Positions 1 to 29,192 of a stretch of 29,192 nucleotides of DNA are shown piece by piece. Each line of letters starts with the position of its first letter. Position 1 is the stretch's first letter. A program made the translations under genes and the position numbers. The notes under the pieces were generated by a model. It saw only the letters and a list, made by a program, of their open reading frames with translations, had not been told where the DNA came from and ran no database searches. This DNA comes from a virus, in IMG/VR virus record IMGVR_UViG_3300031800_000010, positions 1-29,192 of that record; one strand, written 5' to 3'.

Positions 1-1508
1 GCTAAAAAGAGATCACTAAACTCTAATGCACTTGTTCCTAATGCTGCTCCGTCTGAAGCATCTGGAACAAAAGCTGTAGTAGCTGTGATTGTTGTACCTT
101 GTACTGTGCTAGATCCTATAAAAGTTCCACTAGCTGTTACTGTTGTAAAAGCACCTGAACTAGCTGAGTTTGCTCCAACAGTAGCTCCATCAACAGTTCC
201 TCCGTTTATGTCGGCTGTATCTGCTACTAAAGCATCAGTTGTAACTGTACCATCAAAATAAGCATCTTTAAACTCATAAGAGCTAGAACCTAAATCAATA
301 TCATTATCCGCTACTGGAAGAATTGATCCATCATTAAATGTTACTTGATTAGCACCTGCTGCTGCTACTGTAATTACATTTGAGCCACTAAAGGTTATTG
401 AAGTATCGGTATCTCCGTCACCTGCAATACTGTCTAATTGAACAGCACCAACATTACTGAGTGCTGCATCGCCAAAGTCTAAAGCTCCTGCTACAGCAAG
501 TGTTCCTGAAATGTCTACGTTACCATTAATATCAATAGTAGTTGCAGTTAATTCAATCTCTGTATCTGATACTAAGTCTAAGACACCATCGGCTGATTGA
601 TAAATATAAGTACCTGAATCACCAAACTGAAGTTGGTCAGTACTTGAAAGAAGAATTCCTGTGTCGGCTACGTGTGTTAATGATACATCTTGATCATCTC
701 CGAAGTTTATTACTGCACCATCGGCTAAGAATAAATCTGAGAATTCTAATGCGCTTGTACCGAGTGCTGCGCCATCAGATGCATCGGGTACAAAAGCTGT
801 AGTAGCTGTTATTGTTGTTGCTTGGAAAGTACCATTAGTTGTTAATCCAGCATCTGCTGAATGTGTTAATGTTATATCTTGATCATCACCAAAATTTATG
901 ACTGCTCCATCGGCTAAGAATAAATCACTAAACTCAAGTGCAGATGTACCTAGTGCTGCACCATCGGATGCATCAGGCACAAAAGCTGTAGTAGCTGTTA
1001 TCGTTGTTCCTTGTAATGTGCTTGAGCCTGTGACAGCTCCTGTGACTGCTAAAGTACTTGATAGTGTAGTAGCTCCAGTAACTCCAAAAGTTCCTGCTAC
1101 TGTACCATTTACATCTACGTCAAGTGTATCGATATGTGCAGTACCATCTATGAAAAGATCTTTAAATTCTAGAGAGCTTGTACCTAAATCTATATCGTTA
1201 TCTGTTACTGGTGATATAACACCATCAGAAATTCTAATTTGTTCTACTGCTGCTGAAGATACTTCTACAAATACTCCCCATCGATTATTCGTGCTATCTG
1301 CAACTATCTTATTTAAAAAGTCTAAGTCACCAATCGTATGAACATTACCGCCTTCTGCTGCTGTTCCATCATGTTGATGTCCAGTTGAAGACGAAGTTGT
1401 TGAGTATGCAAAAGCATTTACTAATTGAGTGTATTCGTCATTAAACAAAGCTGCAGTAATGGTATCGCCATCACTAAATGAACTCTGCCTTGTATACGTT
1501 AAAGTCAT
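1..1508 (-). CDS. Repeat-rich tail fibre / virion surface protein (3' part beyond the window)
   Basis: The ATG at 1508 has a good AGGAG site 8 bases upstream, and the frame stays open to the window edge (over 500 codons), so the C-terminus is missing. The N-terminus (MTLTYTRQSSFSDGDTITA, then FNDEYTQLVNAFAYS and a GHQHDGTAAEGGN stretch) matches what I know as the attachment end of many marine phage tail proteins. The body is built from repeats: FVPDASDGAALGTSALEF appears three times (reading down from about 990, 800 and 75). The first two copies are exactly 189 bases (63 codons) apart. A second motif, DNDIDLGSSS-x-EFKD, appears twice (near 1200 and 300). This Ala/Thr/Ser/Gly-rich beta-repeat style is typical of fibres or fibre-like virion decorations. 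It is the last gene seen in the late operon, after the tail hub. The receptor-binding role is inferred from position and composition. Confidence 0.75.
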   Translation of the reverse strand, partial: MTLTYTRQSSFSDGDTITAALFNDEYTQLVNAFAYSTTSSSTGHQHDGTAAEGGNVHTIGDLDFLNKIVADSTNNRWGVFVEVSSAAVEQIRISDGVISPVTDNDIDLGTSSLEFKDLFIDGTAHIDTLDVDVNGTVAGTFGVTGATTLSSTLAVTGAVTGSSTLQGTTITATTAFVPDASDGAALGTSALEFSDLFLADGAVINFGDDQDITLTHSADAGLTTNGTFQATTITATTAFVPDASDGAALGTSALEFSDLFLADGAVINFGDDQDVSLTHVADTGILLSSTDQLQFGDSGTYIYQSADGVLDLVSDTEIELTATTIDINGNVDISGTLAVAGALDFGDAALSNVGAVQLDSIAGDGDTDTSITFSGSNVITVAAAGANQVTFNDGSILPVADNDIDLGSSSYEFKDAYFDGTVTTDALVADTADINGGTVDGATVGANSASSGAFTTVTASGTFIGSSTVQGTTITATTAFVPDASDGAALGTSALEFSDLFL

Positions 1509-1512
1509 CTAT

Positions 1513-3144
1513 TTATCTCCTACCTGATGGTTCATAATTTATATATAATCCGTTAATTCTGTATGATCCGTTTTGATCATCACTAAATATTCTAAATTTT
1601 GCAGTATTTCCACTTCCTTGTACTGCTTGTCTAGTCATTGGGGTTGCAGCAGCACCGAAAACACTTGTATTAAAAATTCCTGATCCAAATATTGCAGGAC
1701 TAGGAATCGAAGTTAATGTATAATCTCCTGGTTGCGGAATGTTTGTATCTTCATAATCATAGCGAACTCTCAAAGAAGGCTGTACTGTTCCTTCTGGACT
1801 TATTGATATTTTTACATATTTTAAAGTTTTTAGTGTTCCTAAATCTCCGAAATCTATATCTGGTGATTCATATTCTGCATCAATATTAGTAGCTGTTCCT
1901 GCTGGATTAAATTGATCTCCTGTATCGTGATTATATACATATCCTGTATAATCTCCATGATATATTTTTTCTACATTATCTACATCATATCCTGATGTAA
2001 AACCTTGGCTTGCTTGTATGCCTAGTAGTTCTGCCCACTCGAAACGGCTTCCTCCTTCTGGATTTATTCTTAATGTTCCTACAACTCCTTGAGATACTTT
2101 TGTTGCTGTACCAGAGCCACCATAAAATAATCTATATTGTGATTTTTTTCTAATAACTGCACTGCTAATATTATATGAATCTATACCAGCAGCAATATCT
2201 GTAAAAATAGGTACTATCTTTCTACTTAAAGAACCAAGTTCTACGTCACCAATTCTTGCTGTTCCTGCTACAGTACGAATACCATCAGGTGCTAAAAATA
2301 ATAATTGTCCTCCTACTTCTTGAATACTTGCGCCATCCAAACAACCAATATTCTTAGTGATCGGTGTTACTGTAATCGTAGAAGAATTATTAATATTTTC
2401 TAATTTATAAAGACTATTTCTACAGAAAATTATTAAATTATTTCGGAAGCTTCTTAAACCAACTACTTGATCATCTAGTAAAATGCTTCCTGATCCACTA
2501 GTAGTAAAATCATCTATATCACTTGTTCCACTATAATATATAGTATTAGGTGATGTTCCTGCGCCTGCTACAACTAAATGCTTATCATGAATTACACAGA
2601 ATTTAGGATATTCTGTACCGCTTACTGTTATTTCTTTTGCATAGTAGGTTCTACTACTTAATGCAGAGCCTGTACCTGTCATCTTAAAGTAGAATGGTTT
2701 GACTCCTGTACCTTTATCTGTTACAATTAACTCACCATAATCTGTAGCACCTTCAAAAATTGTAAAATCTGCTTGACCTTGTGATGTTCTTGCTGCAGCA
2801 CTACGACCTGTAAATGTACTATAGTTGTCTCCGCCACCTGCAACACTAGCCATATTTATTTGTAACCAACTATCTCCGTCTTGGCTAAAATATATATTTG
2901 TTCCTGAACAAGCAATTACTCCGTCTGCATATACTTTAAGTCCTAAAATTGGGTTTGCACTATTTGGTCTTGTTCCATCTCCAAATTGGCTATATCCACT
3001 AATACGTCTATAACCACCTGTTGTAGAAACTTCAAAATTTTGCAAACGAGTAGCTTCACCTGGAGTACGAAGTAACTCCAATTGGCTTGCTACTTTATTC
3101 AAGCCTCCTTGACAAGCTAATGCAAATGGTTGTGATTGTGCCAT
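1513..3144 (-). CDS. Tail hub / tail tubular protein B-like virion protein
   Basis: A 543-residue protein rich in beta-strand, Gly, Ser and Thr, with repeated short blade-like segments (for example GVIACSGTNIYFSQDGDSW near residue 75 and NTIYYSGTSDIDDF near 200). The N-terminus, with LELLRTPGEATRLQNFEVS followed by GGYRRISGY, resembles the opening of podovirus tail proteins of the T7 gp12 / P22 gp10 class, which form the tail tube or hub below the portal and its adaptor. It sits directly after the probable adaptor gene (4-base gap) and just before the fibre gene, the T7-like order adaptor, hub, fibre. The assignment rests on position and general fold impression, not on a catalytic motif. Confidence 0.6.
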   Translation of the reverse strand: MAQSQPFALACQGGLNKVASQLELLRTPGEATRLQNFEVSTTGGYRRISGYSQFGDGTRPNSANPILGLKVYADGVIACSGTNIYFSQDGDSWLQINMASVAGGGDNYSTFTGRSAAARTSQGQADFTIFEGATDYGELIVTDKGTGVKPFYFKMTGTGSALSSRTYYAKEITVSGTEYPKFCVIHDKHLVVAGAGTSPNTIYYSGTSDIDDFTTSGSGSILLDDQVVGLRSFRNNLIIFCRNSLYKLENINNSSTITVTPITKNIGCLDGASIQEVGGQLLFLAPDGIRTVAGTARIGDVELGSLSRKIVPIFTDIAAGIDSYNISSAVIRKKSQYRLFYGGSGTATKVSQGVVGTLRINPEGGSRFEWAELLGIQASQGFTSGYDVDNVEKIYHGDYTGYVYNHDTGDQFNPAGTATNIDAEYESPDIDFGDLGTLKTLKYVKISISPEGTVQPSLRVRYDYEDTNIPQPGDYTLTSIPSPAIFGSGIFNTSVFGAAATPMTRQAVQGSGNTAKFRIFSDDQNGSYRINGLYINYEPSGRR

Positions 3145-3148
3145 ATCG

Positions 3149-3919
3149 TTATGCTACTCTTACTCTATCGTCTGTCATATATTTAGGTATAGGATTTAAA
3201 AGATTGGATCTCATTTGTCTTAAACCTTTTTTATAATCATCTAATGCAAAAGCTGATGCTTGTGGATTATCTTTAAATTGCCACATATAATATCTAGCTC
3301 TTGCCAATAAAACTGTTGTATACATATCTGGAAATACAATTGCATCTCCATGTGCGCTCAATGCTGTAGGTAAATCCCAAGCAAAGTACCACACTCTATA
3401 AATCTCTTTAGGAATAGGACTTAATCCAAACTTTCTTCCGTCTGTACTTCTGAAAATAACATTGGGTTGGCCCCAATTTTGAGCATCAGCATCATCTATA
3501 TTTTCTGCTTCTCGTCTAAAGTCTTTCCAATCTTCAAGTATTTTAAAAGGAAGATTCCTGCTTACATAAGGAGCAGATGCTCCACTAACTCCAATAGTTG
3601 TCAGATAAAAATCATCCCAATTAACTGCTCCGTAGTCTGTAGTTACTGCACTAGAAGCTGCCTTTAGTTCATACCAACGAGTTCCTGCTACAGTTTCAAC
3701 ATAGACATTTCCGTAGAACGGATCTGTTGATCCACTTTCACCTGTTGCTAAAAATGACCAACGAGGTTCTGAGCTAACTATATCGTGATATGCTCTATTT
3801 ACGCAATCTTTAACGTGCTGCTGTATACCGACAGCACTTGAAAAATTTGCAGAGGTTAATACAACTTCATTTGATTCACGCAATAACTCATTTGATAATT
3901 GTAAATAAGTTGTTGCCAT
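3149..3919 (-). CDS. Head-tail adaptor / tail tubular protein A-like
   Basis: A 256-residue, mostly helical protein. The N-terminus (MATTYLQLSNELLRESNEV, then HVKDCVNRAYHDIVSSEPRW) and a C-terminal helical block (FPDMYTTVLLARARYYMWQF, then ALDDYKKGLRQMRSNLL) follow the pattern of podovirus adaptor proteins of the T7 gp11 type that bind under the portal ring. Size and position (after capsid, before the hub) agree. It follows the small 3922-4065 gene by 2 bases, so translation is probably coupled. No enzymatic motif is visible. It might instead be a neck-type completion protein. Confidence 0.6.
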   Translation of the reverse strand: MATTYLQLSNELLRESNEVVLTSANFSSAVGIQQHVKDCVNRAYHDIVSSEPRWSFLATGESGSTDPFYGNVYVETVAGTRWYELKAASSAVTTDYGAVNWDDFYLTTIGVSGASAPYVSRNLPFKILEDWKDFRREAENIDDADAQNWGQPNVIFRSTDGRKFGLSPIPKEIYRVWYFAWDLPTALSAHGDAIVFPDMYTTVLLARARYYMWQFKDNPQASAFALDDYKKGLRQMRSNLLNPIPKYMTDDRVRVA

Positions 3920-3921
3920 TG

Positions 3922-4065
3922 TTATTCTGCTACAGCAATCTCTTGTTGTTCGTCTGCTTCTCTATTCTGTTTGTCTTCAGAGTTTTCGTAGTAGCCTTCC
4001 ATTTCTTCAATGTTTTTATATTCGGCTGTACCAACTCCTTCTCCGTATCCTATACCTTTTGGCAT
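3922..4065 (-). CDS. Small acidic phage protein (47 aa)
   Basis: An ATG at 4065 with an AGGAG Shine-Dalgarno sequence about 7 bases upstream opens a 47-codon frame beginning MPKGIGYGEGVGTAEYK and ending QQEIAVAE, rich in Glu. It fills the gap between the basic protein at 4081-4266 and the adaptor gene exactly, which supports it being real. I do not recognise the family. Its place among head and tail genes suggests a minor virion or assembly factor. Confidence 0.65.
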   Translation of the reverse strand: MPKGIGYGEGVGTAEYKNIEEMEGYYENSEDKQNREADEQQEIAVAE

Positions 4066-4080
4066 GATGATTAACTCCTA

Positions 4081-4266
4081 TTATGTTTTTTGACGAGTAT
4101 AATTTTTTTGATTCTTTCCATTCTTACCAAAAATTCTATCCCAGCCTGTACTATATTTTTGTTTATCTTCTTTGTTATAAAACTTAGCAGATAAACCTAA
4201 TTTTCTGTTGCCTTTCTTCTTATTCTTTAAGATTAAAGGTCTTTGTTCTGTTCCTACTTGTGGCAT
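4081..4266 (-). CDS. Small basic protein (61 aa) downstream of capsid gene
   Basis: A 61-residue, very Lys/Arg/Asn-rich protein beginning MPQVGTEQRPLILKNKKKGN. An AGAGAG sequence stands in the ribosome-binding position. It is the first gene after the major capsid gene, separated from it by a strong hairpin (4283-4322). High positive charge and lack of hydrophobic segments suggest binding to nucleic acid or to the acidic capsid interior. I do not recognise a family. Like the next gene it begins MP-x-x-G, but otherwise they are unlike. Confidence 0.6.
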   Translation of the reverse strand: MPQVGTEQRPLILKNKKKGNRKLGLSAKFYNKEDKQKYSTGWDRIFGKNGKNQKNYTRQKT

Positions 4267-4282
4267 ATATTCTCTCTTTTAA

Positions 4283-4322
4283 GTATGGGGAAAGTAAACT
4301 TTTAAATTTCTTTCCCACATAC
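4283..4322 (-). terminator. Strong hairpin after the capsid gene (weak terminator or processing site)
   Basis: On the minus-strand transcript, arms GTATG-GGGAAAG and CTTTCCC-CATAC pair over 12 bp with a one-base bulge and a 15-base loop. The hairpin begins 20 bases past the capsid stop codon. No U-run follows, so it is not a textbook intrinsic terminator. T7 has a leaky terminator (T-phi) in the same place after its capsid gene, which would let capsid mRNA outnumber tail mRNAs. RNA stabilisation or cleavage is equally possible. Confidence 0.55.
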
Positions 4323-4342
4323 CATTTTGCTTTAAACTTCTA

Positions 4343-5338
4343 TTATGAAGTGTCAACTAAATAGAAAGCTGCGACTATAGCTTCACTACGAAGAACATTT
4401 GCACCATAAACGTGCAAACCTCTTACGATGTCACCAAAACTGGACGGATCACGAAGAACCTCAGTTTGTGTGATAGCTTGGGCTGTAGCCGTAGAACTAA
4501 TATGTCCAGCAATACATTTGCCTGTCGCATTTGACGTTGCAGCAATATTATTGGATTTATACATATTAAAACCACGTAGTTTTCCACTTGATACTAAGCC
4601 GTTGCGAAGCGAACCCATTCCTGCGTTGTAGTCTACTGACATGAGTTTAGAACCAGATGCTGATAACTCTTCATAAAAATTAGGAAGAGCACAAAACCAT
4701 CTACCTTCTTCAGGGATGTCTTGATCATCTAGTAAACGTGCCATTCTTGCCATGAGGTTTAGGGCATCAACACCAGTTCCATCAGCACCCAGCAAATCAA
4801 CAGAGTTGGTTGCATGAGTCATGCTAGAATCAGTACTTGAACTATCCGAACCGATCACATGATCAGGTGAGGAAGTAGATGCGCCACTAAACATTTCAGC
4901 AATTACGCCTGCATCAAATGCATCTTTCAATGCATAAGCAGCAGCACTAGAGGCTGCTTCTTTCCAATTCACGTGAGACATTGATTTCTCAATATCATCA
5001 ACTTTGAATTTGAAGGCGTTAGCTACATCAACAGTTAGGGTTTCTTCGGCATCAGTCAACTTTGTTTGCGTTATGTCAGCACCACGTTCATACTGATAAA
5101 CAGTAATCGTTGGTTCTTTGATAATACGTACAGTATCTCCGAAAGCGGAAATCTCACCAGAATAATCGGTGTTCGTAATTGCTTCTACAACCGAGGCTTT
5201 TCTAAAAAAGTTAAGTACCTTCTTGGAATAAACCTTCGGCATAAAGAATGCATTAGTCTGTCCACTTACGGAGTTCGCAAAGTTGGCATCAGTATCAGTT
5301 GACGGCTCAAATAGAGCGTCTGATTGATTATAAGCCAT
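4343..5338 (-). CDS. Major capsid protein
   Basis: A 331-residue protein located after the scaffold-like gene and before small head genes. The sequence has the feel of HK97-fold phage coat proteins: an N-terminal arm with FFMPKVYSKKVLNFFRKAS, then FGDTVRIIKEPTITVYQYER and a long helix (VDVANAFKFKVDDIEKSMSH). A C-terminal domain with VLRDPSSFGDIVRGLHVYGA follows. Codon use here is somewhat richer in G+C than in the flanking genes, as expected for a highly expressed gene. It would assemble about 415 copies if the head is T=7, but the triangulation is not visible from sequence. Confidence comes from order, length and pattern. Confidence 0.85.
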   Translation of the reverse strand: MAYNQSDALFEPSTDTDANFANSVSGQTNAFFMPKVYSKKVLNFFRKASVVEAITNTDYSGEISAFGDTVRIIKEPTITVYQYERGADITQTKLTDAEETLTVDVANAFKFKVDDIEKSMSHVNWKEAASSAAAYALKDAFDAGVIAEMFSGASTSSPDHVIGSDSSSTDSSMTHATNSVDLLGADGTGVDALNLMARMARLLDDQDIPEEGRWFCALPNFYEELSASGSKLMSVDYNAGMGSLRNGLVSSGKLRGFNMYKSNNIAATSNATGKCIAGHISSTATAQAITQTEVLRDPSSFGDIVRGLHVYGANVLRSEAIVAAFYLVDTS

Positions 5339-5369
5339 TTTATTTACCTTTAATTGTTAAAGATTAATA

Positions 5370-6284
5370 TTAAACACGCACTCTACCTTCTTCTACAGCA
5401 CGATCTATCTCGGATTCGAGACGATCATACTCATCCATAGGTAAAGCAGCGATCTCCTCTTGAGTCCATATTTTAGGCTGTCCTAGATTGGTATCTACTG
5501 TTGTAGTCTTCGTAGAAACCATGTCAGCAGCCTTTGAGTTGGAACTCATATTAGACTTCCTTTGAGTCTGTTTGTTCTGTGATCCTGCACCTATTAATCC
5601 CATATCCTGTTTAAATAAATCAATTGCTCGACTTGCTAAACCGACATTATGTGGATTATTATAAACCCATGCTTGAATATCTTCTTGTTGTGATTTTGCC
5701 CAATCGTGAAATTCATCACTATCTCGAATAGCTGCAAAATCAGGATGTTTATTCAACAAATCAGACTCTGCTTCTCTTCTTATGGCTGCTGATTCACGTT
5801 CTTGTAAAACACTCAACTGAGATTGTAACTCTTCAGTCTTGGCTTCACTCTGTAAATGTGAAACAGTTTCAACAACATCGTAAACATCTGGATACCGAGC
5901 TTTAAAATCTTCGAGTTCTTCTAAAGTTTTAGGAGCTTTATACTCAGGTCGTGAAGCAGTTGCTTCATTTATAAGTTCTTGCTCTCTACTTCTAAACTCG
6001 TTTAGCTTAGAATCGTAATGCTTTTTCAAGTCATCGTACCTTTTTTTATAGTTAGGTCTTGTATAAGGTTTTGCTTTCTGTGCTTTTGGTCTTTCTTGTT
6101 GGTCGCTCTCTTCCTCTTCTTGTTGAGCAGGTTGAGGTGCAACAAATAAACTATCAGCAGTTTCAACACCACCTGTAGGCATAACATCATCCGTATGCCA
6201 TGATTTTTTCAAGTTATACGGATTAGGTACTGGTCTATTTTCTTGTGCTTCTTCACTAGAAGCAACATTTTCATTATCAGTCAT
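5370..6284 (-). CDS. Scaffolding protein
   Basis: A 304-residue, highly charged, helix-rich protein immediately upstream of the capsid gene. After a disordered Pro/Gln/Glu-rich N-terminus (to about residue 70) comes a YKKRYDDLKKHYDSKLNEF coiled-coil segment, then further helices with LLNKHPDFAAIRDSDEFHDW and an acidic C-terminus. This layout (Pro-rich tail, coiled coil, position before the coat gene) is typical of scaffolds that template procapsid assembly and then leave. It has no protease motif, so release is probably without self-cleavage. Confidence 0.8.
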   Translation of the reverse strand: MTDNENVASSEEAQENRPVPNPYNLKKSWHTDDVMPTGGVETADSLFVAPQPAQQEEEESDQQERPKAQKAKPYTRPNYKKRYDDLKKHYDSKLNEFRSREQELINEATASRPEYKAPKTLEELEDFKARYPDVYDVVETVSHLQSEAKTEELQSQLSVLQERESAAIRREAESDLLNKHPDFAAIRDSDEFHDWAKSQQEDIQAWVYNNPHNVGLASRAIDLFKQDMGLIGAGSQNKQTQRKSNMSSNSKAADMVSTKTTTVDTNLGQPKIWTQEEIAALPMDEYDRLESEIDRAVEEGRVRV

Positions 6285-6449
6285 TTTTTTACTCTCCTTC
6301 CTTCGGGCTTGTTTCTTATTTAAAGGTCGCTTATTCCGAGAACGTCTTCTTTATAAGGGCTTGTATAAAACAAGGTAGCTCTAAAAGGTCTTTACTTTTT
6401 TAAGTTATGTAGAGTGCTGCTTGACTATAGCAGGTCGCTCTACGATTAA
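6285..6449 (-). other. 165-base spacer between the acidic protein and scaffold genes, with hairpin
   Basis: This is the widest gap within the late operon. It contains an inverted repeat at 6409-6443 (GTAGAG and CTGC pairing with GCAG and CTCTAC around a small internal loop and a 9-base hairpin loop). It also has three related words near 6325, 6374 and 6433 (aggtcgct / aggtagct / aggtcgct), about 50-60 bases apart. No U-run follows the hairpin and I see no convincing promoter, tRNA or open frame. An RNA-processing or expression-tuning element ahead of scaffold and capsid is possible. Confidence 0.35.
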
Positions 6450-7553
6450 TTAACTAGCGAACAGGCTCATTCGAGGATTTAAAATATCTGCATTCGCCTT
6501 TGCTCTCTTTGAAACTTCACTTTCAGGCAATATTCTGCCTGTAGGTAAAACTTTCTCGGAGACTATAGGCTGAACTGCTTCTTCTTCTACATCTTCTTCC
6601 TGAACATATCCACCAGCTTGTTCTGTTCGTCTTTCTTCTTCTTGGTCAGCTTCCGTTTCGGCTACTTCCATTAAACCTTGTAGGTTATCTGGACCGATTT
6701 GGTTAGCTGCTTTAGAAGTCATAACGAACTCTCCATCCGATAACCTTGCGGGTATCGAATCGGAAACGGCTGATCCTGGACCTTCAACAAGTCCAGAACC
6801 TGCAAATTCAGATGCCGTTTCGACAACCTTATCGAAGATCATGCTTAATTGATCATCTCCGCTAAGTCTGTCCAAAAGGTACTGTTCTTCTTCTTCATCT
6901 AGTGCTTCATCAATTATGAAATCTACATAATTACCTTCCATTTCTTCGTCTGGAAGCATTGTTTCTATTGGTTCTTCCTCAATTTCTAAAGGAATTGTCT
7001 CTTCTTCTGGCATTAATTCACCCATTTGTTCATTTATTATTTCTCCACCTTCTTGACTTCCTTTTCTATATACTTTTGGCATTTCTTCTTCTAATGGATT
7101 TGCACCAACATCTTCACCAGTAGGATCTTCTTGTTGCTTTGCGCTCTCTATAGCTTTTATATTTTCTATTGTTTCATTTATATCTGATAATACATCCTCT
7201 TTACTTTTTTCTTCAAATTCAAAAGTACTTAGAGATATAGCTATAGCATCTTCATGTTTATTCTGTTCCAAATCTCTCATAAACCAACCTTCAGCACCAG
7301 CAGAAATGTTGTATTGAGCAGCCTTATTTATTAATTCTTGATAATCAGGTTCTTCATAATCAGGTTGTGTACCCTCATTAAGTTGTTCTCTTCCTAACAA
7401 ATTAGGAATTGTCATTGTTTTTTTTGGTTTAGGTTTATAAAGATAAGAAGGGTTATATCCAAAATCTAACGGATTTTTTACATCGGTTTTTTTAACATTT
7501 TTATATAAGCTTGGTAATAAATTACTTATTATAGCTTTAATTCCTGTAGCCAT
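6450..7553 (-). CDS. Acidic virion-associated protein between portal and scaffold (367 aa)
   Basis: A 367-residue protein with a basic N-terminal 50 residues and a very acidic middle (several runs of Glu). Near residue 265 it has the motif GPGSAVSDSIPARLSDGEFV followed by MTSKAANQIG. The SDSIPARLSDGEFVM signature recurs in phage tail and virion proteins, so a structural role is likely, but the exact job is unknown to me. It follows the portal region and precedes the scaffold. The ATG at 7553 has a GAGG site in the end of the upstream frame. Confidence 0.6.
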   Translation of the reverse strand: MATGIKAIISNLLPSLYKNVKKTDVKNPLDFGYNPSYLYKPKPKKTMTIPNLLGREQLNEGTQPDYEEPDYQELINKAAQYNISAGAEGWFMRDLEQNKHEDAIAISLSTFEFEEKSKEDVLSDINETIENIKAIESAKQQEDPTGEDVGANPLEEEMPKVYRKGSQEGGEIINEQMGELMPEEETIPLEIEEEPIETMLPDEEMEGNYVDFIIDEALDEEEEQYLLDRLSGDDQLSMIFDKVVETASEFAGSGLVEGPGSAVSDSIPARLSDGEFVMTSKAANQIGPDNLQGLMEVAETEADQEEERRTEQAGGYVQEEDVEEEAVQPIVSEKVLPTGRILPESEVSKRAKANADILNPRMSLFAS

Positions 7554-7787
7554 TTATTTTTCCTCTTTTCTATCTAGTGCTTCTTGCACCGTTTCTTTAA
7601 GCTGTTCCAACCGTACCAGAGAATTGATCTTCCCCTGGCAACGGAACATTTCCTGTTCCGATGTTGCCACCACCAGTGCCTGTAACTCCAAGAGCTTGAG
7701 GTTGTTCAGGTGTTCCTTGAGGGCCTCCCATAGCTGGCGGTTGTTCGCCAACGGCTTGAGTTTCTGTGCCAGTTTCTTGTCCAACAT
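7554..7787 (-). CDS. Possible small coiled-coil protein overlapping the portal 3' end
   Basis: A 77-codon frame lies in a different register over the last 190 bases of the portal gene and ends one base before the next start codon. Its final third (LEQLKETVQEALDRKEEK) lies mostly beyond the portal stop and is a convincing charged helix. The whole product is Leu/Lys/Glu-rich and looks helical. The ATG at 7787 has an AGGA about 10 bases upstream. The overlapping portal tail is low-complexity Gln/Pro/Gly, which can throw up Leu-rich shadows, so this may instead be a shorter gene with an alternative start. Confidence 0.4.
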   Translation of the reverse strand: MLDKKLAQKLKPLANNRQLWEALKEHLNNLKLLELQALVVATSEQEMFRCQGKINSLVRLEQLKETVQEALDRKEEK

Positions 7788-9801
7788 TTTGTTGCATTCC
7801 TATAATTTTTGCCATAATAGCTGCTTCCTCTGGATCATTAAGTATCTCATCGGGATCAAGATCCAAACTATAGGCAAGTTCACTAATTAATTTAGAAATC
7901 TTAACAAATGGAGCAATAGCTGGATTTTGTACAGTCTGTAAGAAAGTAGTCAATCTCTGACTTCTTACTTCTTTCTGCATCAAGCTATTTGTTCCCATTG
8001 CTTTAACTTCTAAATCACCCACGATTCCTAACTTTCCTTCCATAAATTGCATATTCCATTGGAAGTATGCTTCACCTAAAGGCTTGAGTAAGAAATCATC
8101 TAAATTCTTTACGACAGTTTTTATATTTAAACTAGCTGCACCAAGTAACATTGACATACCAGATGCTGTTCTTGTCATACTTTGCACACCTGTTTGTCCA
8201 TGTGAGTATGAAGGAATACCTGTCTGTTCATCTGCAAGCTGTCTAAATCTATCAAACATCATCATATTCTCAGGCGCAGTATTCGGAAACTTTAATCCAT
8301 GTACTGCTTGTCCTGGCATTCCAGCTTGTCTTCGGAATATCTTTCCTGGATATATTTCCATTGATTGTCCACCAACGAGTGCAGATTCATCTACATCAAA
8401 AACTAATGATCCTGCTAATGCAAGATTATCAATAGCCATTCTTGCATGACCATTCATCACTTGTTGTGAATCATCCATATTCTCTGCAACACCTATACCA
8501 AAGAAGTTATACGGATTTCGTTCATAAGGAAACGAATGATAAGGAATTCTATTGGGTGTAAACGGATTTACAACTGCGCGAAGAAGTTTTCCATTACATA
8601 TCCAAGCATTAATTTGTAATTCATCAAGATCGTCTATATTCTCAGGTACATCAATTTGAGCTTCTCGTAAATACTCAGCATCCATAATTCCCCAATATTC
8701 CAAGACTTCGTATTTATCTGAACCATATTCTTCGTTACTATCTTCTTCTTTTAATTGAGTATCATAGTATTTGCTTTCATAATTTGCACCCATCATAAGA
8801 CAATCACGAATTGCATCATTATCAAAGTAAGGCATCTTGCGCAAAGATCTTAGTTGACTTTTATTTAGTTTGTGTCTATGGAATATATATTCACATTCTT
8901 CAATATTAGTTGCCGAAGGATCAGGAAAGAAATCCCAAAGACTTACAAATTCTATTCTAGGAACTCTTACATCTATTGGTTTATATTCTCTTTCGCCTGT
9001 TTCTTCATTTTCATCCCAACGATTCAAAGTTTTATTAAAATTAAATGGTCCTTTAACTATTCCTGTACCCAATAAGGCTGCCTCAAGAAGTGCATTTCTA
9101 ATCTCAGATGAACCTTTAGACTCATCAATTTGATCATGGATTAATTTCTCCATTCGTCTTGCTGCCTTTTGAGCAGGTTTAATTTCAGGAAGTTCAGGAA
9201 TAGGAGATAAACCAGCTACCAAAAACTGCGATGCTTCTTCTTCTATAAACTTTCCATTTGTAAATGTTGCACCTGGTTTTAAAGTTTTTCCGTCTCCTTC
9301 GTATCCAACATCAAAAGGATTTTCTTCAACAACAGGTTCTTCTTCTTCCAGTTCAGGAGGAGTAGTTTCAATTCCTGGAACTGGATTCTGTATGTCTAAA
9401 TGCGCAAACTCAGAAACTCCTTCAGGCATTTTTGTTTCTGAGATTCCTATAGGGAATTTACCACCTGTACCAAAGACAACATCTACAAGTTGTCCGAAAG
9501 CTGCCAATACTTTTGTTTTAGTAATTTTGACAAATATTTTAGATTTTTCGGATTCTCTAAATTTTATTTTTTTATCGTATAAGCCTCTATAATTTCGATA
9601 AGCAGCTAACCATCTTGATTCATTAGGTATTCGTGCTGTTTCTGCATTTGTAAAACGCTTTTGTATTGTTCCAACTAATGTTAGTTTTTGAGCTTCTTCT
9701 AATACAAGGCTTTTACCTTGTTCTCCTGTAACATCTTCAAAAAAGATATTATCAGAATTTTCTAAGAAAGTGTTTTCGTTTTTGTTTTCTTGTTCTGCCA
9801 T
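7597..9801 (-). CDS. Portal protein
   Basis: At 734 residues, this is in the size range of podovirus portals, the twelve-copy ring through which DNA enters and leaves and where the terminase and tail adaptor dock. It directly follows the large terminase gene (8-base gap). The N-terminal half is mixed alpha/beta with an acidic insert (PPELEEEEPVVEENPFDVGY, around residue 155). The central part contains FGIGVAENMDDSQQVMNGHARMAIDN-type helices and the RTASGMSMLLGAASLNIK segment, typical of portal stem regions in marine phages. The C-terminal 70 residues are low-complexity Gln/Gly/Pro. A second reading frame overlaps this tail. Confidence 0.85.
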   Translation of the reverse strand: MAEQENKNENTFLENSDNIFFEDVTGEQGKSLVLEEAQKLTLVGTIQKRFTNAETARIPNESRWLAAYRNYRGLYDKKIKFRESEKSKIFVKITKTKVLAAFGQLVDVVFGTGGKFPIGISETKMPEGVSEFAHLDIQNPVPGIETTPPELEEEEPVVEENPFDVGYEGDGKTLKPGATFTNGKFIEEEASQFLVAGLSPIPELPEIKPAQKAARRMEKLIHDQIDESKGSSEIRNALLEAALLGTGIVKGPFNFNKTLNRWDENEETGEREYKPIDVRVPRIEFVSLWDFFPDPSATNIEECEYIFHRHKLNKSQLRSLRKMPYFDNDAIRDCLMMGANYESKYYDTQLKEEDSNEEYGSDKYEVLEYWGIMDAEYLREAQIDVPENIDDLDELQINAWICNGKLLRAVVNPFTPNRIPYHSFPYERNPYNFFGIGVAENMDDSQQVMNGHARMAIDNLALAGSLVFDVDESALVGGQSMEIYPGKIFRRQAGMPGQAVHGLKFPNTAPENMMMFDRFRQLADEQTGIPSYSHGQTGVQSMTRTASGMSMLLGAASLNIKTVVKNLDDFLLKPLGEAYFQWNMQFMEGKLGIVGDLEVKAMGTNSLMQKEVRSQRLTTFLQTVQNPAIAPFVKISKLISELAYSLDLDPDEILNDPEEAAIMAKIIGMQQNVGQETGTETQAVGEQPPAMGGPQGTPEQPQALGVTGTGGGNIGTGNVPLPGEDQFSGTVGTA

Positions 9802-9809
9802 TCTTTTTT

Positions 9810-11447
9810 TTAATACCCAAACTCAGGATCTACTGGTTTATATATTGATTCTCGTTTTAAGTTTCGCATCCTCTCAAGAGGATCAGTAATTCTTGGTCTA
9901 CTCATAATAAGATAACGTAAAGCATCGTATGCATGATCTGATGCATTCGTGTCTACGTCTTCAGGTCTAGTTTTACTCAACGGAATACTTTGAAGTTCGC
10001 GTATCAGGTTAGGACATGTATTAAATATTTGTAATCGTGGTCTACCGCTTTGCTGCAACTTTAAGTATTCGTGTATTTGTATTTTACCCTGTATTCTATT
10101 TTTATCTGCTCTTCTGAGCTTATGACCTAACTGTTGAAGTGTCTCACCAACAGTCGGTCCAGTAGTTCCTGTCCTAGCCCAAGCAGCCGTATCTAAGACT
10201 CCTTGAACTGAAAACGGATCTTCTATCTCCATTTCTGTTATTATACGACCTAAATCAAGTCCTGTCAAGTTTTTTCTATATAATTCTCTGTAAATTACTA
10301 GAGTTCCATCACTTCTATCAACTGATCCCCACAGACAACAACTCTCTGAAGCATAACCGTAATCTATTCCTTTGACTCGTTCCCATGTTATAGGAAGGTA
10401 AAAAGGAGAAACAATATGTACTTTTGGATCAAACTCAACAAATGCAGCACCTTCCGCTACATCCCAATTTCCCTCTAATAATTGTCTTCTCTGAACTGGC
10501 GGAAGCGCTTTAAGCATTTGTTCGTATCTACCATCTAGAGCAAGATACGGATTATCCTCCAACCTAGCTGGTATAAACTTACGTGAAAGTCCATCTTTTC
10601 CAATAAAAGAATTGTTCGGATCTATAGGATCTACATACCTTTTTTTAACCCATTGTGCGCCCACACCACCTGGATTAGCAGTACAACGAAGATAAGTTTC
10701 TATACTTGAGTCCGTTGTTCGCAACCTAGAAGCAAGATAATTCCAACCGAACTCAGTAGGAAGATGAGTAATTTCATCAAAACCTATCCAAGAATATGCT
10801 TGTCCTTGATAGCGATAAACATCTGCATCTCGTTCCAAAAAGCCAAACTCTATTTTAGCTCCGCTTGGAAAGTTCCATAGCTTTTCAACTTCACGAAACT
10901 TACATCCTGGATAAGCTTGCGGATAAAGTTCACGAGATTTATCAATTAGTTCTCGTAATTCTGGCATAGATCTTCTTAAAATCAACGCTCTGTGCGCTTT
11001 CTTGTGCGCATAGCGCAACGGATCTACTAGCATTGCATAGGACTTACCACCACCTGCAGCACCTCCGTAAAGAACATCTTTTTCTGGTGCTGCCAAGAAC
11101 TCTGTCTGTGGTCCTTCATTAGGATGAAAGACTACGTTTTCTTGTTTTATTTGAGCTTGTACTGTAGGAGGAAGAGAATCTAAATCAGTATCTGATACAA
11201 TTTTGTTGTCTGTCTTAGTATCAATTTTATTTAATACTTTCTTTTGTTTTTTTAAAGAACTTTTTTGATTGTGGATTTGCGCTTGTAGTTTCTTTATTCT
11301 CTTTTCTTTTGCTTTTACAGAACGTCTAGCACTTATTTTTGCTTTAGTCTTACTATGATAATTATAGTTACTTTTAGATCCTTTAGGTCTACCTGCCTTT
11401 TTCTTTTTAGACTGTGGTGAATCCGAGTCTTTCTGGTCTTGTTCCAT
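9810..11447 (-). CDS. terL: Terminase large subunit (ATPase-nuclease)
   Basis: A 545-residue DNA-packaging motor protein. The ATPase domain shows Walker A GGAAGGGKS (residues 128-136), Walker B WIGFDE (220-225) and the coupling motif TANPGG (about 256-261). The C-terminal RNase H-like nuclease domain has GIDYGYA, VLDTAAWAR and SDHAYDALRYL, carrying the acidic residues expected. Unusually there is a roughly 110-residue basic N-terminal extension with an AT-hook-like KKAGRPKGSK (residues 16-25) and a Lys-rich coiled coil (about 35-75). The start overlaps the preceding 97-residue protein by 41 bases. A sigma70-type promoter lies inside the gene at 10240-10268. Confidence 0.95.
   Translation of the reverse strand: MEQDQKDSDSPQSKKKKAGRPKGSKSNYNYHSKTKAKISARRSVKAKEKRIKKLQAQIHNQKSSLKKQKKVLNKIDTKTDNKIVSDTDLDSLPPTVQAQIKQENVVFHPNEGPQTEFLAAPEKDVLYGGAAGGGKSYAMLVDPLRYAHKKAHRALILRRSMPELRELIDKSRELYPQAYPGCKFREVEKLWNFPSGAKIEFGFLERDADVYRYQGQAYSWIGFDEITHLPTEFGWNYLASRLRTTDSSIETYLRCTANPGGVGAQWVKKRYVDPIDPNNSFIGKDGLSRKFIPARLEDNPYLALDGRYEQMLKALPPVQRRQLLEGNWDVAEGAAFVEFDPKVHIVSPFYLPITWERVKGIDYGYASESCCLWGSVDRSDGTLVIYRELYRKNLTGLDLGRIITEMEIEDPFSVQGVLDTAAWARTGTTGPTVGETLQQLGHKLRRADKNRIQGKIQIHEYLKLQQSGRPRLQIFNTCPNLIRELQSIPLSKTRPEDVDTNASDHAYDALRYLIMSRPRITDPLERMRNLKRESIYKPVDPEFGY
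10240..10268 (-). promoter_or_regulatory. Internal consensus sigma70 promoter within terL
   Basis: Read on the minus strand, TTGACA (10268-10263), a 17-base spacer and TATAAT (10245-10240) form a 12/12 match to the bacterial housekeeping promoter. It would start RNA near 10233 and feed the portal, scaffold, capsid and tail genes. The same hexamers and spacer occur in the TerS promoter at 14447-14475, which argues against chance. Confidence 0.6.
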
Positions 11448-11700
11448 ATTTATTATCTATAATTTTTTTTAATCCAGCAGGGCTTAGTTTTCTTCCTGTG
11501 TAGTCTTCTAACCAGTAACAACCATCACGCAAAGAAATCTCTTCATTTACAATCATTTCTTCTACGGCTTCGAGAGCCTCAATTTGTTTTTCAACAGGTT
11601 CTAAGTAATGAGAATCTTCTTCAGAAAGTTCATATCCAAAAGGAATAGTAGAACTTGTCCGTTTTCTTAGTAATATTGTTTTTTCTAATAAGCTTTTCAT
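11407..11700 (-). CDS. Small HTH-like protein upstream of terL
   Basis: A 97-residue protein whose core (STIPFGYELSEEDSHYLEPV, then a helical stretch ending SLRDGCYWLEDYTGRKLSPA and GLKKI) resembles the DNA-binding "recombinase" region of large serine recombinases: a PFGY opening, a Glu-rich helix, a sL-x-x-a-x-x-L helix, then an S-x-x-G-L recognition helix. There is no catalytic serine domain, so it cannot recombine DNA alone. Proteins of this kind are often found right before terL in marine phages. A role in DNA recognition for packaging is a reasonable guess. It starts on the ATGA overlap with the SET gene and overlaps terL by 41 bases. Confidence 0.65.
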   Translation of the reverse strand: MKSLLEKTILLRKRTSSTIPFGYELSEEDSHYLEPVEKQIEALEAVEEMIVNEEISLRDGCYWLEDYTGRKLSPAGLKKIIDNKYGTRPERLGFTTV

Positions 11701-12074
11701 ACTCTTTGGAATACATTATATCCAACTATTAATCTTCCATGACATTCACATTTAAACGGAGATACCAGTTCCTCTTCTGTACTTTCGTAGTCAAAAGTAA
11801 TTTCTTCGCCAATCTCAATATTTTTTATTGCTACTAAAAAAGGCGATGTAAAATTCGGAATAATTACCTTCGTGTTAGGATCACAATGATGATTTACGTG
11901 TCCACCCTCATAATGTTCTAGGTGTTTATCTCCTATTTGTATTGAAGTTCTAGTCGGATACGGAAAATAGTTTCCTTCTAGAACTAATACTATGTTTCCA
12001 TTTGTAAAGTTTTCAATAGTAAAAAGACCTTGCATTCCATCTTTTATATTTTTAATTACAATTCTATCGTTCAT
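11697..12074 (-). CDS. SET-domain protein lysine methyltransferase-like
   Basis: A compact 125-residue protein with the hallmarks of a SET domain. An N-terminal GLFTIENFTNG strand-turn is followed by the NHHCDPN motif (residues 61-67; canonical NHxCxPN, part of the SAM pocket). Next comes GEEITFDY (89-96), whose tyrosine is the usual catalytic residue. After it is a post-SET-like Cys pair, CEC (109-111), with HGR. SET enzymes move methyl groups from S-adenosylmethionine to lysine. The lack of a large insert suggests a small, perhaps virion or host-protein-specific enzyme. It sits between an Fe-S carrier gene and the terminase, in the late operon. The target is unknown. Confidence 0.8.
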   Translation of the reverse strand: MNDRIVIKNIKDGMQGLFTIENFTNGNIVLVLEGNYFPYPTRTSIQIGDKHLEHYEGGHVNHHCDPNTKVIIPNFTSPFLVAIKNIEIGEEITFDYESTEEELVSPFKCECHGRLIVGYNVFQRV

Positions 12075-12164
12075 TGTATGATACTATCCAATCAAGAAAT
12101 CTTATTAAAACTTTTTTGAAAGTTAATCGTTGATAGACTATATAATAGTTATTTCTTTGTAACA

Positions 12165-12353
12165 CTACTTTTTCTTTTTCTTGCTTCTTTTTTTCGGAAC
12201 AGTTACGTAGGCTTCATTTACATCAGGAGTTGATTTATCATCTCCAACATATTGACCTTTTACATTTCTTGCACGAACCATTTCAGTTGTACAAAGAAAA
12301 CGATCTTTAAACCAACTACTTAATCCATAGAACCAATAGTTTCTTTTTTTCAT
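12165..12353 (-). CDS. Small basic protein with Lys-rich tail (62 aa)
   Basis: Strong GGAGG site 6 bases before the ATG at 12353. The product begins MKKRNYWFYGLSSWFKDRF, has a middle VRARNVKGQYVGDDKSTPDV and ends in KKRSKKKKK. I recall similar short proteins with a DDKSTPDVNEA-type centre in marine phages but know no function. The N-terminal aromatic amphipathic segment could touch a membrane and the Lys tail could bind nucleic acid. A 90-base gap with no clear gene separates it from the SET gene. Confidence 0.6.
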   Translation of the reverse strand: MKKRNYWFYGLSSWFKDRFLCTTEMVRARNVKGQYVGDDKSTPDVNEAYVTVPKKRSKKKKK

Positions 12354-12382
12354 TTTTTCCTCCGTTTTTATAAATTAATCTT

Positions 12383-12700
12383 TTAAGAAAAGCTACTTCC
12401 ACAGCCACAAGTCGACTTCGTATCAGGATTATTTATTTTAAAAGCTGAACTAAACGCTGATTCTTCAAAATCTATTTCTACGTTTTCTAAATAACCATAG
12501 CTAATAAAGTCTACACATAATCTAACTCCATCGGTTGCTTTAGTAATATGGTCATCCTCTTCAACTTCCTCATCGGATTGAACTCCAAATCTGTATTGAA
12601 ATCCATTACAACCTCCGCCTTCAACAGCTAATCTAACTATTTCCCAAGGTTCTACAAACTCTTTTAGTTTTTGTATCGCTTTATCTGTTAGGGTTATCAT
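12383..12700 (-). CDS. A-type iron-sulfur cluster carrier (IscA/ErpA/HesB-like)
   Basis: At 105 residues, the length of a bacterial A-type carrier. It keeps all three cluster-binding cysteines: C31 in EGGGCNGFQYRF, and C98 and C100 in the C-terminal STCGCGSSFS. The usual segment order (ITLTDKAIQKLKEF helix, GGGCNG turn, GVRLCVDFISYGYL, VEIDFEE) is complete, so it should bind and pass on Fe-S clusters or iron. It starts on an ATGA overlap with the coiled-coil gene. In a late phage operon it may serve phage Fe or Fe-S proteins or be a virion component; both are inferences. Confidence 0.9.
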   Translation of the reverse strand: MITLTDKAIQKLKEFVEPWEIVRLAVEGGGCNGFQYRFGVQSDEEVEEDDHITKATDGVRLCVDFISYGYLENVEIDFEESAFSSAFKINNPDTKSTCGCGSSFS

Positions 12701-12879
12701 TGTTTTTCTAATCTTAATATTGCACGTTCTACATCATTTAATCTTTCTATCAGATGCGGAAATCGTTCTGCTTGTTTATTTTCTATTTCAGTTATTCTTT
12801 TATCTAACTTTTTGATGTTAGCTACTAACTTTCTTGTAGTCATCCGTACTTCAAAAGTATCTTTTATTACTTCTGTCAT
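12697..12879 (-). CDS. Small coiled-coil protein (60 aa)
   Basis: Starts at the ATG at 12879, with AAGGA 7 bases upstream (an upstream TTG at 12885 also lies in frame). The product from TRKLVANIKKLDKRITEIEN to DVERAILRLEKQ is one continuous heptad-like helix with no membrane segment. The stop overlaps the Fe-S carrier start as ATGA, so the two are translationally coupled. I do not recognise the family. Confidence 0.6.
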   Translation of the reverse strand: MTEVIKDTFEVRMTTRKLVANIKKLDKRITEIENKQAERFPHLIERLNDVERAILRLEKQ

Positions 12880-12881
12880 TA

Positions 12882-13127
12882 TCAATTCCTTACTGGTATA
12901 TCCAAAGGTACTAAGTATCCTTGCATCCTTAAAAATGTCCAGTTATCACAATAATCTTCTTTTCTATAGCCTTTAGGATAAACATCACACATACATTCTT
13001 TTTGATAATCATAGACTCGATCAATACACGTAAGAAACAAACGAGTCTTTGCACTCATTTCTTGGGTACTACTGCAACCAGACAAGATAAGCAGCAATAA
13101 GATTAAGTAACATAAATATAAATGCAT
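12882..13127 (-). CDS. Small lipoprotein
   Basis: An 81-residue protein with a short hydrophobic signal (MHLYLCYLILLLLILSGCSS) and an LSGC lipobox. The lipidated cysteine would be residue 18. The mature part is about 60 residues with several Cys (C-x-C in ECMCDVY). A TTG at 13130 is an alternative start with better spacing to an upstream AGGA. Small phage lipoproteins are often outer spanins or surface-exclusion factors. The neighbour on the 5' side is a 27-residue membrane peptide, which hints at envelope action, but the usual proline-rich Rz1 look is absent. Confidence 0.6.
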   Translation of the reverse strand: MHLYLCYLILLLLILSGCSSTQEMSAKTRLFLTCIDRVYDYQKECMCDVYPKGYRKEDYCDNWTFLRMQGYLVPLDIPVRN

Positions 13128-13146
13128 CAATATTTAACATCCTATA

Positions 13147-13230
13147 TTAAAGTAGAGCCATCCACTCTTTAATTACTATTGCTGATAAGAATAATAATAA
13201 TACTATCCATATCGGATTAAACTTCATCAT
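13147..13230 (-). CDS. Tiny single-span membrane peptide (27 aa)
   Basis: The frame starts at 13230 on an exact ATGA overlap with the stop of the oxygenase gene. It reads MMKFNPIWIVLLLFLSAIVI followed by KEWMALL: a single hydrophobic helix with Lys near each end. Overlap coupling and clean hydrophobicity support it despite its length. It stands directly before a lipoprotein gene. A holin-, pinholin- or spanin-like partner role is possible but unproven. Confidence 0.55.
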   Translation of the reverse strand: MMKFNPIWIVLLLFLSAIVIKEWMALL

Positions 13231-13955
13231 TTCTTTTTCTCTTGCTCCCAACAATTTAAATTAGCTGCTACAGTTCGTCTTTCGCCTTCTCCGAAGAACG
13301 GATAGACCATATGTTGCATCCAAGAAGGAAACATCAATTGTCTGCCGACTATAGGTTGCAAAGATATTGATTGTGGCGGTCTTAGTTTTTCGCTATCTGA
13401 TATCTGATTAAGACCATAAGTAAAAGCCAAGAAACCATCACAAGCACCTGAAGAATTGTAAAGAGTATAGTTGTCTGCTTTTCCTTTTCCTATTTCTCCT
13501 AAACTTCCTATTTGTTCAGGTACTTTAGTCCAGCATGTTGTGCTTATTCCCATTAGTGTTTTAGTTCCATGATCGTGTATTGGGTTGTAGTCTCCTTCAA
13601 AGCTATGTACTGACCATAGTTCGTCTATATCTATCGTTCTTCCTTGATGATGAATGCCTGTAATATTACCGAAAGCATTAAGATAAGAAACACCCATGCT
13701 TGTAATGAACTTGTAATAGTCTGCTAATCTTTTATCTTTATGATCCATTAGCAATTGTTCACCTTCATGGATCTGACCAACTAACGTATGCGATAAAGAC
13801 TTTCTATTAGGATCTTCTTTGTATTCATCCAAGTATTCATTCAAATCATTGACTAATTTATCTGGAAGTTGACACTCAAACATTATTGCTGCTGGTAAAG
13901 TATGGATCTGTAGCCCAATATCATTATCATCATTTTCTTTAACTTCCACCTTCAT
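13227..13955 (-). CDS. 2-oxoglutarate/Fe(II)-dependent oxygenase
   Basis: A 242-residue protein that fits the phage/marine 2OG-Fe(II) oxygenase family with a double-stranded beta-helix core (PF13759-like, from memory). It has a first iron-ligand motif NPIHDHG (residues 124-130), the strand block GRQLMFPSWMQHMVYPF with the second His (H215), and ERRTVAANLNCW with an Arg (226/227) placed to hold 2-oxoglutarate. Such enzymes hydroxylate proteins, nucleic acids or small molecules using Fe(II), O2 and 2OG. It overlaps the TerS gene by 17 bases and starts the accessory island. The substrate is unknown. Confidence 0.8.
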   Translation of the reverse strand: MKVEVKENDDNDIGLQIHTLPAAIMFECQLPDKLVNDLNEYLDEYKEDPNRKSLSHTLVGQIHEGEQLLMDHKDKRLADYYKFITSMGVSYLNAFGNITGIHHQGRTIDIDELWSVHSFEGDYNPIHDHGTKTLMGISTTCWTKVPEQIGSLGEIGKGKADNYTLYNSSGACDGFLAFTYGLNQISDSEKLRPPQSISLQPIVGRQLMFPSWMQHMVYPFFGEGERRTVAANLNCWEQEKKK

Positions 13956-14436
13956 TTTCCCATTCAGTTATTGGTTCTAAATCATTTTGTAATAACTCTG
14001 ATGGTGATGATGATGATGATGCTTCATGCTCTATTACTTCTTTTTCAGTATTTTTAGCAGGCAAGATGAATACACCTCCGCCAGCACTATGTGTAATATC
14101 CAGTCTTTCTTTCTTTACAACACCTACTCGATCTAGAATAGCCTGCGCAGCTTGTAGTTTATTGGCTATTTGTGGCATAGGCCTGTTTGTATTCATAATT
14201 TCAACCAATTTAAAGGCCGCTTCAGGAGCGCTATTAGCCAATACATCAGTAGCAAAATCTATTATCTCATTTTTAAGAGCTTTTACTACCTGGTAGTGAC
14301 TACCATTACTGTAACCTGCTAACTCTGCAGCTTGTTTTAAGTCTCCATTGGTTATAAGCAAACAATCCAAGAACTTCTCTTGTTTCTTAGTAAGTTCTTT
14401 ATTTCTTTTTTGAGGTGTTAAATATGTATTTACCAT
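13939..14436 (-). CDS. terS: Terminase small subunit
   Basis: The product has an N-terminal HTH segment (LTKKQEKFLDCLLITNGDLK then QAAELAGYSNGSHYQVVKAL), a central helical oligomerisation part and KLQAAQAILDRVGVVKKERL. This is the layout of phage small terminases that recognise the packaging site and load TerL. A run of five serines near residue 140 comes from a GAT trinucleotide repeat (plus strand near 14000). I start at the second in-frame ATG (14436), because the first (14448) lies inside the -10 box of the promoter and cannot be transcribed from it. The mRNA would then be nearly leaderless. Confidence 0.8.
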   Translation of the reverse strand: MVNTYLTPQKRNKELTKKQEKFLDCLLITNGDLKQAAELAGYSNGSHYQVVKALKNEIIDFATDVLANSAPEAAFKLVEIMNTNRPMPQIANKLQAAQAILDRVGVVKKERLDITHSAGGGVFILPAKNTEKEVIEHEASSSSSPSELLQNDLEPITEWENEGGS

Positions 14437-14446
14437 TATTATATAC

Positions 14447-14475
14447 ATTATAGGACTGGTTTACAACTTTGTCAA
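14447..14475 (-). promoter_or_regulatory. Late (leftward) sigma70 promoter
   Basis: Minus strand: TTGACA at 14475-14470, a 17-base spacer and TATAAT at 14452-14447, a 12/12 consensus match. RNA should start near 14440, only a few bases before the TerS ATG at 14436. It heads the whole leftward virion operon. An A/T tract upstream (T7A7, 14480-14493) may act as an UP element. Confidence 0.8.
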
Positions 14476-14506
14476 GCTATTTTTTTAAAAAAACTACAAA
14501 TAATAC

Positions 14507-14535
14507 TTGACAAAACTCAAATCTGTACCTATACT
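14507..14535 (+). promoter_or_regulatory. Rightward sigma70 promoter
   Basis: TTGACA (14507-14512), a 17-base spacer and TATACT (14530-14535) match 11 of 12 consensus bases. Transcription would begin near 14542 and run through the DnaA-box cluster towards the early genes. The first gene is 660 bases away, so either a long leader or a separate non-coding RNA is made. Its -35 is 31 bases from the -35 of the leftward promoter. Confidence 0.7.
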
Positions 14536-14565
14536 GGAGTAACACCCCCCGCAACCCTAGCTGCA

Positions 14566-14645
14566 AGAAGAAGAAGAAGAAGTAGTAGTAGTAGTAGTGG
14601 TAGCATAGTAGTAATGGTAGCAATAGTAGCAATAGTAGCATAATA
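14566..14645. repeat. Trinucleotide repeat tract (AAG)n, (TAG)n with (CAA)/(CAT) variants
   Basis: A run of AAG units passes into TAG units (exact, then with AAT, CAA and CAT interruptions) for about 80 bases. One register is full of TAG stops, so it is not coding on the plus strand in that frame. Similar GAT repeats occur in terS and CAA repeats in the first early genes, so short tandem repeats cluster around this region. Confidence 0.7.
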
Positions 14646-14696
14646 GTTCTTATTATTAGTTAATTGTTACATTTTACAAATTTTACAAATTTATAT

Positions 14697-14732
14697 AAAA
14701 AGTCACCCACCAACAGAAGGATGCTGGCGGAT
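14697..14732 (-). terminator. Leftward terminator-like hairpin
   Basis: On the minus strand an 11-bp stem (14732-14722 with 14715-14705, including three G-U pairs) with a 6-base loop is followed by GAC and five U (14701-14697). On the plus strand the same three positions are A-C mismatches, so the structure favours leftward RNA. It would insulate the late promoter from leftward transcripts made over the DnaA-box area. A weaker plus-strand function is possible because TTTTT also follows at 14732-14736. Confidence 0.45.
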
Positions 14733-14831
14733 TTTTAGATCTGGTAAACCTTTGAAAATTTGTAAAAATGTACGACCACTAGATATATATACCCCTCCCC
14801 CCCTATGGCTACCTGCCACCCCCCCTTCGAC

Positions 14832-14880
14832 TTATGCACAGGTTTTCCACAGGCAAAAATTTATTCACAGGTTATCCACA
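14832..14880 (+). other. Cluster of four DnaA-box-like 9-mers (candidate oriV)
   Basis: TTATGCACA (14832-14840), TTTTCCACA (14843-14851), TTATTCACA (14861-14869) and TTATCCACA (14872-14880) all face the same way. The last is the perfect E. coli consensus; the first and third fit TTATNCACA. Starts are 11, 18 and 11 bases apart, so pairs are one helical turn apart. Host DnaA could bind cooperatively and open the adjacent AT-rich DNA. Confidence 0.75.
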
Positions 14881-14909
14881 GCTTGCAGCACCCTAGCACA
14901 AGTTACAAC

Positions 14910-14956
14910 AAAAGTCAAATCTATTTTACAAATTTTAAAAAATAAATTTGACTTTT
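14910..14956. repeat. 11-bp perfect inverted repeat in the AT-rich stretch
   Basis: AAAAGTCAAAT (14910-14920) and ATTTGACTTTT (14946-14956) are perfect complements around a 25-base loop that contains a TTTTACAAATTTTAAAA word. A related word recurs at 14971-14988 and two at 14672-14690. It lies 30 bases right of the DnaA-box cluster, where an unwinding element would be expected. Confidence 0.55.
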
Positions 14957-15131
14957 AAAAATTCATCAGATTTTACAAATTTTAAAAATTTTAAAATATT
15001 CCTAGTGAATTTTAAAAACTGGTAAATTGTGAAAATGTAAAATTATATAAATAAGTAGAGCTAAAAAAATTTCACCAATTTATCAATTACAACAATGAGT
15101 TAATTATTTTTTTCAAATTAATTGAGTTTGC

Positions 15132-15172
15132 CTATTGCTATATTGTTTCAATAGTGTACTATTATTAATAGT
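15132..15172. promoter_or_regulatory. Nested palindromes ahead of the first early gene (operator candidate)
   Basis: CTATTG...CAATAG (15132-15137 with 15149-15154) overlaps AATAGT-GT-ACTATT (15150-15163) and ACTATT-ATT-AATAGT (15158-15172). A similar ACTAT-ATA-ATAGT occurs at 12137-12149. The position 30 bases before the first early gene suggests a repressor or activator site, but short AT-rich palindromes can arise by chance. Confidence 0.3.
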
Positions 15173-15204
15173 AGTAATAACTTTTTTATGAATAGGTGCA
15201 GTCA

Positions 15205-15390
15205 ATGACAATACAAACAATCACAACAACAACATTAGAAGAGTTAGATAAATTTGGCGAGTCTACAAAAGAAGATACTCAAACACTAGGAGAGTATCTC
15301 CAATTTGTAATTGATAAGTATGAAGGTAAAAAACAATCACAACAATCACAACAACAACAACAACCCAATAATACAACGGAGGATAAGTAA
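15205..15390 (+). CDS. Small early protein with Gln-rich tail (61 aa)
   Basis: Starts at the ATG at 15205, with AGGTG 6 bases upstream (a GTG at 15196 is an alternative). It reads MTIQTITTTTLEELDKFGES and has a helix (LGEYLQFVIDKYEG). It ends in a Gln run encoded by CAA repeats plus PNNTTEDK. It is the first gene of the rightward arm. I do not recognise it. The Gln/Asn tail and the start of the next gene share a near-identical CAA-repeat sequence. Confidence 0.6.
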   Translation: MTIQTITTTTLEELDKFGESTKEDTQTLGEYLQFVIDKYEGKKQSQQSQQQQQPNNTTEDK

Positions 15391-15395
15391 TCATC

Positions 15396-15866
15396 ATGGC
15401 AACAATCAACAACAACACAACACAACAACAACAACCCGATAATTTCAAACATGATACTGGCGGCTTTAGACTTTCAGATTATGAAGCTAACAAGGCCAAA
15501 CAAAGGTTAAGAGATAAAGGCGGTATGCTAAGTCATAAATCATCATTAAAGCATTCAAAAAAGGGTAGACGTATCTGGATAGAAAATCCAAACTTTTTAA
15601 ATGATTCTGGTTTTAGTGTTGGCACTAGATACAACATAGATACTGATGACATTAAATCATATGGTTGTAATACTAAAACAGTATTTATATTAAAACTTGA
15701 TGACAACGGTAAAAGAAAAGTTACTGCAACAATGAGGCGCGGCAAGCCAAGGCCTATTATTGACATTCAAAATACGAAAGTAGGCCTTGTTTTTGATAAC
15801 TCGGTAGAATTCGTCAATGCCAAGTATGTTGGTAACGGTACTATCATCATTAGTGAGGCATCCTAA
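15396..15866 (+). CDS. Early protein of unknown function (156 aa), Gln/Asn-rich N-terminus
   Basis: GGAGG at 15378-15382 lies just before the previous stop. The N-terminus is low complexity (MATINNNTTQQQQPDNF). The body (about residues 20-60) is basic. The C-terminal 90 residues look beta-rich, from FLNDSGFSVGTRYNI to GKPRPIIDIQNTKVGLVF and a final YVGNGTIIISEAS. The aGFs-x-G opening and the closing G-x-I-x-I strand recall small beta-barrel or swapped-hairpin DNA-binding proteins, including SymE-like ones. The resemblance is loose. It is next to the origin-like region, so a replication or regulatory role is worth considering. Confidence 0.6.
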   Translation: MATINNNTTQQQQPDNFKHDTGGFRLSDYEANKAKQRLRDKGGMLSHKSSLKHSKKGRRIWIENPNFLNDSGFSVGTRYNIDTDDIKSYGCNTKTVFILKLDDNGKRKVTATMRRGKPRPIIDIQNTKVGLVFDNSVEFVNAKYVGNGTIIISEAS

Positions 15867-15868
15867 TC

Positions 15869-16048
15869 ATGATTTACAAAATTAGAATAACTGACACACA
15901 AACTGCAATTATTGAAATGGAGGCGGGATCACTAAAGGGTGCATTACACCTCGCAGGAATATATTTTAATAATAAAAAATCTCAGGGAAAATATAGTTCT
16001 GATGCACTCAATAGCTTAAGAGAAATTGAAGTATTGGAGGGTAAATAA
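15869..16048 (+). CDS. Small early protein (59 aa)
   Basis: A 59-codon frame from ATG 15869, two bases past the previous stop, reading MIYKIRITDTQTAIIEMEAG then SLKGALHLAGIYFNNKK and ending EIEVLEGK. The alternation suggests a small alpha/beta fold. Family unknown. It is followed by a GGAGGG ribosome-binding site for the next tiny frame. Confidence 0.6.
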   Translation: MIYKIRITDTQTAIIEMEAGSLKGALHLAGIYFNNKKSQGKYSSDALNSLREIEVLEGK

Positions 16049-16052
16049 TATC

Positions 16053-16121
16053 ATGATTTATTTTTTTAGTTTTATTGCCGTTGGCCTTCTTATTAGTGGA
16101 TTTATGGCAACATGCAAATAA
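16053..16121 (+). CDS. Tiny hydrophobic peptide (22 aa)
   Basis: Frame MIYFFSFIAVGLLISGFMAT-CK, with GGAGGG 11 bases upstream, is a single membrane helix. It overlaps the next frame by ten bases. At this length it could be chance, but the operon spacing and ribosome-binding site fit a real gene. Confidence 0.4.
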   Translation: MIYFFSFIAVGLLISGFMATCK

Positions 16122-16279
16122 TTAAACTACTCATAAAAGTAATAATACGTATATTGCCAAAAGTATTATATTATCATTATTTCACAAGTTACTATTGTGA
16201 ATTTTCATTAACTGCGGGTGAATGGCGAAAACTAGAAATTAATTTTCCTAGACTGTATTCACTAATTCTTAATTATTGA
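16112..16279 (+). CDS. Small basic/hydrophobic protein (55 aa)
   Basis: From ATG 16112, overlapping the preceding tiny frame. It begins MQIIKLLIKVIIRILPKVLY (a cationic amphipathic helix) and continues with FSLTAGEWRKLEINFPRLYS. The N-terminal Lys/Ile/Leu helix could lie on a membrane. No family recognised. Confidence 0.5.
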   Translation: MQIIKLLIKVIIRILPKVLYYHYFTSYYCEFSLTAGEWRKLEINFPRLYSLILNY

Positions 16280-16291
16280 GGTATAACAATT

Positions 16292-16657
16292 ATGGATGGT
16301 TTAGTATTTGGAATTATGGATAACGCCATATTATTGGCGGGTGCTTATACTGGATTTAGTATTGATGAGAAATTAGGCGGTAATGGCCGCATTGGTGGCA
16401 TTTTAGGAGCTGGATTAGGTAATACAATTTCGGATGGATTAGGAGCTTTAATTGATCCAACAATGTCTGGATTTTTCCTTGGCATTGTGTTGGGTTGTTT
16501 AATCCCAATGTTAGCAATACCTGTAATTGAAAAAATCAAAAATGTTAGAGAGCTAAAAAAGAAAAAAGAAGAACGGTTAAAGAAAAAAGAAGAATTATTA
16601 AAATGGACTAATATTGTTTTTAAAGAAATTAAAGAAGAGAGGAAACAAAATGATTAG
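16292..16657 (+). CDS. Membrane protein with Gly-rich hairpin and cytoplasmic coiled coil (121 aa)
   Basis: GAGG stands 10 bases before the ATG. Residues 1-80 contain two hydrophobic segments separated by a Gly-rich stretch (FSIDEKLGGNGRIGGILGAG then LGNTISDGLGALIDP, and FFLGIVLGCLIPMLAIPVI). A Lys/Glu coiled coil follows (ELKKKKEERLKKKEELLKW). Proteins with the DNA-x-LLAGAYTG start and Gly-zipper hairpin occur widely in marine phages without known function. A holin-like role cannot be excluded, but the early location argues against lysis. Confidence 0.65.
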   Translation: MDGLVFGIMDNAILLAGAYTGFSIDEKLGGNGRIGGILGAGLGNTISDGLGALIDPTMSGFFLGIVLGCLIPMLAIPVIEKIKNVRELKKKKEERLKKKEELLKWTNIVFKEIKEERKQND

Positions 16658-16781
16658 GTATAATAAAAAATCAGTAGATAAGGGAATACAATCTAACAAT
16701 AGATTCAATAAAAAAATAGGTAAAAAAGAAACTAGATTAATTCATGCACTATTAAAGGGAAGGCAAAAAAACAATGTTTAA
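16650..16781 (+). CDS. Small Lys-rich protein (43 aa)
   Basis: The ATG at 16650 overlaps the end of the membrane-protein gene, and AGAGAGG lies 7 to 10 bases upstream. The product is strongly basic (MIRYNKKSVDKGIQSNNRFN, then KKIGKKETRLIHALLKGRQK). It overlaps the next gene by 8 bases. A nucleic-acid-binding role is plausible from charge only. Confidence 0.45.
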   Translation: MIRYNKKSVDKGIQSNNRFNKKIGKKETRLIHALLKGRQKNNV

Positions 16782-17769
16782 TTTTGATACTCAAAAACAA
16801 TTAAAAGAACATTTAAGAACCGTTTACGGTGTTAATACTATCCTTAGTGGTGCAACCGTTAATAAAAAGATAGAGAAAAATATAACTAAGGCCAAAGTAT
16901 TGACTAACATTCTTTATCTATTACCTGAGAAACAAGCGCCATTAACAATAGCTGCAAAATATCCAGAATTAATGAAGTTTGAAGTATTCAAAAAAATGCT
17001 TTCATCTATTAACTTTTGTCTATTCGCAGGTTCATGCACTAACTACTGTTTAAATGGTTCTGGTAATCCTGCTTATCTTAAACCCAAGTATGAAGCCAGA
17101 CTAAATAGGTCTAAACTATACATATTCAATAGTGAATTGTTTATGCAGGTTCTATTCATAGAATCAATAAAGCATTATCGCCAATTCCTGGCATCATATA
17201 AAGATAGAAATTACCTTTGTGGGTTGCGATTAAACGGTACATCAGATTTACTTTTTGAAAAAAGTAACTACTTTCATTGTAAGCATAATGTAATTGTAAA
17301 TGATTCATTGTCTAATCTGATTTATAAATTAACCAACATCAGAATCAAAACAAAAAATTACTCTACAATTTTTGAAGCATTCAAACAAAATGATATAGAT
17401 ATAAATGTTTATGACTATACGAAACATCATAAAAGAAACATTAAGAACCTTGACAACTATCATTTAACATACAGTTATGATCCCAAAAATATTAAGCATT
17501 TAAACAAAATTAAAAACCTTAATATAGCAGTAGCATTTTCAAGGGATTCTATAATTAATAATGAGTTACCTAAACATCATAAAATCAATAACATAAAATT
17601 AAAGGTTGTTGATGGAGACAACCACGATTTTAGGCCATTCGATGATAAAGACTATCAAGGGATTAAAGTAATAGGATTAAAAGAAAAAAGAATTACCGAT
17701 AAGGTACAAGTTTCAAAACAAACCTTAGAGGATAGAGCATTTTTTCTAGATGCTAATTATGATTTATAA
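16774..17769 (+). CDS. Conserved phage protein with CLFAGSCTNYCL signature (GP88/DUF7227-like)
   Basis: 331 residues. It carries a Cys signature C82-x5-C88-x3-C92 in FCLFAGSCTNYCLNGSGN, then ARLNRSKLYIFNSELFMQVL, GLRLNGTSDLLFEK, a YDYTKHHKR block, NYHLTYSYDP, NIAVAFSRDS, and near the end VVDGDNHDFRPFDD followed by VIGLKEKR. I recall this order of motifs (Cys cluster, RLNGTSD, YDYTK, VDGD-x-HD-x-R) from a conserved family in phages and plasmids with no assigned activity. The conserved acidic and His residues could bind metal; the Cys trio could bind a metal or cluster. It is the largest gene in the early block. The enzyme activity is unknown. Confidence 0.65.
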   Translation: MFNFDTQKQLKEHLRTVYGVNTILSGATVNKKIEKNITKAKVLTNILYLLPEKQAPLTIAAKYPELMKFEVFKKMLSSINFCLFAGSCTNYCLNGSGNPAYLKPKYEARLNRSKLYIFNSELFMQVLFIESIKHYRQFLASYKDRNYLCGLRLNGTSDLLFEKSNYFHCKHNVIVNDSLSNLIYKLTNIRIKTKNYSTIFEAFKQNDIDINVYDYTKHHKRNIKNLDNYHLTYSYDPKNIKHLNKIKNLNIAVAFSRDSIINNELPKHHKINNIKLKVVDGDNHDFRPFDDKDYQGIKVIGLKEKRITDKVQVSKQTLEDRAFFLDANYDL

Positions 17770-17971
17770 AAATATTTCTATTCCTGGCAACAATGAAACA
17801 ATGATGCTAATCACCAATAAAACACTATTTAGAGGGATGCTAGGGTATTACTCTATGTCTAAAAGTGTCTCAGATTGGCTATATTTAGCTCTAAATTTTA
17901 ATTTTATAGCAATATCTGGCTATTTTGAGAATTTTACAATTAATAAATTAATAATAAGAGAGGAATTATAA
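17759..17971 (+). CDS. Small early protein (70 aa)
   Basis: Begins MIYKNISIPGNNETMMLITN, either at 17759 (overlapping the previous stop) or three codons earlier at 17750. No good ribosome-binding site is present, so coupling to the upstream gene is likely. It ends with FENFTINKLIIREEL. No family recognised. Confidence 0.5.
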   Translation: MIYKNISIPGNNETMMLITNKTLFRGMLGYYSMSKSVSDWLYLALNFNFIAISGYFENFTINKLIIREEL

Positions 17972-17973
17972 TA

Positions 17974-18219
17974 ATGAATAATCAAGATTATAAAGCTATA
18001 GCAGAGATAATTAATAACAACATGTTAGATAAATCCAACGTCTTTTTTTGGAGTTTGTACATTGACTTAATTGGATATTTTGAAAAAGATGATCCAAATT
18101 TTAATAAACTTCAAAGGAATTTCTTTTTTAAACAATGTTATAAGAAATTTTTAAAAGAGGATGTAAAAATAGCGGCCTTAACCGAGGAAGAATTAGAGTA
18201 TAAAAATAATGAGAATTAA
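17974..18219 (+). CDS. Small early protein (81 aa)
   Basis: AGAGGA is about 9 bases before the ATG. The product is helical and charged (MNNQDYKAIAEIINNNMLDK; FWSLYIDLIGYFEKDDPNFN; FFFKQCYKKFLKEDVK). The N-x-DYKAIAEII opening is a pattern I have seen in marine phage small proteins, function unknown. Overlaps the next frame by 11 bases. Confidence 0.55.
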   Translation: MNNQDYKAIAEIINNNMLDKSNVFFWSLYIDLIGYFEKDDPNFNKLQRNFFFKQCYKKFLKEDVKIAALTEEELEYKNNEN

Positions 18220-18352
18220 ACTAATAGAGAAAAAACAAAAACGCAGATATAAGCACTCAGATTTTACGCCCAACTTACATTTTGTTTTATTCCTGGCACT
18301 ATCGCCATTAATTATTCTTATAGGTTTATTACTAGTTGCATGGTTGGCCTAA
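18209..18352 (+). CDS. Small membrane protein (47 aa)
   Basis: From ATG 18209 inside the end of the preceding gene: a basic N-terminus (MRIKLIEKKQKRRYKHSDFT) and then a single long hydrophobic helix (FVLFLALSPLIILIGLLLVA-WLA). An N-in topology follows from the positive charges. The stop codon is part of an inverted repeat GGCCTAA-TTT-TTAGGCC (18346-18362), which lacks a U-run. Confidence 0.55.
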   Translation: MRIKLIEKKQKRRYKHSDFTPNLHFVLFLALSPLIILIGLLLVAWLA

Positions 18353-18474
18353 TTTTTAGGCCTTCATGACCTTATTAATACCTAAGTATCCTAAACATAA
18401 AACAATCGTTAATATGAGCCATTTTGGAGGTTCTATGTTGTGTTAATTAATTAATAGATAAATAGAGGAGAAAA

Positions 18475-18645
18475 ATTGTAAAAATTTTTAAAGCAATTTT
18501 AATATTAGCCTATTCCTGGACTTATAATAGTTATAGGGTTGTCAGTTTGGCTATGCATAAATCCTGGCCAATTATTACTATCATCATAAATAGACCTGTC
18601 GGAGCGCAAACCAACATTGTTAGAGCTAGTTCCTGGGAGATATAG
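18475..18645 (+). CDS. Possible 56-aa protein with non-standard ATT start
   Basis: A strong GAGGAG (18465-18470) is followed 4 bases later by ATT, opening 56 codons (IVKIFKAILILAYSWTYNSY then RVVSLAMHKSWPIITIIINR). There is no ATG, GTG or TTG in frame near the site; the TTG at 18476 hits a stop at once. The hydrophobic/basic make-up fits the neighbouring small proteins. It may also be a decayed gene that has lost its ATG. Confidence 0.25.
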   Translation: MVKIFKAILILAYSWTYNSYRVVSLAMHKSWPIITIIINRPVGAQTNIVRASSWEI

Positions 18646-18673
18646 AAAATATATATATATCCTTACGGTTTTA

Positions 18674-18682
18674 TGATATAAT
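18674..18682 (+). promoter_or_regulatory. Extended -10 promoter (middle genes)
   Basis: TGATATAAT is a perfect extended -10 element (TG at 18674, TATAAT at 18677-18682), with no recognisable -35. The sequence around it (ggttttatgatataat) is nearly repeated at 21370-21385, suggesting a common class of middle promoters. The first ATG follows 8 bases after the -10. Confidence 0.55.
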
Positions 18683-18750
18683 CTGGTAACATGGTTAAAT
18701 ACAACAACAACAATGGCAACAAGAACTAAAAAAGAAGAAGGAGAAAAATA

Positions 18751-19140
18751 GTGGCCTACATAACAGCAGAAGAAACAAAGCAGATAAGAAACAAACTAAA
18801 AGAAGAGTTACCCAATTTAAAATTTAGTGTCCGTAAAGGAGCAGGTAGCTATTCAGTCAATGTTTCTATCGTTAAAGGTGATGTTGATTTTAGAGATATA
18901 AGATGGTATGGCAGAAGAGGAAACGACAACTACCACATTCCTATCAACCAATTTCATTTATATCAATACAAAGAGCATGAAGAATTGTTTGAAAAGGTTA
19001 TGAACATTATTAAAACTGCTCCAGATAGAAAATGGTTCGATCATAGCAATTCACAAATTGATTATTTTTGTACTGCTTACTATATCGACTTGTCTGTAGG
19101 CAGATGGAACAAACCTTACGACTACATAGCAGGAGCATGA
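18751..19140 (+). CDS. LPD29-like domain protein (129 aa)
   Basis: GTG start with AGGAG 7 bases upstream. The sequence MAYITAEETKQIRNKLKEEL, then FSVRKGAGSYSVNVSIVKGD and near the end SQIDYFCTAYYIDLSVGRWN KPY, matches my memory of the "large polyvalent protein-associated domain 29" (LPD29). That domain is a small alpha/beta module found in phage and mobile-element polyproteins. Here it stands alone. It is the first gene after the middle promoter. Its function is unknown, perhaps counter-defence as proposed for polyvalent proteins. Confidence 0.7.
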   Translation: MAYITAEETKQIRNKLKEELPNLKFSVRKGAGSYSVNVSIVKGDVDFRDIRWYGRRGNDNYHIPINQFHLYQYKEHEELFEKVMNIIKTAPDRKWFDHSNSQIDYFCTAYYIDLSVGRWNKPYDYIAGA

Positions 19141-19142
19141 AC

Positions 19143-19376
19143 ATGAGATACGATTTTAAAGTCAAAGCAGATGCAAAAGGAAAGTTTTTTCTTGCAGAAC
19201 TAAGAGAAAACCTTAACAGGAACAAATGTTATTTGAGAGTGAGAGCTAACGGTAACAGAGCAGAACATGCCATTGCAGATGGTTTAGGTGCTAGAGGTTA
19301 CGATCAAGACTTACCTATCCGCTACGCTACAGAATACAGAGTTTATTTAATAGAAAAAAGGGAGCTAGTAGTATGA
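19143..19376 (+). CDS. Small basic protein (77 aa)
   Basis: I start at 19143 because AGGAG (19131-19135) is 7 bases upstream; an ATG at 19137 is too close. MRYDFKVKADAKGKFFLAEL then RENLNRNKCYLRVRANGNRA and YRVYLIEKRELVV look like a small mixed fold. Unknown family. The stop overlaps the next ATG as ATGA. Confidence 0.6.
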   Translation: MRYDFKVKADAKGKFFLAELRENLNRNKCYLRVRANGNRAEHAIADGLGARGYDQDLPIRYATEYRVYLIEKRELVV

Positions 19377-19672
19377 GTAACCTACATAATGCAATGGCTT
19401 TGGAAAATCTATACGAAAGAGCCATCGAAGACGATAAAAAAGGTTTGATAGATGATGATGAGATCAATCGAATAGCTTTTGAAACAGGCCTACACGCAGA
19501 TGATGATCGAGATTATATCTTGCAGAAGATAGCTGAAGATCGTTTTGAATTATACGATAGCGCACCTAACCAAGATCCAACCTTAAAAGAACTAGAGGCC
19601 AGGATATGTGCTTGTGGTGAGCTTATCGAGAAGTGTCCTGATGCTTACGAGCATATGACACAAGGAGTTTAA
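19373..19672 (+). CDS. Acidic helical protein (99 aa)
   Basis: Starts on the ATGA overlap. Rich in Asp/Glu (AIEDDKKGLIDDDEINRIAF, then LHADDDRDYILQKIAEDRFE) with a C-terminal CACGELIEKC that has three cysteines. No recognised family. Strong acidity may mimic DNA or bind a basic host protein, which is speculation. Confidence 0.55.
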   Translation: MSNLHNAMALENLYERAIEDDKKGLIDDDEINRIAFETGLHADDDRDYILQKIAEDRFELYDSAPNQDPTLKELEARICACGELIEKCPDAYEHMTQGV

Positions 19673-19676
19673 ACAC

Positions 19677-19844
19677 ATGGATAATTTTGACAACCTAGTA
19701 GATCAAGCTTACCAAGATAGAGAGCCTATTAAGGATAGAGGTAACAACTCGAATCTAAAGCGAATTGAAAAGATTGAAAAAGAATTGTTAGAAGAGAAAC
19801 TTCTAAGAATAGTAAATGAATTTAACTTAACGAAGCGAGGATAA
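19677..19844 (+). CDS. Small charged coiled-coil protein (55 aa)
   Basis: ATG at 19677 with AAGGAG about 7 to 10 bases upstream. MDNFDNLVDQAYQDREPIKD is followed by a helix RIEKIEKELLEEKLLRIVNE. It fits exactly between its neighbours. Unknown family. Confidence 0.55.
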   Translation: MDNFDNLVDQAYQDREPIKDRGNNSNLKRIEKIEKELLEEKLLRIVNEFNLTKRG

Positions 19845-19848
19845 ACGT

Positions 19849-20037
19849 ATGGAAAATTATGTACTAGCACTCTTATTTAGAGGAAGCGGAATTGCTCTGG
19901 CATATGCAGGCCTTTACTTACTAATAGAAACTGCCAGGAATGTTCCAGAACTAATGTATCTCTTTACACCTATATTTGGAACAGTTGCACTAGTGATTGG
20001 TGTATTTGCTGTCATTTGGGATGGTTGGAAACCATGA
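19849..20037 (+). CDS. Small two-span membrane protein (62 aa)
   Basis: GAGG 9 bases before the ATG. It has two hydrophobic helices (ENYVLALLFRGSGIALAYAG-LYLL and YLFTPIFGTVALVIGVFAVI) with a short charged turn between. It ends WDGWKP, and its stop overlaps the next ATG. Unknown role. Confidence 0.6.
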   Translation: MENYVLALLFRGSGIALAYAGLYLLIETARNVPELMYLFTPIFGTVALVIGVFAVIWDGWKP

Positions 20038-20321
20038 AAACAAACATCTCAATCGAAATAGACGATGATCAAAGATTAAACCTTGGACAGAAATATCACA
20101 ACACAACAAAAGCAAAGAAGATGATTTCTAGAAAAGAACTTACCGAAGTTGTAAGATACTTTGTTCTCCAGTTACTAAAGAATCCAACTACCACAAGAAA
20201 AACTATAGATGAGTTTACTTCTACATCGAAAGGAATGAAATTCTTTTTCAACGAGATTCAAGTTAGCGAAGAAACCTACGATGATGGTATCGAACAATGG
20301 CTTGCGGATAAGAAAGAATGA
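20034..20321 (+). CDS. Small protein before the methyltransferase (95 aa)
   Basis: Begins on an ATGA overlap at 20034 (an ATG at 20016 is also in frame): MKTNISIEIDDDQRLNLGQK, then SRKELTEVVRYFVLQLLKNP. The short beta-strand followed by two helices resembles a ribbon-helix-helix arrangement, but I would not insist on it. The gene end overlaps the methyltransferase start. Confidence 0.55.
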   Translation: MKTNISIEIDDDQRLNLGQKYHNTTKAKKMISRKELTEVVRYFVLQLLKNPTTTRKTIDEFTSTSKGMKFFFNEIQVSEETYDDGIEQWLADKKE

Positions 20322-21355
20322 ATGTACTGAGCTTGTTTGACGGTATGAGCTGCGGTCAACAAGCACTAGATCGTTTAGGTGTGAATGTAGACAACTACTT
20401 TGCATCCGAGATAGACAAGTACGCTATAAAGATCACACAAAAGAACTACCCTAACACGATACAGTTAGGTGATGTTTGTGATATAAAAGCAGAAGACTTA
20501 CCAAAAATAGATTTGATATTGGCAGGTTCACCATGTCAAGGATTTAGTTTTGCAAGTCAATCCAAGTTGGCCTTTGACGATCCTAGATCAGCATTGTTTT
20601 TCGAGTTTATTAGGTTGCTAAAAGAGTGCAAGCCTAAATATTTCTTATTGGAAAATGTACGCATGAAAAAGGAATATCTCGATGTGATTACGCAGCAAGT
20701 ATCTGAGTGTTATCCAGAACAAGGTGACATTCCTGGACAAGCTAATTTTTTTGATGCTGCTCGAAGAATTGAACCAATCTTTATTAATAGCGCATTAGTA
20801 AGCGCACAAAACAGACAACGATACTATTGGACTAATATTCCTGGCATCGAACAACCAGAAGATAGAGGCCTGATTCTAAAGGATGTTCTCGAAGATGGTT
20901 TTGATAGCGAAAGAGATAAGAGCTATTGTTTGGATGCTAATTATTACAAAGGAACTAATGTCAGAGGGTACTTCAAAAAGAAAAGAAGACAATTGGTAGT
21001 CAAGGCCATGACCGAAAGAAGAACAGAAGAAGCAAAAAGAATTAGAAAAGAACACATGAAAAAAACTGGAAAGGATTGGTCACCACGTAGAGGTAAAGAA
21101 TTAGTACCTAGAGCAGATAACAAAGCTAACTGTTTGACTACATCAATGACCAAAGAACATATATTAGAGATCATCGAAGATAAAGAACTTTACTGGCGTA
21201 AGCTCACACCTTTAGAATGTGAAAGACTCCAAACAGTAGAGGATAACTTCACCGAGGGAGTATCAAACACACAACGATATAAGATGTTAGGAAATGGATG
21301 GACAATTGAAGTTATTTGTCACATACTGAATATCCTGGCCAAAGATAACAAATAG
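20318..21355 (+). CDS. Orphan C5-cytosine DNA methyltransferase
   Basis: 345 residues with all key motifs. Motif I is VLSLFDGMSCGQQALDRLG (SAM binding) and motif IV is GSPCQGFSFASQ with catalytic C73. Motif VI is LLENV (E112) and motif VIII is ALVSAQNRQRYYWTNI. A basic target-recognition stretch (about 210-270) precedes motif X, YKMLGNGWTIEVICHIL. The LFFEFIRLLKECKPKYFLLE and RYYWTNIPG segments resemble the branch of phage and Dnmt3-like enzymes rather than Dcm/HhaI. No restriction nuclease gene is adjacent, so it probably protects phage DNA from host enzymes or marks it. The target sequence cannot be told from here. Confidence 0.92.
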   Translation: MNVLSLFDGMSCGQQALDRLGVNVDNYFASEIDKYAIKITQKNYPNTIQLGDVCDIKAEDLPKIDLILAGSPCQGFSFASQSKLAFDDPRSALFFEFIRLLKECKPKYFLLENVRMKKEYLDVITQQVSECYPEQGDIPGQANFFDAARRIEPIFINSALVSAQNRQRYYWTNIPGIEQPEDRGLILKDVLEDGFDSERDKSYCLDANYYKGTNVRGYFKKKRRQLVVKAMTERRTEEAKRIRKEHMKKTGKDWSPRRGKELVPRADNKANCLTTSMTKEHILEIIEDKELYWRKLTPLECERLQTVEDNFTEGVSNTQRYKMLGNGWTIEVICHILNILAKDNK

Positions 21356-21376
21356 CTGTTATTTCAAGGTGTTTTA

Positions 21377-21385
21377 TGGTATAAT
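21377..21385 (+). promoter_or_regulatory. Extended -10 promoter upstream of SSB
   Basis: TGGTATAAT (TG at 21377, TATAAT at 21380-21385) within gttttatggtataat, nearly the same as the element at 18667-18682. The next ATG is 7 bases after the -10, so RNA from this promoter would start at or within two bases of it. It would drive the SSB and replication operon. Confidence 0.55.
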
Positions 21386-21392
21386 TAGCCTC

Positions 21393-21482
21393 ATGTATTT
21401 AAAATTGAAAAAGGTTTGTCACAGAAGAGGAAGACAAGTAATTCTTTCCTGCACTCTACCAGAGGAGGCCACTTCTATATGA
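21393..21482 (+). CDS. Possible leaderless leader peptide (29 aa)
   Basis: Opens with MYLKLKKVCHRRGRQVILSC and ends TLPEEATSI. The ATG coincides with the expected transcription start of the promoter at 21377-21385, and there is no ribosome-binding site, so translation would be leaderless. Product basic, function unknown. Confidence 0.3.
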   Translation: MYLKLKKVCHRRGRQVILSCTLPEEATSI

Positions 21483-21571
21483 AAGCCACTCTGCGTGATA
21501 AACGAGTATAGAACAGATCCTTTTTCTCTTTTTGAAATACTATCATCATATGACAAGCGAGGTAAAATAAG

Positions 21572-21964
21572 ATGGCAACAGTAAATGGTAAAGCAATGTG
21601 GGCAAGTGTAACAACTCCACAAACAAGATTCGAGCCTCACAACTACACAATAACTGTGGTGGTTGATGAGGAACAAGCTTCTCAGTTTGAAGCAGACGGT
21701 TACTCAGTTCGGGAAACTGACGATGGTAAAGTCGTAGTAATGAAAAGACGTTACGAAAGAAACGATGGAACAATCAATCCAGTTCCTATTTGTGTTGACA
21801 AAGACAAAGAACCTTTTACTGATAGAATCGGCAATGGTTCTGATGTCGTTGTTCAATACAGAGGATACGAGAATCAATTTGGCAAATTCCTGGAACTTCA
21901 AGGAGTCCAAGTTGTAGAACTCGTTGAGTATGATCCTTTGCCTGATGATGGCGAAGAATTTTAA
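21572..21964 (+). CDS. Single-stranded DNA-binding protein (T7 gp2.5-like role)
   Basis: 130 residues with GAGG 10 bases upstream. The body is beta-rich (MWASVTTPQTRFEPHNYTIT, VVVQYRGYENQFGKFLELQG), as in OB-fold SSBs. The C-terminal tail is acidic and ends in an aromatic residue (YDPLPDDGEEF), the feature by which T7 gp2.5 docks with polymerase and helicase. It stands just before primase-helicase and polymerase, as gp2.5 does. It would coat single-stranded DNA during replication and recombination. Confidence 0.75.
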   Translation: MATVNGKAMWASVTTPQTRFEPHNYTITVVVDEEQASQFEADGYSVRETDDGKVVVMKRRYERNDGTINPVPICVDKDKEPFTDRIGNGSDVVVQYRGYENQFGKFLELQGVQVVELVEYDPLPDDGEEF

Positions 21965-21988
21965 TTTTAACTATAGGTAAAATATAAA

Positions 21989-22276
21989 ATGAAAGAAGAA
22001 GTACAGAACCCAAAGCCTTTCATCACTATTGATGATGTGCAAATAAATGTTGAAGACTTACCTGAAGATGGTCAAGCTATCTTTGGTAGAATTCAACGCT
22101 TGAACCAAAAGAAAGTAAATCTTGTATTAGACTTGGAAGAAGTCAACGCAGGATTAACCTCTTTTACGAGCAGTATTATTAGTATTGTCAATGCTGATGC
22201 AGGTGTAGAAGACGAAGAAGAAGCAGATGTTCCAGACATCGAAGAAACTGATGCGTTTCCGCCTGAAGAAGACTGA
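21989..22276 (+). CDS. Acidic small protein, DUF6447-like (95 aa)
   Basis: Opens with a short beta-turn (KPFITIDDVQINVEDLPEDG), then a helix (RIQRLNQKKVNLVLDLEEVN) and a very acidic tail (EDEEEADVPDIEETDAFPPE). The "I-x-I-DD-x-x-x-x-V-EDL" start followed by a long helix matches small phage proteins I associate with DUF6447. Position between SSB and primase-helicase hints at a replication helper. Confidence 0.6.
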   Translation: MKEEVQNPKPFITIDDVQINVEDLPEDGQAIFGRIQRLNQKKVNLVLDLEEVNAGLTSFTSSIISIVNADAGVEDEEEADVPDIEETDAFPPEED

Positions 22277-22286
22277 GTGAATTGAA

Positions 22287-22463
22287 TCACACCTTGATTT
22301 CTGACTCATCAAGTTTTAAAGCTATAAATAACAAGCAACCGTAATATTCTTTTGCGTTCTTGTTATGCCTTTGCTTGATGAAGTCTACAGGTAAGAAGTA
22401 CCTATGGTTAGGGTGGTTAAGGTAAACTTCGGTTGGATGTGGTAGGTTAAGAGTTTTTAACAT
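22287..22463 (-). CDS. Possible minus-strand small gene (58 aa) in the gap before primase-helicase
   Basis: A protein-like frame on the opposite strand reads MLKTLNLPHPTEVYLNHPNH then RYFLPVDFIKQRHNKNAKEY and ends LKLDESEIKV. It exactly fills the only sizeable gap in this part of the rightward operon. There is no Shine-Dalgarno sequence, so the case rests on composition. If real it is the only leftward gene in the replication arm. Alternatively the region is a leader with GG-runs on the plus strand (22398-22449). Confidence 0.35.
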   Translation of the reverse strand: MLKTLNLPHPTEVYLNHPNHRYFLPVDFIKQRHNKNAKEYYGCLLFIALKLDESEIKV

Positions 22464-22480
22464 TGGGGAGAGCAAACACA

Positions 22481-24196
22481 ATGAAAGAAAAAAAAGAAAA
22501 TGGTTTTGTGCAAACACATTTGGAATGTCCTTCATGTGGACATAAAAAATGTTATGCAATAAACGCAGACGGTTCAGGATATTGTTTCAGTTGTGGTTTC
22601 CGCAAGAAACATGAAAAGGGAATTGTCTATGACCTTGAGAAAGAAATAATTGACCTTGAGAAAGAAATAATTCATCTTGCTGCAAATCCTGGCCAACAAC
22701 CAATGAGCAACAATGATATTGTATCAACCTATTCAGCACTAACCGACAGAAAAATATCTGAGAAAACTGCTCGTAAGTACGGAGTGAAAGTTATTCAGTC
22801 TGGAAACGGAGCAGTTTCTAAACATTTATATCCTTACTACGATGATAACGGTGAAAGAGTTTCTACAAAAACAAGGCACGTTAGCACCAAGAAATTTTCT
22901 TGGGAAGGAACACAAAGAGACATAGGTTTGTTTGGTGAACAGTTATTCAAAAAAAGTAAATATTTAACTATCACCGAGGGTGAATGTGATGCGATGGCTG
23001 CTTACGAATTAATGGGAAGTAAGTGGTCTGCGGTTTCTATAAGGCATGGTGCAGGTAATGCAGAACAAGACATTAAGAATAGCCTTGAATTTGTAGAAGG
23101 GTTTGATAATGTAATAATTTGTTTTGACAATGACAAACAAGGAAAGCAAGCATCAAAGAAAGTAGCTAGGTTACTAAGACCAGGAAAAGCAAAAATAATG
23201 CGGCTTCCTGATGGGTTTAACGATCCAAACGATATGCTTAAAGCAAATGCACACAAGAAATTTTTGGATTGTTTTTGGGCAGCAAAGATTTATACTCCAA
23301 CTGGAGTCCTGAATATTTCTGAGAAACGAGAGCAGTTTCACAACAGGGAAAAGAGAGATACTGTTCCTTTTCCTTGGGAGGGCTTGAACAAGAAGCTATA
23401 TGGATTACAACAAGGAAGTTTACTAACTTTTACAGGTGGCACAGGTTTAGGTAAGTCTAGCGTTACTCGTGAGTTAGAGCATTGGCTTATTACAACAACC
23501 AAAGACAACGTAGGTGTTATATCTTTAGAAGAGGATTGGAGAAGAACAGTAGATGGAATTTTATCTATTGAAGCTAATGCAAGGTTGTATATAGATCAAG
23601 TAAGAGACGGATATTCCAAAGAAGAAATAAATAGTTTTTTTGATGTGCTGACCGATGAAGATGGTGAAAATAAATTATGGATTCATGCACATTTCGGAAC
23701 AAGTGACATAGAAGAAATATTTTCTAAGCTTAGATTTATGATTATAGGATGTAATTGCAAATGGATTATCATAGATCACTTACATATGTTGGTTAGCTCA
23801 GTAACAGAAGGCGATGAACGTAGAGCTATTGATGCGATCATGACCAGACTAAGAAGTATTGTCGAAGAAACTGGAGTAGGGATTATTTTAGTATCTCATC
23901 TAAGAAGAGTTATGGGTAATAAAGGACACGAAGACGGCATTCAAGTTAATCTGAGCCATTTAAGAGGCAGTCAAGGCATAGCACAATTAAGTGATTGTGT
24001 CATTGCTTTAGAAAGAAACCAACAATCAGATGATCCAGAAGAATCTAATACTACAGTATTAAGAGTTTTGAAATCCAGATACACAGGTGACGTAGGATAT
24101 GCAACCAGCTTATTCTATGATAAGCATACTGGCCGCTTGTCTGAGCTGGAATTAGATTCTTTTGCAAAAGAAACGGAACAACCAGTATGGACTTAA
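22481..24196 (+). CDS. Primase-helicase (T7 gp4-like)
   Basis: 571 residues from the ATG at 22481, which has GGGGAG at 22465-22470. It has an N-terminal zinc-binding domain with C16, C19, C35 and C38 (CPSCG...CFSCG). The TOPRIM primase core carries ITEGECDA (E167) and FDNDKQG (D216, D218). The RecA-like helicase domain has Walker A GGTGLGKS (319-326), Walker B WIIIDHLHML, and LRGSQGIAQLSDCVIALERN near the C-terminus as in T7 gp4. It would unwind the fork and lay RNA primers for the neighbouring polymerase. The linker after the zinc domain holds a perfect 21-base tandem duplication (22631-22672; DLEKEII twice). Confidence 0.95.
   Translation: MKEKKENGFVQTHLECPSCGHKKCYAINADGSGYCFSCGFRKKHEKGIVYDLEKEIIDLEKEIIHLAANPGQQPMSNNDIVSTYSALTDRKISEKTARKYGVKVIQSGNGAVSKHLYPYYDDNGERVSTKTRHVSTKKFSWEGTQRDIGLFGEQLFKKSKYLTITEGECDAMAAYELMGSKWSAVSIRHGAGNAEQDIKNSLEFVEGFDNVIICFDNDKQGKQASKKVARLLRPGKAKIMRLPDGFNDPNDMLKANAHKKFLDCFWAAKIYTPTGVLNISEKREQFHNREKRDTVPFPWEGLNKKLYGLQQGSLLTFTGGTGLGKSSVTRELEHWLITTTKDNVGVISLEEDWRRTVDGILSIEANARLYIDQVRDGYSKEEINSFFDVLTDEDGENKLWIHAHFGTSDIEEIFSKLRFMIIGCNCKWIIIDHLHMLVSSVTEGDERRAIDAIMTRLRSIVEETGVGIILVSHLRRVMGNKGHEDGIQVNLSHLRGSQGIAQLSDCVIALERNQQSDDPEESNTTVLRVLKSRYTGDVGYATSLFYDKHTGRLSELELDSFAKETEQPVWT
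22631..22672 (+). repeat. Perfect 21-bp tandem duplication inside primase-helicase
   Basis: Two identical 21-base units (22631-22651 and 22652-22672), each encoding DLEKEII. The frame is kept and the helical linker between the zinc-binding domain and the primase core grows by two turns. Identity at every base suggests a recent event. Confidence 0.85.
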
Positions 24197-25917
24197 TATT
24201 TGACATAGAAACTGACGATCTTAAAGCAACAAAGATTTGGTGCATTGTGGCTCAAGATTCTGACTCTGGCAAGATTTATATGTTTGCTCCTCACCAGTTG
24301 GAGTCAGGTCTTGAGTTACTTCAAAAAGCAGACAGATTAATAGGACACAACATAATAGGGTTTGATATTCCTGTTATCAAAAAATTGCATGGTGTGGATC
24401 TGTCTGATAAAGAACTTGTAGATACACTTGTTATGTCAAGGTTGTTTAATCCAGTTCGTGAGGGTGGACACAGTTTAGAAATGTGGGGTTATCGTTTGAA
24501 ATATCCTAAGAAAAATTTTGATGATTACAAAAATTATTCAAGTGAAATGTTGGATTACTGTAGAAGGGATGTCCAGTTAAATGCTTTGGTGTTACGAAAA
24601 TTAACAAAAGAAGGAAGTGGTTTCTCTAAAGAAAGTGTAGAACTTGAACAAGAGGTGTCAAAAATATTAAAAGAACAAGAAGAGAATGGTTTCTTATTTA
24701 ATGAACGAGAAGCTGAGATATTGTTAGCAGAATTAAGAGAAAAAATGCAAGCAACTGAAGAAGAAGTTCACAAAGTTTTTAAACCTAGATGGGTAGATGA
24801 TAAGGAAGTAAGACCTTATATAAAGAAAGACGGCACTCTCTCTAAGAGAGGAATGACAGACGAAGAATATAAAAAAGTATTTGCACATCAAATTTATGTA
24901 CCTTTTATGAGAAGAAAACTTCAAGAATTTAATCTTGGTTCTCGTAAACAAATAGGTGAATATCTTAAAACTTTTGGTTGGAAGCCTAAGAAGTTTACTC
25001 CTACAGGACAACCAAGAGTAGACGAAAAGATTTTAAGCAGAATAAAGAACATACCAGAAGCACAACTAATCGCTGAGTATTTACTGCTTCAAAAAAGAAT
25101 AGCACACATAGCTTCCTGGACAGAAGCTGTAGAAGATGATGGTCGAGTGCATGGTTTTGTTATACCTAACGGTACGATTACAGGTCGTATGGCACATAGA
25201 GCGCCTAACATGGCACAAGTTCCATCAGTTAAGAGTCCTTATGGTGTGGAATGTAGATCCTGTTGGATCGTACCAAAGGGATATAAATTAATAGGTATTG
25301 ATGCGAGTAGCCTTGAATTAAGAATACTTGCTCACTACATGAAAGACGAGGAATTTACAAATGAGATCATTAACGGAGACATACACACCTATAATCAAAA
25401 AATTGCAGGACTTCAATCAAGAGATCAGGCGAAGACATTCATATATGCACTCATCTACGGAGCAGCTAATAAAAGACTCGGAGAAGTGGTTGGTGGAAGC
25501 GAAAGTGACGGTAAGAGAATTAGAAAACATTTCTTTGCTAATCAGCCTGCACTTAAAAGACTTCGAGATAATGTTACAAAAGCAGCAACGAGAAGTTACA
25601 TCAAAGGACTTGACGGAAGACGTATTTTTATAAGGCACATCCATGCTTCTTTGAATAGCCTACTTCAAGGTGGTGGTGCTATTGTTATGAAGAAAGCATT
25701 AGTTATACTAAATGATAAAGCTAACAAAAGAAACTTAGATTTTAAATTTGTTGCAAATATACACGATGAATGGCAAGTAGAAGTACATGAGGCTCATGCT
25801 GAATACTTTGGTAAGCTAGGTATAGAAGCAATTAAAGAAGCAGGTGAATATTACAACCTTCGGTGTCCTTTAGATGCTGAATACAAAATAGGAGATAATT
25901 GGAATGAAACACATTAA
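24187..25917 (+). CDS. DNA polymerase, family A, with 3'-5' exonuclease
   Basis: 576 residues, T7 gp5-like but shorter. The proofreading domain has FDIET (D6, E8), HNIIGFD (D60) and YCRRD (D128). The polymerase domain has motif A GIDASSLELR (D372), motif B RDQAKTFIYALIYG (K416, Y420) and motif C IHDEW (H526-D527-E528). The residue matching E. coli Pol I F762 (T7 Y526) is tyrosine, a state that studies of viral PolA link with virulent life style. The start overlaps the primase-helicase stop by 10 bases. No separate thioredoxin-binding loop can be made out. Confidence 0.95.
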   Translation: MDLIFDIETDDLKATKIWCIVAQDSDSGKIYMFAPHQLESGLELLQKADRLIGHNIIGFDIPVIKKLHGVDLSDKELVDTLVMSRLFNPVREGGHSLEMWGYRLKYPKKNFDDYKNYSSEMLDYCRRDVQLNALVLRKLTKEGSGFSKESVELEQEVSKILKEQEENGFLFNEREAEILLAELREKMQATEEEVHKVFKPRWVDDKEVRPYIKKDGTLSKRGMTDEEYKKVFAHQIYVPFMRRKLQEFNLGSRKQIGEYLKTFGWKPKKFTPTGQPRVDEKILSRIKNIPEAQLIAEYLLLQKRIAHIASWTEAVEDDGRVHGFVIPNGTITGRMAHRAPNMAQVPSVKSPYGVECRSCWIVPKGYKLIGIDASSLELRILAHYMKDEEFTNEIINGDIHTYNQKIAGLQSRDQAKTFIYALIYGAANKRLGEVVGGSESDGKRIRKHFFANQPALKRLRDNVTKAATRSYIKGLDGRRIFIRHIHASLNSLLQGGGAIVMKKALVILNDKANKRNLDFKFVANIHDEWQVEVHEAHAEYFGKLGIEAIKEAGEYYNLRCPLDAEYKIGDNWNETH

Positions 25918-26464
25918 ACATAAATTAGGAATAGATGGAAGACATGAAGGATATACAGCATCTTGGAAATATAGAAAAGATCCGAAGTGCAGTACTTGTG
26001 ATGTGCCTTTAGTTAAAGATAAGGAAGATGATAATTACAATTGGAGACCAGCTAGGGTTGCGAGACATACCTATAAGTGTAGCTCTTGTCACAACCAAGA
26101 AAGAAGCCGTTATTACTATTTAAATAAATATAAAAATTTAAAGAATAAAGTAGAGATTTTAAATTTAGAACATCTTGCACGTTTTAATCAAATCAAAGAA
26201 GGCTTTGTATATGTATTAACTAATCCTGCTTGGAAAGGTTGGCTCAAGGTTGGTATGGCAGTCGATGCAGAAGATAGGTGTAATTCTTATCAAACAGGTA
26301 GTCCTCACAGAGACTATACAGTACAGTACAAAAGATTTTTTAAAAATCGAAGACTGGCAGAACAAACAGCACATGATCTTCTTTCTGAAATTGCTCCAGA
26401 TGTAAATGGAGAATGGTTTAACGTAACAGAACATCACGCTCAAAAAATAATAGATTCGATATGA
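25904..26464 (+). CDS. Zinc-ribbon GIY-YIG protein (T5orf172-like)
   Basis: GGAG 9 bases upstream of an ATG that lies inside the polymerase end. The N-terminal half has two CxxC knuckles (C29/C32 and C59/C62), likely one zinc ribbon. The C-terminal half has the GIY-YIG-type pattern of the T5orf172/MUG113 group: GFVYVLTN (Y103), WLKVGMA (G117), EDRCNSYQTGSP (R125) and GEWFNV (E170). Such proteins are nucleases or DNA-binding modules. Here it is flanked by polymerase and exonuclease, so a role in recombination or host DNA breakdown is plausible. A homing-endonuclease origin is possible but no split gene is next to it. Confidence 0.8.
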   Translation: MKHIKHKLGIDGRHEGYTASWKYRKDPKCSTCDVPLVKDKEDDNYNWRPARVARHTYKCSSCHNQERSRYYYLNKYKNLKNKVEILNLEHLARFNQIKEGFVYVLTNPAWKGWLKVGMAVDAEDRCNSYQTGSPHRDYTVQYKRFFKNRRLAEQTAHDLLSEIAPDVNGEWFNVTEHHAQKIIDSI

Positions 26465-27324
26465 AAAACTTAAACACACTTGTAGAAGATATCTACGATA
26501 GCATAGCCGTACTCAACGATGGTACAGCATTAGATGTAACAGAAGAAGATATTGATAATTTCGGAAACGCAATGAAAGAAGTTTTGCGGAACTGGTCACA
26601 TCCTAAAGAAAGATCAAGTAAAAATAATTTACGAATGAGCAATGTTGGAAAGCCTATGCGACAACTTTGGTATGATCTAAGATCAGAAGAAGCAGAGCAA
26701 CTTCCTTTGGATTCTTCTGTGTTTATCAAGTTTTTGTATGGACACCTCCTAGAAGAAGTTGTTCTTTTGTTGGTAAAATTGGCAGGACATGACATTACTT
26801 CTGAGCAGAAAGAAGTGGATATTGATGGTGTAAAAGGACATATGGATTGTAAAATAGATGGTGAAGTTATTGATATTAAAACAGCTTCTGGTTTTGCATT
26901 TAAAAAGTTCAGAGATGGCACACTAAGAGACGATGATCCTTTCGGATATATGTCTCAACTGTCTGGATACGAAGAAGCAGAACAAACAAACGAGGGTGGT
27001 TTCCTGGCCCTAAATAAAGAAAACGGTGAACTTGCGTTGTACATTCCAGAATATTTAGATAAGCCAAATGTACGAAATAAAATTAAAAAGATTAGAAATT
27101 ATTTAAAGTTTGACGAACCTCCAGATCGGTGCTATAATAGTATACCTGAAGGAAAAAAAGGAAACATGAAACTTCCTCGTGGTTGTGTCTACTGTAGGCA
27201 TAAAAACACTTGTCATAAAGATGCCAACGATGGAGAAGGTCTAAGAGTTTTCAAATATTCCAACAAGCTTGTTTATCTCACGAATGTTGTAGTAGAACCT
27301 AGAGTTCCTGAGATAACAAGGTGA
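26461..27324 (+). CDS. PD-(D/E)XK exonuclease (RecB/Cas4-type)
   Basis: 287 residues starting on an ATGA overlap. It has an N-terminal RMSNVGKPMRQLWYDLRS motif, FLYGHLLEEVV, then the nuclease core GHMDCKIDGEVIDIKTAS with D129, D138 and K140, and a YMSQLSGYEEA helix. A C-terminal Cys group (PPDRCYNS, GCVYCRHKNTC) could hold a zinc or an Fe-S cluster as in AddB/Cas4-like nucleases. It occupies the place of T7 gp6 and would remove primers and degrade host DNA to feed replication. A strong promoter lies inside it at 27110-27138. Confidence 0.85.
   Translation: MKNLNTLVEDIYDSIAVLNDGTALDVTEEDIDNFGNAMKEVLRNWSHPKERSSKNNLRMSNVGKPMRQLWYDLRSEEAEQLPLDSSVFIKFLYGHLLEEVVLLLVKLAGHDITSEQKEVDIDGVKGHMDCKIDGEVIDIKTASGFAFKKFRDGTLRDDDPFGYMSQLSGYEEAEQTNEGGFLALNKENGELALYIPEYLDKPNVRNKIKKIRNYLKFDEPPDRCYNSIPEGKKGNMKLPRGCVYCRHKNTCHKDANDGEGLRVFKYSNKLVYLTNVVVEPRVPEITR
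27110..27138 (+). promoter_or_regulatory. Internal sigma70 promoter within the exonuclease gene
   Basis: TTGACG (27110-27115), a 17-base spacer and TATAAT (27133-27138), preceded by TGC to give an extended -10: 11 of 12 consensus bases. RNA would begin near 27145 and feed endonuclease I, the DUF3310-like protein and ribonucleotide reductase. Confidence 0.55.
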
Positions 27325-27596
27325 ACGGAAGAAAATCCAAACTGTATAGAAAAACAGGCAAGCAAATCTTAGTTGATTGGTTGCGGTCTATTATACCCGA
27401 TGCAGAAGAAGGCGCTAAGATAACCGTAAAAAATATTGAAGATTATTTAGCTGATCAAACTCATATATACTTGAACAGAAAGTTTCTTCTTAGTGCTTAC
27501 TCTTTGAAATGGATTTATAAACGAGTCAAGAGAAATTCTGGCCTAACCTTTGACCAATTAAAAAAGGATTTAGAAAATGAGCAAAAAGGATATTAA
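27321..27596 (+). CDS. Small basic phage protein (91 aa)
   Basis: GTG start on a GTGA overlap with the exonuclease stop. The product MNGRKSKLYRKTGKQILVDW then YLNRKFLLSAYSLKWIYKRV is basic and helical. Small proteins opening RKLYRK-type occur beside replication genes in marine phages, function unknown. An ATG alternative is not available nearby. Confidence 0.6.
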   Translation: MNGRKSKLYRKTGKQILVDWLRSIIPDAEEGAKITVKNIEDYLADQTHIYLNRKFLLSAYSLKWIYKRVKRNSGLTFDQLKKDLENEQKGY

Positions 27597-27801
27597 TAAA
27601 ACTACAGTCGAAATTGATATTAATACAATTGATTTGGAAGAATTGTTGATAGCATTAGGAGGAGTTCTGTACGCAGGTGCAGATATACAAGAGATAGATA
27701 CTCCTTTGTTATCTCGTCTAGAAGATTTAATAATAGCAGAAGTTCTTATTCGTGAAAGTGGTTTGATTGTTGCTCCCACTAAAGGGGAGACAATGCACTA
27801 A
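27577..27801 (+). CDS. Small acidic phage protein (74 aa)
   Basis: AGGA about 8 bases upstream; overlaps the previous gene by 20 bases. It reads VEIDINTIDLEELLIALGGV then IQEIDTPLLSRLEDLIIAEV: acidic, amphipathic helices. No known family. The stop shares its last base with the next start codon. Confidence 0.6.
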   Translation: MSKKDINKTTVEIDINTIDLEELLIALGGVLYAGADIQEIDTPLLSRLEDLIIAEVLIRESGLIVAPTKGETMH

Positions 27802-28220
27802 TGCGCAAACCTAGAAAGAAAAGACCTACTGAGAAAGGACTCCCTAAAGGATACGATTCCAAATGGGAGTATGATCTACACCAAGAGTTATTAGACAATT
27901 GGGAACACCACAAAGGTTTGATAGAGTATTCTATTCCTCATAAGTATCATCCTGATTTTTTAAAAGTCATTGATGACAAGATAATATACCTTGAAGCTAA
28001 AGGTAGGTTTTGGGATTACCAGGAATACAATAAATATAAATGGGTTAAAGAAGTGTTGCCTGATGACTGTGAATTAGTGTTCATATTCTCTAACCCTTCT
28101 GCTCCTATGCCACAAGCAAAACGAAGAAGAGACGGCACTAAGCGAAGTCATGCAGAGTGGGCAGAGAAGAATGGATTCAGGTGGTATAGTGAAGATAGTT
28201 TTCCTAAAAAGTGGAGATAA
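27801..28220 (+). CDS. Endonuclease I / Holliday junction resolvase (T7 gp3-like)
   Basis: 139 residues, close to the 149 of T7 endonuclease I. All four catalytic residues are in place: E23 (YDSKWEYDLH), D52 (YHPDF), E65 and K67 (IYLEAKGRF). The basic N-terminus (MRKPRKKRP) and Trp/Arg-rich end fit DNA binding. It resolves branched DNA before packaging and helps degrade host DNA. Confidence 0.9.
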   Translation: MRKPRKKRPTEKGLPKGYDSKWEYDLHQELLDNWEHHKGLIEYSIPHKYHPDFLKVIDDKIIYLEAKGRFWDYQEYNKYKWVKEVLPDDCELVFIFSNPSAPMPQAKRRRDGTKRSHAEWAEKNGFRWYSEDSFPKKWR

Positions 28221-28222
28221 AA

Positions 28223-28459
28223 ATGAAAATAAAAAAATTATCTTATTTTGTATTGGGTTTTATTATAATATTTAATGGTATACTTTTTATAGATTTAGCA
28301 TCTATGGCATTAAAAAATGATTTATATACTCTTAATTACTTAGGATACTTAAATCAATTTTTTGCAACAACTATAAACTCTTCTATAAAACAAACCTTTT
28401 TCAGTTTTTTATTTGTTTTCTGTGGCTTTGTTTTAATATTTAAAGGAGTGGATTATTAG
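28223..28459 (+). CDS. Small two-span membrane protein (78 aa)
   Basis: GGAG is 7 bases before the ATG at 28223. It has a basic N-terminus (MKIKKLSYF), a first hydrophobic helix (VLGFIIIFNGILFIDLA), a polar loop, and a second helix (FFSFLFVFCGFVLIF) before KGVDY. The base composition is even more AT-rich than its neighbours, perhaps a later addition. Holin-like topology, but the position gives no support for lysis. Confidence 0.6.
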   Translation: MKIKKLSYFVLGFIIIFNGILFIDLASMALKNDLYTLNYLGYLNQFFATTINSSIKQTFFSFLFVFCGFVLIFKGVDY

Positions 28460-28846
28460 ATGGTAAAACTTTATTATTATAATGAAGAAGAAATGAAAAA
28501 TGTTTTAAATATAAAGGAATCAAAAACAATGAAAGAAAAAGATAAGATTGATTATAAATTCAACGAAGCAAATACAATAGCACAAATAAAAAGATACGTA
28601 GATAAAACATACGAAAAACATTATGGATATGGACAGTATCAAGCAACTGATATGATTATAGATTCAAATCATGGAGAAGGTTTTTGTATAGGAAATATTA
28701 TGAAGTATGCTATGAGATATGGAAAGAAACCTGATCCTGTTACTGGTGAATTAAAAAATCAAGGTGATTTATTAAAAATTATTCATTATGCCATAATAGC
28801 ATTACACCTATGGACAGAGGAGTCAATAAATAGTGGAACAGATTAA
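28460..28846 (+). CDS. DUF3310-like protein (128 aa)
   Basis: The C-terminal 90 residues carry YGQYQATDMIIDSNHGEGFC, then GNIMKYAMRYGKK and GDLLKIIHYAIIALH. This is the pattern (Q-x-x-D, F-x-x-GN-x-x-KY-x-x-R, DL-x-K-x-x-Y) of DUF3310 proteins common in phages near nucleotide-metabolism genes. The first 23 residues may be dispensable: an ATG at 28529 has AGGA 11 bases upstream. It precedes ribonucleotide reductase. Confidence 0.75.
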   Translation: MVKLYYYNEEEMKNVLNIKESKTMKEKDKIDYKFNEANTIAQIKRYVDKTYEKHYGYGQYQATDMIIDSNHGEGFCIGNIMKYAMRYGKKPDPVTGELKNQGDLLKIIHYAIIALHLWTEESINSGTD

Positions 28847-29192
28847 ACTACCAACAAACTACCAACAGTTCATACATCTTAGCAGGTATGCTCGTTGGAA
28901 CGAAGACTTAAAAAGACGAGAGACTTGGCAAGAGACAGTCTCAAGATACTTTGATTTCTTTGAAGAACACTTAAAAGAAAACAATAACTATAAGCTAACT
29001 AAGAAACTAAGAGAAGAACTAGAACAAGCTGTTCTTAACTTGGAAATTATGCCAAGCATGAGAGCCTTGATGTCAGCAGGTAAAGCTTTAAAGCGAGACA
29101 ATGTGGCAGGTTTTAATTGTAGTTATGTAGCTGTAGATACTCCTCGTGCATTTGACGAGACACTTTATATTTTAATGTGTGGCACAGGTGTT
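28833..29192 (+). CDS. nrdJ: Adenosylcobalamin-dependent (class II) ribonucleotide reductase, 5' part
   Basis: GTG start overlapping the previous gene, with GGAG 11 bases upstream; the frame runs off the right edge after 120 codons. It contains IMPSMRALMSAGKALKRDNV then AGFNCSYVAVDTPRAFDETL and YILMCGTGV, the well-known start of the monomeric class II ribonucleoside-triphosphate reductase. The Cys in FNCSY is one of the redox pair. It would make deoxynucleotides for phage DNA without oxygen but with vitamin B12. Confidence 0.9.
   Translation, partial: MEQIKLPTNYQQFIHLSRYARWNEDLKRRETWQETVSRYFDFFEEHLKENNNYKLTKKLREELEQAVLNLEIMPSMRALMSAGKALKRDNVAGFNCSYVAVDTPRAFDETLYILMCGTGV

Follow-up and report, generated by a model that had tools for sequence, protein, structure and literature searches.

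A tandem DnaA-box array between the genome arms of an HMO-2011-like phage, possibly part of a host-assisted replication origin

We were curious why a phage that seems to carry its own replication machinery should hold, between its two genome arms, a tight row of 9-mers resembling boxes for the bacterial initiator DnaA. In the textbook view, T7-type replication does without the initiator of the host. The locus lies in a 29,192-base stretch of a virus record (IMGVR_UViG_3300031800_000010), which we analyzed as a whole and refer to as the window. The original prediction offered two uses for the cluster, DnaA-dependent initiation or titration of host DnaA.

The window is an incomplete genome. Its leftward left arm opens with the terminase small subunit gene (terS; 13939–14448, minus strand; weak Terminase_2 match) and includes a 2OG-Fe(II) oxygenase (13227–13955), an IscA-like Fe-S protein (12383–12700), a SET-domain protein (11697–12074), TerL, portal, and capsid. 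The rightward right arm begins with small early ORFs, among them a short 64-aa ORF (15196–15390) upstream of an uncharacterized one (15396–15866, plus strand). These are followed by a C5 DNA methyltransferase (20318–21355), an SSB-like protein, a T7 gp4-like primase-helicase (22463–24196, plus strand; phrog_239, 3.7e-176), a PolA-type phage DNA polymerase (24187–25917, plus strand; phrog_17, 7.6e-153), an endonuclease I-like protein, and the start of a ribonucleotide reductase. The nearest isolates are the Pelagibacter phages HTVC103P, HTVC104P, and HTVC115P (TerL 65%, polymerase 52%), and the wider group is that of Puniceispirillum phage HMO-2011 (PMC9038755). This is a marine, HMO-2011/HTVC103P-like phage with a predicted T7-type primase-helicase and PolA. 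No RNA polymerase was found among the ORFs scanned in this incomplete genome and no Rep-type initiator among the window proteins scanned, and there was no Bac_DnaA_C match, and hence no sign of a phage-encoded DnaA, in 16 related phage records. As a pointer to the host, the IscA gene gave distant matches only (38%–42%).

The four boxes are all on the plus strand, at 14832–14840 (TTATGCACA), 14843–14851 (TTTTCCACA), 14861–14869 (TTATTCACA), and 14872–14880 (TTATCCACA), spanning 49 bp in total. Their starts are 11, 18, and 11 bases apart, confirming the original description of four same-facing near-consensus 9-mers, one of them perfect. Box 4 is the perfect R1-type box, and boxes 1 and 3 also match the consensus; three of the four match TTATNCACA exactly, and TTTTCCACA is exact only under TTWTNCACA, the E. 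coli DnaA-box consensus used in PMC12371093. The clustering is beyond chance. Counting both strands, the window has four TTWTNCACA sites, all within the cluster, and 300 dinucleotide shuffles gave a mean of 4.9 single sites per window and a maximum of two same-strand sites within 60 bp; with one mismatch allowed, 0/300 shuffles reached four sites. That the rest of the window has no boxes is not a significant finding on its own: a reversed control motif had no sites either. Box avoidance outside the cluster was for that reason dropped as an argument against titration.

The boxes sit in the non-coding gap between a pair of back-to-back promoters and the early genes, and the AT-rich repeats and the position between divergent arms noted originally were both borne out. 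Read from left to right, the gap contains divergent promoters and a C-rich block, after which come the boxes, 29 bases of spacer, and a palindromic AT-rich element. The promoters (14447–14535), one per arm, are near-consensus sigma70-type elements: TTGACA-17-TATAAT toward terS (14447–14475, minus strand; 12/12) and TTGACA-17-TATACT toward the early arm (14507–14535, plus strand; 11/12), with similar promoters in relatives, including HTVC103P. A transcript from the rightward promoter would cross the boxes unless terminated, and a candidate terminator hairpin lies at 14705–14732. The predicted early leader also contains an AAG/TAG trinucleotide repeat (14565–14650) that none of the examined relatives has; we rejected its TAG-TAG repeat (14580–14650) as a DnaA-trio, given its wrong polarity with respect to the boxes, its distance (∼180 bp), and that absence. 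The C-rich block ATATATACCCCTCCCCCCCTATGGCTACCTGCC (14785–14828), with related sequence just before the boxes in relatives, is a candidate cos/pac, terminus, or recombination site. The same block (TATATACCCC..CCCCCCTATGGCTACCTGCC) appears G-rich, as if flipped, in the related contigs L088 and L091.

On the 3′ side of box 4, the spacer (14881–14909) leads into a near-perfect AT-rich palindrome (14910–14956) with 23-nt arms and a 1-nt loop (20/23 paired, hairpin z = −3.75). It is the best palindrome in the window, with 20 paired arm positions against 17 for the runner-up. It overlaps a candidate DNA unwinding element (DUE; 14917–15016), which ranks second in instability among the 100-bp segments of the 29 kb. 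The window has five copies of a 12-mer, TTTTACAAATTT, every one within 14672–14982 (region-shuffle mean 0.0065 copies): two overlapping plus-strand copies (14672–14692, starts 14672 and 14681), an inverted copy (14756–14767, minus strand), one within the palindrome and DUE (14924–14935, plus strand), and one beyond the palindrome (14971–14982, plus strand). The copies flank the boxes at irregular spacing (9, 75, 168, and 47). An Rfam search returned no match.

We tentatively favor the reading that these boxes form the initiator-binding portion of an origin of phage replication served by host DnaA, a reading to which we give somewhat less than an even chance. In E. coli, DnaA opens the oriC DUE next to box R1, on the 3′ side of the boxes (PMC8235120), and it is there, beyond box 4, that the window has its palindrome and unstable DNA; the role of the spacer is suggested by the oriC order of box, spacer, and DUE described in the same paper. 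Host DnaA would bind the four same-facing boxes (14832–14880) and extend from them in the 3′ direction. Next to the bound DnaA, the repeats and the AT-rich palindrome (14910–15016) would melt, perhaps aided by supercoiling that the neighboring divergent promoters generate, and the phage primase-helicase, SSB, and PolA would load on the opened strands and take over. We infer DnaA binding, melting, helicase loading, and origin use from the anatomy of the site. Of the two uses originally proposed, initiation fits that anatomy (boxes, spacer, and unstable palindrome) together with the lack of a detected phage DnaA; titration is weaker. Some observations count against an origin. A phased DnaA-trio run (5′-CTA type, box strand) is absent 3′ of box 4, where the longest run is two trios, 40 nt downstream. 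Cumulative GC skew, originally expected to switch at the cluster if this is the origin, has its minimum nearby, at 15450 (AT skew minimum, 14486), but the genes change direction there too, which deprives the skew of independent value as evidence of an origin. We rejected it as proof on account of this confounding; in the relatives L117 and L147, the minimum tracks the gene-direction switch and not the boxes, which also speaks against an origin at the boxes.

Conservation of the boxes in related contigs proved partial. In L084 and L085 (TerL 86%), the pair TTATACACA-11-TTATCCACA directly follows the C-rich block, in the same place and orientation as in the window, with a further TTATCCACA ∼100 bp beyond the pair, and L037 has one box in the junction region. 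Several relatives have the promoters as well, along with a related C-rich block. No boxes were found at the junction in L088, L090, L091, L162, or HTVC103P, all of which cover it, and the TerL identity of the first three is similar to that of box-bearing relatives; this argues against the origin reading. In other places, L117 has a cluster of five boxes and L147 has another, both ∼2 kb from terS in the direction of the early genes, with an AT-rich run directly after the boxes in L147; the cluster of L154 lies just upstream of terS. Relative to the arms, all three run on the opposite strand from the window array. A TerL tree requires box presence to have changed at least about four times, a count that is approximate, as loci not reaching the junction were scored as lacking boxes. 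The array has apparently been gained or lost repeatedly, and because five relatives have no boxes at the junction, it seems not to be essential for this phage type.

Outside this group, viral contigs yielded at least 120 stretches with tandem boxes in exact 11-base phasing, and a full scan of viral contigs with a reversed-pattern control found 26. Among tandem-box clusters in non-coding gaps with known flanks, 30/75 lay in divergent gaps, compared with ∼20% of non-coding bases and 4/21 control-pattern clusters. The 11/18/11 layout (offsets 0/11/29/40) also occurs in viral contigs L194, L196, L246, and L271; we rejected it as a specific conserved layout, since offsets of 12 and 22–23 were equally common or commoner. 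L194 (2363–2430) and L196 (3720–3788) are related marine contigs with arrays at offsets 0/11/29/40/48/59. In L217 (10194–10273), a marine podophage contig, six tandem boxes lie between its terminase genes and its early genes, which run rightward. Among 50,697 phage records, 381 had a match to a tandem-box query. The exact four-box layout had no match in GTDB genome contigs, and mimicry of a host oriC was rejected, as the layout was in none of the bacterial genomes searched.

Several T7-like phages carry comparable arrays at genome ends. DnaA boxes are therefore no surprise in a phage with a T7-like replisome, and the original prediction needed correcting on this point. These phages, from several genera, have four to six TTATCCACA boxes that nearly all share one strand, and the rest of their genomes has few boxes or none. 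Shigella phage A7 has four boxes per 177-bp terminal repeat and none elsewhere (8/8); the repeat was proven in PMC8427288, which does not mention DnaA. In the Escherichia phages P483 and nasanit, 5/5 boxes are in the early non-coding region or genome end; in Enterobacter phiEap-1 and Klebsiella Kp7, 10/12 and 10/14 boxes are at genome ends (five near each end in both phages); in Klebsiella FBKp16, 6/10 boxes form an array in the early non-coding region; and in Vibrio BD1, 5/6 form one in the early non-coding region or end. The array loci are MK685668 (1–177 and 39882–40058), KT321314 (ends), ON148527 (ends), KP090453 (37256–37358), PV245933 (4085–4187), and MW394389 (4093–4252). All these arrays read opposite to early transcription, except for one of the five end boxes of BD1. 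T7 itself has one TTWTNCACA in its genome and no cluster. The T5-like Salmonella phage Stitch has three boxes in a divergent non-coding gap of its terminal repeat (L325 3004–3073, corresponding to Stitch 5745–5814), and N4-like Pseudomonas phages have one or two near a genome end. A review by Davison of T5 pre-early functions reportedly mentions DnaA boxes in the T5 repeat. In the open-access literature, we found no paper linking DnaA boxes with Autographiviridae and one linking them with direct terminal repeats, an Ori-Finder prediction.

Similar arrays, comparably placed, thus occur in unrelated phages. Like the T7-like end arrays (four to six boxes, of which nearly all share one strand), the window array is non-coding and lies where terminase and early genes meet, in a phage that has a replisome of its own. 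By position, it is equivalent to a T7-like terminal-repeat array. Those arrays differ in running nearly all opposite to the early genes, in lying inside the terminal repeat in the case of A7, and in belonging to phages that encode their own RNA polymerase, whereas none was found in the window. The T7 primary origin consists of the phi1.1A/B promoters and AT-rich DNA, and T7 uses its own RNA polymerase. The window resembles it in having a promoter followed by AT-rich DNA and a T7-type helicase and polymerase, and differs from it in its box cluster and in the polymerase, as above. With bacterial oriC (E. coli R1-DUE; B. subtilis boxes 6/7, GC spacer, and DnaA-trio), the window shares same-facing TTWTNCACA boxes, a spacer, and unstable AT-rich DNA on the 3′ side; it differs from oriC in lacking a trio run, in a four-box spacing unseen in the bacterial genomes searched, and in belonging to a phage that brings its own replisome and in which no dnaA was found. 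Iteron-plasmid origins (RK2, P1, F, and pSC101; PMC4980987) likewise combine boxes for host DnaA with neighboring AT-rich repeats in a replicon other than the host's, but the window has irregularly spaced 12-mers and no Rep-type initiator among its scanned proteins. In Pseudomonas phage PseuGes_254 (PMC11512268), an AT-rich region with DnaA boxes was proposed as the origin; that phage is unrelated, and the proposal is an Ori-Finder prediction without a comparative test.

The main rival to the origin reading, which we consider unlikely, is a junction or terminal complex. Array-bound DnaA would mark or block the joint between the terminase end and the early genes (a concatemer joint or genome end), and such a complex would pause forks or RNA polymerase, or aid end formation and packaging, without opening an origin. 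It is made more likely by the position of the A7 arrays inside terminal repeats, a location awkward for a bidirectional origin. It also gains from the placement of the arrays of A7, phiEap-1, Kp7, P483, nasanit, FBKp16, and BD1 at the terminase/early junction or genome end, from the Stitch cluster in the divergent gap of a T5-like terminal repeat, and from the C-rich block, related in relatives, directly before the boxes. It leaves the adjacent DUE-like palindrome unexplained, however, the window boxes are oriented opposite to the T7-like arrays, and the contig runs through the junction, with no sign of a physical genome end there. Titration, in which the array is a decoy that absorbs host DnaA as phage copies build up and so halts host initiation, seems to us rather improbable. 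In E. coli, chromosomal boxes do titrate DnaA (PMC12371093), the dose is doubled by copies in the terminal repeats of some T7-like phages, and a non-coding site with patchy gain and loss fits a dispensable host-control trait. What weakens it is the small number of boxes: each genome has four, and extrapolation from the shuffles predicts ∼200–220 chance sites in a host of even 1.3 Mb; moreover, a sink needs neither phasing nor a neighboring DUE, and dispersed boxes would serve.

Transcriptional control and iterons for a phage-encoded initiator are less likely. DnaA bound ∼300 bp downstream from the rightward promoter could act as a roadblock or regulator of the early operon, and DnaA is described as a known transcription factor (PMC8203912); similar divergent promoters occur in relatives, and the boxes lie inside the predicted leader. 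Relatives nevertheless keep the promoters without the boxes, and the candidate terminator hairpin already lies upstream, so we give this role a low probability. The boxes might instead merely resemble DnaA boxes and bind an initiator of the phage itself, for which the uncharacterized early ORF just downstream and the private 12-mer repeats could be cited. We regard this as very improbable: the four copies match the consensus at conserved positions and vary at N (or W), as expected for DnaA but not for iterons, which would be identical, and the same 9-mer is common to unrelated phages. Several close relatives do without boxes, as a chance or relic cluster would allow, yet no shuffle reproduces the cluster and L084 and L085 have boxes in the same place, which leaves chance or a non-functional relic with hardly any probability.

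Beyond the host-assisted origin that we favor here, it is possible, if rather doubtful, that phages with full replisomes (T7-, N4-, T5-, and HMO-2011-like) have repeatedly gained a DnaA-recruiting array at the terminase/early junction or in terminal repeats, reflecting a general and overlooked use or disabling of the host initiator at the genome joint. Should these arrays be functional, phages equipped with a T7-like replisome, among them abundant marine relatives of SAR11 phages, would depend on or attack host DnaA, and this would explain how replication starts in such a phage with no detected RNA polymerase. The role of a DnaA array in a terminal repeat also becomes testable in laboratory phages. 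Finally, we noted a repeated TTTGTCAAG motif in the junctions of L091 (4523–4627, no box) and L037 (2134–2197, one box), possibly a different iteron.
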